Translations under genes and position numbers: made by a program
Virus record (IMG/VR): IMGVR_UViG_3300024359_000009
Coordinates: 1-64,000 of that record
From: a virus
Length of the DNA stretch: 64,000 bases
Strand: one strand, 5' to 3'
In this document: piece after piece, positions 1 to 64,000 of the stretch
Layout of the letters: each line of letters opens with the position of its first letter
How positions within the stretch are numbered: the first letter of the stretch is position 1
Notes under the pieces: model-generated
Databases searched by the model: none
Told to the model about the DNA's origin: nothing
The model's input: only the letters and a program-made list of their open reading frames with translations

Positions 1-589
1 TGCAGCTGTAACTAAAGCAACAGATTTATCAAAAGACGATGTTACCAAACAACTTTGCAACAGATTACTTGAACCATTCATGTATCATAAAATCATTGCT
101 ACAGCTACTGAATGGGAAAACTTCATCGCTCTTAGAGCACATGATCAAGCAGAGATTCACATTCAAGATGCTGCATACAAAGTATTAGATGCATTGAATA
201 ATTCAACACCTGAGTTACTACAACCAGGTGAATGGCATATTCCTTTTGGAGATAATATTTCAAATGATCGTATCAGAGACTTATTTAAAGGTAATGTTGA
301 TGACATTCCTTTTGGATGGGTACATGAGCAAAAAGTTAAGATTGCTACTGCAAGATGTGCAAGAATATCTTACAACAATTTTGAAGGTAAAGATGATTAT
401 GAAGCAGACATCAAGCTACATGACATACTTAAAGCTTCAGGTCACATGAGTCCATTTGAACATTTAGCATTTGCTAAAGATGGTAGTTTTAGTAGTGGTA
501 ACTTCTTTGGGTTTACTCAATATAGAAAAACTATTAAAGAAGAAAATCAAACTGATAATAGGATAAAAAATGAACAAATTGACTGGTAA
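1..589 (+). CDS. thyX: Flavin-dependent thymidylate synthase ThyX (partial, 5' end outside window)
   Basis: C-terminal part of a ThyX enzyme, which makes dTMP from dUMP with a reduced flavin and methylenetetrahydrofolate. The frame is open from base 2, before the first internal Met at 80, so the true start lies upstream of the window. The translation contains the NRLLEPF segment, an ATEWENFIALR segment and the late SPFEHLAFA region that are characteristic of the phage type of ThyX. The flavin-binding RHR motif would be upstream and is not visible. It is the first of a nucleotide-supply set with the dNMP kinase and MazG-like gene that follow. The C-terminus ends shortly after an FTQYRKT segment, which is where this family normally ends. 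Confidence 0.88.
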   Translation, partial: AAVTKATDLSKDDVTKQLCNRLLEPFMYHKIIATATEWENFIALRAHDQAEIHIQDAAYKVLDALNNSTPELLQPGEWHIPFGDNISNDRIRDLFKGNVDDIPFGWVHEQKVKIATARCARISYNNFEGKDDYEADIKLHDILKASGHMSPFEHLAFAKDGSFSSGNFFGFTQYRKTIKEENQTDNRIKNEQIDW

Positions 590-668
590 GAGAAAAATTG
601 ATATATTCAACTTTAAATGAAATGTTAGAACAAGAGTTCAAAAAAGTAGGTTTTTAAAATTTAAACAG

Positions 669-1019
669 ATGATATTTATTACAAACGATCACAAAGGAAG
701 AGAAATCATAGCAGAAGTAAAAGTAAAAGAAGTTAAATGGCTTATGTCTTACGTAAAAATTACTTTAAAATTAAAAAATAATAAGAAATTTTTAGGTATT
801 CGTATTCCATTTTCAAGTGTTATTTTTACCACTTCCTTTTCTATGGATTCAATAATCGACACACATTATGCAAATTTTGAAGATGTCGATCCACATTATC
901 TATCAAGTCTTGTTGACATAGCTCTGAATAGATACAAAAAAGAAGATGTTCATAAAGAACAAGTGAGTGATATTACTCAAAAAATCAATAAAAACACTGT
1001 AAATGATAATAGGAATTAG
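669..1019 (+). CDS. Small hypothetical protein
   Basis: A 116-residue protein that I do not recognise. It is rich in Lys and beta-branched residues in its first half, with a strand pattern typical of a small beta domain, and ends in a charged, probably disordered tail. It ends with TAG and overlaps the dNMP kinase start by 17 bases, so it is translated from the same message. The context (ThyX upstream, dNMP kinase downstream) says it belongs to the nucleotide/replication block, but nothing in the sequence gives a function. Confidence 0.7.
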   Translation: MIFITNDHKGREIIAEVKVKEVKWLMSYVKITLKLKNNKKFLGIRIPFSSVIFTTSFSMDSIIDTHYANFEDVDPHYLSSLVDIALNRYKKEDVHKEQVSDITQKINKNTVNDNRN

Positions 1020-1617
1020 TGGAAAAATGGGTTCTGGAAAGGACACATTAGCTGAAATGATTAGCACTTTAAGTAGTGGAGAAAATCAATACATTGTAAA
1101 ACACCATGCTGATAAATTAAAGAAAATTGTTTCATTACTAATTAATGTTCCAGTAGCTTTTTTAAATGATCAAGCTTTTAAAAGAAAAAACTTATCTTCT
1201 GATTGGGGAATGACTGTAAGGGAATTACTTCAGAAAGTAGGTACTGATGGGTTAAGAAATAATGTCCATGAAAACATCTGGATAAACTCTTTGTATGCTG
1301 ATTATCTTCCAAAAGGATTTTCAAGTATGGAAGAGTACTTAAAAAGCTTGAAACCTGGTGACTTTGTTAAAATGGACTTACCTAATTGGGTAATAGCTGA
1401 TGTAAGATTTCCAAACGAAGCAGAGGCTGTTAGAGAAAAAGGTGGTATCTTAGTGCGCATAAATCGTGATTTAGATGTAACTTCTGACCATGCTTCAGAA
1501 ACATCTTTAGATGACTGGCACGATTGGGATTATGTCGTAGACAACAATGGTTCTAAGGCAGAATTATGGGAAGAAGCAGCAAGTATTATTAAACATGCAA
1601 AGTACAATGAACAATAA
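1003..1617 (+). CDS. Deoxynucleoside monophosphate kinase
   Basis: A 204-residue P-loop kinase that should phosphorylate dNMPs to dNDPs for phage DNA synthesis. The N-terminus is a clear Walker A (GISGKMGSGKDT, about residues 4-15). The DVRFPNEAEAVREKGG segment near residues 133-148 is typical of phage and adenylate-kinase-like dNMP kinases, where the Arg and Asn contact substrate. Length fits the family. The start is inside the end of the preceding gene and the end overlaps the MazG-like gene, so the three are coupled. It acts in the cytoplasm with ThyX upstream and MazG downstream as a nucleotide-pool module. Confidence 0.88.
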   Translation: MIIGISGKMGSGKDTLAEMISTLSSGENQYIVKHHADKLKKIVSLLINVPVAFLNDQAFKRKNLSSDWGMTVRELLQKVGTDGLRNNVHENIWINSLYADYLPKGFSSMEEYLKSLKPGDFVKMDLPNWVIADVRFPNEAEAVREKGGILVRINRDLDVTSDHASETSLDDWHDWDYVVDNNGSKAELWEEAASIIKHAKYNEQ

Positions 1618-2038
1618 AATTATTGTAAGTGATCCAGGAGATGAAATGGACCACATTTATTCAAAAAAAGTAAAAATGAAAAACTATTCAGCAGAAGGGT
1701 TAGTCCACAGAACAAGAGAATGGGCAAAAAATAAAGGAATACTGGATAACGGTAATGCTTTAGCTCAAAATGAAAAAACAAAAGAAGAAACTCAAGAAAC
1801 TTGGGAAGCTTTATTTGCTAAAAAGCAAGGTTTACAACAATATACCAATAAAAAAGGTAAGTTAGTTAATACTGAAGATGAGATTAAAGATGGTTTAGGA
1901 GACCAATTTGTTACTCTTATTTTACAAGCAGAGTTAGCAGGTTATGATTTATTTGATTGTTTAGAAGATGTTCTTAAAATAATAGAACAACGTACTGGAA
2001 AAATGGTAAACGGTCAATTTGTAAAAGATTCTGAATAA
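1607..2038 (+). CDS. MazG-like nucleotide pyrophosphohydrolase
   Basis: About 143 residues from the ATG at 1607, which overlaps the end of the dNMP kinase by 11 bases; a longer frame opens at 1547 but lies inside the kinase gene and is unlikely to be the start. An alternative start is 1646. The sequence has the all-alpha MazG pattern: an acidic helix (KEETQETWEALF), then DEIKDGLGDQFVTLILQA carrying the metal-binding acidic residues, and an ending RTGKMVNGQFVK that is highly typical of phage MazG-like proteins. Such enzymes hydrolyse (d)NTPs to monophosphates, and in phages may also lower host (p)ppGpp. The latter is family knowledge and not visible here. Confidence 0.82.
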   Translation: MNNKIIVSDPGDEMDHIYSKKVKMKNYSAEGLVHRTREWAKNKGILDNGNALAQNEKTKEETQETWEALFAKKQGLQQYTNKKGKLVNTEDEIKDGLGDQFVTLILQAELAGYDLFDCLEDVLKIIEQRTGKMVNGQFVKDSE

Positions 2039-2167
2039 ATGAAGAAACTTTGTATTTTAATCTCTGTAGTAAGTATATTATCAGCATGCTCATCAAGTAA
2101 ACATGGTGTTTGTGATGCTTATGGTAATAGTCATAGTACAGGTAAATATAAAAACAATGGCAGGTAA
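2039..2167 (+). CDS. Tiny predicted lipoprotein
   Basis: A 42-residue protein starting one base after the preceding stop. It has a lysine start (MKKL), a hydrophobic core (CILISVVSI) and a lipobox ending LSAC, with the lipidated Cys at residue 17, followed by SSS, HGVCDAYG and a short polar tail. These are the features of a lipoprotein signal peptide cut by signal peptidase II, leaving a mature peptide of about 26 residues. It is too short for ordinary ORF length limits. Its end overlaps the next gene, whose ATG is at 2157. A lipoprotein in an early phage operon could act at the host surface, for example in superinfection exclusion, but that role is inference. Confidence 0.68.
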   Translation: MKKLCILISVVSILSACSSSKHGVCDAYGNSHSTGKYKNNGR

Positions 2168-2414
2168 AACGTTTTATGTAAATCAAAAAGATTTTATCGA
2201 ATGGGCTTTAAGTGATCCTGATGATATAAAAGCGATAGGTCAAAGAATTTATGAAGCTTTGTTGACTGAAAATTATGGTAAAATAACAGTTCGAGAATTG
2301 TTCGATGAATGTGGTTATTTACCAAGTCATATAGTACATACTTATGACACTAATTATGACATGGAAGACATTGAAGAAATAGATCCAAGTGATTGTAAAT
2401 TAATTTATAACTAA
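2157..2414 (+). CDS. Small hypothetical protein
   Basis: An 85-residue protein from the ATG at 2157. The frame is open from 2103, but that part lies over the lipoprotein gene and encodes an unlikely Val/Met/Ile run. The N-terminus (MAGKTFYVNQKDFIEWAL) and the acidic C-terminus (YDMEDIEEIDPSDC) look like a small soluble globular protein. I do not recognise the family. It is translationally coupled to the lipoprotein by an 11-base overlap and followed after 11 bases by another small gene. Confidence 0.65.
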   Translation: MAGKTFYVNQKDFIEWALSDPDDIKAIGQRIYEALLTENYGKITVRELFDECGYLPSHIVHTYDTNYDMEDIEEIDPSDCKLIYN

Positions 2415-2425
2415 ACACAAATAAG

Positions 2426-2632
2426 ATGGAAGCGTCTCAAATAGAGTCTATAAAGGCTCAAATACAAGCAAAATATGATGTAGATTTAGAATCTGCAGAG
2501 TCTCAAATGGAAATAGCTATGTGTAAAGCAGAGAAAGACTCTAATTTAAAAAAACTTAAAGAGGGTATTGATCCTTTTAACATGCAAAGACCAGATGATT
2601 CTGACTTTGAATGTGTAGGTTGCGGTTCTTAA
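2426..2632 (+). CDS. Small hypothetical protein with C-terminal CxxC
   Basis: A 68-residue protein, mostly one predicted helix (residues 1-45, rich in Glu, Lys, Gln and Ala) followed by a short tail ending in ECVGCGS. The CxxC at the end, together with a Cys near residue 33, could bind a metal or form a disulfide. No family recognised. It is the last gene before the hairpin at 2652, so it closes the first transcription segment. Confidence 0.6.
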   Translation: MEASQIESIKAQIQAKYDVDLESAESQMEIAMCKAEKDSNLKKLKEGIDPFNMQRPDDSDFECVGCGS

Positions 2633-2651
2633 TTGGATTGTTTTCATAGCA

Positions 2652-2680
2652 AGAAAAGAGGCTTAGGTCTCTTTTTTTTG
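2652..2680 (+). terminator. Intrinsic terminator or attenuator
   Basis: Inverted arms AAAAGAG (2654-2660) and CTCTTTT (2669-2675) flank an 8-base loop, and the second arm runs into a tract of eight T (2672-2679). This is the usual intrinsic terminator shape. The next gene starts only 19 bases later with no clear promoter between, so partial read-through is likely. Confidence 0.65.
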
Positions 2681-2698
2681 TGTTAAAAATTTAACAAA

Positions 2699-3316
2699 AT
2701 GGCAAATAATTGTTATAATAGCATAACACTTAATGGGGGAAAATTCTCTTTAAAACCGTTATTTGAGGCTATAGAAAAGACTCTAAATGATTCTGATGAT
2801 GAATACACAAATATGTTACACGGTTCAAACTTTTGGAAACTATTATCTTTTTCTTTTGCTAAATATGGTGAAGAAGGGTTTGATGTTTATGCAGAGTACG
2901 GAAGTAAGTGGTTTGAGGTATCTGAGTATGAGTTTCAAGAAGAATCTAATATAATTATATTATCTGGAGATAGTGCATGGAGCCCAGTAATTCAGCTGGT
3001 TCAAAAACTTGCTAAGTTTTATAAACTTGAACAAGCTTATATTGAATATGAAGAATCAGGAGCAGATTTTGGTGGTAGTTGTACTATAAATTCCGAGGGT
3101 ATAACAATAGAAGAAGAATCCTATACTTATAGAGTATGGTGTTGGAAACAAGGTTCACTTGAATTAGAAGAAATAGCTCGTGATATAGTAGACTGTGATA
3201 TGTCAATATTTGAGTTCTACTTAGAAAGTAAAGAATTATTTAAACTGTTTAATACAAGTGATATTGAAAGTTTAGTAAAAGAAGTTAATAATTTTAAAAA
3301 AGATTTAGATGGCTGA
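2699..3316 (+). CDS. YubB/DUF1281-type ferredoxin-fold phage protein
   Basis: A 205-residue soluble protein. The start (MANNCYNSITLNG) and the later WSPVIQLVQKLAKFY...YEESGADFGG pattern are those of the YubB ferredoxin-like family found on plasmids and phages: an N-terminal strand with CxN, a W-S-P helix start, and a GxDFGG-type turn near residue 126. The biochemical function of this family is unknown to me. The C-terminal third is acidic and helical and looks variable. The gene overlaps the next by 8 bases. Confidence 0.55.
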   Translation: MANNCYNSITLNGGKFSLKPLFEAIEKTLNDSDDEYTNMLHGSNFWKLLSFSFAKYGEEGFDVYAEYGSKWFEVSEYEFQEESNIIILSGDSAWSPVIQLVQKLAKFYKLEQAYIEYEESGADFGGSCTINSEGITIEEESYTYRVWCWKQGSLELEEIARDIVDCDMSIFEFYLESKELFKLFNTSDIESLVKEVNNFKKDLDG

Positions 3317-3647
3317 TAAAAAAATAAAGTTTGAATTAAACTTACTGATCAGAGAAGGAAGAGATAAGGATGAAACTGAATTAGGAATGCAAGTAGAAGG
3401 AAATGGTAATGATTTATCATTTGCTGTATTTTCAAATTGCCTAAGTCATTTCAAAAGAATGAAAGAAACTGGAGAAGATCCAGAAGGAGAAGTAGTTGTT
3501 GATATTTTTCAAACAATAGCAGAAGGATATATAGGAGGCTTAATAGCTTTTAAAGAATCTAATGATTATAAATCAGAGGCTATGGAAGAGATTGATAAAT
3601 TAATCGAAAAATTCGTCTCACTCCACACTGATACTTACAAAAAATAA
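3309..3647 (+). CDS. Small hypothetical protein
   Basis: A 112-residue acidic protein, unrecognised. The first 30 residues look like beta strands (KIKFELNLLIREG), followed by helices (SFAVFSNCLSHFKRMKE). It overlaps the YubB-like gene by 8 bases, consistent with coupled translation. No membrane segment or signal peptide. Confidence 0.65.
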   Translation: MADKKIKFELNLLIREGRDKDETELGMQVEGNGNDLSFAVFSNCLSHFKRMKETGEDPEGEVVVDIFQTIAEGYIGGLIAFKESNDYKSEAMEEIDKLIEKFVSLHTDTYKK

Positions 3648-3673
3648 TTATTTTGTAGCTTAAATTTAAAGTT

Positions 3674-3829
3674 ATGAGGTACAGTAAAAATTCAACAGTA
3701 AGATTAAAAAAAGATCCTGAAAATCAAACAGGTCAGATTTCAAAAGTATTTGAAAGACACGGAGAGTATTTAGTAATATGGGATGATGGTACTACATCTA
3801 TTGAAACAGATGAAACCATTATCCTCTAA
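3674..3829 (+). CDS. Small basic/beta protein, possibly SH3/KOW-like
   Basis: A 51-residue protein starting at the ATG at 3674 and ending with TAA at 3827, below common length cut-offs. The order is a basic N-terminus (MRYSKNSTVRLKKDP), a short polar linker, then a strand pattern GQISKVFERHGEYLVIWDDGTTSIE. That pattern resembles small SH3-like barrels of the KOW/Tudor type found in phage accessory proteins. The fold is an inference from the pattern alone. It sits in the 193-base gap between two longer genes and has the same codon style, so I believe it is real. Confidence 0.6.
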   Translation: MRYSKNSTVRLKKDPENQTGQISKVFERHGEYLVIWDDGTTSIETDETIIL

Positions 3830-3840
3830 AACAAATAAGT

Positions 3841-4239
3841 ATGTTTAAAGAAACAGAACAAGCATTCGCTAAAAAAGGAGATCCAAGAGAAGACTTAGAA
3901 TCTTTACAAGGAGCTATTAAAGCAATCGAAGTAGAAATAGAAGCTGAATTAGCAATAGATCAAGAGCAATCTATGTTTAGCTTTGTAAGACCTTGTGAAC
4001 AAAAAGTTAAGGTTAATCCTGGACATCAAAAACAATTAGAGTTATTAAACTTGTTTTTTAAAGGAGATGTTCCAGAAGAAATTAAAAACTCTCTGGATGA
4101 TAAAGGAGAAGCTATTGAAATAGTTCCGAGAGTAAGTGTTATGAGTCTTAGTAGCACAGAGAGTATTAGAGTTCTTAGTTTAGTTAGAACTATCTACAAA
4201 GAGCAAGAAGCAGCATTGTTGGAGAAACTAAATGGATAG
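3841..4239 (+). CDS. Hypothetical protein upstream of DNA polymerase
   Basis: A 132-residue protein of helical character with an acidic first third (residues 15-45, Glu-rich) and a hydrophobic C-terminal helix. It ends with TAG at 4237-4239, two bases before the polymerase start, so it is likely co-translated with the polymerase. Family not recognised. No catalytic motif visible. Confidence 0.65.
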   Translation: MFKETEQAFAKKGDPREDLESLQGAIKAIEVEIEAELAIDQEQSMFSFVRPCEQKVKVNPGHQKQLELLNLFFKGDVPEEIKNSLDDKGEAIEIVPRVSVMSLSSTESIRVLSLVRTIYKEQEAALLEKLNG

Positions 4240-4241
4240 TT

Positions 4242-6233
4242 ATGGAAGACGGAGCTTCTCAAGAATTGGAGGGGAAAAAAGAAACAAAAAAAAGCACTAC
4301 TATACATTTTATCAGCAAAAAACCAAGAACATTCGATAGTCTAAATATTAAGCATAATCAAATTTCAGCAAAAGAGATTTTAGACTACTGTTTATCAAAA
4401 AAGATTCTTGCTGTTGATACAGAGACTGAAGGATTGGATTTCCTTACGAAACGTGTAATTATGTTTCAAATAGGAGATGCAGAAAATCAGTTTGTTATTG
4501 ACACACGAGATTACGACATATCGTTTCTTAGGCCAGTGTTAGAATCAAGAACTATAAAGAAATTATTACACAATGTAAAGTTTGACTATAAATTCATCAA
4601 GAAATGTTACAATATAACTCTTGAGAATATTTATGATACTATGATTAGTGAAAGAATTTTGAGTACAGGGAAGGATATATTACCTGGTTATCACAGTTTA
4701 GAGCAAGTATGTTTGAGAAGATTAGGGAAACAGCTGGATAAATCCACTCGAAACCAGTTTATCAATTTGGGTGGTCAACCATTCACAGATAAGCAAATAG
4801 TTTATGGCGCAGAAGATGTTGAAAATCTTATTAAAATAGCTAAAAGCCAAATAGAAGAGGTCAATAAGTATGGTTTAGGACCTGTTTTAGAGCTTGAAAA
4901 TGAGGTGTCTTTAGCTTTTTCTGATATAGAATACAATGGGATCGGTCTTGACGTTGAGAAGTGGAAATTAATAGCTGATGACTCTAAAATAGAATTGGAC
5001 AATGCATTGAAAGACCTGAATGAAGAAATCTTTAAAGATTCTTTATTTACAAGGTATATAAATAAAAATGTTCAAATAGATATGTTTGCAGAGACTGCTG
5101 AATATGAGGTACTTATGAACTGGTCAAGTCCCCTCCAAGTTCTTACTTTGTTTAAATTGATAGTTCCTACCTTAGAAAATGTAAATGCAAAAGAACTCTA
5201 CACAATTAAAAATAGACACGTTATAATTAAAAAATATATACGTTATAAAGAAGTAGAGAAGAAATCAAATGCATACGGTATGGCTTTCCTTAAATATTTA
5301 GGAGCTGATAATCGTATTCATACATCATTTAACCAAATCCTAAACACTGGTAGAGTAAGTAGTCGTGATCCAAATATGCAACAAATTCCTGCTGATAATA
5401 AGTATAGGAATTGTTTTATTTCTGGGTACGATGATTGGGTTTTTGTATCAAGTGATTACAGTTCTCAAGAATTATGTATTATAGCCTATGGTTCTAAAGA
5501 TCCAGTATGGCTAAAAGCATTATCTGAAGGAAAAGACTTGCATTCTGTTTGTGCAGAGTTGGTATATGGTAAAATTTGGGAAGATGCCCAAGATCCAGAT
5601 TGTGATTTTTACAAGATAGATCCAGTTACCAATGAGATGCAAAGGTCAAAATGTAATTGTAAAGAGCATAAATCTTTACGAAATGGTGTTAAAACCATAA
5701 ATTTCGGATTAGCTTATGGTATGTCCAAGTTTAAGCTGGCTGACACTCTTCTGATAGAAATAGAAGAAGCAGCTATGTTAATTGAAAAGTATTTCTCTTC
5801 TTTTCCAAGTATTAAAAAATTCTTAGATTCTTTGGGAACCTATGGGTTGGATAATGGTTTCATTAAAACTTTTGCACCTTATAAAAGAATTAGGTGGTTT
5901 AGTAAATGGAAACCAAATATAAGAAAAGATAGAGATTTATTTAAGGAAGTAGGTAGTATAGAAAGAGCATCAAAGAATACTCCAATACAAGGTTCTGGTG
6001 CTGATATGTGTAAGTATGCATTGACTTTAGTACGAGATTACATAGCAGAGCATAATGTGCCTGTTAAAATTGTAATGGCTGTACATGATCAAATCGATAC
6101 TATAGTGCATAAAGATTATGCAGAACAATGGAAAGAGGAGTTTACAGCTCTGATGAAGAAATCTACGCTACCTATAATTCCAAATGGATTATTAGAAGCT
6201 GATACTAATATCAGTGATTTTTGGGAAAAATAA
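4242..6233 (+). CDS. polA: Family A DNA polymerase with 3'-5' exonuclease domain
   Basis: A 663-residue replicative polymerase of the Pol I family. A DEDDy-type proofreading domain comes first: Exo I DTE at residues 59-61, followed by the HNVKFDYKFI segment. There is no N-terminal 5' nuclease, which is a separate gene at 13063. Polymerase motif A (DYSSQE, D405), motif B (K484 with TINFG) and motif C (VHDQ, H615-D616) are all present, so it should be active. Between motifs A and B lies a Cys cluster (C454, C471, C473, H476) that could bind zinc. The start two bases after the previous stop fits coupling. It would work with the DnaB-like helicase, primase and SSB encoded downstream. Confidence 0.95.
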   Translation: MEDGASQELEGKKETKKSTTIHFISKKPRTFDSLNIKHNQISAKEILDYCLSKKILAVDTETEGLDFLTKRVIMFQIGDAENQFVIDTRDYDISFLRPVLESRTIKKLLHNVKFDYKFIKKCYNITLENIYDTMISERILSTGKDILPGYHSLEQVCLRRLGKQLDKSTRNQFINLGGQPFTDKQIVYGAEDVENLIKIAKSQIEEVNKYGLGPVLELENEVSLAFSDIEYNGIGLDVEKWKLIADDSKIELDNALKDLNEEIFKDSLFTRYINKNVQIDMFAETAEYEVLMNWSSPLQVLTLFKLIVPTLENVNAKELYTIKNRHVIIKKYIRYKEVEKKSNAYGMAFLKYLGADNRIHTSFNQILNTGRVSSRDPNMQQIPADNKYRNCFISGYDDWVFVSSDYSSQELCIIAYGSKDPVWLKALSEGKDLHSVCAELVYGKIWEDAQDPDCDFYKIDPVTNEMQRSKCNCKEHKSLRNGVKTINFGLAYGMSKFKLADTLLIEIEEAAMLIEKYFSSFPSIKKFLDSLGTYGLDNGFIKTFAPYKRIRWFSKWKPNIRKDRDLFKEVGSIERASKNTPIQGSGADMCKYALTLVRDYIAEHNVPVKIVMAVHDQIDTIVHKDYAEQWKEEFTALMKKSTLPIIPNGLLEADTNISDFWEK

Positions 6234-6240
6234 CAAAAAC

Positions 6241-6642
6241 ATGGGTAAAATTGTTGGAGATGTAAGCAGTTTTGGAACTCTCTGGATAGATAACAAGACT
6301 GAAAAAGGTTTTGTAACTTTATCTTATAAAGGGAAAGTCCTGGACAAATGGGAAGAAGACAAAGAAGACAAACAAGTACTGGCTATGTCAGTGCATAATC
6401 CTACTAAATACCTTATACATAAAAAAATGTTATGGTTTACAGTAGGTGATCATGTTTTGTTTTGTCCTAAAGACCTTCGTGCAAACGATAGAACTATAAA
6501 AAGTTGTAGTTTTAGAGTAAGAGATGTACATTGGGATTCAAATGGGGTGGTATATAGTGTATCACTTGAGAATGTTTATGATGCAGTAATACAATATTAT
6601 TTTGTAGATGTGTCGTACATTCGATTAATGACTAAAAGATAA
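6241..6642 (+). CDS. Hypothetical beta-rich protein
   Basis: A 133-residue protein from the ATG at 6241, eight bases after the polymerase stop; the frame is open from 6214 but that would run inside the polymerase gene. The first 40 residues (MGKIVGDVSSFGTLWIDN) and the rest alternate strands and turns, suggesting a small beta-barrel. I do not recognise the family. It sits between DNA polymerase and the SF2 helicase, so a nucleic-acid role is plausible but unproven. Confidence 0.65.
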   Translation: MGKIVGDVSSFGTLWIDNKTEKGFVTLSYKGKVLDKWEEDKEDKQVLAMSVHNPTKYLIHKKMLWFTVGDHVLFCPKDLRANDRTIKSCSFRVRDVHWDSNGVVYSVSLENVYDAVIQYYFVDVSYIRLMTKR

Positions 6643-6646
6643 AATT

Positions 6647-7951
6647 ATGTCTGTAAATGCAATTAAGGATAAAGTACAAAGAGCAGCTTTAAACAAATGG
6701 TTTGTTAATGGCTGTAAAGGTACTCTTGAAATGGCTACAGGCGTTGGTAAATCAAGGTGTGGGGTTCTTGCTTCTCAGTATGTTGTAAAACATAAACCTG
6801 ATGCAAGAATATTAATAATTACCCCTACACAAACTATTAGAGATGACGCATGGGTAGGAGAATTTACTCAATGGGGAGCTTCTGAGTTGTTAAGTACAAA
6901 TGTTGAGATTCAATGCATACAAACAGTGTATAAATGGAAGAATGAGCATTTTGATTTAATAATAGCAGATGAGGTACATAATTACGTTCCAGACGTACAG
7001 AACAAGGATTTCCAATATTTTAAGTTCTTCCTGGAAAATAAATTTGATAAGATACTTGCATTAAGTGCAAGTATCGAATCAAGTCTTAAACCGAGATTAT
7101 GGACTATTGCTCCTATTGTTGAGACAATCTCGACTGCAGAGGCGTTAAGAATGGGGTTAATAGCTCCTTTTAAAGTATTCAATTTAGCTATTCCCCTTAC
7201 TAAACAAGAGCAAGGAGAGTATGATAAGGCAACGGAAGTGTTTGAAAAAACCTTTTCAATCTTTACAGATTCAAGAGGATTTAAAAACATTCAAGTATTG
7301 TTCAAGTGTCTAAACCCTGTCGCATTTAAAACATTCCTTCAAAAAGAAGGATATAGTGCGAAAGATTTTAGAGACATGAGAGCTTGGCCTCAGTTATGTA
7401 TGAATGCTATGAAAACAAGAAAAGATATTATCTACAATGCAGAGAATAAAATCCAAGCTGTTGTAGAAATACTTGAAAAGTTTTCAGATAGAAGAGGTAT
7501 AGTGTTTTCACAGTCTATTGACTTTGCAAACTCGGTATCGCAAGAATTAGGTCCAAAAATAGCAACTACTTTTCATTCTAAACTTACTAAAAAGGTTAAG
7601 AAACAAATGTTAGATGACTTTAACGATCTAAAAACTTCTACAAGGGCTATTATATCAGCCTCAGCGTTAAATGAAGGTGCTAACCTTAATGATGTATCAC
7701 TTGCTATAATTGCATCTGGTACATCCAAAGAAAAAGACTTTATCCAACGTCTTGGTAGAGCTGTCAGATTGAAAGAAGGTAAAGAAGCATATATGATTCG
7801 TCTGTATGTAGAAGGTACTAAAGAGCAATCTTGGTTAGCTAAAAGTCAGGAGAATTTTCCTGGCTGTTTTATTAATAATATTTCTGAAATTAACAACGAA
7901 ATTTACAATCAAAAGAGTAAAGAAGTAACAAAAAATACTTATGTTTGGTGA
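6647..7951 (+). CDS. SF2 DNA/RNA helicase
   Basis: A 434-residue superfamily 2 helicase with both RecA-like domains. Visible motifs: Walker A ATGVGKS (residues 30-36), Ia ITPTQT (58-63), DEVH box (108-111), motif III SAS, motif V SASALNEGANL, and motif VI QRLGRAVR (367-374). The combination resembles the UvrB/XPB-like phage helicases found next to DNA polymerase in crAss-like phages. The protein is compact, without extra accessory domains, so it may be a fork-remodelling or recombination helicase rather than the replicative one, which is the DnaB-like protein at 8595. It ends with TGA. Confidence 0.9.
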   Translation: MSVNAIKDKVQRAALNKWFVNGCKGTLEMATGVGKSRCGVLASQYVVKHKPDARILIITPTQTIRDDAWVGEFTQWGASELLSTNVEIQCIQTVYKWKNEHFDLIIADEVHNYVPDVQNKDFQYFKFFLENKFDKILALSASIESSLKPRLWTIAPIVETISTAEALRMGLIAPFKVFNLAIPLTKQEQGEYDKATEVFEKTFSIFTDSRGFKNIQVLFKCLNPVAFKTFLQKEGYSAKDFRDMRAWPQLCMNAMKTRKDIIYNAENKIQAVVEILEKFSDRRGIVFSQSIDFANSVSQELGPKIATTFHSKLTKKVKKQMLDDFNDLKTSTRAIISASALNEGANLNDVSLAIIASGTSKEKDFIQRLGRAVRLKEGKEAYMIRLYVEGTKEQSWLAKSQENFPGCFINNISEINNEIYNQKSKEVTKNTYVW

Positions 7952-7959
7952 TTATTTCG

Positions 7960-7967
7960 TATATTTG
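7960..7967 (+). promoter_or_regulatory. Candidate -7 promoter element (TAnnTTTG)
   Basis: TATATTTG matches the Bacteroidota -7 element TAnnTTTG, in the 60-base gap between the helicase gene and the next gene at 8012. A TTTG at the expected -33 distance is not seen. Transcription would begin near 7974 and give a leader of about 38 bases. Confidence 0.3.
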
Positions 7968-8011
7968 AGTAAGGAGAATCGGTGTAAAATCCAAAAAATT
8001 TAAAGTAACTT

Positions 8012-8614
8012 ATGGTAGTAGAAATAAACGTGGACTCTCTCTTTGAGGAGAGGCTAAGTCCGTCTCAATATCTATTATTGTTCCTCTGTTTTGAAAAGAA
8101 ATTCAATACGGTAGACAAGGTTATTCATAGAGGTTTTATTACAAACGAAGAGTTAAATGAACTTATAGAGAAAGGATTTATACTACAAAAAAATATAGAT
8201 TGGTCTGAAGTAGAAAGTGAAAAGATTACATTTTCCAAAAAAATGCTTACAGACCTATTTGTATCCGATGTAGATGCTTATTTTCATGAGTTGTTTAGTA
8301 CGTTTCCTATAAAAGTGTCCAGTAATAGAGGTATGAGAATGCTTAGACCTCAATCATCAGATGCTAAAGAAACAAAAGAGTGCAAAGCAAAGTATAAAAA
8401 GTATCTCGGAACTGCGAACCAAGCAGCAAAACATGCTCACGTTATGAATTGTCTTAATGCAGAGTTAGCTTTTAGAAAGCAAAACAATTCATTAGGATTT
8501 ATGAGAGCATTTATTACTTGGATAAACAAAAACGAGTGGCTTACTTACGAACATTTAATTGATTTAAGTAACACAACTAAAACAACTATATCGTATGGAA
8601 ACACACTCATCTAA
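8012..8614 (+). CDS. Hypothetical protein upstream of replicative helicase
   Basis: A 200-residue protein that I cannot place. The N-terminal half has a helical, winged-helix-like pattern (SPSQYLLLFLCFEKKF, then FITNEELNELIEKGFI). The middle has FPIKVSSNRGMRMLRP, and the C-terminal part is helical with conserved-looking aromatic residues (FMRAFITWINKNEW). It overlaps the DnaB-like gene by 20 bases. Position and size would suit a helicase loader or initiator, but no AAA motif is present, so this is a guess from context. Confidence 0.65.
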   Translation: MVVEINVDSLFEERLSPSQYLLLFLCFEKKFNTVDKVIHRGFITNEELNELIEKGFILQKNIDWSEVESEKITFSKKMLTDLFVSDVDAYFHELFSTFPIKVSSNRGMRMLRPQSSDAKETKECKAKYKKYLGTANQAAKHAHVMNCLNAELAFRKQNNSLGFMRAFITWINKNEWLTYEHLIDLSNTTKTTISYGNTLI

Positions 8615-9599
8615 GCCTAAATTATTGGCTGTAAAACCTATTGTAGAATCCACCAGAGAAGCTGCAAGGTATATTAACGATAGAAGGTTAGGGCTTATAA
8701 AGTCTTTAACAACTCCTTGGTTTAAATACAATGAGATAGCTATGGGTGGTTTGGAATGGAATACTATTCATACAATAGGTGGTAGGTCAGGTTCAGGTAA
8801 AACTGCAATATTAAACCAATTAGAAACCCAGTTAGGATTTTTAAACGAGGACGAAGATTTTGATATTTTATCGTTTAACTTTGAAATGTTATCTCGTAAT
8901 CTTGTTGGTAGAAAGTTTGCAAGTGCATTAGATAAGACAACACAAGAACTGTATAGTGGTAAGTTAGGTCAGAAGCTTGACGATGAAACTTATGCAAAAG
9001 TATTAGAAGAAGGTGCTAAAATAGCTAAATTGAACGTTCATTATGTAGAACATTCAGGAACAGTAGAGCAAATCGAAAATACTATCCATAATTTTATTGG
9101 AAAAGCTCTGGAGAAAGATCCAAACAGAGGTCTTGTTGTTTTGTTAGACCATACTATCCTTGTACAAGGTAAACAAGGTGAATTAGAGAGAATTGTTCTT
9201 GGAGAATTAATGACAATGTTTAATAGATTAAAGAAACTTTACAAAATAGCATTTGTAGTTTTAACTCAATTGAACAGAGATATTGAATCTTCAGATAGAA
9301 TGACTGATCCTCATCGTCATTTTCCACTTAGAAAAGATGTATTTGGAGGTGATATGGTTTATCAGTTTTCAGATGTAGTAATGGTTTCTATGAATCCAGA
9401 ACAAATGGGACTACAAAGTTATGGGCCTCACGGGTGGCCTGTAGCTGGTTATGTATATTGGCATTTCATAAAAGTAAGAGAGGGTGAACCTTGTGTTGCT
9501 CAAATGAAAAACATGCTGAAATACAGTAGAATTGAAGAACCCGAACATCCTATGCAAGTAACAAAACCTAATAATGGTTATGATATGAGCAAAGTTTAA
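8595..9599 (+). CDS. DnaB-like replicative helicase (RecA-type ATPase)
   Basis: A 334-residue SF4 helicase. It has Walker A GRSGSGKT (residues 63-70), the SFNFEM segment after it, Walker B VVLLDH (D185), and the downstream VVLTQLNRDIE and FGGDMVYQFSD segments typical of DnaB ATPase cores. The N-terminal DnaB domain that binds primase is missing, since the ATPase begins at about residue 40. It should form a hexameric ring that unwinds the phage fork, working with the primase at 10985. Overlap with the previous gene suggests that gene's product is a partner. Confidence 0.87.
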   Translation: METHSSKPKLLAVKPIVESTREAARYINDRRLGLIKSLTTPWFKYNEIAMGGLEWNTIHTIGGRSGSGKTAILNQLETQLGFLNEDEDFDILSFNFEMLSRNLVGRKFASALDKTTQELYSGKLGQKLDDETYAKVLEEGAKIAKLNVHYVEHSGTVEQIENTIHNFIGKALEKDPNRGLVVLLDHTILVQGKQGELERIVLGELMTMFNRLKKLYKIAFVVLTQLNRDIESSDRMTDPHRHFPLRKDVFGGDMVYQFSDVVMVSMNPEQMGLQSYGPHGWPVAGYVYWHFIKVREGEPCVAQMKNMLKYSRIEEPEHPMQVTKPNNGYDMSKV

Positions 9600-9630
9600 A
9601 AGTATTTATTAACCAATAAAAATAGAGAGT

Positions 9631-10299
9631 ATGGCTACATTAGTCCAAGTGCTTGGTGAACCTGGTACAGGTAAAACCTTTTCAATGCGCAACTTAGATC
9701 CAGAAGGTGTTTTATACATCAATGGTGATAAGAAAAACATGCCTTTCCGTGGGTGGAAAGCAAAGTACAACAAAGAAAATCGTAATTACGTATCTACTTC
9801 AGATATTTCTATGATTATGACTTTGTTGAACAAAGTTAATACCGATCAACCTCACATCAAGGTTATCGTTATTGATACTTTAAATTCTATTATGTCTGAT
9901 AAAGAAATGTCAGAAAGAAAGAAGAAAGGTTACGATAAATGGATGGATCTTGCTGGAGATGTTTACGATTTATATCGTTTAGTAGCTTCGTTAAGAGAAG
10001 ATTTAACAGTTTTCTGCATTGCTCATACAGAAGATTACTTAGGTAAAGACGGTATTCCAAGACAAAGATTGAAAACAAACGGAGCTAAGTTAACTAAGTT
10101 AAACTTAGAAGGTTTAACAACTTACACGTTGTATGCGGCAATTGTCAGAGGAGAAGGAGAAGTTACTTACTGTTTTGAAACTCAAAACAATGGTTATAAC
10201 ACAGCTCGTTCACCAGAAGGAGTGTTCGAATCGTTTCAAATACCTAATGATCTTGCAGCAGTAGACAAAGCAATCAGAGATTACGAATTAGGAGAATAA
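9631..10299 (+). CDS. Sak4-like RecA-fold ATPase (phage recombinase)
   Basis: A 222-residue P-loop ATPase. Walker A is GEPGTGKT (residues 9-16), Walker B is VIVIDTLNSI (about 72-81), and the FCIAHTEDY segment supplies the sensor-like region. This pattern is the AAA_24/Sak4 family, RecA-fold proteins that anneal single strands and promote phage recombination. Sak4-type genes are commonly followed directly by an SSB, and that is what is seen here at 10334. The pair likely handles recombination-dependent replication and repair. A generic AAA ATPase role is the alternative. Confidence 0.78.
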   Translation: MATLVQVLGEPGTGKTFSMRNLDPEGVLYINGDKKNMPFRGWKAKYNKENRNYVSTSDISMIMTLLNKVNTDQPHIKVIVIDTLNSIMSDKEMSERKKKGYDKWMDLAGDVYDLYRLVASLREDLTVFCIAHTEDYLGKDGIPRQRLKTNGAKLTKLNLEGLTTYTLYAAIVRGEGEVTYCFETQNNGYNTARSPEGVFESFQIPNDLAAVDKAIRDYELGE

Positions 10300-10333
10300 T
10301 TAATTAATTACAAATTTTTAAAAATAAACATAT

Positions 10334-10921
10334 ATGTATAGTTTAGATCAATCAGTACAAGAAGAATCGAATAATTACTTTTCAGTAGGTATTCATGAAG
10401 CAGTAACATTAAAAGATATTTCGTTAGAAACAGCTTCTAATGGAAATCCGTATTTAAAATTTCACTTTGAAGGAGATAAAGGTGAGCAAGTATCTCACAC
10501 AGAATGGCCAATCGCAAGTGATGACGCTAATTTTGAGAAAAAAGTTAAAAACTTCTTAATCAGAATCAAGCACATCTGTACTAAGTTTGTACCTGCAGAG
10601 GCTGTCAACATCTCTGCACCGACATTCGAGGATTTTGCAAACCAAGTTATTGCAATGGTTAAACCAAATATTCACAAAACAAAATTGAGAATTAAATTGG
10701 TTTACAATTACAGAAACTATGTTTCAATTCCTAAGTATGTTCCATTTGTAGAGGCTATGTCTGTTACATCTGACAAATCAAGATTGAAAATCGATCCAGG
10801 ATTTGACAAAATGGAAAAAGAAGATGGTGATGATCCAAAATTGGGTAATGGAGCTGCACCAGCTACTCCAACTGCAGGAGCACAAGCACCTGGAGCACCA
10901 GATGATGATATGCCTTTCTAA
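10334..10921 (+). CDS. ssb: Single-stranded DNA-binding protein
   Basis: A 195-residue protein beginning with a beta-rich domain (VTLKDISLETASNGNPYLKF near residue 24 is a typical OB-fold start in phage SSB-like proteins). It ends in a low-complexity Gly/Ala/Pro linker and the acidic tip DDDMPF, which is the bacterial SSB C-terminal tail signature (DDDIPF type) that recruits partner proteins. It follows the Sak4-like gene by 34 bases and precedes a strong hairpin terminator. It should coat single-stranded DNA at the fork and load Sak4 or other partners through its tail. Confidence 0.85.
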   Translation: MYSLDQSVQEESNNYFSVGIHEAVTLKDISLETASNGNPYLKFHFEGDKGEQVSHTEWPIASDDANFEKKVKNFLIRIKHICTKFVPAEAVNISAPTFEDFANQVIAMVKPNIHKTKLRIKLVYNYRNYVSIPKYVPFVEAMSVTSDKSRLKIDPGFDKMEKEDGDDPKLGNGAAPATPTAGAQAPGAPDDDMPF

Positions 10922-10942
10922 AAGAGCATTCTAATTATTAAT

Positions 10943-10973
10943 AAAAGAGTGTGGCAAATGTCACACTCTTTTT
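10943..10973 (+). terminator. Intrinsic terminator after ssb
   Basis: Perfect arms AAAAGAGTGTG (10943-10953) and CACACTCTTTT (10962-10972), 8-base loop, T tract at the 3' side. The primase gene starts 12 bases after it, so it may lower rather than abolish downstream transcription, giving more SSB than primase. Confidence 0.8.
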
Positions 10974-10984
10974 AATTTAAAGAT

Positions 10985-12037
10985 ATGTACGATACTAATA
11001 ATTTACTATCCTTTGACACTTTATTACAAAATGTAGAGCCATATCAGATATTTAGTTATTACTTGGGGAAAGATATAAGACTTAGTAAGGCAATGCAGAG
11101 CCCACTAAGAAAAGACTCTAATCCAAGTTTTGCTCTACATATTTCTAAAACTGGTTATTTGTATTACAATGATTGGTCTACTGGAGATTGGGGAGGACCA
11201 GTGCAATTTGTTAAGAAATTATTTAACTTACCAGATCTGTACTCGGCTGCATCTAAAATAAATTATGATATGGGCTTAGGTTTGTATGATGATAGGATGA
11301 GAGGTGATTCTCCTGAAAAGTATCATGGATTTAAAACACAATTTAGTCAGTCAGAGATTGAACTAATTGCAAAAGAAAGTTCTATTGATATTAAAATCAA
11401 GCAAAGAGAATGGTCTGAAGAAGACTTGGAGTATTGGGCTCAATTTGGTATCACAAAAGAAATACTTGTTTATTACAATGTATTTCCATGTGAAAAAGTG
11501 TATGTTAATAAGACAATAATATACGTTGAAAATAAACGGGTGTTTAAACCTGCTTATGCTTATGTATATTTCAAAGACGGAGAGTACTCTTATAAGATAT
11601 ACCAACCTTTAACTCCAGAGTCTAAATGGATTTCAAATGTAGATTTATCAGTCTTACAAGGATGGGATCAAATGCCTAAAACAGGAAAAACTTTGATAAT
11701 TACTAAGTCTCAGAAAGATGTTATGACTCTTTTTAGCTTAGGAATATCAGCTGTAGCATCACAAGGAGAGTTAATAGGAGTGAAACCTCATATCTATCAA
11801 GATTTAAAAGAGAGGTTTAAATTCATATACTTTTTAAATGATTTTGATAAAGCTGGTGTTATAGGTACTAAAAAACAAAAAAAGTTAGTTCCTGAAATTA
11901 AATACTTTTTCTTACAAACATTTGACACTAAGAAAAATGGTTTTAAAGATGTGAGTGATCATAGAAAAGGACATACTGCTTTACAAACTGTAGAGCATTT
12001 AAGAAATTGTTTAACCCGCTGGAATCCCCAGCAATAA
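10985..12037 (+). CDS. DNA primase (DnaG/Toprim type)
   Basis: A 350-residue primase. The N-terminus has the SPLRKDSNPSF segment (residues 39-49), followed by GYLYYNDWSTGDWGG, which matches the strand core of CHC2-type domains although the zinc-binding Cys/His residues are not evident. The Toprim fold follows: LIITKSQKDVM near residues 235-245 supplies the catalytic acid region in a degenerate form, and LNDFDKAG (D286, D288) is the DxD metal site. It should make RNA primers for the DnaB-like helicase/polymerase fork. Loss of the zinc ligands is the odd point. Confidence 0.8.
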   Translation: MYDTNNLLSFDTLLQNVEPYQIFSYYLGKDIRLSKAMQSPLRKDSNPSFALHISKTGYLYYNDWSTGDWGGPVQFVKKLFNLPDLYSAASKINYDMGLGLYDDRMRGDSPEKYHGFKTQFSQSEIELIAKESSIDIKIKQREWSEEDLEYWAQFGITKEILVYYNVFPCEKVYVNKTIIYVENKRVFKPAYAYVYFKDGEYSYKIYQPLTPESKWISNVDLSVLQGWDQMPKTGKTLIITKSQKDVMTLFSLGISAVASQGELIGVKPHIYQDLKERFKFIYFLNDFDKAGVIGTKKQKKLVPEIKYFFLQTFDTKKNGFKDVSDHRKGHTALQTVEHLRNCLTRWNPQQ

Positions 12038-12047
12038 AAATATAGAA

Positions 12048-12530
12048 ATGGGATATACACATTATTGGGATAGACCTATTAAATTCAACGAAAAAGATTT
12101 CGAAAAATTTACAGGAATGTGCCACAAAATAATAGAAACATGTAAACCTACAAGTCCAGTTGGAGGGGTTTATTATAAAGGAGAAGAAGTCAAAATAGTA
12201 GGTGTAAATTCTAAAAAAGATTCTAAGCCAGATATATCTGGGGCACACGTAAAGTTTAATGGTGAGGGTGATTTAGGACATGAGGCTTTTATAATTGAAA
12301 ACAACCCAGATCTTGTAGATGCTTTTGGGTTTTGTAAGACAAATAGAAAACCATACGACATTGTGGTAGTAGCCTGTTTAATAGCTTTTAAAAGAGTTTT
12401 TGGTACTGCTGTAAGTATTAGTTCCGATGGTGGATTTGAGAATTGGAAAGATGGAATAGAATTTTTTAACGCTTGCTTTCCAGATGATATTGTGCATGAA
12501 GGAGATGTACATAGCTGGATAAATAGATAA
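12048..12530 (+). CDS. Conserved phage protein, GYTHYW family
   Basis: A 160-residue protein starting MGYTHYWDRP, a start shared by a widespread family of uncharacterised phage and bacterial proteins. The later GFCKTNRKPYDIVVVACLIAFK and ISSDGGFENWKDGIEF segments also fit that family. Function unknown. It begins 10 bases after primase and is followed after 3 bases by a resolvase-like gene, so it travels with replication genes. Confidence 0.65.
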   Translation: MGYTHYWDRPIKFNEKDFEKFTGMCHKIIETCKPTSPVGGVYYKGEEVKIVGVNSKKDSKPDISGAHVKFNGEGDLGHEAFIIENNPDLVDAFGFCKTNRKPYDIVVVACLIAFKRVFGTAVSISSDGGFENWKDGIEFFNACFPDDIVHEGDVHSWINR

Positions 12531-12533
12531 GGT

Positions 12534-13094
12534 ATGTCAAAAATACTATACACAGCAACAATACCTAAGTTTAAAACTCACGTTAAGCAAAGTGCTAACA
12601 AATGGAAGAAAATTAATGGACAATCTATTTATACAGGTGCTCATCATAGAGTGAGACATTTGTTTATGGAACAGATTCATTCTTATTTAACCATGTTTAT
12701 ATCTCCTATAAATGGGATGTTAACAGAATACCCACTTGAGATCAACGTTAAAATTTACGCTCCTATAAATTATGGAGATGTAAAGAGACTTAGAGGAAAA
12801 ATAAGTTGGAAAAAACCAGAACCAGGGTATGAACCTTCGTGGGACTTGGATAATTTTGCTTGGATTTGGATTAAAGGAATGCAAGATGTTTTACAAAAAC
12901 AAAAGGTGTTACCTGAAGATACAGTTAAGCATATTAGAAAAGTAAGCTACGAGTTTATTCCAATAGAAGAATTAGAAGACAGAAAGATGGAGTTAATGAT
13001 TTGTACAGCAGATACTTATTGGACTTCTTTCTGGAAAAAATTATTTACTAAAATTACACCAAATGGAAATCAAAAAACCCTTGATCTTAATTGA
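12534..13094 (+). CDS. RusA-like Holliday junction resolvase
   Basis: A 186-residue protein. The second half reads WDLDNFAWIWIKGMQDVL...VLPEDT, which carries the RusA pattern: DxDN (D104, D106), a helix ending in a D (D118), and the later D (D129) before the final strands. In RusA such aspartates bind magnesium and cut four-way DNA junctions. The N-terminal part (residues 1-90) is basic with a strand pattern. In a crAss-like phage it would resolve branched replication intermediates before packaging. It overlaps the exonuclease gene by 32 bases. Confidence 0.68.
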   Translation: MSKILYTATIPKFKTHVKQSANKWKKINGQSIYTGAHHRVRHLFMEQIHSYLTMFISPINGMLTEYPLEINVKIYAPINYGDVKRLRGKISWKKPEPGYEPSWDLDNFAWIWIKGMQDVLQKQKVLPEDTVKHIRKVSYEFIPIEELEDRKMELMICTADTYWTSFWKKLFTKITPNGNQKTLDLN

Positions 13095-13908
13095 TGGAGA
13101 TATTATTGTGTACAGAGCAGCTTTTGCTTGTGCAGAAATGTCGGACTGGAAAGATGTAAAAGATTACATTTTAAAATACATGCAAGAAGTTACTAATGAT
13201 TTAGATTCTACAGAATACATAGGATTTATTCAAGGAAGTAAAAACTTCAGAAATAACGTAGCTACTACCTCTGAATATAAAGGTAACAGAAAATCTACTT
13301 CAAAACCTTTTTGGTATCAAAGTGTTAGAGACCATTTAATACAAGCGTACAAATTTGTACTTGTAAACGGAATGGAAACAGATGACGCTCTAACTATTTT
13401 ACACAAAAGGATTAAAGATAGAGAAACTATTATCTGCAGTGTGGATAAAGATTTGCTACAATCACCTGGAAAACATTATAATCCAACTACAAAAGAACTT
13501 GTTCTTTCTACAGAGGATATAAGTATGAAGCTGTTAGCTACTCAAGTTATAACAGGTGATTCCACTGACAACATTAAAGGACTACACAGAGTCGGTCCTA
13601 AAAAAGCAGAGGCTATATTAGCTGAAGCTCAAGACTCTGGGGATTATCTGCCTTTGGCTTTTCAAGCCTATTTGTCTTATTACTTCAAATTAAAAGAGAA
13701 GGATAAATTAGACATAACAGATTCAGAATTGTTTTTGAAAGCTTCAAAACATTTCGCAGAAACTTATGAATTAGTGTTTTTACTAAGAGATATGAGTGAA
13801 GAAGATTTCCCTACGCCAGAAATAAATGATTTGTTAAACATTGAAAACCCATTAATACATGGAGCAGGAAAAAAATCTGAAGGGACTATCGAAACTATCT
13901 TTGATTGA
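13063..13908 (+). CDS. 5'-3' exonuclease (PIN/FEN family)
   Basis: A 281-residue nuclease. The N-terminal LIDGDIIVYRAA holds D11 and D13; METDDAL holds E105, D107 and D108; CSVDKDLLQ holds D128 and D130; GDSTDN (165-170) precedes the helix-hairpin-helix GLHRVGPKKA (173-182). All are hallmarks of Pol I-type 5' nuclease and FEN enzymes such as T5 D15. It supplies as a separate protein the 5' nuclease missing from the DNA polymerase, removing primers or trimming ends. It overlaps the genes on both sides. Confidence 0.9.
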   Translation: MEIKKPLILIDGDIIVYRAAFACAEMSDWKDVKDYILKYMQEVTNDLDSTEYIGFIQGSKNFRNNVATTSEYKGNRKSTSKPFWYQSVRDHLIQAYKFVLVNGMETDDALTILHKRIKDRETIICSVDKDLLQSPGKHYNPTTKELVLSTEDISMKLLATQVITGDSTDNIKGLHRVGPKKAEAILAEAQDSGDYLPLAFQAYLSYYFKLKEKDKLDITDSELFLKASKHFAETYELVFLLRDMSEEDFPTPEINDLLNIENPLIHGAGKKSEGTIETIFD

Positions 13909-14440
13909 TTTATCAAAGATAAAAGCAACAAAAACAACTGATTTCTTATTGCCTTTATTAGGCTTTACTAAAAAGTTTTATGAACCTTATTTAGTAAATG
14001 CCTACTTAGGTGATTATGATTTAAACGGTTATGAAGAAAAGAGGATATACATTGTTCTCAGTAACCATGACATGAGTACAAAGCACATGAGAATAGAAGA
14101 CGGTTTGAAAAACATGTTAGAATTTGTCGATTTTTACGACATACTGGATGGTCAAATGTCAGTCTTTATTATGAAAGTGCCTGAAACTTTTGAAGAAGAT
14201 TATTCCAAGTTTTTACTTGGTAAATACTCTGAGTTCTCTGAAGAAGCGAAAATCGCAGTTCTGAAAGGAAGATCAGAGAACAGCTCAATGCCTTTAATAT
14301 TTAGAAAAGACTCTAAGTTAAAAGAGTATTGGGAAGAAAAAACAGGTTCTACAATCCCAGATGGATTAGAAGTATGGCCTGTAATTAATATAGACAACGA
14401 ATTGCTCTATAAAGAAAAATTTATTTTAAAAACAGATTAA
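13859..14440 (+). CDS. Hypothetical protein
   Basis: A 193-residue protein, unrecognised. It overlaps the exonuclease gene by 50 bases if the first ATG is used; later starts exist, so the real start is uncertain. Mixed alpha/beta pattern: strands around RIYIVLSNHD and MSVFIMKVP, and a helical segment (EFSEEAKIAVLKG). These resemble other small phage proteins placed next to the AAA-VWA pair, and it may be an accessory of that pair. No catalytic motif visible. Confidence 0.65.
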   Translation: MEQEKNLKGLSKLSLIDLSKIKATKTTDFLLPLLGFTKKFYEPYLVNAYLGDYDLNGYEEKRIYIVLSNHDMSTKHMRIEDGLKNMLEFVDFYDILDGQMSVFIMKVPETFEEDYSKFLLGKYSEFSEEAKIAVLKGRSENSSMPLIFRKDSKLKEYWEEKTGSTIPDGLEVWPVINIDNELLYKEKFILKTD

Positions 14441-14450
14441 AAATTATATT

Positions 14451-15515
14451 ATGTACACTATTGGAGATCCTAAAAAAGCTCAAGGAGCAAACCCACAAGC
14501 AGTAATGCCTTTTGAAGAAACAGCAGTTGAAGATGCTGTAATAGTTGAAGAAAAAGAAGAAGAAGTCGGTAAAACTGTACCAACTCCTTCCCAACCTCAG
14601 CAACCACAACCTCAAGCACAAGCTGCTGATTTAGGTATGTTTGGGAATATGTTTAGCCAGTCTATCGAGACTATTATTAAACAAAAAGCTGAGGATATGA
14701 GACCAGAAGTGGTTTCAATATTAAAAGCTGAATTGCAAAAATTAAAACCTACAAATGTTAGGATTACAGGTAGAAAAGGAACTGGTGTTGTTGAAGGATA
14801 TACACATAAACATTTTCGTGAAGCTGTTTTCTTATCAGAACAAGAAAGACAGTTAATGATGGTTGGACCAGCAGGTTCTGGAAAAACTACATTAGCAAAA
14901 CAAATAGCAAAAGCTTTTGAAATACCGTTTACTTCTATATCTTGCTCTGCAGGTATGTCTGAAGCACATTTATTAGGTAGAATGTTGTTTGATGGAACTT
15001 ATGTACCATCTGATTTTATTACTGCTTATGAAAATGGTGGTGTATTCTTATTTGATGAAATAGATGCAGCTGACTCTAATACTTTATTGGTTGTAAATTC
15101 TGCGTTAGCAAATGGATATGTATCTGTTCCAAATAGAAAAGATAAACCACACGCTCAAAGACATGAAGATTTCATCTGTGTTGTAGCAGGTAATTCTTGG
15201 GGACATGGTTCTGCTGCTTATCAAGGTAGGGGATCTTTAGATGCTGCATTCTTAGACAGATTTTCTGTTGCTAAACTTAATCTTGATTACGATGAATCTT
15301 TAGAGTTAGAACTTGGTGATTCTCAAATAGAAGTGGTAAAAAGAATGCACCAAATAAGAAAAATCGTTACTTCTAACAGGCTGAAAAGAATTGTATCTAC
15401 AAGAACTATTGTATCTGCAGTTCGTCAAGCAGAAGCTGGTCGTTCTATGGCTCAAATTGAGTCTGTATTTACTACAGATTGGGCTGAAGATGATAAACGT
15501 AAGATAAAAAAGTAA
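14451..15515 (+). CDS. MoxR/CobS-type AAA+ ATPase
   Basis: A 354-residue AAA+ protein. Residues 1-60 are Pro/Gln/Glu-rich and likely disordered. The ATPase core has Walker A GPAGSGKTT (139-147), Walker B FLFDEID (199-205), sensor 1 Asn in VAGNSW (N248), and an LDRF arginine-finger segment (R270). The order fits the MoxR/CobS (AAA_5) group, which works with a VWA-domain protein; such a partner follows at 15647. They would act as a chaperone-like pair on an unknown target. The zero frame ends with an A AAA AAG heptamer directly before TAA, and the -1 frame stays open beyond it (see findings). Confidence 0.85.
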   Translation: MYTIGDPKKAQGANPQAVMPFEETAVEDAVIVEEKEEEVGKTVPTPSQPQQPQPQAQAADLGMFGNMFSQSIETIIKQKAEDMRPEVVSILKAELQKLKPTNVRITGRKGTGVVEGYTHKHFREAVFLSEQERQLMMVGPAGSGKTTLAKQIAKAFEIPFTSISCSAGMSEAHLLGRMLFDGTYVPSDFITAYENGGVFLFDEIDAADSNTLLVVNSALANGYVSVPNRKDKPHAQRHEDFICVVAGNSWGHGSAAYQGRGSLDAAFLDRFSVAKLNLDYDESLELELGDSQIEVVKRMHQIRKIVTSNRLKRIVSTRTIVSAVRQAEAGRSMAQIESVFTTDWAEDDKRKIKK

Positions 15516-15567
15516 CAGAAGATGAAGCTAAATTAGGGGCTACATCTTGAGGTGTATTTGAAGCTAT

Positions 15568-15603
15568 GGAGAAGATGGGTAATGTATATCATTACCCTTC
15601 TCC
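15568..15603 (+). other. Long RNA hairpin between AAA ATPase and VWA gene
   Basis: Arms GGAGAA (15568-15573) and TTCTCC (15598-15603) enclose a second stem of GGGTAATG and CATTACCC with a 5-base loop, so 14 base pairs with a small bulge. No T tract follows, so it is not a standard terminator. It lies 53 bases after the AAA stop codon and 43 bases before the next start, where it could act as an attenuator, an mRNA processing or stability element, or part of a recoding signal. Confidence 0.5.
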
Positions 15604-15646
15604 TTACTTCGGTTTAAAATCCTATACAATTTGACAATAAAAAAAT

Positions 15647-16711
15647 ATGATTGAATTTCAACCAGCAAAAGGGGATTTAGTATTAGATAAAATACCTAAA
15701 ACACCTCAATTTTATAACGAAATAGATTCAAAAAGATCTTATGTTTTCAGAGATTCTAAGGATATTATACATGAATTTACAGAATTTGATTCATTGTATC
15801 ATATAATCTCTACTGTGGAATCTCTACACGATAACCAAGATTTAAAAGGGTACATTAGAAACAATAATCCAGATGGTGAAAACGATGATTATCGTTATTC
15901 AGAGAATAACGAATGGACTTACGGAACTACTTATCCAAATAGATTAGCTACTATGGATGCTTTATTAAGCTCAAAAGTAGAAGATACCATGTGGATAGCT
16001 ATTGATAAACTTAGAAATTCTTTATTAAAAGATAAAGATATTCAAAGATTAATGGAGCTTGCTCCTACTATTAAAAAGACAAGAAAGTTTGGTATGTCTG
16101 GTGATGAACTCTGTATAGATAGAGTATTATCTGGAGATCCTCAGCACTGGCAATATACAACAAAAGGTAGAAAAAATAATGTGGTTAGAATTGCATTAAA
16201 TATTTCTATGTCCGCTGGTAACAAAGCAGATTCATTTTTAAAATTAGCTGCTGTTGCATCTGTTGCTGCTGATTTAGTAAGTAAAGCTGGTGCAGCATTA
16301 GAATTTACAATGATTGCATTTTCTTGTAACGTATGTAGAGACGATGAAAATCCTTATAGAGACGAGAATGGTAATACTATTGGAAAGTACACTCGCCAAA
16401 GCGTTTCTGGATACTTAGCTCCAATTAAAAAAGCAGAAGAACCTTTTGAGTTAACAAGGATTGCTTCTTTAGGTATTCCTGGATTATTTAGACATTACAT
16501 ATTTTGTTTAAAAACAGCAATAGGATCTACAAAACCATCAAGGGGATTAGGAAGTTCTTATACTACATCTCCTGATATTTTAAATAGATTTGGTTTAAAA
16601 CATGTGATAGAATTAAAACATGCTGATAGCCAAAGTAACCAGAAGTTATTTTTAAACGACATATTTTCTGAATTAGCAGGTGTTAATGTAGAAGATATGG
16701 AACCAGCGTAA
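15647..16711 (+). CDS. VWA-like domain protein (partner of AAA ATPase)
   Basis: A 354-residue protein. The core from about residue 178 reads VVRIALNISMSAGNKA, where the DxSxS metal site of VWA domains appears as NxSxS (N185, S187, S189), followed by a helix and the strand EFTMIAFS. The C-terminal ELKHADSQSNQKLFLNDIF segment would be the last strand and helix. This matches the VWA-like phage proteins that accompany a MoxR/CobS-type ATPase, as in the CobS-CobT pair. Loss of the first Asp suggests weak or no metal binding. The N-terminal 170 residues are polar and mostly unassigned. Confidence 0.65.
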   Translation: MIEFQPAKGDLVLDKIPKTPQFYNEIDSKRSYVFRDSKDIIHEFTEFDSLYHIISTVESLHDNQDLKGYIRNNNPDGENDDYRYSENNEWTYGTTYPNRLATMDALLSSKVEDTMWIAIDKLRNSLLKDKDIQRLMELAPTIKKTRKFGMSGDELCIDRVLSGDPQHWQYTTKGRKNNVVRIALNISMSAGNKADSFLKLAAVASVAADLVSKAGAALEFTMIAFSCNVCRDDENPYRDENGNTIGKYTRQSVSGYLAPIKKAEEPFELTRIASLGIPGLFRHYIFCLKTAIGSTKPSRGLGSSYTTSPDILNRFGLKHVIELKHADSQSNQKLFLNDIFSELAGVNVEDMEPA

Positions 16712-16713
16712 TT

Positions 16714-17058
16714 ATGATAGAGGGATTCGAAACAGAAACAGCAGAGCTTACAGATTATGAAAAAGATACTTTATTACCATTATTGGTAAAAGGATTGAAC
16801 AGTAAAATTGGAGTTGAAAATGCTATTACTAATGGTCAAATAGTTAAGTCTATGACTGAAAAAGGATATAAAATATCAAGTGTTAGAGTACGTAAGATAA
16901 TTAATTATATACGTATTAAACACTTGGTTTATAACCTTGTAAGTAGTAGTAAAGGATATTACCGTTCTACTGATCCTGAAGAAATAAGAAAGTATGTAAA
17001 ATCATTAATGCAAAGAGCTACTGCAATTGAAGAAGTTGCTAAAAGTTTTATTGTATGA
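16714..17058 (+). CDS. Small winged-helix-like DNA-binding protein
   Basis: A 114-residue protein. Residues 30-80 (NAITNGQIVKSMTEKGYKISSVRVRKIINYIR) have a helix-turn-helix pattern, with a basic recognition-helix candidate SSVRVRKIINYIR followed by a wing-like SSSKGYYRS. The C-terminal part is helical. This type is common near phage replication modules. It could regulate transcription or bind origin DNA. It starts two bases after the VWA gene and overlaps the next by four bases (ATGA). Confidence 0.5.
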   Translation: MIEGFETETAELTDYEKDTLLPLLVKGLNSKIGVENAITNGQIVKSMTEKGYKISSVRVRKIINYIRIKHLVYNLVSSSKGYYRSTDPEEIRKYVKSLMQRATAIEEVAKSFIV

Positions 17059-17429
17059 GTAAAAGTAACAAAAACTATTCATTCGCTATCATTGCACTAA
17101 GGTACAATGGTAGCGAACCTGTTTATAAGAAAGTAGTGTTATTTAGTAGTAACACACATAAAAAAAGCAAAAGAGCTAAATTCTTGGATGACAAATTGAA
17201 GGAATATGGTGAAACATTTCAATTAAGTTATGAAGATATAGTAATTGAAACTTATGATCCTAATGTTATAGATATTAATCTATGGGAACTAAGAAAATTT
17301 ACAAGTATAATACGTATTAATGGATATTATGTATTCTTCGAAACAAACAATTATTATTTTGTATCTACAGAGGCTGACTATACTAAAATATTCAAGGTGT
17401 CAAAAGAAGATAGTATATTAAAACAATAA
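17055..17429 (+). CDS. Hypothetical protein, last gene of rightward block
   Basis: A 124-residue basic protein of mixed alpha/beta pattern, unrecognised. It starts in an ATGA overlap with the winged-helix gene. Tyr/Phe/Asn-rich strands occupy the C-terminal half (RINGYYVFFETNNYYFVST). Its stop codon is the first part of the hairpin that closes the whole rightward block. Confidence 0.65.
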   Translation: MSKSNKNYSFAIIALRYNGSEPVYKKVVLFSSNTHKKSKRAKFLDDKLKEYGETFQLSYEDIVIETYDPNVIDINLWELRKFTSIIRINGYYVFFETNNYYFVSTEADYTKIFKVSKEDSILKQ

Positions 17430-17459
17430 GGGAGGTAACTAATTTGTTGCCCCCCTTTT
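17428..17459. terminator. Bidirectional terminator between convergent blocks
   Basis: Arms 17428-17439 and 17446-17457 pair over 12 positions with one A-C mismatch and one G-U pair, loop of six, followed by TTTT on the + strand; the - strand side is followed by ATTGTTTT. It lies exactly where the rightward and leftward operons meet, overlapping the last rightward stop codon, so it can stop transcription from both sides. Confidence 0.7.
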
Positions 17460-17475
17460 GCTTAATCAAGACGAT

Positions 17476-20400
17476 TTATTTCCAAAGCATGTATTTAAGC
17501 CTATCTTCTGGAGCAGTCATTGCTCTACCCTCTTTAAGAATAGGTATCATAGCCTCTAAATCTTTTAATATTTTTAAATCTCCTTTGTTGTATAAACCTG
17601 TATCACGCTTATACCTTGGAGCTCCGTCACCAAAAGCAGTACCACCAATTACTTCAAAGGTACTTCCAAAAAGTCTTATAATTCCTTCAACTGTACTCAT
17701 AGAAGCTGATGGTGATTTTAATATTTTAAGTCCTTCTATTGGATTTGCATACATGGTCATCTCTCCATATAATCTATGTAATTGGAATAAAGACATATTT
17801 TCAATCCAGCTTCTTTCCTCATCTTCATCATCCAATCCTGCCAACATAGCTATTAATGAGAACACAGCCAATGTAGTCACTAATTCAGCCTTAGTTCTAC
17901 GCATGTTTTTACCTTCAAAAGATTCTAATTGTCCTTTTTCTTTCTTGTAAACATCTCTTAATCCCATTATACCTACATCGTGAGCTTTAACTCCTCTGTA
18001 TAGTTTTCCTAAAAACTTAATAGCTGTTATATAATTTCCTTCTTCAAATTCTTCTAACCTCTGATTATAACGTTTATCGCCATATCTTCTTTTAAATGAA
18101 GGATACAACCATTTTCTAAATAAAATAGCCATACGACCAGCCCAGGTATGTTGAGCGTTAATTAAATCTTGATTATTATAAACACCGTGTAATTTTTGAC
18201 TTATTTGTTTTAATCTTTGACTGTGTTTTATGACATCCTCTGTAGATACATCAAAATTATCTTTGACTTTTAATTCTCCATCAACTTGTTCAAAGGCATC
18301 TAAAAGAGTAGCTTCATTACCATTTTTGTCTTTAATTTTCTGTCCTTTTAAATAGGCGTACATCAAAGTAGTTTGTATTTCATGCTCACCACCTTTTTGC
18401 ATAAAAAATGCAGCATCCGAACTCATCATTCTTTTCCACATTTTATTACCTTTCATAGCTCTACCGTACTCATCATATTCTTGAAGAGCGTCAAATAGTT
18501 CTACTAATTGTCCACCCATACTTTCTGGCATCTTTTTATTTACATCCGATATAAAACCAGACATATTAGCAAGATATTCTTTTTGAGCTGATACAAAATC
18601 TTTCTTAGTAAACCATTCTCCAGCATGGGCTTCTACAAAGTTCATTGTTTTACCCATTGTTAAATTCGACATTCCAGAAAATAAATTCAAAGCAAGTGAT
18701 CTAAAACTACTGTATTTGTTTATAGCGTCTGCTAATTTAACTTTAGGTATTTTTTTACCATTAATTACTATGAAATCTGTATTCTTAACTTGACCATAAA
18801 CAACCATGTCCAAGAATAAATCAAATTGTTTGTACAAATTAGTAGTGTTTCCATCTACATCTTGACTTTTATCTTCTTTATCACCAAAAATCTTTGAAGA
18901 ATCCAAGATTGTTTTTCCTCCAGAGGTTTTTGATACTTTTCTATCTGCTAAAATAGTTTTCAAAACTTCTAACTCATGTACAATACTGTTCATTTGAGCA
19001 TTATTAATAGTCATACCACCAAATCGTTGTAAACTATTACCTAAATCATACGAAACATCTTCTGCACTTATTTTACCTTCACCCTCACCTATCGGAGCAT
19101 GGAATAGAACTGGGACATATTTATTAGAACTTGATTCTAAAGTATCACCGAAACCTACATCATCTAATTGAAGAGTAAATGTATCTAATAATGCTTCTTT
19201 TGCAGCTTTATCAGGTCTTAAACCCATGGCTATTTTCTCTTTTCCTGTTTGTCGGATAGAAGGAAGCCATAATCCTTTTTTATATTGAGCAGGTAATCTT
19301 TTTTGAAACTCAAAATACTTAGTTGCAAAATAATTGTAAAATTCTAAATCCTTAGAACCTTCAGCAAATCTACTAACAGCTTCTTTTTTACTTATTAGTC
19401 TCCCTGTTGTATTTCCATTCTCATCTTTTTCATAGAAAATTTCATAAAGTTTTTTAGGGTTTCCTATATCAACACCTTGCTCTTTTCTGTGTTTTTCAAA
19501 AGCATTCACTTTTTTAGTAATTTCTTGTTCAAAAGTAAGTGTTTCTAATCTTCCTTTTTCTTTTGTAGTATTAACAAGTTTTGTAGCAAGTGCTATAATT
19601 TCATCTGGAGACTCAGCTAAAACCTCAACCCATCTTTGCCATGAACGTACATCTTTTTTACCTTTGATTAATTGAGCTCTTATATCTTCTTCTGATAAAG
19701 TAGTGTTTGTGTTAAGCTTACTTAAAGCTTTAGCAAGTAATGGAATACCTAATTTTTTATACTGTAAATTAAGTGTTGAATGTAATCCTACGATAGATTT
19801 TTTAAATCTTTCACTTTTTTCTGGATCCATTACAGCAGCAAATTCTTCTGTACCCTCGATTTCCTCAATCAATTGTCTTAAAAACTCACCATCATACGCA
19901 GCGATATACTCTGAATAACGAAGAATTTCTTTTGCTGTGTACTCTCCAGTCTCAAGCATAGTTTTGAACTTCAAGTTCACACTAAGCATATCACTTTGAG
20001 CTTTCAATAAAAACTTGACAATAGCTGTTTTTGCATCTTCTCCACTAAGTAATTTTTGAAGATGCTCTAAATTCTCTTTTATATTTTGAGCTTTTTTATC
20101 ATCAGCAATAGCTGTTTTAGATATTTGGTCTATTTTTAATTGAAGTACGTTTTTAGCTTTATCAATAAGTTTTTGAGTAGATAACAAAGCATGTTTAGCT
20201 TCTTCATCTTCTTCAGTAGTATTTTCTTCTACATCTTCGTCTCCATCATCTTTCCCTAAGTCAAAATATACTTGGTCTTTTCCAGATAGGTTACTTATAG
20301 ATAAACCAGTAGTATCTCCACTAAGAACACCAGACGCTAATTCACCATAGACTGACTCTACTTCTTTGTACAGAGCTTTTACATCTGCTCTTTTAAACAA

Positions 20401-21420
20401 TTGTTTAATCCTTTCCCAAATACGTTGTATGGTACTTAGAACAGATTGATTTTCATTTTGAGATTGGAACTCAGATACAAGATGTTTACCGATAAGTTTA
20501 CCTACAGTTTCTGTAATTAGCTTTTCTTTATCATTTTTGTAAACCTCACCGTATTGTTCTTTTACTGCTTGAAATTCATTTGTTTTTTCAGCTAAAGAAC
20601 GCAGTCTCTGAATTAATGGGTTATCTTTTCCAAGTAATTCGTATATGAAGTGACCTACTTCTTCTGGTAAAGTGTTTAAATCTGCTTTACCTTGTGAAAT
20701 AAGTATTAATTTCTTAGCCATATCAGCAGCTCCAGATGCATCTAAACCAGTTTTTTCTACTAAAGATGAATATGCTTCAACCGTAATTCCAAATGGTGCT
20801 AAAAACGAAATTAATTTTTGCTCTAATTCTAAGTTTCTTTCCTTAGCAGCTTCTTTTCTAACTTCATGTACTACATCATTTTCAGACTTAATATCTAAAG
20901 CAATTTTGTACTGAGTATCAGAATGAATTGTAAGTTCTTTAAACCCATCTAAAGCAATATCGATTCCTTTAGAATGCATTTCAGCAGTGTATCTACGCCT
21001 ATCTTCAGCAGTTGGAATACCTTTTATACCATAATAATCTGCAACAGTTTTCATAAATTCTGTTGGATTTTTATATACTTGGATATTCTCTGAATTAACA
21101 ATAACAGGATGTACGTGTCCAAATTGTTCAGCATACGATCTATCTGCAGTAAGGTAAATTCCTCCACCTAACTTAGCAGCTCTATCGCCTTTGTTATATT
21201 TATATTTAGACACACCAGGTCGATCACCACGATATAAGATCATAGGTTCTCCATTAGCATCTTTTACCTTAGAGTTACCAAATTCTTTTTCAAAAGTTTT
21301 GGTTTTAGTTACTACCCATGTTTTAAAAGCCTCATTCTCTCCGAACTCTTTACTTAAAGAGTCGAAGAGAATTGATTTTTTTCCATTAGGAGCATTTACA
21401 AAAGTTACATTACAAGCCAT
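17476..21420 (-). CDS. Large virion-type polyvalent protein with N-terminal ADP-ribosyltransferase-like domain
   Basis: A 1,314-residue protein, last of the late operon, 13 bases after the giant polymerase gene. Residues about 50-178 fit an ADP-ribosyltransferase of the polyvalent-protein type: NGEPMILYRGD (R64), GGGIYLTADRSYAEQFG (86-101) and a final strand ELTIHSDTQYKIALDI. Residues 253-258 (EEVGHF) look like a degenerate zincin site lacking the first His. The remainder is long, mostly helical, and has a few hydrophobic stretches (such as FSLIAMLAGL). Giant proteins at this position in crAss-like phages are virion components injected with the DNA, which would make this ART a candidate early modifier of host proteins. 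That role is inference. Confidence 0.75.
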   Translation of the reverse strand: MACNVTFVNAPNGKKSILFDSLSKEFGENEAFKTWVVTKTKTFEKEFGNSKVKDANGEPMILYRGDRPGVSKYKYNKGDRAAKLGGGIYLTADRSYAEQFGHVHPVIVNSENIQVYKNPTEFMKTVADYYGIKGIPTAEDRRRYTAEMHSKGIDIALDGFKELTIHSDTQYKIALDIKSENDVVHEVRKEAAKERNLELEQKLISFLAPFGITVEAYSSLVEKTGLDASGAADMAKKLILISQGKADLNTLPEEVGHFIYELLGKDNPLIQRLRSLAEKTNEFQAVKEQYGEVYKNDKEKLITETVGKLIGKHLVSEFQSQNENQSVLSTIQRIWERIKQLFKRADVKALYKEVESVYGELASGVLSGDTTGLSISNLSGKDQVYFDLGKDDGDEDVEENTTEEDEEAKHALLSTQKLIDKAKNVLQLKIDQISKTAIADDKKAQNIKENLEHLQKLLSGEDAKTAIVKFLLKAQSDMLSVNLKFKTMLETGEYTAKEILRYSEYIAAYDGEFLRQLIEEIEGTEEFAAVMDPEKSERFKKSIVGLHSTLNLQYKKLGIPLLAKALSKLNTNTTLSEEDIRAQLIKGKKDVRSWQRWVEVLAESPDEIIALATKLVNTTKEKGRLETLTFEQEITKKVNAFEKHRKEQGVDIGNPKKLYEIFYEKDENGNTTGRLISKKEAVSRFAEGSKDLEFYNYFATKYFEFQKRLPAQYKKGLWLPSIRQTGKEKIAMGLRPDKAAKEALLDTFTLQLDDVGFGDTLESSSNKYVPVLFHAPIGEGEGKISAEDVSYDLGNSLQRFGGMTINNAQMNSIVHELEVLKTILADRKVSKTSGGKTILDSSKIFGDKEDKSQDVDGNTTNLYKQFDLFLDMVVYGQVKNTDFIVINGKKIPKVKLADAINKYSSFRSLALNLFSGMSNLTMGKTMNFVEAHAGEWFTKKDFVSAQKEYLANMSGFISDVNKKMPESMGGQLVELFDALQEYDEYGRAMKGNKMWKRMMSSDAAFFMQKGGEHEIQTTLMYAYLKGQKIKDKNGNEATLLDAFEQVDGELKVKDNFDVSTEDVIKHSQRLKQISQKLHGVYNNQDLINAQHTWAGRMAILFRKWLYPSFKRRYGDKRYNQRLEEFEEGNYITAIKFLGKLYRGVKAHDVGIMGLRDVYKKEKGQLESFEGKNMRRTKAELVTTLAVFSLIAMLAGLDDEDEERSWIENMSLFQLHRLYGEMTMYANPIEGLKILKSPSASMSTVEGIIRLFGSTFEVIGGTAFGDGAPRYKRDTGLYNKGDLKILKDLEAMIPILKEGRAMTAPEDRLKYMLWK

Positions 21421-21433
21421 ATATCAAAAGTAG

Positions 21434-24400
21434 TTATTTTGAACAACTAAGTCCTAATTCACCATCATCTATTTTTTTATTTACAATATCACCTTCTGAT
21501 TTAGGCATTATTATATTTATACCTCCTGGTTCACTCATACTATTCAGAGAAACATCTGAGCTACCAGAATATTGCTCAAAATCTATACCTGGAAGTTCTT
21601 GTTCTGGATTATACTCATCTTCAAACAAAGAATCATCTGCTGTTTCTTTTGATTTTTTAGGAGTAGTTTTTTTAGGTTCTACTACTTTAAAATCATTGTT
21701 ATCTGGATGTATAGAATCTGGATTCTCTTTAGTAGGATATACTTCAAAGAATTTGTGCTCTTCCCCTAATGGAGATATAACTTGATACTCAGCATATCCT
21801 TTTATAGCATCTACTATTTGAGATTGTCTCTTATATAATCTCCATTTTTTATTTTCCGTATCCCACATTTTAATGTAGTAAGGGAATCCAGCTGGAGATT
21901 TTAGTTCTGCTTTTACAAGATCACCACTTTTTCTTTGTATGTTAAATAAATTAGCAGCATTGTCTGATGAAACCCCAAAAGTATGTGGGAATTTTTTCTT
22001 ACCAGTTATACTTTCAGCCTCTTTAGTTACATCTAATTTATTAGCTCGTAACGAAACTGATTTTAATAGTTTATCTGCTTCAAATCTATTACGTATAATT
22101 TGGTCAACCATATTATATTGTCCTGATATATCACCTAAAGCATCATCATTTTTTGTATCTACAGCGTATGCAGTAAGGTGTTCATTAGCGACATTTTCAA
22201 AAGCTTCTAATTGATCTGCAATATATTTAGAAAGACTTCCTAATGATTGTCCATCTTCATTTAAAGTTAAATCTTTCCATAGTCTTACTGGAAATAAATC
22301 GATAAATGTATTAGGTCCATTTTGGAAACCTGATGTTACAATTCCATACTGAATAATTCTACGCATATTTAAAGAAAGAGCATCTACAGCTTTTTGCTTT
22401 TCTACAGCTGACAAAGTATTGAATTTAGGATAACTTGATTTTAATACTTTTTCAGGGTAGTAAACAAGCTCTTCAAATGCATCTACAAAAGATGATTTAG
22501 TCTCACCACTGTAAGAAGCAGTATTATTAAATTTCAACATTTGTAGTGAATTTCTTGAGTTGAAATTATCCGAACTAACCATACTTAAAAAAGTATTGTT
22601 TTGTAGATTGTATTTCTTTTTAAGAATATCAATTTGTTTTGCTGTTGAACGCTTAATATCAAATAGTTTTCTTTTTATAACATCTTGATCAGAGTCACTC
22701 ATCATGTATTTTTGTACAGGTGAGTCTTTACCAAACATAACGTATGAGAATATATCCGAATTAATTTTGTTCAATAAGTCTTTATCTCCAATGTATCCAT
22801 CTTTTTGATGTGTACTGTAAGCAATACTGTCTTTGATAATAGAAAATACCTTAGAATTGTAAGGCATAAATTCAGAGATTATATTTTCAGCACCAAGTAT
22901 AGCTTCATCGTAATACGCTTTAATCCTTGGAACAGCTGCATCCTCTGTATAGAGATTGTTAACCGTTATCGCACCTCTTCCTTCTTCTACATAAGTTTTA
23001 TTATTTTTCCAGATTTCTATATCTACAAGACCACTCATTTGTGTGAATCTATCTGGAGACATCATTTTATTAGTTTTTGCTAAATCTGTACCTGCTTTAT
23101 GATACTGTACAAAATCTAATAATACTTGTTTTTGGTACATCAACTCATCTTCAGACATTTCATCTAAAGATTTTGTAGCTTTTAGAACTGCTTTTAAATT
23201 TTCTGGAGTTATTGTAACTCTGTTGTTTTCAGCAGCGTCATAAGAAAGTTCTTTCCCTGTTCTACCTACTTTAGGTAAATCAAATCTTTCTGCTACTTCT
23301 GCTGCTAAAGTAGTAATGTAAGCCCCATCAGTTGATAAATTATTAGCATTAGTTAATTCTCTGATTATTGGTTGATTAATCAAATCTACAGCAATATCAT
23401 TATTATAACCAAGTCTGTTTAAATAAGCTACTACGTTTGCAGTAAATGTATTTATATTCAAAGAACCAGTAATAGGATCTTTAGCATTATCTAACGATGC
23501 ATTTTGATTCTCATTTGTATAAATAGAACGAAGGACTCCATCAAATCCATATATTCCTGATAAATCATTTGCTTGATTATCTTTAGTACCTATTTCCTTA
23601 CCATCTTGGTCCACTGTTTTAATGTAAACTGGAGTAGATGTTGCAATAGAAACGTCTTGCGCTATCGCTTGTCCTACAGAGTGTGATGAGAAAATACCTA
23701 CCAATGCTTTAGCATCTTTGTTTACCATCTCTAAGTGCATGTCTGTATAACCAGATGAGAAATTAAATGTACTTGTTTTCTCAAGTAAGTTGTAATCACC
23801 ATACTCCTCCATCTTATTAGGATAAGTAGCTGAATCTAAAGGATTTACAACCTCTTTATTATTGTGTTTAGAAGTTAATATACCAAATCTTGTAGCAAAT
23901 AAAATGTTTTCTATTTGTTTATCAGATAATGCATCAGCACTTTTTGTACCTTCTACCATTTTTTTCAAAGAGTTTTGAAACGGTACTTTTTGAATCCCCT
24001 GTTTTAAATTTAAAGAATCAAAAATATCTGATAAATATTTCTCAGTACTAACTATTTTATCTTTAGAAACATTATTTACTACTTTATCAATGTTTTCTTT
24101 CCAACTTTCTAATCCTTCTACAGAGTCTCCTCTTTCTTTCGCTCTTTTTATAAAAGTATTTTTATTAGTAGTAATTACTTTATCAAAATCACTTTGAAAG
24201 TCTTTAAGAAACATCATATCTGAAACCATTAAAGTGCTTCCGTCTTTTTTAGCCTGTTTTTTAGCTTGTCCCCAAACCTTTTTCATAGCTTTTTCAAACA
24301 AAGCTTCATTTTTAGGATCTTCTTTTCTCCATTTGTTTAAAGAAACACTTGATCTTTTACCTTCTGGTAATCCTAATAACTCTGCTACTTTTGGTTTAAA

Positions 24401-27400
24401 GTCTGTATCAAAATCTAAAACATCTTGTCTATTTTTTCTTAAAGTAGATTTTCCTAATCCTGGATGTCCCCAAATTATAGAATGTTTTTTATTTTGTAAA
24501 GCAGGATAATACAAAAACATCTTATCGACATCATAATCTGAACCAGTTTGCGTCACAATCTCATGTGGCAACATAATCTGACCTTTAGATGTTGGAGGTA
24601 ATATTCTTTTTACTATTAAAGGTAACATAGATGATTTACCTTGTGTAGGGATACGGTATCCAATAATTTCTAACACAGATTTATCAGGCATTTTATCATG
24701 GTCTATAATACCGTTTTCATCAGCATATTCCAAAATACCTAATTTCTCTGCTTCTTTATAGGAGATGGCGCACTCAGCAGCTTTCATATCTCCGTTCTCA
24801 AACGAATAATACTTCAACCTGTTTTCAGTATCATCACCGTACTCAGCTACTTGTACTGCGGCATCTCCTGGTAATCTTTGAGTAAGAACTCTTGATTTAT
24901 ATAAAGAAGCTAATGCGATTTCAAATTTCTTAGCGTAAGCTGGGAAAGATAAAGGCATTGCAAAAGAATAATCTCCTGATTCTAATTGCTGTATTTCTAA
25001 AGCGATACTGTAATTATCTGGTAAATCTCTTGACTCAATTTGTTCTATAAGTAATTTTTGAACCTTTTTCAAAAACTCTAATTGGTTTTCTCTTGAGTTA
25101 CTTTTACCATTCGCTAAGTATTTATCGTACCCTAAGTCCTCTCTAAGTTTTTTAGAAGCACGTTTGATTTTCTCTACATATACAGAGTTGGAAACAGACT
25201 TTATTTGTTCTGTTGTCATAGCTTCCATTCCTTCTACTGTATTGTACACAGCACCTGGATCCATATTAGAAGTAATCAATTTAACAAATTGAGAACCGTC
25301 TTTTGGATCAGTACCTTTATCAGTTGGTAAAATAAATGGACTTCTTTCATTCTCTGAATAGATAGTCTGAAGAGTCATGTTAGATAAATAAGATCCATCT
25401 TGAGAATAAGTATTTACACCTGACTTACCTACTTTTACAGCAGACTCCATATTCACTACATCTATAGGATCCATGTTAGAAAATTCACCAGTAGCTTCCA
25501 TTCTTTGACGTAATTTATCTAAAGATGGAACTTGCTTAGTCATACCAGCGTATAAAGGAACAGTAGAGTGTTTAATTTGTTTAAACGACACTCTTTGTAA
25601 TGCTACATCGTATTGTTTTCCCCAGTAAAAAGTTTTTAATGGTTTTAGTGCAAGTTTATTTACCCAGTCTGGCCAAGAAGATACTGGAACTTCTTTTTTC
25701 CAATACTCATTATATGCTTTTTCGTGAGAGTGTTCTCCTTCCATAGTCCAATCACCTCTACTCATCATTGAATGACGGTGAGCTTCAAGAGTTGTGTATC
25801 CTTGTGCATCAGCAGAATTACTTCCTTTACGATACATTCTAACTATTTTGATAGCATCTTTCTTCTCTGTAGATAGAGAAGAAGTAGATTTTTTCATTCC
25901 ATCTTCTGTAAGGTATGGTTTTGCCCAATTAGACTCACCAACTAAATTTTCAGCGATATTAACTGCAGAATCTACAGACATAGAAGTTTCTATATCTTTC
26001 ATAATAGCCATGGACATCTGCTTAGGTTTTCCGTACATTGAGTCTATTACATGATCGATACCTGGGGTAATAGTTTGGTAAGAACGTTTACCAGCATCTG
26101 TTACAACTGATAAGAACTCACCTTTAACACCATTGAACTCAGCATCATTTGATATATCTGCAGTTTTTGTTTTATACAGAGCTAAATCCCCCATTTGGAA
26201 TTTGTTTATTTCTGTTCTCCAAACAAGTTCGTTCATTAAAAATTCAGAAACTTGGTCATCTATCTTGTTTACTTGCTCACCATCTATAGTTACAGAAGTA
26301 CCTCCAAAAGAATCTACCTTTACCATATCGGTATAGTAAATACCGTCTTTTTCAAATAAGACACCAGCTTTAACCATTCTATTTTTACCACGTAGAACTT
26401 CTCTATCTAAAAACGCATCTAAGGCTTTGTTAACTTTTGCGTAGTTTGTTTCTGTAGAGATTTCTTTTAAGCTTCCATCTGTGTTAAACAATCCGTAAGT
26501 AGAGAAGTTTAAATCAGGTATAGACATAAATTTCAATCCATTAGCAGCTTTTCTATTTAAAGTACCATCTGGATTAGTTCCTTTATAATGTAGATTTTCT
26601 ACTAACTGGTCATCTCTTAAAGCTTCTGGACCGAACAATTGTTCCTGAGTAAGTCTAATACGAGCAGCTTCTTGCATTACATTTCTTTTCAAGACATGTT
26701 TTGCAGCTTCTTTTACATATTTTACTCCAATACCATTACTAATACTCATCTCAGCAGGTGCTTTAGCATTTTGTAATGTAGGAACTTTCATGTATAAAGA
26801 CCTTCCTTTATCTGCTTTCGTACCCATACTTATATAAGAGTAACCTGTACTTTTTCTGTTACCATTGTTTGCAAACATAGCCATACGTGTTAACCATGCT
26901 TGTTTTTCTATCATTTGGTCAAAAGAAGTACCTTTTCCTTTTTCTTTATCCTTAGCAGTATCAAGTTCGATTATATCAAACTCTTCTCTCATCTTAGGAT
27001 TATTTTTTAATAACTCAAAAAATAGAGAACCATGTACTCCTAAATTACCATCTGGATTGTAGAATACATCTTTAGAATATGAGTCTTCCCACATCTTTTC
27101 GATATTTTCTACTGTAGAAACATCTTGTTTAAATTTAGAAATATAAGAGTTTAAGTTTATAGAATAAACCATTTTACCCTCACCATTTACAAATGAACCA
27201 GTGTATAAATCCGTAGATACATCTTTAACTAATTCAGCTATTTTAGTAATTGTTTTTAACTGACCTTTATTCTGAGTAGAAACGTATGGATCAACTCCTT
27301 TTCCAGATTTTATTTTTTTAGTTTTTACATCATACCCAAGTTCATTCATAATAAATTTGAATTTCCCTTGTACATAAGACTTATTAAAATCTTTTGGAGA

Positions 27401-30400
27401 ATATTTAGTAGCAAGCATTTGAAGTACAGGAGCGTCAAACTCTATACCTATGAAAGAAAACACTTCATTAATTGCTTTGTAATAATCTACTGGATTTTCT
27501 TGAAGCTTTTCATTACTCAATGTCTCATAAGAATCAGCCATTTTTTGAAGCACTTCTTTATTAACAGTAGCTGTTTGACCTTGCTCTTCAACAAATAAAT
27601 TCTTAGCGTTTTTATTACGAGCCCATCCTTCTAATATCTGTTTTAAAACACCAGTACGATTTGTTTCAATAAGTTTCCACTCCATGTTTTCACCTGAAAC
27701 AACTGTCATAAACTTTAACTGTGTTTTAGACATTACAGCTTTAAACTTATTTTTAAGTTCTGGAGACCAGTTTTGATACTCTGTATATACAGAGGAAATC
27801 ATTGGGTTCCATGCTGATAACTCTTGTAATTTATCTTCCATCTCAGATATATCCACATCTGCTAACTTACTTGTAAGCATTGAATATACTTTATGAAAAT
27901 CAATAAAAGTAGGAAGCATTGTAAACTTACTTCTTCCATTTGAAATAGTTTTACCTGTTTTTTTGTCTACTATTGTAGGAGTAGGAACAAAACTTAAAGC
28001 TATTTTAACTTCTGATGCTAATGTTTTCTTAGGATCACTTAAAGCAAAGTGTGAATTATGTATTCTTTCAATAGATGTAGATTCGTTTTCACCTTCTTCA
28101 ACTACTTCTTCACCAAATTCAAGGACTTCATTTTCTACTTTCTTAGCATCGTATTCTGTAAATCCATCTGTTGTTTTTTGTCTTTTTACATTTGAACCGT
28201 GTAGTTTTAAACTATCGATTAATAAAGAACCAAACCCAGGATCTGAAACAATACCACCTTCAAATTTATCATTCCATTCAGAGTCTTGTAATGATTTTTC
28301 TAAATATCTACCTGATAATGTTTTATTAGCAGTAGGATTTTTAGAATTTAAAAATGTAGTACCTTGTTTTAATAAAATGTCTCTTGTTTCATTAATAGCA
28401 GTCCTAACATCTTCTACATACTTATTAGATGTAATCATCTCAGTAATAGAAGTAGCAGTTGTTCTACCATCTGCAATCATTTTAGGTATTACTTTTCTCA
28501 TCAATGCGTAACGCATTGTGCTTACCATATCATGTTTGAACTCTTCTGTGAATCCTTTTTTTCTTCTAAGTTTAAAATCATTTGGATTAAAATATTGCTT
28601 ATCCATGATTGATTTTGCTCTTTCTGAAAACGTTACGTTACCATTCTTAATGTTTAAGAATGCTTTATTCATAATAGAATTAGAAAGGTAAACTGAATCT
28701 CTGTTCAACATCTGAGAACCTTTTATACGCATCGCTAAAATTGCTTTTCTAATTCTATCAAAGAATTTTTGAATAGCAATTCCTACTTTAGTTTTCTTTA
28801 TTTTGCCTTTTGACTCTTCAGACTCCATAAAAGTTCTGAATGCTTCGGCCATTTCTTCTTCATAATAAACTTCAGCTAACTCAGCTTCATTTTTATTAGG
28901 ATATGTAGTTTTTAAATCTTGGTATTTTTGTGAGCGTTTATTTATTTCTCCAAATACTTTTTTAGCCGCTTTCATTAATACTTCTTTTTCTTTAGAAGTA
29001 GAAGCTAAATCAAGAACTAAGTGAAAAGCTTCGTGATAAGCAGTTCCTTTTTTACCATCTCTTGCTAAAAACACCATTCCATTTGAATAAGCACCGTATG
29101 CTTTTTCTCCTTTTATAAGAATAAATTTAGCTTGAGCCATTGGAGCTAAATGTTCTTCTCCGAATGTATCTATAATCCAGCTAATCTCTGTATCAGTTAA
29201 GATGTTCAAAGGATTTTCTTCAAATTTAGACTCAACTTTTCTAAAAACTAAGTCTTCATCATTCGGATCTATATCCTCTGTATTGATTGTTTCTGTACCA
29301 TCTAACTCTTTTTCTGGTTCTAACTCTTGTGTGTTATTATCAATTTCATTTTGAGTCGGATCTGAATCAATAACATTATCTGTTTCAGAAACTATTTCAA
29401 TATTAGCAGGTGTAGCTTCTCCATCTGTATTGCTTTCGTTTTTAACTGCATTATCTTGCTGTTCTAAAGCTGTTAATTCAGCATCGTATTTAGCGTTGAT
29501 TTTGTCTATTTCAGTATGTTCTTTTACATAGATCTTCTCATTTTTATAATCTCCTATTAAATATACAACATCATTAGTAAACACAGGCTTTGTAGTATTA
29601 CTATTAGTAGTACTTGCGTTATGCTTTAATCCTGCTGTTTTTAAATTAGCTCTGGGTACTACTGCAATATAAGGATCTCCACCTGCTTTTTCTGCAAAAT
29701 CCATTACCACATTAAAGCCTTTAGTTCCATTTCCAAAGTATATACTGCTATACTTAGGATTATTATTATATCCTTTTTGACTTAAAACACCAGTTTCAGC
29801 AGCATTTATAAATCCTTCTTTAGATAAACTTCTATAAGCTAATTGATCATTTATATAATTAGATTGATTTTCAGGTGTTAACTCTACTGAATTTTCTATA
29901 CTTAACAACTCTACCTGCCTTCTTCTTTTTATATCAGCTTTAGTTTTAGCTTTAGCTACATCCAAACTATCTATATCAGATGTTACTTCTACTGAAGGAG
30001 TAACAATTTGAATTTTTTTATTTACTGGAATTAATTGCGCCTTAGAATTTGTAAACTTTTGTCCTGTGCTTAATCCTGTAACATCGGTAGTAAGTATATT
30101 CTTACCTTCTAAGTATTCAGAGTATGAATTATATGTTTCTCCAGTAGTGTGGTCAATTGTAGCTGTGTTGCTAACAATATTCTTTTTACTGACATCATAA
30201 TTTTTACTCATTATAGCATCCTTAATAACTTGTCTGAAGTCTTGTAATGCTTCAAGCATCTCAGGAGTTAAAGTCTTAGGGCTTTTAGGATCGAAATATT
30301 CTTGCTTTGGTTTTCCGTCATCATTAAGTAATGGCTCACCATAGTTGTATTCTGGATTACCAGTTGATGATTGGTAAACAGTTGCTAAAAATCTTTCACC

Positions 30401-33400
30401 ATTTAAAGCTTGTCTTAAATTGTTAATTCCTTTATCTCCGAAATCATAAAATCCAATAGATAATATTTGACCACCTACTCTTAATTTTATCTCTCTATTG
30501 TTTGCAAAAAATAAAGGTCCATTAGCATTTTCAGAGTCTTCAATATTATGATTAGCTATTGTTCCTACAATACTTTTAATAATAGCTGCTTTATCATTAC
30601 CTTCTAATTCACTATTTAAAAGAATATTATCTATAATGTGATCTGCATCTTTTTCTGATACTTTTTTAGTTTCTAAACGTACAGGAACTTTATCACCATT
30701 AGCAGAAGTAACCATTGCGTAAACTCTACCATCTTCTACTTTTGCTTCATATTCTTTTTCAACGCCATTTTCCGTATAAATAACAGTACCATTACTACCA
30801 ACACCTAATGTAAAATCTTTTCCAAAAGCACCTAAAACTCCTATTGGATTTTTAGCAGATGAACCATCTGGTTGCTTTTGATTTATAACAAATCCTTTTC
30901 CTTTTTTATGTATCATAACTGGTACAGCTCCTGATTCATCTGAATAAACATCAAAGTTTGTCCTTAAATCGGATAACTCTTCTACGCTGTCAGCAGCAAT
31001 TTTTTGTACTGGAGGACCATCTGGAGTTAAATGAACTGTAATAGGTTGATTATGTTCACCTGCGTCTGGGAATATCTCTTGTCCAGCTTTTTCATGTCCT
31101 TGAGGATATACATATTGTCCTTTTTTAAGATAAACTACCTGGTCTTTTTTTGCATTTTCAGGTTTAACCCAGTCTTCAAACGCTAATACTTCGCTTTCTA
31201 ATACAGGAGTCTCGTTTAAATCTGCTGGAACTATATAAATAGGCTCACCTTTCATACCTTTTGTTAGCAAAGGAACTGGAGCAGATGATTTATCGTATCT
31301 AAACTTATCCATTCCAAACCCTTGCCTTATTATAGGCATACCAGTTGTCTCATCCAATTTAACTGGATACCAATATAAAGGAATAGCAACTGCTTTCTCA
31401 GCTTCTGTAAGATTGTCTTCTGTTTTTCTTACATACTTAGTAGCTAATTTTGGAATAGGATTACCATTTTCATCAGTAGCTTTTACAAAGAAACCTTTTT
31501 CACGAACACCCATCTCGATGTTATTAGAAGTAGGAGTCTCAGGATTATCTATCTGCAGAGATATAAATTGCGTATCAACTGTTGTTACAGCATCTACTGG
31601 CATTGCTTGTAACTGAGGTTGCATTTTAGCTTCAGCCTCTTCTTCAATATCTTCTTCTTCTGTAGTTTCAACCTCTGAATCAAGATCTAAAACAGGGGTG
31701 TTCTCTAAACCGTACTTAGCAGAATTATCACCTTCTTTTTCAGATAACTGAACGATACGAATATCTTTAGTATCTAACATTGCATCTGGATCAACTCCAG
31801 CTTCTTCTAATTCTTTATCTCTTTGTTCTAAAGCAGCTTCCTTATCTTTTAATGCTTGTTCAAAAGATTGTAGTTCTTGTACTCGTTCATTCAGTATCGC
31901 TGCTTCAGATGACTTTATATCATCTCCCAGTAAATCTAAGTTATCAGTGATTTCTTTTACTGTATTAGCCTCTTCTAAAAGCATTTTAGTACCATCAGAT
32001 AATTCTGCTTTTCTTTCTGGAGATAAATTTTCTAATGTTTTATTAGGAACTTTTTCCCCCAAATCTTCTGCAGTAGCAGTAGGCTCTGTTTCTTGTACAG
32101 TTATTTTACCATCTTCACTCAGACTTACTGTTGGAACACCTAATATTTCATTTAAACTCTGTTGTCCTTCAGAAGGAGCATTTTGAGTAGGAGCTTCTTC
32201 TTTTTCATTTGTTGGAGCTTCTACTTTTTTACCTGGTTGTTTTTTAGCAGCCTCAGCAACTTTTTTAGCAGCTTTAGGTGTTAATCCTAATTCTTGTTTT
32301 AACGACTCTGCCTGTGTATCTATATGCTGTAATACTTCAGTTTGAGCTTGTTTTCTTTTATTGTCTAAAGCAATAGTTTCGTTTTTAGAAACCTTTTCTA
32401 AAAAGTCATATAAAACATCTAAACGAGAATTTTTCTCAGGATGATTTGATTTCTGTACAGAGTTAATTAATGATTGAATACCATCACGAGTTAAACCATT
32501 ATCGATTATTTCATCTTGTATTCTTTCTCTAAACGCATCTTCCCTACGTCTTTCAAATCTATTTTTACGAATATCATCTGCTTTATTTTTAGCAGCCCTT
32601 TTACCTTCAGATTTTTTAACCATCTGAATATACTCTGAATCTAATTCATTTTGTATTTTAGAATTTTCATCAGCTTCTTTTTCATTATCTCTTTTTAACT
32701 TTAAAGCAAAGGCAAAGGCATCATTTTCTAATGCTAATTCTTCATCTGACATAGATGCATACGAAGGAGATAACCCAGAACGTATTTCGTTCATAGCTTT
32801 TTCAACTTCTTGTATGTTTTCTTTTGCTTCTTTTGTGTATTTTTTATAATTCAAAGCAGTAGCCCTATTAACTACTGCACTACTTTGTAGTTTAGGAGAA
32901 GCAAAACTAAATTTATTATAAGCATCTTCTGTTTCTTCTATAAACTCAATAGCACTTTCAGCTCTTTCTTTATAGTTAGAAGGCATACCTCTTTCATCAA
33001 TAGCTTCTTTCTCAGGAATACTTGCCATGTGTTTATACGCTGCAAGTAAAGACTCAGTAGTACCGTCTTGCAAACTGTTTTTAACCTGACTCCATAACAT
33101 ATTATCAGCAGCTGCACTTACTTTTGCTTGCGCTTGTTCTATTTTCTTTGTGTCTCCCTCTGCTTCTGCTTTTTCCAGTTCTTTTTCGGCTGCTTTTTGA
33201 GCTTCAGCTTTTGTTTTGAAATCCGCTGCAGAAAGAAAAACACTTGATAATGTTCCATTTTTAGCACTGCTTTTCTTTGCCATATTATCAATCTCAGCAA
33301 TACGTGCTTCTTGTTTTTCAAACTGTTCTAATTCTTGTTTGTACTTACCAGACGCTTTTCTGTACGCCATACCACCAGCTCCTTGACCAATACCACCAAT

Positions 33401-34675
33401 AGCCCCAAGCGTACCAGCTTCCCAGAAACTTGCATCATCAGCATATTTAGCCATAGAATTACCGTCAGCTAACGCTGATAAAAGATTATCCTTACCTCCT
33501 CCAGCAATCGCTTTTTTACCTTCTCCTTCAGCTATAAAGTTTATTTGTTCTTCTCCAAATTCTTGTACACCCTCAGCACCTAATGTTCTTAGTCCTGCTT
33601 TTGAAAATAATTTTTTAGGGGCCTCAAGTAAAGTTCTTGATGCTAATGTTTGAGCACCAGCACGAGTAAACATACTTGCACCAGTTAAATTCAAAGCAAT
33701 ATTTGCTCTGTTAATGGCAATTATATTAGAAGCGTCATCAGCAGCTTTGGCTTTAGCTTCTTCTTCAGTAGCACCTAAAGAAATATAATGATCTAAATTT
33801 TCTTTGTAAACTGTTGAAGCTGACATTACTGCTTCTGTTTGATTCAGAGCTGTAGCTGTAGCTAATGTGGATGTTCCTTTAGCTAATTTTTGTACCCACT
33901 TAGCTGCGTTAGCTGTTAATCCAGCAGCACCAGCACCAAACGTAGCACCTACTACAGCACCTTGCGCTGCAAAAGCTCCTATTGAAGCAACTAAAGAAGA
34001 ACCGTTTTCAAACCACCATGCTGGATCTCCAATATCAAAAGCCTCTCCTGGCTTTTCTCTGTAAATAGCAAAAGAGTCATTCATTGCATTTTTATACTCT
34101 TCCATTTTATCTGAAATAGGATTACCTACTTCATCATCTTGATTGTAGTAATCTTCTATATCAACCATAGAAGCCATACCACCTACAAAATCAAATATAG
34201 CACCACCCACAGCTCTAACAACCGCATTACCAGCTTGCTCAACTCCACTTTGTCCTTGAGCTCTACGTAAATCTAACTCTTGAGTACCAACCCAAGGTTT
34301 AACTTGGTCCATATAATCAGAGTAAGCATCTACATCTATGTCATATACTTTATTTGCGTTTAATCTCGCACCAGCACCTTCTTCGTATTTTCCTGGATTC
34401 TTTTTATAATCTTCAAGCTGTGCTCCTCTAAGAGGTAGACCTGTTGAAGGATCTAAAACAGTTTCATTTAAAGCCTCAGAAATAGTTTTTTTCTTTTCTT
34501 TTTCACGCTTTGCTGGTCCAGGACCAGGATTAGCAGGAACACTTTTTTGAAATTGTTCTTCTTGTTGTTTACGAAGTCTTTCTAATTCTTGTTCTGAATA
34601 AGCTACACCAGTAGCAGGATTGATTGCGCCAGCCCCATAGCCACCGTCTGTATTGAACATTATATTTTCTTCCAT
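21434..34675 (-). CDS. Giant multidomain virion RNA polymerase protein (crAss-like, phi14:2 gp66 type)
   Basis: About 4,413 residues from the ATG at 34675; the frame opens at 34708 (4,424 residues; numbering below uses that longer frame), but a -7-like box lies at 34706-34713 and the leader fits the later start. Domains in order: N-terminus with an Ala/Gly-rich hydrophobic stretch (about 235-285), coiled-coil and low-complexity regions to about 1000, a zincin peptidase site HEAFH (1892-1896) with downstream EMAEAF, then a large region ending in the RNA polymerase beta' double-psi barrel: YRIPTQGKSSMLPLI and DYDVD (3391-3395), matching the DxDxD that binds catalytic magnesium. A P-loop kinase-like insert follows. 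It should be packaged in the virion and transcribe early genes after injection, as in phi14:2. Confidence 0.85.
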   Translation of the reverse strand: MEENIMFNTDGGYGAGAINPATGVAYSEQELERLRKQQEEQFQKSVPANPGPGPAKREKEKKKTISEALNETVLDPSTGLPLRGAQLEDYKKNPGKYEEGAGARLNANKVYDIDVDAYSDYMDQVKPWVGTQELDLRRAQGQSGVEQAGNAVVRAVGGAIFDFVGGMASMVDIEDYYNQDDEVGNPISDKMEEYKNAMNDSFAIYREKPGEAFDIGDPAWWFENGSSLVASIGAFAAQGAVVGATFGAGAAGLTANAAKWVQKLAKGTSTLATATALNQTEAVMSASTVYKENLDHYISLGATEEEAKAKAADDASNIIAINRANIALNLTGASMFTRAGAQTLASRTLLEAPKKLFSKAGLRTLGAEGVQEFGEEQINFIAEGEGKKAIAGGGKDNLLSALADGNSMAKYADDASFWEAGTLGAIGGIGQGAGGMAYRKASGKYKQELEQFEKQEARIAEIDNMAKKSSAKNGTLSSVFLSAADFKTKAEAQKAAEKELEKAEAEGDTKKIEQAQAKVSAAADNMLWSQVKNSLQDGTTESLLAAYKHMASIPEKEAIDERGMPSNYKERAESAIEFIEETEDAYNKFSFASPKLQSSAVVNRATALNYKKYTKEAKENIQEVEKAMNEIRSGLSPSYASMSDEELALENDAFAFALKLKRDNEKEADENSKIQNELDSEYIQMVKKSEGKRAAKNKADDIRKNRFERRREDAFRERIQDEIIDNGLTRDGIQSLINSVQKSNHPEKNSRLDVLYDFLEKVSKNETIALDNKRKQAQTEVLQHIDTQAESLKQELGLTPKAAKKVAEAAKKQPGKKVEAPTNEKEEAPTQNAPSEGQQSLNEILGVPTVSLSEDGKITVQETEPTATAEDLGEKVPNKTLENLSPERKAELSDGTKMLLEEANTVKEITDNLDLLGDDIKSSEAAILNERVQELQSFEQALKDKEAALEQRDKELEEAGVDPDAMLDTKDIRIVQLSEKEGDNSAKYGLENTPVLDLDSEVETTEEEDIEEEAEAKMQPQLQAMPVDAVTTVDTQFISLQIDNPETPTSNNIEMGVREKGFFVKATDENGNPIPKLATKYVRKTEDNLTEAEKAVAIPLYWYPVKLDETTGMPIIRQGFGMDKFRYDKSSAPVPLLTKGMKGEPIYIVPADLNETPVLESEVLAFEDWVKPENAKKDQVVYLKKGQYVYPQGHEKAGQEIFPDAGEHNQPITVHLTPDGPPVQKIAADSVEELSDLRTNFDVYSDESGAVPVMIHKKGKGFVINQKQPDGSSAKNPIGVLGAFGKDFTLGVGSNGTVIYTENGVEKEYEAKVEDGRVYAMVTSANGDKVPVRLETKKVSEKDADHIIDNILLNSELEGNDKAAIIKSIVGTIANHNIEDSENANGPLFFANNREIKLRVGGQILSIGFYDFGDKGINNLRQALNGERFLATVYQSSTGNPEYNYGEPLLNDDGKPKQEYFDPKSPKTLTPEMLEALQDFRQVIKDAIMSKNYDVSKKNIVSNTATIDHTTGETYNSYSEYLEGKNILTTDVTGLSTGQKFTNSKAQLIPVNKKIQIVTPSVEVTSDIDSLDVAKAKTKADIKRRRQVELLSIENSVELTPENQSNYINDQLAYRSLSKEGFINAAETGVLSQKGYNNNPKYSSIYFGNGTKGFNVVMDFAEKAGGDPYIAVVPRANLKTAGLKHNASTTNSNTTKPVFTNDVVYLIGDYKNEKIYVKEHTEIDKINAKYDAELTALEQQDNAVKNESNTDGEATPANIEIVSETDNVIDSDPTQNEIDNNTQELEPEKELDGTETINTEDIDPNDEDLVFRKVESKFEENPLNILTDTEISWIIDTFGEEHLAPMAQAKFILIKGEKAYGAYSNGMVFLARDGKKGTAYHEAFHLVLDLASTSKEKEVLMKAAKKVFGEINKRSQKYQDLKTTYPNKNEAELAEVYYEEEMAEAFRTFMESEESKGKIKKTKVGIAIQKFFDRIRKAILAMRIKGSQMLNRDSVYLSNSIMNKAFLNIKNGNVTFSERAKSIMDKQYFNPNDFKLRRKKGFTEEFKHDMVSTMRYALMRKVIPKMIADGRTTATSITEMITSNKYVEDVRTAINETRDILLKQGTTFLNSKNPTANKTLSGRYLEKSLQDSEWNDKFEGGIVSDPGFGSLLIDSLKLHGSNVKRQKTTDGFTEYDAKKVENEVLEFGEEVVEEGENESTSIERIHNSHFALSDPKKTLASEVKIALSFVPTPTIVDKKTGKTISNGRSKFTMLPTFIDFHKVYSMLTSKLADVDISEMEDKLQELSAWNPMISSVYTEYQNWSPELKNKFKAVMSKTQLKFMTVVSGENMEWKLIETNRTGVLKQILEGWARNKNAKNLFVEEQGQTATVNKEVLQKMADSYETLSNEKLQENPVDYYKAINEVFSFIGIEFDAPVLQMLATKYSPKDFNKSYVQGKFKFIMNELGYDVKTKKIKSGKGVDPYVSTQNKGQLKTITKIAELVKDVSTDLYTGSFVNGEGKMVYSINLNSYISKFKQDVSTVENIEKMWEDSYSKDVFYNPDGNLGVHGSLFFELLKNNPKMREEFDIIELDTAKDKEKGKGTSFDQMIEKQAWLTRMAMFANNGNRKSTGYSYISMGTKADKGRSLYMKVPTLQNAKAPAEMSISNGIGVKYVKEAAKHVLKRNVMQEAARIRLTQEQLFGPEALRDDQLVENLHYKGTNPDGTLNRKAANGLKFMSIPDLNFSTYGLFNTDGSLKEISTETNYAKVNKALDAFLDREVLRGKNRMVKAGVLFEKDGIYYTDMVKVDSFGGTSVTIDGEQVNKIDDQVSEFLMNELVWRTEINKFQMGDLALYKTKTADISNDAEFNGVKGEFLSVVTDAGKRSYQTITPGIDHVIDSMYGKPKQMSMAIMKDIETSMSVDSAVNIAENLVGESNWAKPYLTEDGMKKSTSSLSTEKKDAIKIVRMYRKGSNSADAQGYTTLEAHRHSMMSRGDWTMEGEHSHEKAYNEYWKKEVPVSSWPDWVNKLALKPLKTFYWGKQYDVALQRVSFKQIKHSTVPLYAGMTKQVPSLDKLRQRMEATGEFSNMDPIDVVNMESAVKVGKSGVNTYSQDGSYLSNMTLQTIYSENERSPFILPTDKGTDPKDGSQFVKLITSNMDPGAVYNTVEGMEAMTTEQIKSVSNSVYVEKIKRASKKLREDLGYDKYLANGKSNSRENQLEFLKKVQKLLIEQIESRDLPDNYSIALEIQQLESGDYSFAMPLSFPAYAKKFEIALASLYKSRVLTQRLPGDAAVQVAEYGDDTENRLKYYSFENGDMKAAECAISYKEAEKLGILEYADENGIIDHDKMPDKSVLEIIGYRIPTQGKSSMLPLIVKRILPPTSKGQIMLPHEIVTQTGSDYDVDKMFLYYPALQNKKHSIIWGHPGLGKSTLRKNRQDVLDFDTDFKPKVAELLGLPEGKRSSVSLNKWRKEDPKNEALFEKAMKKVWGQAKKQAKKDGSTLMVSDMMFLKDFQSDFDKVITTNKNTFIKRAKERGDSVEGLESWKENIDKVVNNVSKDKIVSTEKYLSDIFDSLNLKQGIQKVPFQNSLKKMVEGTKSADALSDKQIENILFATRFGILTSKHNNKEVVNPLDSATYPNKMEEYGDYNLLEKTSTFNFSSGYTDMHLEMVNKDAKALVGIFSSHSVGQAIAQDVSIATSTPVYIKTVDQDGKEIGTKDNQANDLSGIYGFDGVLRSIYTNENQNASLDNAKDPITGSLNINTFTANVVAYLNRLGYNNDIAVDLINQPIIRELTNANNLSTDGAYITTLAAEVAERFDLPKVGRTGKELSYDAAENNRVTITPENLKAVLKATKSLDEMSEDELMYQKQVLLDFVQYHKAGTDLAKTNKMMSPDRFTQMSGLVDIEIWKNNKTYVEEGRGAITVNNLYTEDAAVPRIKAYYDEAILGAENIISEFMPYNSKVFSIIKDSIAYSTHQKDGYIGDKDLLNKINSDIFSYVMFGKDSPVQKYMMSDSDQDVIKRKLFDIKRSTAKQIDILKKKYNLQNNTFLSMVSSDNFNSRNSLQMLKFNNTASYSGETKSSFVDAFEELVYYPEKVLKSSYPKFNTLSAVEKQKAVDALSLNMRRIIQYGIVTSGFQNGPNTFIDLFPVRLWKDLTLNEDGQSLGSLSKYIADQLEAFENVANEHLTAYAVDTKNDDALGDISGQYNMVDQIIRNRFEADKLLKSVSLRANKLDVTKEAESITGKKKFPHTFGVSSDNAANLFNIQRKSGDLVKAELKSPAGFPYYIKMWDTENKKWRLYKRQSQIVDAIKGYAEYQVISPLGEEHKFFEVYPTKENPDSIHPDNNDFKVVEPKKTTPKKSKETADDSLFEDEYNPEQELPGIDFEQYSGSSDVSLNSMSEPGGINIIMPKSEGDIVNKKIDDGELGLSCSK
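24000..24496 (-). other. P-loop kinase-like insertion in the RNA polymerase protein
   Basis: Domain of the giant protein, about residues 3405-3570. It begins 10 residues after the last catalytic Asp and reads IIWGHPGLGKST (Walker A at 3414-3421), LDFDTDF (3431-3437, a kinase-type acidic strand), and STLMVSD (3491-3497, Walker-B-like strand). After it the polymerase sequence resumes with the GKALVGIF-type segment (DAKALVGIFSSHS). It lacks intein splice residues. The predicted fold is a nucleotide or polynucleotide kinase-like P-loop enzyme. Confidence 0.6.
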
Positions 34676-34685
34676 GATAATACTT

Positions 34686-34749
34686 TTTACTAAAAACAGG
34701 TAGATCAAAAATACAAAATATCCTTTAATCTATAACTGTTTTTAGTAAA
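34686..34749. repeat. Perfect 14-bp inverted repeat flanking candidate promoter
   Basis: Arms TTTACTAAAAACAG (34686-34699) and CTGTTTTTAGTAAA (34736-34749) are exact reverse complements separated by 36 bases. The candidate -7 box of the giant polymerase gene sits in the spacer. The arrangement looks like paired operator half-sites or a long-range stem; the loop is too long for a terminator. Confidence 0.55.
34706..34713 (-). promoter_or_regulatory. Candidate promoter -7 element for giant polymerase gene
   Basis: On the - strand this reads TATTTTTG, matching TAnnTTTG of Bacteroidota promoters, about 30 bases before the ATG at 34675 and inside the inverted repeat spacer. No TTTG at the usual -33 distance was found, so it is a partial match. 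Confidence 0.35.
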
Positions 34750-34763
34750 GTATAATCTAAAAG

Positions 34764-35591
34764 TTAATAACTACCAGTATAAACTTTTTCCAAAACATCT
34801 CCCATTTCTGCTAATCTCTCTGAATAAGGAGTAAGAGCCACTCCGTTTTTACTTGTTGCTGATTCAGCTATCATAGGTTCTCCTTGGGAGTTATAAACTA
34901 TTATACCAATATGGTCAATACCATACTTTCTATTTTTATCAAACCCATGGTCTCCAGTATCAAATGCTATCACCATTCCTTCTTTTAAATCTGATTTTTT
35001 AATAGATTTCCAATCTGTATAAGTTTTATGGTCTTTAGAATTAACCCATAATCCTTGAGAACTTAAATCATCTGTTGGAACTGATTTATTTAAGTCTGTA
35101 AGTACTTTATAAACAAACCCCGAACAGTCTATACTATTCCCACTTTTATCTCCAAGATTATATGTTTTATCTCGCATAGAAGCAACAGAACGAACTATAG
35201 CTTTACTTGTACTATTTGATGGTAGTTGATTAAAAGCACTCACAATTTCATCTCCTTTTAAAGATGTTCCAGAAGGCTTTTCATTTTGCTCCAGAGTTTG
35301 CTGTGCGTATGCTTCAGCTTTAATATCATTCAAAGTTTTTGGAGTTGCTCCATTTTTTTCTACCATATTTGATTTAACTACATTTGATTTACCTTTTAAG
35401 TTATCAGTAGTCAATTCTTTTGCAGGAGTAACAGGAGCAGGTTGCTGATAAGCTTGCTGTTTTATTTGGTCTAATGTAATTCCAATATTTTGCTTTGGAA
35501 TTACAGGTTGTAATGGTTTTTGTGGTGCTGGTGGCTCTTGTTCTTGTATGCTTGAAGTAGTAAGAACAGGAGGAGTATTAGGCAATGGCAC
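34764..35591 (-). CDS. NlpC/P60 cell-wall peptidase (virion-associated lysin)
   Basis: A 275-residue protein from a GTG start preceded by a strong Shine-Dalgarno-like run (AAGGAGGAGG). The N-terminal 110 residues are Pro/Gln-rich with a repeated motif (LDQIKQQAYQQ, then LNDIKAEAYAQQ). The peptidase domain follows: DCSGFVYKVL with catalytic Cys156, and GIDHIGIIVYN with His227, as in NlpC/P60 endopeptidases that cut peptidoglycan stem peptides. In a podophage it would open the wall during DNA entry. The reading frame is open upstream of the GTG up to an A9 run in the preceding gene, so it may also be made as a C-terminal -1 frameshift extension of the 981-residue protein. Confidence 0.82.
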   Translation of the reverse strand: MPLPNTPPVLTTSSIQEQEPPAPQKPLQPVIPKQNIGITLDQIKQQAYQQPAPVTPAKELTTDNLKGKSNVVKSNMVEKNGATPKTLNDIKAEAYAQQTLEQNEKPSGTSLKGDEIVSAFNQLPSNSTSKAIVRSVASMRDKTYNLGDKSGNSIDCSGFVYKVLTDLNKSVPTDDLSSQGLWVNSKDHKTYTDWKSIKKSDLKEGMVIAFDTGDHGFDKNRKYGIDHIGIIVYNSQGEPMIAESATSKNGVALTPYSERLAEMGDVLEKVYTGSY

Positions 35592-35623
35592 AGCCCCTCC
35601 TCCTTGTTCATTACTTGGGATAT

Positions 35624-38569
35624 TTACTGAGTTATTGGACTTTTTTTTTCAACCTCCTCTTGTTCAAATATAGATGGATCATATTGTATTCCTAACATAT
35701 CCATTAAATTTCTATATGTTTGATTCGGAACGTTTACTGCTTTATATGCATTTTTATATTCTTTATCAATAGATTGTAGTAGTATTTTACTATCATCTCT
35801 ACTATCCACATCTACAGTAAATCTTTTAGCTTCTAAAGCTTTACCAGTCAACATACCATCTGTCATTGTTAAAAATAACTGACCTTCAGGAGAGTTAGCA
35901 TCTATAGGAGGTAATTTTGTTGTTTTAGGATCTATGTTACTTATAAAAGTATGTAAATCTGGTAACGTTTGTTCCAACCCATTATAAAAAGTTGTAGATG
36001 GAGATAAATTTTCACCACTATACTGATAATTTTGAGATCCAGTTTTTTTCATTTGGATGGTATTATCAACACCTTGTAATATAAAACGATTATTTACAGG
36101 TATTTTAGTAAGTTGTGGAATATTTATCTCTGTTGAATAATTATTTTTAGTATCTGATATTTTTAAATTAGCGTCTGCATTTTCAAAAATCGCATCAGTT
36201 GTAACCGTATTATTTAATCTATCTTTTACAAAATCAACTGCTCCAGATTTATCTGTTACATTAGCTTGATTCAAGTAGTTACCTAAATGCGTATATAATG
36301 AGCCTGAAGCATCTCTACTTGAGTACATGGTGTAAGAAGTAGGTACTTTTGTAGCTTTTCCAGTATCATCGTATGTTGTTAAAGTACCTTTTACTATTAT
36401 TGGAATATACTCTTCACCTCCTCCTAAATCTAATTCATCCATTCCTACATGAGAAAACTCTTCAGCTACAAAACCTGTTAATAATTCTGGGTTCTCTGTA
36501 GCAGATATAGCCTCTCCTGTTGTTGTATTATAAACAACAGCATTTTTTTGATTAATTATATCTGTTGCTGATGATAATGCATTTGCGTAAGATTCGTTAG
36601 CCATTTTCTTTTGTGGTTCAGAAGCTAATCCTTTTTCTATTTCAGGAATAGCTAAAAATCCAGTAGAATATGCAGGTGTTTCGACACCTACTTTTTCGAT
36701 ATGGTTATTGTACGCATCGTAATACTCTTGTTTCATATCTTCTGCCATAGCATCAAAAACATCATCAAACTCTTGACCATGTGATGAACCTCCTCCTTTA
36801 TGTTTATAAAAATAACCACCTAATTTTATTAACGCTTGTTCTTGATTTTCAGGCCACTTTAAGGCATCTGTTACTTTTTTTACTGCTTCAGGATCTTTAG
36901 TGGCTAAAGCTTTTACAAAAGTAGCTCTATCTATTCCTGCTCTTTCAAAAAACTCTGGTTTTGCCTCAGCACTATATCCTTGATCTATTACATAACTAAG
37001 TCTTTTAGCAAATTGCACAAACTCTTTATTATCCATATTAACACCAGAAGCTTCATTTATAGCTTGTCTTACATACTCTGTGCGTACATAGTCTTTTACA
37101 TTTGAAATATCTGATGTAACTTCCCCTAACTCAAGATCGTTATCTTTAATGATATTTCCTTTAGCATCTTTTTGAAACTCTACATTTTTATAAAAATCGA
37201 TAGTATTTGTCTTACGATCCCACTGTCCAGTTCCTTCTAATTGACGTTTTATTTTAACAGCTTCTACTCCTTCATTGTTATTTTGAATAGTATTATCTTC
37301 CCAATTATTTCTTGTTTGTACAAGTGTATTTAATTTATTTATAGCAGCTTGTTGCTCTATCTGATACTGTTTATACTGAGATGCAGTAATTGGAGGGGTA
37401 ACATTATTTCTAACTGCTTCTTCGTATGCTTTTATCTCTGCAGAATGCTCTTGGGTTTGTGCTGCATAAGATCCTTCCAGTTGTGCTACTTCTTCTGGAG
37501 AAGTATATCTTTTAGAATTAGTATTGTTAACACCAGTTACTTGATCAACACTTGTCTCAATTGCTGGAGGAACAACTACTTCTTCAACTTCATCAGCTTT
37601 CTTTCTTTTATATGCTATGGTCGCAGCAAGTTGTGCATCGTTTTGTGTATGCGCACCTATTTCAGTATATGCAGCGTAATCAACTGCAGCTGCGATACCT
37701 TTATCAATATAAGCTTCTTTATCAAAAACGGTTCCACCGTTTTGTTCTCTTAATTCTTTAATTAAATAATTAGCCCCGTCTTCACTATGACCTTGACTCA
37801 TTAATTCTTTCTTTTTAATAATCTCAGCTCCCCTATCTTTTTGTTCAAAGAAAGAAGTAAAAGCAGGAGAAGAGTTTACATAGTTTTTAGCAATACGTGT
37901 AGCTTCTTCAGCAGTAACTTCTGAATTGTCTTCCCATCTAAGAACACCAAAATTATCAGCTTGCATTATACGCCCATCCTCTGTATAGATAGGTGTCTTG
38001 TTTGCTTTGATACCTTTTAAATACTCTTGAACATTTTTAGCCATTTCAGGAGTTTTCTTAGCCATTACATTTTCCCATTTATTAAACGATCTATAATCAT
38101 CTACTTCTCCGATACCAATTTGATTTTTAGCTTCTATATCAGCCATAGCTGCTGCATATACTTCTGGATCTAAACTCGCTTTTTCTTCTTCAATAGCTTT
38201 TTTATTTGCTTCATAACCTTTAGAAAAACTTCTAATATCTTGTAACGCAACATCATTAGCTGCTTGAGAACCAAGACCTATCATTTTATTATACTTCTCC
38301 GTGGTCGTCAGCTTTTTATCATTTAGAACCCTTTCTTGTTCAGTGTTGTAATAATTAGCTCTTTGTTCTAATTTACGAGCATTAAAATCATTTGTAGCAC
38401 GAATGTCTTGATATTGTTTATCAAGCAGAGCCTGCTGTTTAGCCAACTTTTCAGTTTGACCTGTTCGCCATTTTTTGTTTTCCAATAAAGCACCAAAAGG
38501 AATTGGATTCGCTTCTGGCATTAATGCAGCTCCTGGAGCTAAAAATTGATATTGTGGTGTATATCCCAT
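35624..38569 (-). CDS. Large internal/tail virion protein, helical
   Basis: A 981-residue protein. The N-terminus (residues 1-35, FLAPGAALMPEANPIPFGALLEN) is followed by long helical, charged segments (residues 40-180) and a mostly polar body. No enzyme motif is seen. Its place between the repeat-rich 1,194-residue protein and the NlpC/P60 peptidase, upstream of the RNA polymerase, is that of the crAss-like cargo or ejection proteins carried in the virion tail or capsid. The gene ends with an A9 run (35641-35649) followed by AGTCC and a stop 17 bases later; slippage there would fuse it to the peptidase. I do not recognise the family beyond context. Confidence 0.65.
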   Translation of the reverse strand: MGYTPQYQFLAPGAALMPEANPIPFGALLENKKWRTGQTEKLAKQQALLDKQYQDIRATNDFNARKLEQRANYYNTEQERVLNDKKLTTTEKYNKMIGLGSQAANDVALQDIRSFSKGYEANKKAIEEEKASLDPEVYAAAMADIEAKNQIGIGEVDDYRSFNKWENVMAKKTPEMAKNVQEYLKGIKANKTPIYTEDGRIMQADNFGVLRWEDNSEVTAEEATRIAKNYVNSSPAFTSFFEQKDRGAEIIKKKELMSQGHSEDGANYLIKELREQNGGTVFDKEAYIDKGIAAAVDYAAYTEIGAHTQNDAQLAATIAYKRKKADEVEEVVVPPAIETSVDQVTGVNNTNSKRYTSPEEVAQLEGSYAAQTQEHSAEIKAYEEAVRNNVTPPITASQYKQYQIEQQAAINKLNTLVQTRNNWEDNTIQNNNEGVEAVKIKRQLEGTGQWDRKTNTIDFYKNVEFQKDAKGNIIKDNDLELGEVTSDISNVKDYVRTEYVRQAINEASGVNMDNKEFVQFAKRLSYVIDQGYSAEAKPEFFERAGIDRATFVKALATKDPEAVKKVTDALKWPENQEQALIKLGGYFYKHKGGGSSHGQEFDDVFDAMAEDMKQEYYDAYNNHIEKVGVETPAYSTGFLAIPEIEKGLASEPQKKMANESYANALSSATDIINQKNAVVYNTTTGEAISATENPELLTGFVAEEFSHVGMDELDLGGGEEYIPIIVKGTLTTYDDTGKATKVPTSYTMYSSRDASGSLYTHLGNYLNQANVTDKSGAVDFVKDRLNNTVTTDAIFENADANLKISDTKNNYSTEINIPQLTKIPVNNRFILQGVDNTIQMKKTGSQNYQYSGENLSPSTTFYNGLEQTLPDLHTFISNIDPKTTKLPPIDANSPEGQLFLTMTDGMLTGKALEAKRFTVDVDSRDDSKILLQSIDKEYKNAYKAVNVPNQTYRNLMDMLGIQYDPSIFEQEEVEKKSPITQ

Positions 38570-38588
38570 TACCGTATATTTAATTTTA

Positions 38589-41500
38589 TTAACCTATATT
38601 AGTTCCCATTCCAATCAGAGAAGTTCCAGCACCTTTAACAAATTTACCAAGCCCAGCCCATCCAGATCGTTTTTGAGCATTACGTAAATCAAGTTCTTGT
38701 TTATTGAGCTCGTTAACATATTGAGCGTATTCTCTATCTTGTTGCCCCATGTTTTGATACATACCACCAAGCATTCCTTGTTGACCTGCAAGACTTCCAT
38801 ATAAACTTGCTTTTTGAGATTGTAGACTTCCTTCAGAAGAACCAAGTTGATTCATACCTGCTGCTTTCATTTTTTGAGTATCTAAATCAAACTTATTTTT
38901 GTAAGCTTCTATTGATCCCATCTGAGCTTGTCTTTGTCCTTGGACATTTTGTGCTCCTGCTAACATCTCAGCTCTTGAGCCTGCACCACCACGTAATGCG
39001 TACATTTGATTACCTGCAGCATTAGAAGCGTCAGCTCTTTGTTGAGAAACATCTAAATCACCCATTCCAGCATAAATATCTCTGGATGCTTGAAAATCTC
39101 TAACTGCTTGTGAATCCATATCACCTACAGTTTCACCCATAGCACCAAGATTTCCAGACGCATTTCCAAATTGATTTAATGCATTTTGTTTTTGCTCGTT
39201 TTGAAGTCTTTCCCATTCATAAGGATCTTTTCTTCCTTGAGCAAAATCATAAAACATTGTAGGTAAAGGTGTTGCAGCACCTACTCCTGCTCCTATATTT
39301 TGTAACATTGATCCATCACCATGTTGAGGTAATTTACCTCCATACTTAGCTATTGCAGGTATTCCAGCAGCAGCCATAACAGACTTTGTTAAAATTTTTC
39401 CAATATCTGATTGAGCCATATCTTTTGAAGAATCTTTTTTATCTTCAGTTGTAATTTCTGGCATATCTTCTGTAGCATTTCCTTCTCTGTCTTTAGTTTT
39501 ATCCATCATTTCTAAAGCTTCCTCAGACAAACCACCTTGATCAGGTTCTTGATTGTTATAGAAATCTAAAGCAGCGTTTCTATAACCTCCCTGTCCAGTG
39601 TACCCGCCATAAGCAAAGTTATATTGCATACTTAAATTTGGGTTAAAATAACTATCTTTTCTCATAACATTATTAATTCCTAAGTTAAAGTTACCCTTTT
39701 TATTTGAATAATTATAAGAAGCATTTAATTCTGGATTAAGTTTTTTACGAGAAGCAGGATAACTATTTACTTCCACACCAAAATTACCTTTTTTTGTAGG
39801 TTGGTTATATCCTACGGACAATCTATTAACTTTAAATTTAGAATTATCTTGAATAGGTATTTCACCATTCACAGCTGCTCTTAATCTATTTTTTGTTCTA
39901 AGTTCTAAATCTGTAGCAACTGTATCACCATTTTCATTTCCTGAGCGATAAGCGTTTAAATTTAAACTACCTCCATTAGGAAACATAGTAAGATTACCAC
40001 CCATTTCTTCCATAGGCATTTGAGACATTTGTTGTGCCATCATATCTAAAGTTTCTGGAGTTGGAGCATTTGGAGGTACAGCGTTAGCATCTAATGCTTT
40101 AGCAAATTCCCCTGCTTCTTCTGCTCTTCCAGGTTGAGCTGGAATACCTTGTTCAGCTTTCATTTCTTCTTGCTCTTCAAATAACTCATCTAATTTAGCA
40201 TTATACTTATCAGCCATTATTTGAGAAGTACGTCTTGAAATAGCTTCAGAACTTTTATTTTTTATTACGTCTTCGTACTTACCTATCTTCTTTAAAAGTT
40301 TATCTGCTTCTTCAGAGAATGGTCTTTTAGTTGTAGGACTTTTTAATTTTTTAGAAAATATTCTACCTTCAGTTGCTCCAGATGTAGCCATCTTAACTCC
40401 TGAGTTTGGATTTGCAGAGCTCTCTTTATGATCTACTCCGTTTATCATAGCACCTCCGTCAGCTCTGTATGATAGAGAAGGATTCCCTCCACCACCATTA
40501 ATTTGTATTCCATCTCCTTGTATCACTTCTCCACCCTCTGCTTCAAACTGAGAAGGAGTAGAACCACCTAATTTCATTTGCATAGGATACATTATACTTG
40601 GAAAACTTTCACCATCATCCTCATTAAAATTTCTTTTTCTTCTTAATTTTTCTTCTGCTATTGCTCTTCGCATTTCCTCTTCGTCTTTATAGATAGCACC
40701 ATAAGCAAATGATTCATCTTCATTTGGGTTAGAGGAAGTTCTATTAAGATATGGAATAGGCATCATTTCTGTAGCAGGATATATAGCATCTAACCTTTTT
40801 GTATCTTCAAAAGTAAGAGGTCCTTCTTTTATGTATCTTCCTTTTTTTCCTTCTTTAGCTCTTTTAGCTTGCCTTTTTGTTAATTTACCACCTAACGGAC
40901 CACCTTTTGCGTAATGTGTATTCATAGTTCCTCCTAATTTAAAATTAAGTATTCTTTTATCAGCATAGTCCCACCCTGGTTTATTTTCTACAGCATCTAT
41001 TAATGCATCTTTAGCTTCATCTACAACACCTGTATCATCTAACAATTGAGCTTTGTTTGCTAATTTAGCTGTTTTATTTACTGTATTAAAAGCATCTATG
41101 GCTTTTTGATTAGCTTTTTGTAAAGTAGGATCAATATACTTAATATTATCTTTTAATGATTTTGTTAATGATCCTGATACGTTATCATAACTTTTAACTT
41201 TATCGTATGATTTACCTATTGTTTTAAATAATTTTTCTTTTGTTTTATTTGAAACAGGTAATTTATTAACTGTTTTATTTGCTTTTATTAATGTTTCAAA
41301 AGCAGGACCTAATATCTTACCAGACTTCCCTATTTTACCTAATAGTGGTAATGCTCCTAATAGTTCAAAAGCTGTTTCTCCAGAAAACAAACCATTCTTA
41401 TCATACGAATCTTTTACATCTCCCCATGAAGTCATCCCTGTAGGATCTAAAAATTGTATAGATGGTTTAACAAAATTTTTATAATATTGAGTAGGTCTTT

Positions 41501-42173
41501 CTCCTGTAACAGTAGCTGTAGGCAGATGTCTATAATCAGGATTCATAAATTGTGACTCATCGTAAACGATGTTATCATCTACAGATTGAGCATTTTTATA
41601 TAATTCTTTGGATTTAGAACCATCTGGATCATCTAAAAGAATCCATCCTCTATTATTTTCATCTGGTACATTTACTAACCAATTACCTTTTTCATCTAAA
41701 CCATATCGTACACCAGGTCGTTTATCATAAGTAAATATCTGAGAGGGTTTATTTAAACTACCACCGTTAGGAAACATTCCTATTGCAGCTTCTTGTCTAA
41801 CTACTTCAGGCTCAACAATTTCTGGTGTCATAGGAGCTACTCCTGATTGTTCAGCTTGTAGTTTTTCAGCATCTTTTTCAGCTTGACGTTCCGATATTTT
41901 ATTACCAGCCATACTGCCAAGCTTTGCACCAGCCGATGCACCAGCAGGACCACCAAGAAAAAATCCTCCAATTCCACCAGCCACAGCTCCAATAGCTCCA
42001 GCATTCTTGCCTAACCATTGTCCAAAACCATGTTGAGGTATTTTACCACCATAAGCCATTTGGTATTGTTGATAAGCATCTGGAAACGCTTTTACCAACT
42101 CTTCTTCTGTATAAGATTTATTACCAAATGAGTACGTTGGTTTTTTTACTGGTATTTGTTTTATTGTAGACAT
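38589..42173 (-). CDS. Large repeat-containing virion protein
   Basis: A 1,194-residue protein. Residues 40-100 include a Gly/Ala-rich hydrophobic stretch (GAIGAVAGGIGGFFLGG) that could enter a membrane. Throughout, short GG motifs recur in similar settings: YGGKIPQHG near residue 42 and KYGGKLPQHG near 975, FPNGGSLN twice (near 135 and 755), LGGTM, KGGPLGGK, LGGST, EGGEV, DGGAM, MGGNL. A central EAEGGEVIQGDG...ESSANPNSGV region is typical of Bacteroidota phage structural proteins. The C-terminal 200 residues are helical and Gln/Met-rich. Position suggests a cargo or tail protein ejected into the host. No catalytic site is seen. Confidence 0.65.
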   Translation of the reverse strand: MSTIKQIPVKKPTYSFGNKSYTEEELVKAFPDAYQQYQMAYGGKIPQHGFGQWLGKNAGAIGAVAGGIGGFFLGGPAGASAGAKLGSMAGNKISERQAEKDAEKLQAEQSGVAPMTPEIVEPEVVRQEAAIGMFPNGGSLNKPSQIFTYDKRPGVRYGLDEKGNWLVNVPDENNRGWILLDDPDGSKSKELYKNAQSVDDNIVYDESQFMNPDYRHLPTATVTGERPTQYYKNFVKPSIQFLDPTGMTSWGDVKDSYDKNGLFSGETAFELLGALPLLGKIGKSGKILGPAFETLIKANKTVNKLPVSNKTKEKLFKTIGKSYDKVKSYDNVSGSLTKSLKDNIKYIDPTLQKANQKAIDAFNTVNKTAKLANKAQLLDDTGVVDEAKDALIDAVENKPGWDYADKRILNFKLGGTMNTHYAKGGPLGGKLTKRQAKRAKEGKKGRYIKEGPLTFEDTKRLDAIYPATEMMPIPYLNRTSSNPNEDESFAYGAIYKDEEEMRRAIAEEKLRRKRNFNEDDGESFPSIMYPMQMKLGGSTPSQFEAEGGEVIQGDGIQINGGGGNPSLSYRADGGAMINGVDHKESSANPNSGVKMATSGATEGRIFSKKLKSPTTKRPFSEEADKLLKKIGKYEDVIKNKSSEAISRRTSQIMADKYNAKLDELFEEQEEMKAEQGIPAQPGRAEEAGEFAKALDANAVPPNAPTPETLDMMAQQMSQMPMEEMGGNLTMFPNGGSLNLNAYRSGNENGDTVATDLELRTKNRLRAAVNGEIPIQDNSKFKVNRLSVGYNQPTKKGNFGVEVNSYPASRKKLNPELNASYNYSNKKGNFNLGINNVMRKDSYFNPNLSMQYNFAYGGYTGQGGYRNAALDFYNNQEPDQGGLSEEALEMMDKTKDREGNATEDMPEITTEDKKDSSKDMAQSDIGKILTKSVMAAAGIPAIAKYGGKLPQHGDGSMLQNIGAGVGAATPLPTMFYDFAQGRKDPYEWERLQNEQKQNALNQFGNASGNLGAMGETVGDMDSQAVRDFQASRDIYAGMGDLDVSQQRADASNAAGNQMYALRGGAGSRAEMLAGAQNVQGQRQAQMGSIEAYKNKFDLDTQKMKAAGMNQLGSSEGSLQSQKASLYGSLAGQQGMLGGMYQNMGQQDREYAQYVNELNKQELDLRNAQKRSGWAGLGKFVKGAGTSLIGMGTNIG

Positions 42174-42189
42174 AAAAAACTTGTTTTAA

Positions 42190-42197
42190 CAAAGATA
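42190..42197 (-). promoter_or_regulatory. Candidate promoter -7 element
   Basis: On the - strand TATCTTTG, matching TAnnTTTG, 16 bases before the ATG of the 1,194-residue protein at 42173, in the short gap after the 1,596-residue gene. The -33 element is absent. Confidence 0.3.
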
Positions 42198-42210
42198 CTA
42201 AATTACCAAT

Positions 42211-45200
42211 TTATCTTGCTGAGAACCTGTAAAAAGTTTTCAGGTAGTGTAATAAGAATCTTCTATCATTTATATTATCAAATTCAAAATCGGCAATCAT
42301 AATCTTATCACGAAGCCTATCTTTAAACTCTCTGTTTTTATCTAAATTAACAGGATTAAAAATATCTATATCTACTGGAGTAGCTCCAAATGAGTTCAAT
42401 ACTGCGTTTCTTGCAATAGCTGATTGCCACTCTCTGTCTACTCTTCGTATATTATTTTTTGGAACAATACTTACCCAGTCTGTATTTTGATACGTAGTAT
42501 TACAACGAATCCTACTAAATGTTTCTTGGTCTATCTGAATAGGATTAGAATCATTAGAAAATACCTCTGTGTAGTATCCAAAGTTATCAAACACTTTAGT
42601 AATACCTTTACCATCATTAATGATAAGTTGTAATGTAGAATTAAAAATGTTACCATAGAACTCACCGTACTTTCCTTTATTATGTCTATACAGAGCCTCC
42701 GAATTTATTGGGTTTGGAGATAGTATATTCACACCATCGTTTAAGTATATCGTAGGAGCGTGATCGTAGAATCCTGTGAATACTTCATACGCCTCGTTAT
42801 ATACAATAGTCTCTTCTACAATCTCCATGATTTGTACATCGAATAATAAAGCTGTTTCACCTAAGTATTTCCCGTAAAGGTCTTGATCTATTATACCAGT
42901 AGCATCTACCGCACCATTGAATATTGCATCAGATCCGATAAATGAACCAACAGACATACGTATGTATACAAAATCCGTATCAGAAGTTGTTTCTGATATT
43001 AAAATACTTTGGTCAACACCTTCTACATTAATTTCAACATAGTTACCTATGGATATAGATAATATACCTAAACAAGTCTTCGAAACTTTTAATGCATTTG
43101 TCATGATATTATCACTTGGAAAAGCCTGGAATGTGTAACGAGCAGATGCTTTACATAAAGAAATAGGCTGTCTGTTTAAGAATGTAAACCAAACTTCATT
43201 AAAACGTGTTGACCAAGTAGAATGTATACCCTTATTAATCAATGGGTTATCATTAGTTAAAAGATTACCAACCAGTTTATCAAAGAACCATGGATTCATA
43301 CCTGCTTGCATTGAAACTGGTACTAATTGTTTTCCTTTAATCGAATACATTTGTTTATGGTATGAGTCTATAAACATTAAATTCGTATTCGTAGAGATTG
43401 GAACCCATTGATGGAAACATCCTATATCAGTAGAGATGTATTCGAAATCATGCAGTACATCTCCAAAACCAATTTGTAGACTTCCTGCAGGGCCGCCTGT
43501 AATTGATCCCCTTGGATTTATTAATAAGTACCCACATCCGTGATCTTGGAAAAAGAATATCATATCATTATGATTGATAAGTCTATTTACAGGTCCTAAA
43601 CTTCCTTCCACATCTTTGTATAAGAAAGCGTCAAACTGTCTCCAGTTATCGATTACCTCACCATTAATCTTTCCTCGTGAGGCATAGATTCTATTATCAA
43701 ATGTTTCCAGTAAAGGAACTCCAACAGGTCTACCTATAAAGGATATAAAGTCGTCTTCCCTACTATACAGAGACTCTGCTTCGTAGGTATCATGTGCATA
43801 AGTTATATCACTTGCAGGAGGGTAACTACCGTCAGGTTTTGCTTTGTTCAAGAAGTGTCTTCCGTTTCTTAATGTAGTATTGAACGTACTAACTAAAGGA
43901 ACTACAACTCCATCTCTGGATGTATATGTGACAGGATCAATCGGCTCTTTACCATCCACACGAGTAAAATCGTATTGTGCGTGATAAACATCTCCACCAA
44001 AAACACTGAATGTATTTAACGCTGATGAACCTGATTCTTTCTGAATGAACCCTCCAGTACTCTGGTACACGTTATTAGCTCTCGCTGCTTGAGTGTTACC
44101 ACCGTATTGGTCTAATAATTCTCTTTCATAGGTTACCAACATAGGTCGCCCATTTAATCCTCCACTCTGTGTAGATGTATTTCCAGGAAGAAATAATTCT
44201 ACTCCTCCTCCTAATGTAACAAATAGACATAAACCACCATCTACCTGTTCTTCACTATTTGACATATCTGCGGTTGGAGGCGTACTGTTCGTAAACTGTA
44301 CGGTAGGAGATAGTGTTGGTATAGCTGATAATACTGCTCCTGGTTGAATCTCTCTTGTAAACTCTAATGGTATTGTTTTCTTACCATTACTTCTTACTTG
44401 ATCTCCATCTGTAGGGTCTCCATAACCATTTTCAGTTCCTGGGTGTATTACAATCTTCGTTGGTTCAGAAACACCACAATTCAACATAGTATTGTTGATA
44501 GTTAAATCCTCTTCTATAATCTCTGTAAATGTACCGTCCACACGTATACGATCTCCTAACGAACTTCCAACCGTATTAAAGAATTGTAACTCTGGGCTAT
44601 AAATAACCAAACTCTTCTTAGCGTCTGCTGGATATAAAGTAAGATCATCATAATCAGGATAAGCATCTTTTCTTCCTTCTACCATTGGTCCAGAGACATT
44701 CCACCTTAATAAATTTCCTCCCTTTCTTGGGAACAAGTATAAGTTATCATCACTTTCTACTTGGCATAGTTGATGAGCGATTCCCTGAGCAAGTTTAGTT
44801 CTATCCGATACTTCCCGTTTTACTCTTACTATTTCGTACCCACTTATGCTGTCTAAAAGGTTAGCGGGAATTTCTATATCAAACTCTAATCCAAGTTGAT
44901 TTAATTCTACTCTGTCCCCTAAAGAATCGGAAACAGATTTCAACATATCAGCACCACCTACATAAGGACCACCAGCAATAGTTTCTCCCCAAGGGTAGTT
45001 ACCATAAGCTCGTAGATTTCTACGCATTTCCCATCTTTCTGGAAATTTAATATCACCGATCCAGTTTACAAATCCTGGATTCCCTGCTAAATCATATAGT
45101 ACTATTCCAAATCTATATACTTCTCCAGGAGAATACCCTCTAAAGATTACATTAACGAAAGGACTCTTATGATTCAGAGGTGTAGAGATGACTGGATACT

Positions 45201-47001
45201 TTTCATCATTCGTTCCAAACTCATATACAGTACTCTGTTTTCTTGACTCTAAGAGTGGTGCAGCACTGTTCATCATATTTGCAGGATCATAAAAGTATCC
45301 TTCAGTATTTGCACCAGTTATTTCGGATTGAGTTATGAACTTATATTTAACATATGGTCCTTCCCCACCAAGAGTAACACCATCAGTCTGCCATTTAAAA
45401 GGTAGGAAATTACTATTCCAATCTACTTTATTATAAGGATTGATAGCGTCTCTTACTACAGAGGATACACTGACATCTTCTGGATCTTCGTACCCCCAAT
45501 CTGCATCAGCAGTATTCAACCCAGGTACATAACTTTTAATACTACTTAACTCTCCTGTTACTGAGTAAGAGTTACCATTATTATATGCTGGGTTACCACT
45601 TATGTTATTGTCCACCAAAGAGTTACCAAAACGGTATGCTCTTGCGTGAAACTTCAAAGTATCATTTTTAGGTGCAGAGATATTCCCTACTATAAGTCTA
45701 TTGTCTTTGTAACTGAGTGTTTTTGCTTTTTCAAAAGGAACACCAAATATCTTATACTCTGTATCAGACAAACTAAAAGAACTTTCCTCTCCTGTATGTG
45801 TAATGACAATTGAGTTAGAAGAAGGTATTTCCAATGACTCAAAGACATTAATCTCTGGAGTAGACTCAGCTGCCCCATAGTATAATGATATTAATTCTAT
45901 AGTATCGTAAGTACTATCAATATCTTTAATAGATACAGATACACTCTTAGTGGTAACAGTTGAAGGATTTGTTCCAGAGTATTCTCCCAATTGACTCCAT
46001 TCTGTTCCTGACTCACTATTAAGTAATACATTGATAAGTCTACTTGCTGGAGACACTTTAGATTGTGCTCCTGTAGAACTTGACAATCTATATGCATATT
46101 GATAGATACCTGCTTTCAAAGTACCGCCCGAATTAATTGAATTTAATACTGGTCTTGAGAAATCGATTGAAGGAGTAAGACTTAGAAATGCAGGATCGAC
46201 ACCTAAACTTGTACTTATGGAAGCTACATTTAAAGCTCTTACATTGTTATGGTTATCTGTGAAATAAGTTCTTTGAATCTCTTCGTTCTCATAACGAGCT
46301 ACCATCTCGATCGGATGTTCTGTAGAGAATCCTATGTCATCATGGGTATATCTAATTTCAATACTATATGTATCAAATACTTTGTCGTAAGTTGCTACCC
46401 ATACTTGCCCATTTCCGCCTTTTTTTGAGGTATCATTTGTAGTACAGATTATTAATTGATCTCTTATTTCAGTATATCCTATGATTTGTAAGTCTGTTTG
46501 ACGAGTCGCAAATTGAGTGCCTATTGTGTAGTTAGATTGTCCAAGAGAATTCACGGATAGTATAGCTGCATTCTCTGAATAAACAGATACAGAATTTGCT
46601 GATGTTCGAACTACTTTGATTCCCATTATAGACAAAGCAGATGTAGGATCGTTTGCAACATCCATTACCTGATTAAAATAGTCTTCAAACCCACCAGATA
46701 TTAATTGGAAAGCCTCTGTTATAACGCCTGCCGCAGTTTCTACTGTAAAGTTATCAGTTACACCTGCTATTGGTGCAGCTACACCTACAATAGGTGAAAC
46801 CTTAAACACACTTGGGGATGTAGGGATAGTCAACTCAAGAGTGTTACCTTTTACATTTGCTAAGGCTCCTCCAGAATCTTCTCCATCATCACTTAGTCTG
46901 AAGTTCCGAGCATCTCGATATGACGTAGGTTTAAGCCTATCCTTACTAATAGATTTATTCATTCCTTCTTCAAAGGAATTTGTCTGCATCTTTCTTCCCA
47001 T
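42211..47001 (-). CDS. Large tail protein, stabilization/P22 gp10-like
   Basis: A 1,596-residue beta-rich structural protein. The N-terminus (MQTNSFEEGMNKSISKDR...SYRDARNFRLS, then GALANVKGN) is typical of the crAss-like and Bacteroidota podophage tail protein annotated as stabilization protein, distantly similar to P22 gp10. Repeated strand blocks and segments such as MFIDSYHKQMYSIKGKQLVPVS suggest a beta-propeller. It lies directly after two connector-size genes, where a tail hub or nozzle gene is expected. No enzymatic motif was seen. The function assignment depends on the N-terminal similarity and gene order. Confidence 0.65.
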   Translation of the reverse strand: MGRKMQTNSFEEGMNKSISKDRLKPTSYRDARNFRLSDDGEDSGGALANVKGNTLELTIPTSPSVFKVSPIVGVAAPIAGVTDNFTVETAAGVITEAFQLISGGFEDYFNQVMDVANDPTSALSIMGIKVVRTSANSVSVYSENAAILSVNSLGQSNYTIGTQFATRQTDLQIIGYTEIRDQLIICTTNDTSKKGGNGQVWVATYDKVFDTYSIEIRYTHDDIGFSTEHPIEMVARYENEEIQRTYFTDNHNNVRALNVASISTSLGVDPAFLSLTPSIDFSRPVLNSINSGGTLKAGIYQYAYRLSSSTGAQSKVSPASRLINVLLNSESGTEWSQLGEYSGTNPSTVTTKSVSVSIKDIDSTYDTIELISLYYGAAESTPEINVFESLEIPSSNSIVITHTGEESSFSLSDTEYKIFGVPFEKAKTLSYKDNRLIVGNISAPKNDTLKFHARAYRFGNSLVDNNISGNPAYNNGNSYSVTGELSSIKSYVPGLNTADADWGYEDPEDVSVSSVVRDAINPYNKVDWNSNFLPFKWQTDGVTLGGEGPYVKYKFITQSEITGANTEGYFYDPANMMNSAAPLLESRKQSTVYEFGTNDEKYPVISTPLNHKSPFVNVIFRGYSPGEVYRFGIVLYDLAGNPGFVNWIGDIKFPERWEMRRNLRAYGNYPWGETIAGGPYVGGADMLKSVSDSLGDRVELNQLGLEFDIEIPANLLDSISGYEIVRVKREVSDRTKLAQGIAHQLCQVESDDNLYLFPRKGGNLLRWNVSGPMVEGRKDAYPDYDDLTLYPADAKKSLVIYSPELQFFNTVGSSLGDRIRVDGTFTEIIEEDLTINNTMLNCGVSEPTKIVIHPGTENGYGDPTDGDQVRSNGKKTIPLEFTREIQPGAVLSAIPTLSPTVQFTNSTPPTADMSNSEEQVDGGLCLFVTLGGGVELFLPGNTSTQSGGLNGRPMLVTYERELLDQYGGNTQAARANNVYQSTGGFIQKESGSSALNTFSVFGGDVYHAQYDFTRVDGKEPIDPVTYTSRDGVVVPLVSTFNTTLRNGRHFLNKAKPDGSYPPASDITYAHDTYEAESLYSREDDFISFIGRPVGVPLLETFDNRIYASRGKINGEVIDNWRQFDAFLYKDVEGSLGPVNRLINHNDMIFFFQDHGCGYLLINPRGSITGGPAGSLQIGFGDVLHDFEYISTDIGCFHQWVPISTNTNLMFIDSYHKQMYSIKGKQLVPVSMQAGMNPWFFDKLVGNLLTNDNPLINKGIHSTWSTRFNEVWFTFLNRQPISLCKASARYTFQAFPSDNIMTNALKVSKTCLGILSISIGNYVEINVEGVDQSILISETTSDTDFVYIRMSVGSFIGSDAIFNGAVDATGIIDQDLYGKYLGETALLFDVQIMEIVEETIVYNEAYEVFTGFYDHAPTIYLNDGVNILSPNPINSEALYRHNKGKYGEFYGNIFNSTLQLIINDGKGITKVFDNFGYYTEVFSNDSNPIQIDQETFSRIRCNTTYQNTDWVSIVPKNNIRRVDREWQSAIARNAVLNSFGATPVDIDIFNPVNLDKNREFKDRLRDKIMIADFEFDNINDRRFLLHYLKTFYRFSAR

Positions 47002-47007
47002 GTCTTT

Positions 47008-47760
47008 TTATTTAAGTCTTTTTATTTCTCTTATACTGTTTCCTGAAAAAAACGTATCATGTTGATTTATCATAGGTTTTAAACGTACCCAAGAATTTTT
47101 AAAGTTTTCTACTTTATCTACGTTAGGCATCATCGCAGCACTTGCTGCTCCTCTTACGTAGAATAACCAATTACGTTCTGAATCTCTATACACAGCTTCA
47201 TTAAGATTTCCTTTACGCCATTCTTTTCTATCCATCATAAATTGACAATAGAACTTTAACGCCTTATCAAAATACACATTATCTGGAACCATTGGGTATC
47301 CATCCTCATCCACTTGTATAGCTTTATATGCCATAACAATAGTTCCTGATTCAAACGAAGTAGCGATACAACCATTTTGTATGTAATAATGAGACATGTT
47401 ACCAGTACCATTGTCAGAAAGTTGTGGAAAATTTTCATCGTCTATATCTTGTGAGTTTAAATAGTTTGTATTTAATCCTGATTCTGAAGGTCCTGGGCCC
47501 ATCGTAGAACCCATTAACTGTAATGGAAAACCATTATACGAAATCTGCATTACATGGTGAAAATCATACGGTAAAGGATGATTATGATTTGTAATGTCAA
47601 TTTCTACAAATCTATCTACATATTGTGTTGCAGCACCAATTAATTCTAATGCTTCAGCACACCATTCAATAATATCCCATACCTCTAAATCTTGAGGAGA
47701 GTCAAAATCTCTGTATAGTCCATCTACTATACCTTTCACACTTTTATGTTGATAAATCAT
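47008..47760 (-). CDS. Head-tail connector/ring structural protein
   Basis: A 250-residue protein. The start MIYQHKSVKGIVDGLYRDFDSPQDLEVWDIIEWCAEALELIG and the following VEIDITNHNHPLPYDFHHVMQIS are typical of the connector-type structural protein found beside the stabilization protein in crAss-like phages. A C-terminal helical segment (FDKALKFYCQFMMDRKEW) fits a ring-forming subunit. It lies six bases upstream of the large tail protein gene and likely forms part of the collar below the portal. Confidence 0.6.
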   Translation of the reverse strand: MIYQHKSVKGIVDGLYRDFDSPQDLEVWDIIEWCAEALELIGAATQYVDRFVEIDITNHNHPLPYDFHHVMQISYNGFPLQLMGSTMGPGPSESGLNTNYLNSQDIDDENFPQLSDNGTGNMSHYYIQNGCIATSFESGTIVMAYKAIQVDEDGYPMVPDNVYFDKALKFYCQFMMDRKEWRKGNLNEAVYRDSERNWLFYVRGAASAAMMPNVDKVENFKNSWVRLKPMINQHDTFFSGNSIREIKRLK

Positions 47761-47771
47761 ACTCTATGTAT

Positions 47772-48215
47772 TTATTCGTAATAATCTACTTCTCTAAACT
47801 CATCTTTTAACAAAGCTGCTAATTGACGTTTGTTTTTTCTGGCTGCTGTAAAACTATACATACTTTTGTTTATAAAAGTAGCGTTTTTCTTTTTCCAATA
47901 AAATCTAAAGTTAAATGAATTAGTATGATCATTCATGTGATATACTTTTTGACCTAACTCTTTTGTTTTTTTCCAGTCAGGCTTCATGTTCTTAGGTTTA
48001 AAATAAGTTTTACTTTTTTTAATTCTAATTGAACCTAACCTATAAGGCATTTCAAATTCAAATGCTTCGAATAATATAAGCTCCATTACTCTCTGATTAA
48101 AACTCTTTACTACTGCAGAGTATGTTTTAAAGTCAGAAGCTGTATCTCCATATGCTTCTTTATAAAGCAAATAAGCGTCTTTTAATGTTTTTGTGTCTGT
48201 AAATACGTTTGCCAT
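47772..48215 (-). CDS. Conserved small protein of the connector module
   Basis: A 147-residue basic protein (many Lys/Arg, DWKKTKELGQKV, FYWKKKNATF, ARKNKRQL). Its pattern, with LGSIRIKKSK and a final YSFTAARKNKRQLAALL, recurs in Bacteroidota phages at this same position. Its role is not known to me; high charge suggests contact with DNA or with negatively charged virion surface. Its start overlaps the preceding stop (TAATG). Confidence 0.6.
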   Translation of the reverse strand: MANVFTDTKTLKDAYLLYKEAYGDTASDFKTYSAVVKSFNQRVMELILFEAFEFEMPYRLGSIRIKKSKTYFKPKNMKPDWKKTKELGQKVYHMNDHTNSFNFRFYWKKKNATFINKSMYSFTAARKNKRQLAALLKDEFREVDYYE

Positions 48216-48901
48216 TATTTAGTGTCTTGTGTTGGTCCTGATATAGCATTGTTATTTGTATCTTCTGGAGCTTGAAGTAATATTCCCATACGTTTTACCA
48301 ACATTTCAGTAATCCTACCCGCCATCTCTAATGTTATAGGAAAAGAACTATCCCATGTGTAACATTCTTCTGGAGCACATTTTTGACATTCTGTTATATC
48401 TTCAGGATCTTCTAATAAAGCTGATATTTGTAACGTAGAAGCACTTTCTCCTACTAAATACATATATTCACCCTTAATATACCAACGTCTATCATTTTTA
48501 GTGTACTTACTGTGTTTGTGCCATTGTTGTCTATGGAAAGATGTTTGTGTGTAACTTGTACCACTTGTTAAAGACATAACAGCTATCACACCGTTTTTAT
48601 GCCCTCTCTGTATAGTCACAGGCATTTTACATTTACTTCTATAAACTTTATCATCACATGAAGGATAACATCCTGGATCAATAGAAGCGTCTATTTCTTC
48701 AAACTCCATTACAAAATGCTGAATCCAAGAGTCATGTATTTTTCCTTTTTGGGAAAACTCTTGTCTGATAAGTTGAGCCCTTACTTGTGTTATCCAGTAA
48801 GCTACTTGTCTATCTGATGGTTTTGTGTCGTCTGATTGAACTCCACCTGTTACCAGGTTTTTCAAATCAAACACCATTTTATTCATTGTTACAGCACCCA
48901 T
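48215..48901 (-). CDS. Structural protein, connector type
   Basis: A 228-residue protein. SDRQVAYWITQVRAQLIRQEFS (about residues 28-49) is typical of a structural protein in Bacteroidota podophages, usually placed between tail and head genes. Several Cys (CYPSCDDKVYRSKC and CQKCAPEEC) could form a metal site or disulfides. The exact start is uncertain: Met1, Met6 and Met9 are all possible. It overlaps the next gene by one base. Confidence 0.55.
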   Translation of the reverse strand: MGAVTMNKMVFDLKNLVTGGVQSDDTKPSDRQVAYWITQVRAQLIRQEFSQKGKIHDSWIQHFVMEFEEIDASIDPGCYPSCDDKVYRSKCKMPVTIQRGHKNGVIAVMSLTSGTSYTQTSFHRQQWHKHSKYTKNDRRWYIKGEYMYLVGESASTLQISALLEDPEDITECQKCAPEECYTWDSSFPITLEMAGRITEMLVKRMGILLQAPEDTNNNAISGPTQDTK

Positions 48902-48918
48902 AGTGTTTATATTTTTCT

Positions 48919-48959
48919 TTAATAAAAAAGGAGGATTAACAAGTAGCTATCCTCCTTTT
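48919..48959 (-). terminator. Intrinsic terminator (leftward)
   Basis: Perfect arms AAAAGGAGGAT (48926-48936) and ATCCTCCTTTT (48949-48959) with a 12-base loop; read leftward the stem runs into a T-rich stretch. It follows the 104-residue gene and would reduce transcription into the connector genes. Confidence 0.7.
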
Positions 48960-48992
48960 AATCTTTTAAAAGTACCTCTCTCTATAAAAGAC

Positions 48993-49307
48993 TTACGCTT
49001 CTCCTTCTAAAAATTTGAACGCTTGACCTACGATTAACGGAAGGTAAATATGTCCGATAAGTTTTTTTAACAATGTTACATCTTCTACCTTTAAATCTAT
49101 AACCTCTTTAGCGTTATAAATATCCTGGGACAAATTGTATCTTCTTGCTTTTTCCTCACCACTCATTTCATCATTTTCTCCAGGTGTTAACAATGCTGTT
49201 ATGCAAATGTCTTTTAAGTTCATTTTAGAACTTTCTGGATTCTTAGGATCTGCTGGTATCGATTTACCATCCAAAGTTTTAAATTCTTTTACTAAATTTA
49301 CTTTCAT
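48993..49307 (-). CDS. Small hypothetical protein of the tail module
   Basis: A 104-residue protein, unrecognised. N-terminal strand (MKVNLVKEFKTLDGK), then helices (NLKDICITALL, GEEKARRYNLSQDI, VTLLKKLIGHIYLPLIVGQAF). Size, position and pattern resemble small tail-assembly helper proteins, but this is inference. The leader holds a TAnnTTTG box at 49333-49340 and the GA-rich stretch AAAAGAGAGAGAAATG at the start. Confidence 0.6.
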   Translation of the reverse strand: MKVNLVKEFKTLDGKSIPADPKNPESSKMNLKDICITALLTPGENDEMSGEEKARRYNLSQDIYNAKEVIDLKVEDVTLLKKLIGHIYLPLIVGQAFKFLEGEA

Positions 49308-49332
49308 TTCTCTCTCTTTTAAACTATTTATA

Positions 49333-49340
49333 CAAATATA
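49333..49340 (-). promoter_or_regulatory. Candidate promoter -7 element
   Basis: On the - strand TATATTTG, matching TAnnTTTG, 25 bases before the ATG at 49307, directly after the stop of the 236-residue gene. No -33 box seen. Confidence 0.35.
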
Positions 49341-49341
49341 A

Positions 49342-50052
49342 TTAATTTTTATACGCTAATTCCATAAATAACCCATTTATTCTATCAAAAGTTTCAGTGC
49401 TATGTCCTATAACATCATCTAACTCAAATGCTATAACTTCATATACTGCTAATAATAATTGAAAATTATTTTCATAAAAGTCACACGCAAAAATACTTTC
49501 AACTCTTTTATTGTATCTATCAATAGTAGAAGATCTTATACCATGAAATTTATTTATAACTTGTTTAGCTTGATCCTTGGTTAATCCTTCATTTATAAAT
49601 CTTTCTAATAAATCTTTATTTAAAGAATAATTACATTCTTGTAATGATGTAACTATTAAATGTTTTAATGATACTCTTGACAATTCATTAGTAGCATTGT
49701 AACATACTTTTAACATAGATACTTTTGTATTTTCAAGCAGTATATTTAAAAAATCTATAAAAAATTCTGATTTAGATGTGTCTAACTTTCCATGTGTGTA
49801 AAAATCAAATCTGGATCCTTTAGAGTTTTCTAATTCTAAAAACAAATCATGTTGTTCTAAATCTGATATTTTATACTTAAATTTTTCTTTTCCTTTAAAA
49901 GAATGTATTATAGCTGGTATGTTTACTTTTTCTATAAACCTTCCAATTGATTTTCGTGTATAATATATAAAAATAGCACTAATAATTACAATTCCTAAAA
50001 CCCATTGATTGCTTATATATGTAATTGTTTCTCCAAATAAATCTGTTAACAT
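49342..50052 (-). CDS. N-terminally membrane-anchored protein
   Basis: A 236-residue protein. Residues about 18-33 (VLGIVIISAIFIYYTR) form a membrane segment followed by a basic stretch (RKSIGRF), which predicts a cytoplasmic C-terminal domain of about 200 residues. That domain is helical with charged and aromatic residues, and has no motif I know. Its place among tail fibre and connector genes, and its single membrane anchor, could fit a lysis or membrane-interaction role. Neither holin nor spanin features are convincing, so I leave it unassigned. Confidence 0.6.
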   Translation of the reverse strand: MLTDLFGETITYISNQWVLGIVIISAIFIYYTRKSIGRFIEKVNIPAIIHSFKGKEKFKYKISDLEQHDLFLELENSKGSRFDFYTHGKLDTSKSEFFIDFLNILLENTKVSMLKVCYNATNELSRVSLKHLIVTSLQECNYSLNKDLLERFINEGLTKDQAKQVINKFHGIRSSTIDRYNKRVESIFACDFYENNFQLLLAVYEVIAFELDDVIGHSTETFDRINGLFMELAYKN

Positions 50053-50076
50053 GAGAGTGTGTTTTAATAAAAATTT

Positions 50077-50228
50077 TCAATCCTTAAAAGTACGTATTAA
50101 ATTCAAATTTACTTTTAAAAAACTCTTTTTTATGCATTTATTTATTACATCCTCTGGAGTAAGATCATAATAATTTTGAAAGTTATAAATCCAAGCTCTC
50201 TACATGCTATTATATCTCCTGTTCTCAT
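50077..50228 (-). pseudogene. Possible broken small gene
   Basis: In the 198-base gap between two genes, two overlapping frames read like parts of one protein. The first opens at the ATG at 50228 (MRTGDIIACRE). The second continues in another frame as AWIYNFQNYYDLTPEDVIN and on to a stop at 50077-50079; in that frame a TAG at 50200-50202 follows an ATG at 50205. A one-base indel near the AGAGAG repeat would join them into about 50 residues. It may be a decayed gene, or chance. Confidence 0.3.
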
Positions 50229-50250
50229 GGTACTTTATTTAATTGGATTT

Positions 50251-50481
50251 TTACGGTATTAGCTGATTAATAGTAGCGTCACCTTTATAAACTTTGTTTT
50301 CTAAAATTGATGCTAATGTAAAATTAGTTAAATAAGAATTAACAATACTGTCCATTTGCTGTTTAGTTTCCAAAATATCTTCATACAAAAATGTTAAAGT
50401 TTGCTGATTGTGTTTTACATCATAAACAATCTTTGTTCCTTTTGTATTTAATTCGTTTTCTAATCCTGTGAAGTCTTCCAT
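50251..50481 (-). CDS. Small hypothetical protein
   Basis: A 76-residue, mostly helical protein (DVKHNQQTLTFLYEDILETKQQMDSI), probably a short coiled coil. No family recognised. It directly follows the putative adhesin gene with a four-base gap, so it could be a fibre accessory or chaperone. Confidence in it being translated is moderate. Confidence 0.55.
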   Translation of the reverse strand: MEDFTGLENELNTKGTKIVYDVKHNQQTLTFLYEDILETKQQMDSIVNSYLTNFTLASILENKVYKGDATINQLIP

Positions 50482-50485
50482 AATA

Positions 50486-51127
50486 TTAATAATTAAATTT
50501 CAAATGTGGTCTTAAATTTTGTCTGCTCAATGAAGTTGGTAAAGAACCATCTGAATAGTCAAAACCCCCTTTTTGGTTACTTGCTAAAGTGGAATCTGTG
50601 TCCCAAAAAGGATAATTACTTAAGTCGTATGATCCTTGATTATTAATCCACATTACAACAACACTATCTGTACCATTATAACAAAAATTATCTGTAAAGT
50701 CTAAGTTTTTCCAACCTGAAGAGGCTGTTTGATACCAACTGCCGTCTAATACTGTTGTTTCGTCATTTACAATAAGTGAACCATTTGCACCTACTAAGCT
50801 TAAATTATTTCCACTACCCAAAGTGTTTATAGTACCTGGCAAAGTTATTTGAGACGTATGATAAATCTTTATAGTTTGATTAAGCTGTGTTATTCCACTC
50901 GGTTCTGTGTATGCTTTAGAAAGCTGTAAGCCTGTAAATTGCTTTGCGTTACCAAGCTCAAAAGCACTCATTATCCATATACCTAATGAATATCTGTAAT
51001 AACCACTATAAGGCGTATAAGAATTAACTGAACCTGAACCACTCAAAACAGTATAATTAGTTCCAACAATAGGCGCACAGGATTCGACCTGTGCGCTTGA
51101 TAAAATTCCATGAGTAGATAAAATCAT
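50486..51127 (-). CDS. Putative tail fibre/adhesin protein
   Basis: A 213-residue protein rich in Ser, Thr, Gly, Tyr and Asn with almost no charged helices, typical of a beta-sandwich adhesin. Aromatic-rich segments (YSGYYRYSLGIWIMSAFELG, SYDLSNYPFWDTDS) recall sugar- or surface-binding domains in Bacteroidota extracellular proteins. The last residues LRPHLKFNY end in a strand. It is placed after the fibre gene at 51136 with an A10 run just before its ATG. Receptor binding is inference from composition and position. Confidence 0.55.
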   Translation of the reverse strand: MILSTHGILSSAQVESCAPIVGTNYTVLSGSGSVNSYTPYSGYYRYSLGIWIMSAFELGNAKQFTGLQLSKAYTEPSGITQLNQTIKIYHTSQITLPGTINTLGSGNNLSLVGANGSLIVNDETTVLDGSWYQTASSGWKNLDFTDNFCYNGTDSVVVMWINNQGSYDLSNYPFWDTDSTLASNQKGGFDYSDGSLPTSLSRQNLRPHLKFNY

Positions 51128-51135
51128 TTTTTTTT

Positions 51136-51711
51136 TTATTGTAAATTACCACCAAGAGACCAAGTATCTGTGTTGGTTTTTATTAATGTAAATAACGAAT
51201 ACTGCCCCAATGATATAGTCTTATTTAGATATGATTCAATAATAACTCCTCCAGTAGGCAAAAATATAGTTTGTCCTGCACCCTTTTGTTTTACTAAAAT
51301 TTGGGTTCCAATTGGAAAAGCCACCGAGCTATTTAATGGTATTACCAAAGTGTTACCACTTCCATTGTTCATTGAAACTAATTTATTAGCATCACTTAAA
51401 ACAAGTGTATATGACGCACCTGTTTGAGCATTTTCAGTAATTAATTTATCAGACTTTACTTCTATAATTTCATCAAGTGCTGCAATTAAATCTGTTTGTG
51501 ATGATAATGTTCCTGTTATATCTCCCCAAGCAGTTGAGCTAACATAAGCATCATTAATTACTCCGTCAGCATTTTTATAATAAACAATCTCTGTTGCTAA
51601 GTCGTAAAAATAAGTATCATTTGATACACTACTCCAATCAGCACTTGAATCTGTCTGCACGGTGTATTTAACACCTGCTGCCATTGTTGTTGTTACCGTA
51701 GTTACTGCCAT
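51136..51711 (-). CDS. Tail fibre protein
   Basis: A 191-residue protein. The middle holds WGDITGTLSSQTDLIAALD, the repeat seen in many phage tail fibres, followed by a domain with LVLSDANKLVSMNNGSGNTLVIP and FPIGTQILVKQKGAGQ, a short beta fold common at the ends of phage fibre and adhesin proteins. It forms part of the fibre cluster with the 1,013-residue fibre gene and the putative adhesin. Confidence 0.7.
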   Translation of the reverse strand: MAVTTVTTTMAAGVKYTVQTDSSADWSSVSNDTYFYDLATEIVYYKNADGVINDAYVSSTAWGDITGTLSSQTDLIAALDEIIEVKSDKLITENAQTGASYTLVLSDANKLVSMNNGSGNTLVIPLNSSVAFPIGTQILVKQKGAGQTIFLPTGGVIIESYLNKTISLGQYSLFTLIKTNTDTWSLGGNLQ

Positions 51712-51712
51712 A

Positions 51713-51994
51713 TTAAATAGTATTTGCTGTTATAAAATTATCTAAAGCTGTTTTTTGATCTGCTGTCATTAGATCGTATTCTAATTCTTCAAAACTTTTC
51801 GGAATACCGTCAGTAATCTCATAAAATTTCATTATTCTTTTTATAGGTTGACTAACATTTACTGTTGTCAAGTCCTGTGTATCAATAAACATTGATTCAA
51901 AAACAGGATCATTAAATTCTGTTTCTTCTTGTTGTTCCATATCAGAATCATACCTGTAAACAACTTTTTCTATTATGTCAAATTTTTCTGTCAT
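51713..51994 (-). CDS. Small hypothetical protein in fibre cluster
   Basis: A 93-residue acidic protein, unrecognised. The C-terminal part (FEELEYDLMTADQKTALDNF) looks helical. It sits between two fibre genes with its start overlapping the stop of the large fibre gene by a base, so it is likely co-translated and may be a fibre assembly helper. Confidence 0.6.
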   Translation of the reverse strand: MTEKFDIIEKVVYRYDSDMEQQEETEFNDPVFESMFIDTQDLTTVNVSQPIKRIMKFYEITDGIPKSFEELEYDLMTADQKTALDNFITANTI

Positions 51995-54900
51995 TATATT
52001 AAAATATTTCCTTGTGAATCACTTGTATTTACTATACCTTGACTTATATTAGCCGTATTTACAGGAGTTGTTGAACCCTCAAATGAATTATTTGCATACT
52101 TCCACGTTGAACCTCCTGCTCCACCATATCCATCAATGCAATAAGCTGAAGCATTTGCTACTTTAAATGATGAATTTACAATTTCTAATTCTAAAAGTAC
52201 ATTTGATGTTGTACAATGTCCTCCTGCATTATTCCATTTACAAACAACTGTTGAATTGTAAAGATTAGGTCTAAAAGTTGTGATATTTGAAGATGACTCC
52301 ACATAACAATTATAAAGTGCTTTTGTTCCTGTACCACTAAAAGCATAGTTTGAAGATGAAATTAAAGTTGAGTTATGAAAATCTCCTTGCCCACCAATAC
52401 CACTTGTTGAAATACCAACACAATTCTTACCATTTGCACACGATATACCTGCACTACTTGTACTTATTCCAACACAATTTGTTGGTCTTTGAGCATTTAT
52501 TCCTATTGAACTTGTAGACTTACCTGTTGATTCGTAAACTTCCCCATTGCAAACAATGCCAGTACCATTTGTAGTTATACCGACAGAATTATAAATTCTA
52601 CCTGTACCGTTATAGATAGCATCTCCGTTAACAATTTTTGCGTAACAATTTACTATTTCTCCAGTTGCAACATATATTCCATTACCATTTGAAGCACCTG
52701 TACATTGTATATTAGTGTCGTATACATTTATTGCACCAAAAGGGTTATAAACACCTCTTAAAACTGCTGTAATATTAAGTCCGTATAATGATCCTAAGCC
52801 TGTTGTTCCACTTCCATAAGTGTTAATTAATTGACACCCATTTCCTTTAACAGTTGCACCTGAGTTATTATGTTGTAAACAATAACCATTTGCATTTACG
52901 GATCTACCTGTTCTAATAATTGTTATATTATTTAAGAAAACAGTTCCACTTGAATTAAAAGTAAAAGCGTGTGTGTCAGCGTCAACACTCAGTTTATAAA
53001 TATGTCCATTCCCATTAACTGTAATGTCGGGAATTAATGTAACTGTTGTTGAAGTTGTTTCTTCAATATCAGCAAACATTTCAATAGTATCTCCTGCACT
53101 TGCCGAAGCTAAAGCCAAAGCAAAAGTAGAGTAATAAGTGTATGTCCCACTTGAATCTGAAATACCTAAAACTCCTCCACTTCCTCCTCCTCCTATTAAT
53201 CCATCAACGTACTCTTTATCAACTAATGATCTGTTGGTATAATTAGCTGAGTAATCTGCTACATAAACAAGACCCTGAGAATTGATACTATCGTCAATAG
53301 TCCAAGCAGCATCGTACATCTGCATCTTATTGGAACTACCACTTACATCATCTTTATAAGTAAATAAAAGTTTACTTGGTAGTGCTTCTACTGTTGAACC
53401 TTTTGTGTATGCTGCGTTTACTCCTGTAAGTGTTGCTCCTCCACCTATAAGTATAACATTTCCGATATTTCCACCATCAATTCTTTCAAATTTAGAATAG
53501 CCAGAACTGAATAATAGAAAGTCATTTGTTGTAGTTCCATGTATTAGGTTAGTACCCATATTAATAGCTCCAGTCATAGTCCCACCAGAAAGAGGTAGAA
53601 AATTAGAGTAAATGGTTCCTTGTAATGTAGCTATCGCAGCAGTAGTCCAACTTTCTAAGGCAACAACCCCTGAAGCATCAGGAAAAGACCAAGTTCGGTT
53701 AGCAGTTGGTAGACCTATAAGATCTAAAGTTACATCCGCTGTAGTACTTAAAGACTGAATTGTTCCAGTAGATGACCTAAAATGAAAGGAAGTCGAGTTA
53801 GTAACATCTTCTAAGAAAAAGGAGCCTCCTGATGCGAAGTACATTTTTTGTGGAAATGATGGGTCGTAAAAATCAACGATTTTGTTACCATTCAGATTAA
53901 TATCTCCAGACATAGTTCCTCCAGCAAGTGGGAGATAGTCAGCTAATCTTCCATCAATATACCCTTTATCTACTAAAGAACGTGCAGTGAAGTTCGCATT
54001 GTAATCAGCAGCGTATTGGAATCCTCTGGAAGAAGAAGATCCTCCATCTACTACAAATGAATGCTCTGATTCATCCCAAGATATTTTTGGTGTTCCTGTA
54101 ACTCCTACTCGTATTAGGTCAATATCTATATCGGATCCTGGATTAAAAGCTAAAAAGTTATCTAATGCTAAGTTCGTACCATCAAAAGATAGTCCCCCAC
54201 CATATAAGAATCCATCATTAGAACCATTCATATAAGGAATCCTTCCAGAAATCCCGTATGCAGGAGTAGGAATAGCAGCTAAATTAACTCCTATAATACC
54301 CGTTATGTTATCATAATTAATCGTTGCGTCACCTGATAAAGCTAATCTTGCTCTTGCATTTGTGTAATAAAGATTTCCAATACCTTCTATTAAGTTGTCT
54401 GTATCCTTCGCTGCAAAATTTGCATTAAATCTTGAAGTAGTGAAATAATAGTTTAAAGCTCCCTCTGATAAATCGTCTGTACTCTTAGAAGTCAACCTCG
54501 CATCAAAACGAGCGTTTGTGTAGTAGTATTTATTACCGTCTAATTCTGTACCTGCTCCTGTTGCTGTTCCGTCAGAACCTTCATCTAAATCGTTGGTATC
54601 CAAAGGTATAGCACCTATCAAACCGATTTGAGCGTCTACATATTGTTTTGTAGCAGCATGTAAAGCATTTATTGGATCAGCATGTAAAGTAGCAAATCCA
54701 CTCATAGTACCTCCAAATAAAGGTAAGAATTTATCTACATACTCTTTGTTAGCTAAATCTTCATCATTTGTAGGAGTAGAAGAAGACGTAATTTTATTAG
54801 AACCCATATCTAAGTTTCCAGTCATAGGACCGTTAGAAGCATCTAATTTTAATCTACTTGACTCTAAGTTTCCTATAGAATTATTTATTGATGTTAAATC

Positions 54901-55035
54901 TACATTAGCAGCATCTAAAATCATCTGACCTGTAATATAGTAGTTTTCCGTGCCTCTTCTTACACCAAACCAATCTGATACCTGTAACGAACCTCCACTT
55001 GGTAATTCTGATATTTTTTTATTTTCTGCAGCCAT
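51994..55035 (-). CDS. Large tail fibre protein with repeats and C-terminal beta-helix
   Basis: A 1,013-residue fibre. The N-terminal 60 residues (KKISELPSGGSLQVSDWFGVRRG) match the attachment region of many phage fibres. A body of repeats follows: LPL[FAS]GGTM[ST]G blocks at three places (with related GNLDMGSNKI, INLNGNKI and INMGTNLI), YYYTNARF/YYFTTSRF/YYTNARA blocks, and a doublet ADYNANFTARSLVDKGYIDG and ADYSANYTNRSLVDKEYVDG. From about residue 640 the sequence is a Gly/Ser/Thr/Asn-rich right-handed beta-helix (many NCYV, NCVGIST and GIYVATG turns), typical of carbohydrate-active or receptor-binding tips. It probably trimerises. Confidence 0.82.
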   Translation of the reverse strand: MAAENKKISELPSGGSLQVSDWFGVRRGTENYYITGQMILDAANVDLTSINNSIGNLESSRLKLDASNGPMTGNLDMGSNKITSSSTPTNDEDLANKEYVDKFLPLFGGTMSGFATLHADPINALHAATKQYVDAQIGLIGAIPLDTNDLDEGSDGTATGAGTELDGNKYYYTNARFDARLTSKSTDDLSEGALNYYFTTSRFNANFAAKDTDNLIEGIGNLYYTNARARLALSGDATINYDNITGIIGVNLAAIPTPAYGISGRIPYMNGSNDGFLYGGGLSFDGTNLALDNFLAFNPGSDIDIDLIRVGVTGTPKISWDESEHSFVVDGGSSSSRGFQYAADYNANFTARSLVDKGYIDGRLADYLPLAGGTMSGDINLNGNKIVDFYDPSFPQKMYFASGGSFFLEDVTNSTSFHFRSSTGTIQSLSTTADVTLDLIGLPTANRTWSFPDASGVVALESWTTAAIATLQGTIYSNFLPLSGGTMTGAINMGTNLIHGTTTNDFLLFSSGYSKFERIDGGNIGNVILIGGGATLTGVNAAYTKGSTVEALPSKLLFTYKDDVSGSSNKMQMYDAAWTIDDSINSQGLVYVADYSANYTNRSLVDKEYVDGLIGGGGSGGVLGISDSSGTYTYYSTFALALASASAGDTIEMFADIEETTSTTVTLIPDITVNGNGHIYKLSVDADTHAFTFNSSGTVFLNNITIIRTGRSVNANGYCLQHNNSGATVKGNGCQLINTYGSGTTGLGSLYGLNITAVLRGVYNPFGAINVYDTNIQCTGASNGNGIYVATGEIVNCYAKIVNGDAIYNGTGRIYNSVGITTNGTGIVCNGEVYESTGKSTSSIGINAQRPTNCVGISTSSAGISCANGKNCVGISTSGIGGQGDFHNSTLISSSNYAFSGTGTKALYNCYVESSSNITTFRPNLYNSTVVCKWNNAGGHCTTSNVLLELEIVNSSFKVANASAYCIDGYGGAGGSTWKYANNSFEGSTTPVNTANISQGIVNTSDSQGNILI

Positions 55036-55046
55036 AAACTTTCTTT

Positions 55047-55586
55047 TTATTCGTAGAAATTGTAATTATTCATTGAGTTCATATATTCTTTCCAAGCTTT
55101 AGAATCACTTGCTAATAAACAAGTAGTATTCTCTAATTGAATACAAGAATCTTCTATCGGTTCTTCTAATAAGAACAACCCTCCAGATTCTAAAGCTAAA
55201 CAACAAGGTCCTGATGATGGTAATGGTGGAATACCTGCTGGTATTTGTAAATCTCCATTAGCATCTGCAACAACTGATTCTTTAGGTCTGAAACATATAT
55301 TCTTACAATATTTTTGAAACCATGCAAATATTTCATCTAACTGTTTTTCTGTAATACAGTTAATATTTCCCACTTGATCTCCTGCGTAAGAAATAGTAGA
55401 TAAATTTTCATATTCACAAATTACATCTAAGAAAGCATTTGCTAACTTAAATTCTCTCATTTCTTTCTCTTCTACTTTATCTCCTTTCTGTGTATCACAA
55501 CAGATAGAAGCACCTTTATCTGCTATACATTCAGAGATTAACCATCTTCTATGCTGTAAATCAGCTTTTGTGTAGTATAAAGGCAT
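55047..55586 (-). CDS. Hypothetical Cys-rich tail-module protein
   Basis: A 179-residue protein with about eleven Cys (including ICCDT and PCCLAL), conserved-looking spacing, and a helical middle (KQLDEIFAWFQKYCKNICF). No family recognised. It lies between the collagen-like fibre gene and the 1,013-residue fibre gene, so it is likely a baseplate or fibre accessory. Cys content resembles the neighbour at 56623, suggesting a shared metal or disulfide chemistry in this cluster. Confidence 0.55.
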   Translation of the reverse strand: MPLYYTKADLQHRRWLISECIADKGASICCDTQKGDKVEEKEMREFKLANAFLDVICEYENLSTISYAGDQVGNINCITEKQLDEIFAWFQKYCKNICFRPKESVVADANGDLQIPAGIPPLPSSGPCCLALESGGLFLLEEPIEDSCIQLENTTCLLASDSKAWKEYMNSMNNYNFYE

Positions 55587-55591
55587 ATCTT

Positions 55592-56611
55592 TTATATTTT
55601 AATTACTGGTATCATTGCATAATACGGAGGTAAAGCATTTGCTTCAGCATTCGTATTGGTAGCCTCTGTAGTGTCAAATGCAGACTCTGTTGATATATTG
55701 TCATCAGTAGTACCTGTTACGCCATTAGTACTCGCTGTACCATACTCGGGTTGAACTATCGTGTGTGTATGAGCACCTCCTTGTATCCACCCACTATTAT
55801 ACAAACTTGGTGTTTGATTTGTTAATCTAATACCTTCCGCACCTCCTGTACCACCGTCTTGATCTCCTAAGAAGCTATGTCCATGCGCACCACCACTTAC
55901 GCTTACATCTGTTGTTCTTGGGTGAGTATGTGCATCTACAACAATTCCACTTGTTCCGTGTGTATGTGTAGGTAAATTATTTTCTAATAGAGTAATATTA
56001 TCATGTGTGTGGTTTTTAGTACCACCTTGTGCATCCTTAGCGAAGTCTGCGTCTGATAAACTATAACCAGCTAAAAACTTTCCTCTTAAATCAGGGATAG
56101 AAATTGGACCAGTACCATCTGATTTATTTTTAATCACTCCATCACAGATAGCCCAACCTAATAAGTTAGCACCTCCAGAACCTGATAAATCTTTTCCGTA
56201 TCCACTTGCATCAAAATTTGCAGTACTTAAATAAAAATGTTCTACTTTTCCAAGTGGATTCATTTTGTTCAACCATAAAGCCAATTCTGTACCTACAAAA
56301 TCATTGTAAGTGTTATATGTAACATCTAAAGATGTTAAAACATCTCCTGCTATTCCAGAAGAAGGATTACCATCTGCTCCATCTGCTCCACGTAGATCGT
56401 CTGTAGCATAAGTAGTACCATCCGTAAATGTAAATGTAACAACACCAGTTAAAGGGTCATAAATAGATGAAACTATTCCTCTTCCATCGTTTCCAGGATT
56501 ACCTTGAGGTCCTGTTGGTCCTGTTGGTCCTAAAGGTCCTGTCGGTCCTACTGGTATTCTTATATTTGCTGGGTCACAACTGCACCCATTATTTCCGCAA
56601 CTTCCACACAT
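55592..56611 (-). CDS. Tail fibre with collagen-like repeat and HxH-rich collar domain
   Basis: A 339-residue fibre. Residues 1-12 are Cys/Gly-rich. Residues 22-45 are eight Gly-x-y triplets (GPT GPL GPT GPT GPQ GNP GND GRG), a short collagen-like stem that trimerises. A tail-collar domain follows: WAICDG...IPDLRGKFLAGYS, then a C-terminal region with repeated HxH (NHTHD, PTHTHG, AHTHP, AHGHS, AHTHT) as in T4-like fibres, where these bind iron between the three chains. The end (NALPPYYAMIPVIKI) is a typical collar finish. It should form part of the receptor-binding apparatus. Confidence 0.85.
   Translation of the reverse strand: MCGSCGNNGCSCDPANIRIPVGPTGPLGPTGPTGPQGNPGNDGRGIVSSIYDPLTGVVTFTFTDGTTYATDDLRGADGADGNPSSGIAGDVLTSLDVTYNTYNDFVGTELALWLNKMNPLGKVEHFYLSTANFDASGYGKDLSGSGGANLLGWAICDGVIKNKSDGTGPISIPDLRGKFLAGYSLSDADFAKDAQGGTKNHTHDNITLLENNLPTHTHGTSGIVVDAHTHPRTTDVSVSGGAHGHSFLGDQDGGTGGAEGIRLTNQTPSLYNSGWIQGGAHTHTIVQPEYGTASTNGVTGTTDDNISTESAFDTTEATNTNAEANALPPYYAMIPVIKI
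56477..56548 (-). repeat. Collagen-like Gly-x-y coding repeat
   Basis: Eight consecutive Gly-x-y codon triplets in the fibre gene (residues 22-45), rich in GPT. The nucleotide sequence repeats the ggtcctgttg-type unit. It marks a trimeric stem in the protein. Confidence 0.8.
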
Positions 56612-56622
56612 AGTTTATATTT

Positions 56623-57258
56623 TTATGAACATCCACAACCACAGTCACTACTGTTTATGCAAGCTAATTGTTCTTTTACTTTATCAATTTTTCCCATTGC
56701 TGCGTTATACAACATAGATTTATACATAGCATACGTTGCTAATGCATCATCTGTAGAACCTCCGTTACAACAATCTTCACACGTTACTTTCGCTAAAGCG
56801 TTATGTACTCTACATTTGGCATTATGAGCCAAAACTATGTATTTTGTAGCTATTGGTAAAAATCCAGTTTGATTTGCGTCTTCTACTAAATAACGTATTG
56901 TATAAACACCATCAGGTAAAACAGTATCGGCAGTATATCCTATATCTTCTGGGTTTATTTCAAATGTATTTGCTGTTCCTGGATTTATAAAAGTAACAGG
57001 CACATCTAAACCATAAGTATACGAAGTGTCTTCTGGTCTCATAACCTCAATTAAAATACCAGTTGATGTCAATACAGAGCCTACATCCGTTCTTTCTGGA
57101 TTAGGAGTTCCAAATCCACTCGGATTTGTTGAAACATTATAATCACCAGTAGTTTCTTTTAATGCAAGAATCTTTCCACTGTGTGATTGTGCTGCCTCTA
57201 ATTTTAAAAGTAAGTTGCTTGTTACGCTAACTCCTGTGTATGGACTTGTATATGGCAT
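56623..57258 (-). CDS. Tail-module structural protein with Cys-rich C-terminus
   Basis: A 211-residue protein. Residues 1-150 are beta-rich (immunoglobulin-like pattern: PVTFINPGTANTFEIN, VYTIRYLVEDANQTGF). The C-terminal 60 residues have NAKCRVHNALAKVTCEDCCNG, a helix, and CINSSDCGCGCS. That Cys-rich ending recurs in Bacteroidota phage fibre clusters. It is the first gene after the terminator at 57354, with a candidate promoter box at 57301. The Cys cluster may bind metal or cross-link trimers. Exact role unknown. Confidence 0.6.
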   Translation of the reverse strand: MPYTSPYTGVSVTSNLLLKLEAAQSHSGKILALKETTGDYNVSTNPSGFGTPNPERTDVGSVLTSTGILIEVMRPEDTSYTYGLDVPVTFINPGTANTFEINPEDIGYTADTVLPDGVYTIRYLVEDANQTGFLPIATKYIVLAHNAKCRVHNALAKVTCEDCCNGGSTDDALATYAMYKSMLYNAAMGKIDKVKEQLACINSSDCGCGCS

Positions 57259-57300
57259 CGTGTTTAATTATTGTATTTGTGAAAACCAAATTTTAATCCT

Positions 57301-57308
57301 CAAAAATA
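57301..57308 (-). promoter_or_regulatory. Candidate promoter -7 element for fibre operon
   Basis: On the - strand TATTTTTG, matching TAnnTTTG, located between a strong terminator and the fibre cluster, 42 bases before the ATG at 57258. A promoter is required about here. No -33 TTTG at standard distance. Confidence 0.4.
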
Positions 57309-57353
57309 AAGAATTTATTTGATTTTTTTGTATTATGTTAGATATTAATTATT

Positions 57354-57383
57354 AAAAAAGGGTTAAGAAATACATCTTAACCC
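57354..57383 (-). terminator. Strong intrinsic terminator (leftward)
   Basis: Perfect arms GGGTTAAGA (57375-57383 read on the - strand) and TCTTAACCC (57360-57368), 6-base loop, then TTTTTT on the - strand. It sits 28 bases after the stop of the 342-residue structural gene and isolates the head genes from the fibre genes. Confidence 0.85.
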
Positions 57384-57411
57384 TCTCTGTATAAAAATAG
57401 AAATTTAATTC

Positions 57412-58440
57412 TTACAATGTAATCGCTGGGAAAGCTTTAGGCGTAGAAGCCATGTAAGCATTTAAACGTGCTTCAAGGTACTCTGCTGGAGAGTTAGCTG
57501 TAGCACTTTCTTCTACTGCGATCAATAACGTAGATGGAGATGCAATTGCTCTATCTAAAGATGCACTTTCGTGAACATCATCAAATTCAATTACATAAAC
57601 ATTGTACGAAGCACCTGCTTTAGCAGCTGTGTAAGGAACTGGAATTGGGAAACCAGTACGGTTTAAAGCACCATCGTATCCTACTGCATCATTTTCCAAT
57701 GTAGCAATTAGTTCGTAAGTACCTGCACCTTGACTTGGTCCGTTTGAAGCAGCACCAGTAGTTGTTCCGTTAGGATTAGCTACATTGTAAAGGTATCCAA
57801 ACTCATCAACTTGAGAAGCTAATGTATCGAATCCTTCATCTAAAGAAACTTCAAAAGAAACTTGCTCATATCCGTCTAATGGATTGAAAGTAACTTTTTT
57901 ACCAGTTAAGCTAATCCCAGCATCACCTGCCATAGCAGCAGCTGTTAATAATGTAGCACATACTTGGTCTGCATTAATTAAAGCTACGAAATCAGTCTCA
58001 AGAGTTGCTCCAGTTGGAGTAGCAGTATAAGTTTTAGAAAAACTTCTTCTGTATTGTCTCTCAGAGAAAAGCCCTTTATCGTGAGTGAAATTGATGTGCA
58101 TTGAAAATAACAATGCAGAAGCTAAAGGAGTAATGTCTCCTGAAGTACCGTTTTCACCGATATAAGTTACTTGCTCAACAGCAGCAGCTGGAGCGATACC
58201 TTGGTACTTACGTACATTAGCACCCTGAAGTGGTTGACCAAATTTAGGGCTTCCTAAAACATTAGTTCCCATTACTGGTGTGATTACATCTGAATCAGAG
58301 ATAGTCTCAGCAGCACCTAACGCAGTTCCATCTCTTTTTAATAAAAGAAATTCACCTTCTGCTAAGTTAGCTGGAGTAGTACCTGTCTGTGCAGCTACTC
58401 TGTTACTTACTAAAACTTTAAGTGTTCTATCGTGTGACAT
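57412..58440 (-). CDS. Virion structural protein (abundant type)
   Basis: A 342-residue protein rich in Ala, Thr and Gly with few Cys, in keeping with an abundant capsid or tail-tube component. Strand-rich with segments HINFTHDKGLFSERQYRR and YNVYVIEFDDVHESASL. It shares an identical 16-bp leader at the same spacing with the major capsid protein gene and is followed by the strongest terminator of the late block, both consistent with high expression. Its family is unknown to me; a head decoration or tail-tube role is inference. Confidence 0.65.
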   Translation of the reverse strand: MSHDRTLKVLVSNRVAAQTGTTPANLAEGEFLLLKRDGTALGAAETISDSDVITPVMGTNVLGSPKFGQPLQGANVRKYQGIAPAAAVEQVTYIGENGTSGDITPLASALLFSMHINFTHDKGLFSERQYRRSFSKTYTATPTGATLETDFVALINADQVCATLLTAAAMAGDAGISLTGKKVTFNPLDGYEQVSFEVSLDEGFDTLASQVDEFGYLYNVANPNGTTTGAASNGPSQGAGTYELIATLENDAVGYDGALNRTGFPIPVPYTAAKAGASYNVYVIEFDDVHESASLDRAIASPSTLLIAVEESATANSPAEYLEARLNAYMASTPKAFPAITL

Positions 58441-58449
58441 TTTTTAAAA

Positions 58450-58465
58450 TTTTTACGATTAATAA
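58450..58465 (-). promoter_or_regulatory. 16-bp leader element shared with capsid gene
   Basis: TTTTTACGATTAATAA on the + strand (TTATTAATCGTAAAAA in the direction of the gene), nine bases before the ATG at 58440. The same 16 bases occur nine bases before the capsid ATG at 61760-61775. It may be a late promoter or a translation enhancer. Confidence 0.5.
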
Positions 58466-59299
58466 TTATTCCTGTTTGTTCAACTCATTAAGTTGAGTTT
58501 GATACCTCTGACTTTCAATATTTTCAAGAGTCATTGAAACTGCCATTTCTACGATTTCTTGATGAGTTTGTTCTGCAAGCTCACAATTAGTCGAAGTTGA
58601 TAACTTAATATCTACTGGCTTTTTAATGTATCTAAAAAAATATGTTTCCAGTTCAAAAGAACCATCTGTGAGTAGTTCAACTTTATCATCTAACATAAGT
58701 CTCAGGACCTGGTTCTTCCAAGGCTTGTTAAATGGATCTGTCACCACTCTGTTATAATCGTCATGTTGTAGAGGCCTGACTCCAGTCCTTTTTAACTCTA
58801 CCTCACGAAAAACTCCTGTTCCTGTGTAAGTAAGAATACCTACATTAGTTACAAAAACTTTTCCTTTAGTATAGTCAATAGAGTTGAAGGTAATTGTTCC
58901 ACTCGTGACGATATAAGCTGTCTGGTCCTTTAAACTACCTGAAGCGGGGGTAATCGGATTACATCCAGGGGCCTTTAAGCTTACTTCTTCATTTATCATA
59001 AACCAATAATCTGCAGGTAACGAGACAAAAAACCCATTAGGTTTATTGTCTGTTACTTGTGAAGTTGGTACTGTTAATTCTGCGTTTTTAATTATTTCTC
59101 TTAAATCATCTGTACGCTTTTGCGTTGATTCAAAAGTAGCACGCTTAGGATTAGTAACGCCATATCGTTGTTTTACAAATCTTGATTGTGAAAGATTTAA
59201 AAACAAATCAATTTCCTCTGGCTCAATGTCAGGGTAATTATTTGTATCTGCTTTATCTAAAAGCAATTTATACGTGATATGCATTTCTGTTACTGTCAT
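58466..59299 (-). CDS. Head-tail connector/structural protein
   Basis: A 277-residue protein. IEPEEIDLFLNLSQSRFVKQRYG near residue 25 and the C-terminal CELAEQTHQEIVEMAVSMTLENIESQRYQT are typical of a conserved structural protein of Bacteroidota podophages placed after the capsid genes. A middle SGTITFNSIDYTKGKVF domain is beta-rich. It likely forms a ring at the portal vertex. Its start overlaps the stop of the preceding gene by one base, indicating tight coupling. Confidence 0.65.
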   Translation of the reverse strand: MTVTEMHITYKLLLDKADTNNYPDIEPEEIDLFLNLSQSRFVKQRYGVTNPKRATFESTQKRTDDLREIIKNAELTVPTSQVTDNKPNGFFVSLPADYWFMINEEVSLKAPGCNPITPASGSLKDQTAYIVTSGTITFNSIDYTKGKVFVTNVGILTYTGTGVFREVELKRTGVRPLQHDDYNRVVTDPFNKPWKNQVLRLMLDDKVELLTDGSFELETYFFRYIKKPVDIKLSTSTNCELAEQTHQEIVEMAVSMTLENIESQRYQTQLNELNKQE

Positions 59300-60222
59300 T
59301 ATGCGTAAGCTTCTAATTTATTCTTCAAAGATATTAACAAATTTTGATTTCTTGGGTCTTCTAAGTGAAGAACTGTTGATTCAATATCATGTCCAATTGG
59401 TTCGTCTCCTACAAGGTAGTGAGAACCGTTCTTTCTAATCGCATTAATAGCAAGTAAATCTTCAATTAAAACTCTTGTTTTAAATCCTGAAAGATTTACA
59501 ATAGCATTGAAAGCTTGAGGATCTTCTTGTATAAGTTTATCAACAGCATTTTCAATCATAGTGTGAGACATATTCTGAGCTTTATCTCCTCTAAGTTTAA
59601 GAACATCTTTCATCTCTGCTACAGACATTTTACTAAACTTACCGAAAGCAGCTCGTCTTTCACGTACTTCTTGATTATCTTTCTTAGCATCTTCTTCGGC
59701 ATCATACACTACGTATTCAGCATTCGGCCAATCTTCCATCTCATTAATTGAGTTAGCTACACGCTTACTCTGCATGCAGATGTGGAAATCAAGAACATCT
59801 TTTGGATTCATTAAATCCAACTCTAATTCTTTATCATAAATATGAATAGCATATTCTACCCAGTATTTACTATAAGGTGATAACATGTCTTTTTCTAAAA
59901 ACAAATCAGCTTCTAATTGAGCTTGAGCTGCTTTAGATAATCCAGTGTGGAACCCACCTCTACCTTGAGAAGCTGTTATAGTATCCTTACATTTTGGAAA
60001 TCTTGTAAATCCAGACCATGTTTCTTTTCTTTTTGCTTTAATTACTACCTTTCTGTTTTGGTAGATATTTGATGCGTTTACATCTATTTCTACTGGTTTA
60101 GCAGAAGTAGGCATCTCTTTAACTGCTGCAACTGCTTTTGCCACTGCTGAAGGAGTTTTAGCTTTTGTTTTTTTAGGGATTATATCCATTCCCTCTTGAT
60201 TTTCTGTGTTATCCTCTAACAT
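59299..60222 (-). CDS. Capsid-module protein
   Basis: A 307-residue protein. The N-terminal 70 residues are Lys/Ala-rich and probably disordered. NPKDVLDFHICMQSKRVANSINEM and the later VNLSGFKTRVLIEDLLAINAIRKNGSHY are typical of a conserved crAss-like head-region protein of unknown function. Gene order (directly after the major capsid protein and its terminator-like hairpin) indicates a virion or head-assembly role. Confidence 0.6.
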   Translation of the reverse strand: MLEDNTENQEGMDIIPKKTKAKTPSAVAKAVAAVKEMPTSAKPVEIDVNASNIYQNRKVVIKAKRKETWSGFTRFPKCKDTITASQGRGGFHTGLSKAAQAQLEADLFLEKDMLSPYSKYWVEYAIHIYDKELELDLMNPKDVLDFHICMQSKRVANSINEMEDWPNAEYVVYDAEEDAKKDNQEVRERRAAFGKFSKMSVAEMKDVLKLRGDKAQNMSHTMIENAVDKLIQEDPQAFNAIVNLSGFKTRVLIEDLLAINAIRKNGSHYLVGDEPIGHDIESTVLHLEDPRNQNLLISLKNKLEAYA

Positions 60223-60266
60223 TTCTTTTTCCTTTTATCTCTATGAATATTAATTTCTCTCTCTTT

Positions 60267-60305
60267 TAAATAAGGCTGGACTATCTCAGCCCAGCCCTTA
60301 TTTTA
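60267..60305 (-). terminator. Hairpin after capsid gene (terminator or attenuator)
   Basis: Arms AAATAAGGCTGG (60268-60279) and CCAGCCCTTATTTT (60291-60304) pair with one bulged base and an 11-base loop; leftward it runs into TTTAAAA. It lies 9 bases after the capsid stop and would favour capsid mRNA over downstream genes. Confidence 0.6.
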
Positions 60306-60313
60306 TTTTCTGC

Positions 60314-61750
60314 TTACTTAGTAGCTGTACAGATTAATTCACCACACGCAAATGGGTTTTTAACCATAATACCACACTCAGACAACATGTGTACTGAGTA
60401 ACCATCTAAGTTAGATGATCTCATTGTTCCAACAGATTTTGCAGGATTTCCGTAAGGATCGATTGATCCAGCTTCATGCCACATAATCATGTCTGAATCT
60501 TTTTTGTACACCTTTTGGATGTTAGATTCTCCACCTTGAGTACCGAAGTCTAAGATAGTAAATCTGTATGATTCAATTGGTCTACCAGTTTTCCAGTGTA
60601 CCTGTCTGTTACGAACAGTGTTATCGTACAATGGTAAATGTTTCAATGTGATCTTAGTACCATTCAATCCTTCATAAGTTTTGAATTGTCCACCTAATTT
60701 CAAATCTTGACCTTTACCAGTAACGAATACTGAATCAACAAGACGGTATTGGTTTACTGAATCTCTCAACGCTTTGTCGAACTCAGCAAATCCGTATTCA
60801 CCTGTAAATGCTACAAAGTGTCTGTCAGACTCTGGAGTAACATTGTAAGATAAATCGATTAAGAAATCACGGATGATGTTCTCAGTCAATTCAGAGTAGT
60901 AACGTTTATTCGCTGGAGCAATTTGCTCACGAATACCAGCTCCTTCAAATACTGGTAAACCATTGTTACCTAACATATCTGTAGTTCCTGTTGGAGTTGA
61001 AGAGTACTCAGAGTACCATAAAGAAGCTTCAACCTCTCTGTACCATTGAGCCATAGCTTCCCACTCAGCGAACTTAGTCCATAATTGAGTAGATTTTTTT
61101 GGATCTTCTGGATTTGCTAATGAGATAACTAAAACGTCAGTCGCTGCAGAACGTGTAACTGTGTAAGACTTTCTCAAAGTCGTTAAATGATTTCTCATTT
61201 TGAACGGAGTAGAGAAAGTAGTATTTCCACCAGTTGAAAATTCAGGTACAGTTGTGTACTCTTTTGAAAGTTGTTTACCAACTTGTAATAACGCAGGATC
61301 TACAAATTTTGTAGCATCGTTACCAGTCAATTTAAGAGTATAAACCCATCCTTGACCATTATGAAATGGATCTTCCATTACACGAGCACGGTATTCTCTG
61401 TTGTCGAATACTAAAACATCTTGATTAGCGAACCATTTTTCTTCCAAAAGAACCTGGAAAGATTGCTTATTAAGACCAGCATTAGCACCAGCTAAAACAC
61501 CAACGATTTTAATCGCTTTTTCGTCATCTCCTTGTAAAAACCAGTCATACTCACGGTTTCCTAATTCTTTTGATCTTCCCATTCCAGAAGTCAAATATTG
61601 TAAAGGGTTTTGCCCTTGCATACCAAAGATTCTGTGTACGATTGTACTAATAACCTCTGGTTCTGTTAAAAACGCTCTTGAAAGGTGGTTTTGTTTTGTA
61701 AAACCAGAGTTCCATTTCGTTTTATAAAGTTGTAATCCGTTTACTGACAT
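60314..61750 (-). CDS. Major capsid protein (crAss-like)
   Basis: A 478-residue HK97-fold capsid protein of the crAss-like type. The N-terminus (QNHLSRAFLTEPEVISTIVHRIFG, NPLQYLTSG, then NREYDWFLQGDDEKAI) closely matches the conserved start of crAss-like major capsid proteins. The body shows the long HK97 pattern with strands (VDSVFVTGKGQDLKLGGQFKTYEG) and a C-terminus ending in HMLSECGIMVKNPFACGEL. It forms the icosahedral shell. A 16-bp leader element precedes the gene and a hairpin follows it. The scaffold-like gene is just upstream and the portal beyond that, the normal order for this group. Confidence 0.92.
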   Translation of the reverse strand: MSVNGLQLYKTKWNSGFTKQNHLSRAFLTEPEVISTIVHRIFGMQGQNPLQYLTSGMGRSKELGNREYDWFLQGDDEKAIKIVGVLAGANAGLNKQSFQVLLEEKWFANQDVLVFDNREYRARVMEDPFHNGQGWVYTLKLTGNDATKFVDPALLQVGKQLSKEYTTVPEFSTGGNTTFSTPFKMRNHLTTLRKSYTVTRSAATDVLVISLANPEDPKKSTQLWTKFAEWEAMAQWYREVEASLWYSEYSSTPTGTTDMLGNNGLPVFEGAGIREQIAPANKRYYSELTENIIRDFLIDLSYNVTPESDRHFVAFTGEYGFAEFDKALRDSVNQYRLVDSVFVTGKGQDLKLGGQFKTYEGLNGTKITLKHLPLYDNTVRNRQVHWKTGRPIESYRFTILDFGTQGGESNIQKVYKKDSDMIMWHEAGSIDPYGNPAKSVGTMRSSNLDGYSVHMLSECGIMVKNPFACGELICTATK

Positions 61751-61759
61751 TACTTTAAT

Positions 61760-61775
61760 TTTTTACGATTAATAA
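61760..61775 (-). promoter_or_regulatory. 16-bp leader element of capsid gene
   Basis: Identical to 58450-58465 in sequence and in distance (nine bases) to the start codon at 61750. The match spans exactly 16 bases and breaks on both sides. Confidence 0.5.
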
Positions 61776-61780
61776 ATAAT

Positions 61781-63016
61781 TTAAAGAAGTCTCCTAAATG
61801 ATGATAAGTCTACGTCATCAGTATCTTTAGCTTTTCTCGTTCTTTTACTTTGACCTTTCAACTTCGTAGAAGAATCAAGGTTTGATAAACTGTCACGAAG
61901 TTTGCTCGAAACTTTTGTTTTGACTTTTTTCTCAATTGTGGAGAAATCAAATTTGTTGTACATTAACCAGGCCATTTTCAATTGCGCTTCAGAGTCAGCT
62001 TCAATATCTGAGAGCAATCGAGTCTTTCCTTCTTTATCCGACTCCGTTATGTACTTAAAGAAGTCTTCTTTCTTTTTAGGAGGTATTTGAAAACCAGCAA
62101 TCTCCTCTTTTTCGTCAATAGTTTTTTTAATACTTTCAACGTAATCTTGGTGATCTTTGATTCTTTTCTGATGCTCCTGCTTTTGACCTTCTACAAGTCC
62201 GTCTTCATACTCTTGTTGTTTTCCAGCTAACTTAGGTAAAACTCTTTTAGCTTGTTTTTCAAGTAATCCAGACTCTTCGTAGTCTTTCAATTGCTCGGCT
62301 ACCTCCTCATCAGAATATCCTTGTAATCTCATCCAATCAGTTACCAGTGCTTTTTGGACAGATTCTTTACTAAGCATGTTATCATCTAAGCTCTTATAAT
62401 CAGGCATAGATTGTTTGTCTTCGACATATTTTTTAGGATCTCCTCCTGCTTCTAAATATTCAAGGAACGCTTTTGCCTCACTTGGCACGGACTCTTTGTA
62501 TTTGTTTACTGCTTTTTCGACTGTTTTATCAATCATAGTAAGTAAACCTTTTTCAGAATCTTCAAACTCTTCTTCGTCAAAATCAGCGATTCCACTTTCA
62601 TCTAAAAACTTACCAAAAGTTTTAAATGGAGAATCTTCTTCATCATCGTCATCAGCGTCATCCTCATCGTCATCATCCTCATTGTCATCTTGCTCTTCTT
62701 TTTTTGAATCGCTTTTTTTATCTGACTTTTTATCTTTAGATACTTCCTCTGGAGTGTCATCTTCCTCATCATCGTCTTCTTCATCAGTTTCTTCTTCTAA
62801 TGAAGCTACGTTTTTGATTTCAATTGAATCATCTTTTCCAGTTCGTGCATCTACGATACCACCTTTCCCATCAGGACTCTCATCTCCTGTTTTTCCTGGG
62901 TCTTCTTCAAATAGACTATTACCAAATCCTGTCTTTTCATCATCACTCACTACTGAGTCTGATGCAAGTAGGTTAAATCCTGATAAGTCTAAGTCTCCTG
63001 TCTCTATTTTACTCAT
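61781..63016 (-). CDS. Acidic scaffold-like capsid assembly protein
   Basis: A 411-residue protein. Residues 65-130 are an extreme Asp/Glu/Ser/Lys tract (EEDDTPEEVSK, DEDDADDDDEEDSPF) and the C-terminal half is helical and charged (residues 250-410), with a basic C-terminus (KGQSKRTRKAKDTDDVD). An acidic, helical protein encoded between portal and major capsid protein is the usual scaffold in tailed phages. No protease motif is seen, so the protein may be ejected rather than cut. Antisense Ser-rich ORFs over the acidic tract are codon artefacts. Confidence 0.7.
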   Translation of the reverse strand: MSKIETGDLDLSGFNLLASDSVVSDDEKTGFGNSLFEEDPGKTGDESPDGKGGIVDARTGKDDSIEIKNVASLEEETDEEDDDEEDDTPEEVSKDKKSDKKSDSKKEEQDDNEDDDDEDDADDDDEEDSPFKTFGKFLDESGIADFDEEEFEDSEKGLLTMIDKTVEKAVNKYKESVPSEAKAFLEYLEAGGDPKKYVEDKQSMPDYKSLDDNMLSKESVQKALVTDWMRLQGYSDEEVAEQLKDYEESGLLEKQAKRVLPKLAGKQQEYEDGLVEGQKQEHQKRIKDHQDYVESIKKTIDEKEEIAGFQIPPKKKEDFFKYITESDKEGKTRLLSDIEADSEAQLKMAWLMYNKFDFSTIEKKVKTKVSSKLRDSLSNLDSSTKLKGQSKRTRKAKDTDDVDLSSFRRLL

Positions 63017-63087
63017 GTTTACAAATTTAGAATTATAATCAAATTATTTATACTTATTAAACTTTTTTTCTCTCATACTATAGCCCT

Positions 63088-64000
63088 TTATTGGTTTGGC
63101 TTATTACTTTCGGCTTTTCTAAGCTCTAATTCACGTTCTTTTAGGTTTAATTCCCTATTAGATTTTTCTCTTTCATCAGCCATCTTTTGTAACTTCATAT
63201 TGTTTTCTGTTACATATTTTTCTCTGTCTATAGAATCTCTAACCCCATTATTGTTACGATCTATATCCATAAGTTTTGCTTGAGCTTGTATATTAGCAAC
63301 TTCAACTTTAGTAGCATTAGCTTCAGCAGCCCTTCTGTCCTCTCTATTTTGTTTTTCGATTTCAGTTTGTTGCATAACTTCAGCAGCTTTTGTTTGAGCT
63401 TCTCTATCTGCTTGCGCTGATTGTTCTTGTCTCTGCTCTGTTTTCTCCTGGCTTCTTTCAAGCTCTCTTGTAATTTCTGCAAGAGAATCTGTTTGCATCA
63501 TTTGAGCAAAAGAAGATATTTTCATATTTCCTGACTGCATTGCTTGTTGTGCTGACATTCTTAATGTTTCAAGAGCTTTAATATCTTTAGAACTATTAGT
63601 TATAAAAATACCATACTCAGCATCATGGAACATTCCTTCTTCTAAATCAATAAATACTCTGGACATATCACCAAGTACATATTGTAATTTTTTAGTGCCT
63701 CTCCATGCTATTTTAGCTACATCAATAAGTGCTTCGTAAACTCTACGTTTAACTTCATCATGGTTTGAAAACCAATATTCTGTAATATGACTCGATTGTG
63801 TTACAGCTCTTTCTGTATTACCAACTAATTCTGAAGAACTAATTTGTCCCATACGTTGTCTTGACACACCTGCTAATTCTTCTAACTCAGTTTTAATCTG
63901 ATTCAACATCATTACGTGTTGATTGATATAGTTACCCATCGATAAATCTATAGAACTAAATTGATTGAAAGTAGAAGTCTGGCCTTGTTTCCCTTCTTCT
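63088..64000 (-). CDS. Portal protein (C-terminal part; 5' end outside window)
   Basis: The frame is open to the window edge, so the gene continues beyond 64000. Residues visible include LAGVSRQRMGQISSSELVGNTERAVTQSSHITEYWF and NHDEVKRRVYEALIDVAKIAWRG, a pattern typical of the crAss-like portal. The last 130 residues form a long charged coiled coil (Glu/Arg/Gln-rich) ending in ELNLKERELELRKAESNKPNQ, which fits the barrel or crown region extending into the capsid. It sits at the unique vertex through which DNA enters. The terminase would be expected upstream, outside the window. Confidence 0.85.
   Translation of the reverse strand, partial: EEGKQGQTSTFNQFSSIDLSMGNYINQHVMMLNQIKTELEELAGVSRQRMGQISSSELVGNTERAVTQSSHITEYWFSNHDEVKRRVYEALIDVAKIAWRGTKKLQYVLGDMSRVFIDLEEGMFHDAEYGIFITNSSKDIKALETLRMSAQQAMQSGNMKISSFAQMMQTDSLAEITRELERSQEKTEQRQEQSAQADREAQTKAAEVMQQTEIEKQNREDRRAAEANATKVEVANIQAQAKLMDIDRNNNGVRDSIDREKYVTENNMKLQKMADEREKSNRELNLKERELELRKAESNKPNQ

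What the first reader, a model, noticed from the sequence alone, without database searches (positions are those of the whole stretch)
24000..24540. P-loop kinase-like domain inserted right behind the RNA polymerase active site
The giant late protein contains the double-psi barrel signature (YRIPTQGKSSMLP..., DYDVD) that holds catalytic magnesium in RNA polymerases. Only ten residues after the last aspartate of the barrel motif a separate P-loop domain starts (GHPGLGKST, then LDFDTDF), about 165 residues long, after which polymerase-type sequence resumes. In beta' subunits this position is near the catalytic loop. A kinase or nucleotide-binding module in that place could prepare the RNA 5' end, act on nucleotides, or act as a regulator. 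I know the DxDxD motif from phi14:2 gp66; I do not know of this insertion being described.
Basis: partly seen in the sequence, partly recalled or inferred. Interest (0 to 1): 0.78.

Follow-up and report, generated by a model that had tools for sequence, protein, structure and literature searches.

The report
Roaming kinase domain inside phage RNA polymerase
A crAss-like phage carries a small kinase-like domain spliced into a tolerant loop right behind the catalytic centre of its virion-type RNA polymerase; relatives keep the same domain elsewhere in their giant proteins and put other enzymes into the same loop, so the polymerase seems to double as a carrier for swappable enzyme modules.

Summary
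Residues ~3409-3567 of a 4424-aa minus-strand ORF (window 24008-24481) form an independent P-loop kinase-fold domain (AlphaFold pLDDT 91.8), starting about 14 residues after the catalytic DYDVD of a crAss-like two-barrel RNA polymerase (profile hit to phi14:2 gp66, PDB 6VR4, E 5e-131). It is a true insertion: the nearest polymerase relative (L049, 67% identical in the barrel) has an uninterrupted 'PALEETGENTFQKVP' where the window has PALQ-[~165 aa]-GIQKVP, and its 81-kb record lacks the domain. Phages with barrels only 30-46% identical carry it at 45-59% identity elsewhere: upstream or downstream in the polymerase ORF, or in neighbouring or opposite-strand giant genes. The same polymerase loop holds a different P-loop kinase (PNK-like, AAA_33) plus DUF7831 in L070, and a NADAR domain in L105 (its relative L119 lacks the insert). 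Kinase and NADAR copies share flanking linkers. Best reading: a new family of 'polyvalent'-type effector kinase that landed in a permissive loop behind the active site and is probably delivered into the host with the polymerase. A role on the RNA 5' end or catalytic loop is not supported; substrate and activity are unknown.

The parts
21434..34708 (-). 4424-aa ORF: giant protein holding the two-barrel RNA polymerase in its C-terminal part
   Evidence: open in frame throughout
22769..25891 (-). polymerase core (residues 2940-3980), homologous to phi14:2 gp66
   Evidence: profile A4 vs 6VR4_A E 5.2e-131; AlphaFold model pLDDT 80.2; Foldseek 6vr4_A E 1.8e-26, TMq 0.63, only significant PDB hit
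24629..24658 (-). YRIPTQGKSS motif of DPBB-A (residues 3351-3360)
   Evidence: Y, R, P and one S invariant across 10 relatives
24524..24538 (-). DYDVD catalytic metal-binding motif (residues 3391-3395)
   Evidence: the three D invariant in the 10 aligned relatives
24008..24481 (-). inserted P-loop kinase-fold domain (residues ~3409-3567)
   Evidence: alignment A2 of 19 homologues; pLDDT 91.8; phrog_4182 E 5.9e-9
24443..24469 (-). Walker A GHPGLGKST (residues 3414-3422)
   Evidence: H, P, G, K of GHPxxGK invariant in A2
24398..24418 (-). LDFDTDF, DxD at end of strand 2 (residues 3431-3437)
   Evidence: both D (3432, 3434) invariant in A2
24215..24226 (-). VSDM at end of strand 3 (residues 3495-3498)
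   Evidence: S invariant; SDM in one subfamily, SPH in the other
24125..24154 (-). FIKRAKERGD, LID-like arginines R3522 and R3526
   Evidence: second R invariant, first at least 90%
23922..23998 (-). polymerase sequence resumes (GIQKVPF..., from residue 3571), aligned with TFQKVPV of the empty site in L049

Best explanation
The segment is a mobile effector-type P-loop kinase domain, of a family seen here only inside giant crAss-like-type phage proteins, that has inserted into a permissive loop directly after the catalytic DxDxD strand of the phage's virion-type two-barrel RNA polymerase. Shown: an independent kinase fold with an intact Walker A, DxD and LID arginines; a clean insertion against an empty relative; wandering of the family between sites and genes; occupation of the same loop by unrelated domains in other phages; shared linkers around kinase and NADAR cassettes. 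Inferred: the polymerase still works with the insert; the whole chain is packaged and injected, as orthologues are; the kinase then phosphorylates a small host or defence molecule (or an RNA end) as an early counter-defence or host-takeover function, with the polymerase serving as delivery vehicle.
For: Empty site: L049, 67% identical in the barrel, lacks the domain at the site and in its 81-kb record. Roaming: in 15 IMG/VR records where both kinase and barrel were found besides the window's phage (two with weak barrel matches), the kinase lies far from the barrel in the same ORF, in another giant ORF, or on the opposite strand; in cr124_1, cr55_1 and cr1_1 it is in the next gene. Kinase identity 45-59% against barrel identity 30-46% in such phages; the window's copy groups with seven of them (99/96 support). 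Site re-use: L070 AAA_33 E 2.9e-16 plus DUF7831 E 1.4e-27; L105 NADAR E 1.1e-14, with L119 (61.6% identical barrel) lacking the ~378-aa insert. Shared linkers 'NPELANxVYEALGF' / 'QQKQQALQLYS' flank the kinase in L034/L036/L045 and are in the L105 insert. Polyvalent context: ART-PolyVal (E 5.9e-10) next to the kinase in cr55_1. Low GC of the insert, 27.8% against ORF mean 32.6%, sd 3.1. RNAP subunits are virion cargo in crAss001 (PMC10172136).
Against: No marker domain of polyvalent proteins passes threshold in the window's own ORF. Packaging and injection are inferred from orthologues. Kinase activity is untested; sequence search finds no named kinase family and the structural matches are distant (TM 0.4-0.58). 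The joint model has low confidence over the insert, so the geometry to the active site is unknown. That two of the three recognisable occupants of the loop are P-loop kinases leaves room for a site-specific role.
Confidence: 0.74

Rival explanations
1. The kinase works in cis with the polymerase: it modifies the nascent RNA 5' end, supplies or senses nucleotides, or gates the active site.
For: Primary-sequence proximity to DxDxD. A second, unrelated P-loop kinase of PNK type sits at the same site in L070 (PDB sequence hits include T4 PNK and Pnkp).
Against: The same family sits elsewhere, even in opposite-strand genes; the loop also takes NADAR; most relatives have only short or non-homologous segments there, down to ~30 aa.
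Confidence: 0.13
2. The insertion is neutral cargo or a decaying passenger with no present function.
For: It roams and has low GC.
Against: All invariant residues of the family are intact and the frame is open.
Confidence: 0.08
3. It is an intron, intein or homing-type selfish element removed before the polymerase acts.
For: An intron-like element with an endonuclease splits exactly the DFD/VD codons in a relative (L006).
Against: Continuous frame, kinase fold instead of a nuclease or Hint fold, no Rfam intron in the window.
Confidence: 0.03
4. The insert inactivates this polymerase, or the gene is a chimera of assembly.
For: The insertion lies next to an active site.
Against: Same junctions in other contigs at 99.98-100% identity; motifs intact; one barrel match only in the 51-kb sister record.
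Confidence: 0.02

Closest known systems
phi14:2 gp66 virion RNA polymerase (PDB 6VR4), Crassvirales
   Same: Same two-barrel polymerase core, DxDxD, alignment through both flanks of the insert (E 5e-131; Foldseek E 1.8e-26)
   Different: gp66 has a non-homologous segment of roughly 100 aa at this place and no P-loop
Polyvalent proteins (Iyer et al. 2017, PMC5512222)
   Same: Giant multidomain phage proteins with swappable effector domains, likely packaged; the kinase sits beside ART-PolyVal in cr55_1; that paper notes fusion of an ART to N4-like RNAPs and zeta-like kinases in such proteins
   Different: There domains are strung along the chain; here one is inside the polymerase core. I did not find this P-loop family in the passages of that paper that I searched
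phrog_4182 (unknown function)
   Same: Matches 12 of 19 domain copies, best E 5.9e-9
   Different: No function assigned
P-loop small-molecule and nucleotide kinases (adenylate, CMP, dephospho-CoA, shikimate kinases; zeta toxin and PNK in viruses)
   Same: Fold, Walker A, DxD, LID arginines
   Different: Only distant structural match; no sequence match to a named family
Lineage-specific insertions in cellular RNAP (BEAN/HABAS, PMC11515920) and in DPBB-A of two-barrel RNAPs (PMC10770324)
   Same: Domains inserted into the polymerase core; convergent insertion sites are described
   Different: A term search of the BEAN/HABAS text finds no enzyme, kinase or phage insert; the P23-45 paper mentions DPBB-A insertions without naming such modules in the passages read

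Membership tests
crAss-like two-barrel virion RNA polymerase (gp66 type) | DxDxD in a DPBB with YRxPT motif | tested here: met
crAss-like two-barrel virion RNA polymerase (gp66 type) | homology to gp66 across the core | tested here: met
   6VR4 E 5e-131, Foldseek E 1.8e-26
crAss-like two-barrel virion RNA polymerase (gp66 type) | packaged in the virion and active | not testable with these tools
   known for orthologues only (PMC10172136, PMC7886860; gp66 seen by MS per its record)
P-loop kinase | Walker A and kinase-type alpha/beta fold with LID arginines | tested here: met
P-loop kinase | phosphotransfer activity and known substrate | not testable with these tools
   needs an assay
T4 polynucleotide kinase (AAA_33) | sequence match to AAA_33/PNK | tested here: not met
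   window domain has no match; best of 19 members E 0.064; L070's domain is AAA_33
Polyvalent protein effector domain | family occurs in giant multidomain phage proteins with marker domains such as ART-PolyVal | tested here: met
   for the family: cr55_1 ART-PolyVal E 5.9e-10
Polyvalent protein effector domain | marker domains in the window's own protein | tested here: inconclusive
   no Pfam hit above threshold; a HEAFH motif near residue 1890 seen by eye only
Intein or homing element | Hint or homing nuclease domain, or an Rfam intron | tested here: not met

The most novel reading that the evidence does not exclude
The loop directly behind the catalytic aspartates of crAss-like virion polymerases is a recurrent landing site for exchangeable counter-defence enzymes (a new kinase family, PNK-like kinase plus DUF7831, NADAR), so the injected polymerase is itself an effector-delivery scaffold.
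Probability: 0.5. Interest if true: 0.75.

Novelty: new variant of a known kind. Interest (0 to 1): 0.62.

Why it matters
RNA polymerase cores are highly constrained, yet here an enzyme-type domain sits a few residues from the catalytic aspartates and the same spot accepts unrelated enzymes in other phages. If the kinase is active, these polymerases deliver host-targeting enzymes as part of the same chain that starts phage transcription. It also gives a defined, uncharacterised kinase family to test, and a natural site for asking what a two-barrel polymerase tolerates next to its active centre.

Tried and rejected
PDB sequence search of the kinase alone gave nothing meaningful, nor did its profile. 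Pfam, NCBIfam and PADLOC do not name the domain. Intron: Rfam finds none in the window. Junction repeats: only short imperfect repeats, no target-site duplication that I would trust. A joint AlphaFold model of core plus kinase did not resolve the insert (low confidence over it, since that alignment holds no other kinase), so I make no geometric claim. Single-sequence scans with the flanking polymerase found only the same phage; the profile scan was needed.

Full report
Observation. The finding lies on the minus strand inside ORF 21434-34708 (4424 aa). The barrel motif YRIPTQGKSS (3351-3360) and DYDVD (3391-3395) are followed by PALQ, then GHPGLGKST (3414-3422), LDFDTDF (3431-3437), VSDM (3495-3498) and FIKRAKERGD (3519-3528), and polymerase sequence resumes at GIQKVPF (3571). 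The same junctions are present in other IMG/VR contigs at 99.98-100% DNA identity, one of which covers only the N-terminal junction. I did not test whether these are independent samples.

The host protein is a crAss-like polymerase. A profile of 43 polymerase cores with the window first finds phi14:2 gp66 (6VR4) at E 5e-131, through both sides of the insertion. The predicted core matches 6VR4 alone with significance (E 1.8e-26).

The insert is an independent domain. With 19 homologues it folds at pLDDT 91.8, pTM 0.85. Foldseek gives adenylate, CMP, dephospho-CoA and shikimate kinases at E 3e-4 to a few e-3 with modest TM-scores, and the homologous domain of cr124_1 at E 2.9e-12 and TMq 0.81. 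The DxD at the end of strand 2 and paired arginines suggest a kinase that uses an aspartate to activate an acceptor, as in shikimate, zeta-type or polynucleotide kinases; that is inference from my knowledge of those families. No named family matches by sequence; phrog_4182, function unknown, does.

It is an insertion. L049, the nearest polymerase (67% in the barrel), reads DKLNLFYPALEETGENTFQKVPV where the window reads DKMFLYYPALQ-[kinase]-GIQKVPF, and its 81-kb record has no copy of the domain. Other relatives carry non-homologous segments of very different length there.

The domain roams. In IMG/VR carriers it lies in giant ORFs at many positions relative to the barrel: upstream in the same ORF (G001, G005, G006, G007), downstream in the same ORF (G003, G011), in neighbouring giant ORFs (G004, G008, G009, G010, G012), or on the other strand (G013, G014). 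In named phages cr124_1, cr55_1 and cr1_1 it is near the start of the gene after the polymerase gene. Its identity to the window's copy (45-59%) is above or about equal to that of the barrels (30-46%), and clearly above in the closest eight, and the window's copy groups inside a supported clade of copies at other sites. Only the window's phage, among those seen, has it at the barrel.

The loop is re-used. In L070 the same position holds an AAA_33 (PNK-like) kinase and DUF7831; in L105 a NADAR domain in a ~378-aa insert that L119 lacks. Among 84 non-redundant polymerase loci these two plus the window's phage are the only ones with a recognised enzyme-type domain there (one further weak FANCI_S1-cap match, E 2.9e-4, was not followed), so occupation by recognisable enzymes is uncommon in this sample. 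L070 has no close empty relative in the set, so its insertion is inferred from position. Linker sequences around kinase copies in L034, L036 and L045 recur in the L105 insert, as expected if modules are swapped by recombination in shared linkers.

Mechanism. Most likely the polymerase carries the kinase as passenger enzyme into the host. crAss001 packages its polymerase subunits as cargo (PMC10172136), and polyvalent proteins string such effectors together (PMC5512222); the kinase family does sit beside ART-PolyVal. Its substrate is open. A cis role in transcription is possible but is not needed to explain the position, since the loop tolerates unrelated domains and the kinase is found elsewhere.

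Novelty. Insertions in DPBB-A are known in general (PMC10770324), and convergent insertion domains in cellular polymerases too (PMC11515920). I found no report, in the open library searched, of this kinase family or of effector-type enzymes in this loop; the gp66 structure paper itself was not available to read.

Noticed in passing
L006 (bajarodcaudo virus 1, PQ006092.1) about 6957-7875: The polymerase gene is split by an intron-like element with an endonuclease ORF exactly between GSDFD and VDKMY, i.e. inside the catalytic triad codons; Rfam finds no known intron there.
   Followed up: partly
L034, L036, L045, L105: Recurring linkers NPELANxVYEALGF and QQKQQALQLYS flank different effector domains in giant proteins of different phages; they look like recombination joints.
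   Followed up: partly
L070 6193-8046: PNK-like kinase plus DUF7831 inserted behind the DxDxD of another crAss-like polymerase.
   Followed up: partly
L105 6157-7500: NADAR domain (also PADLOC PDC-M42C, E 4.9e-15) inserted behind the DxDxD.
   Followed up: partly
window 21434-34708, residues ~1890: TAYHEAFHLVLD, a HExxH zincin-like motif in the same giant protein; seen by eye only.
   Followed up: no
records of L036 and L040 (G010, G014): Polymerase-bearing open frames of 5879 and 6558 aa.
   Followed up: no
record of L028 (G002): Two copies of the kinase domain in one record.
   Followed up: no
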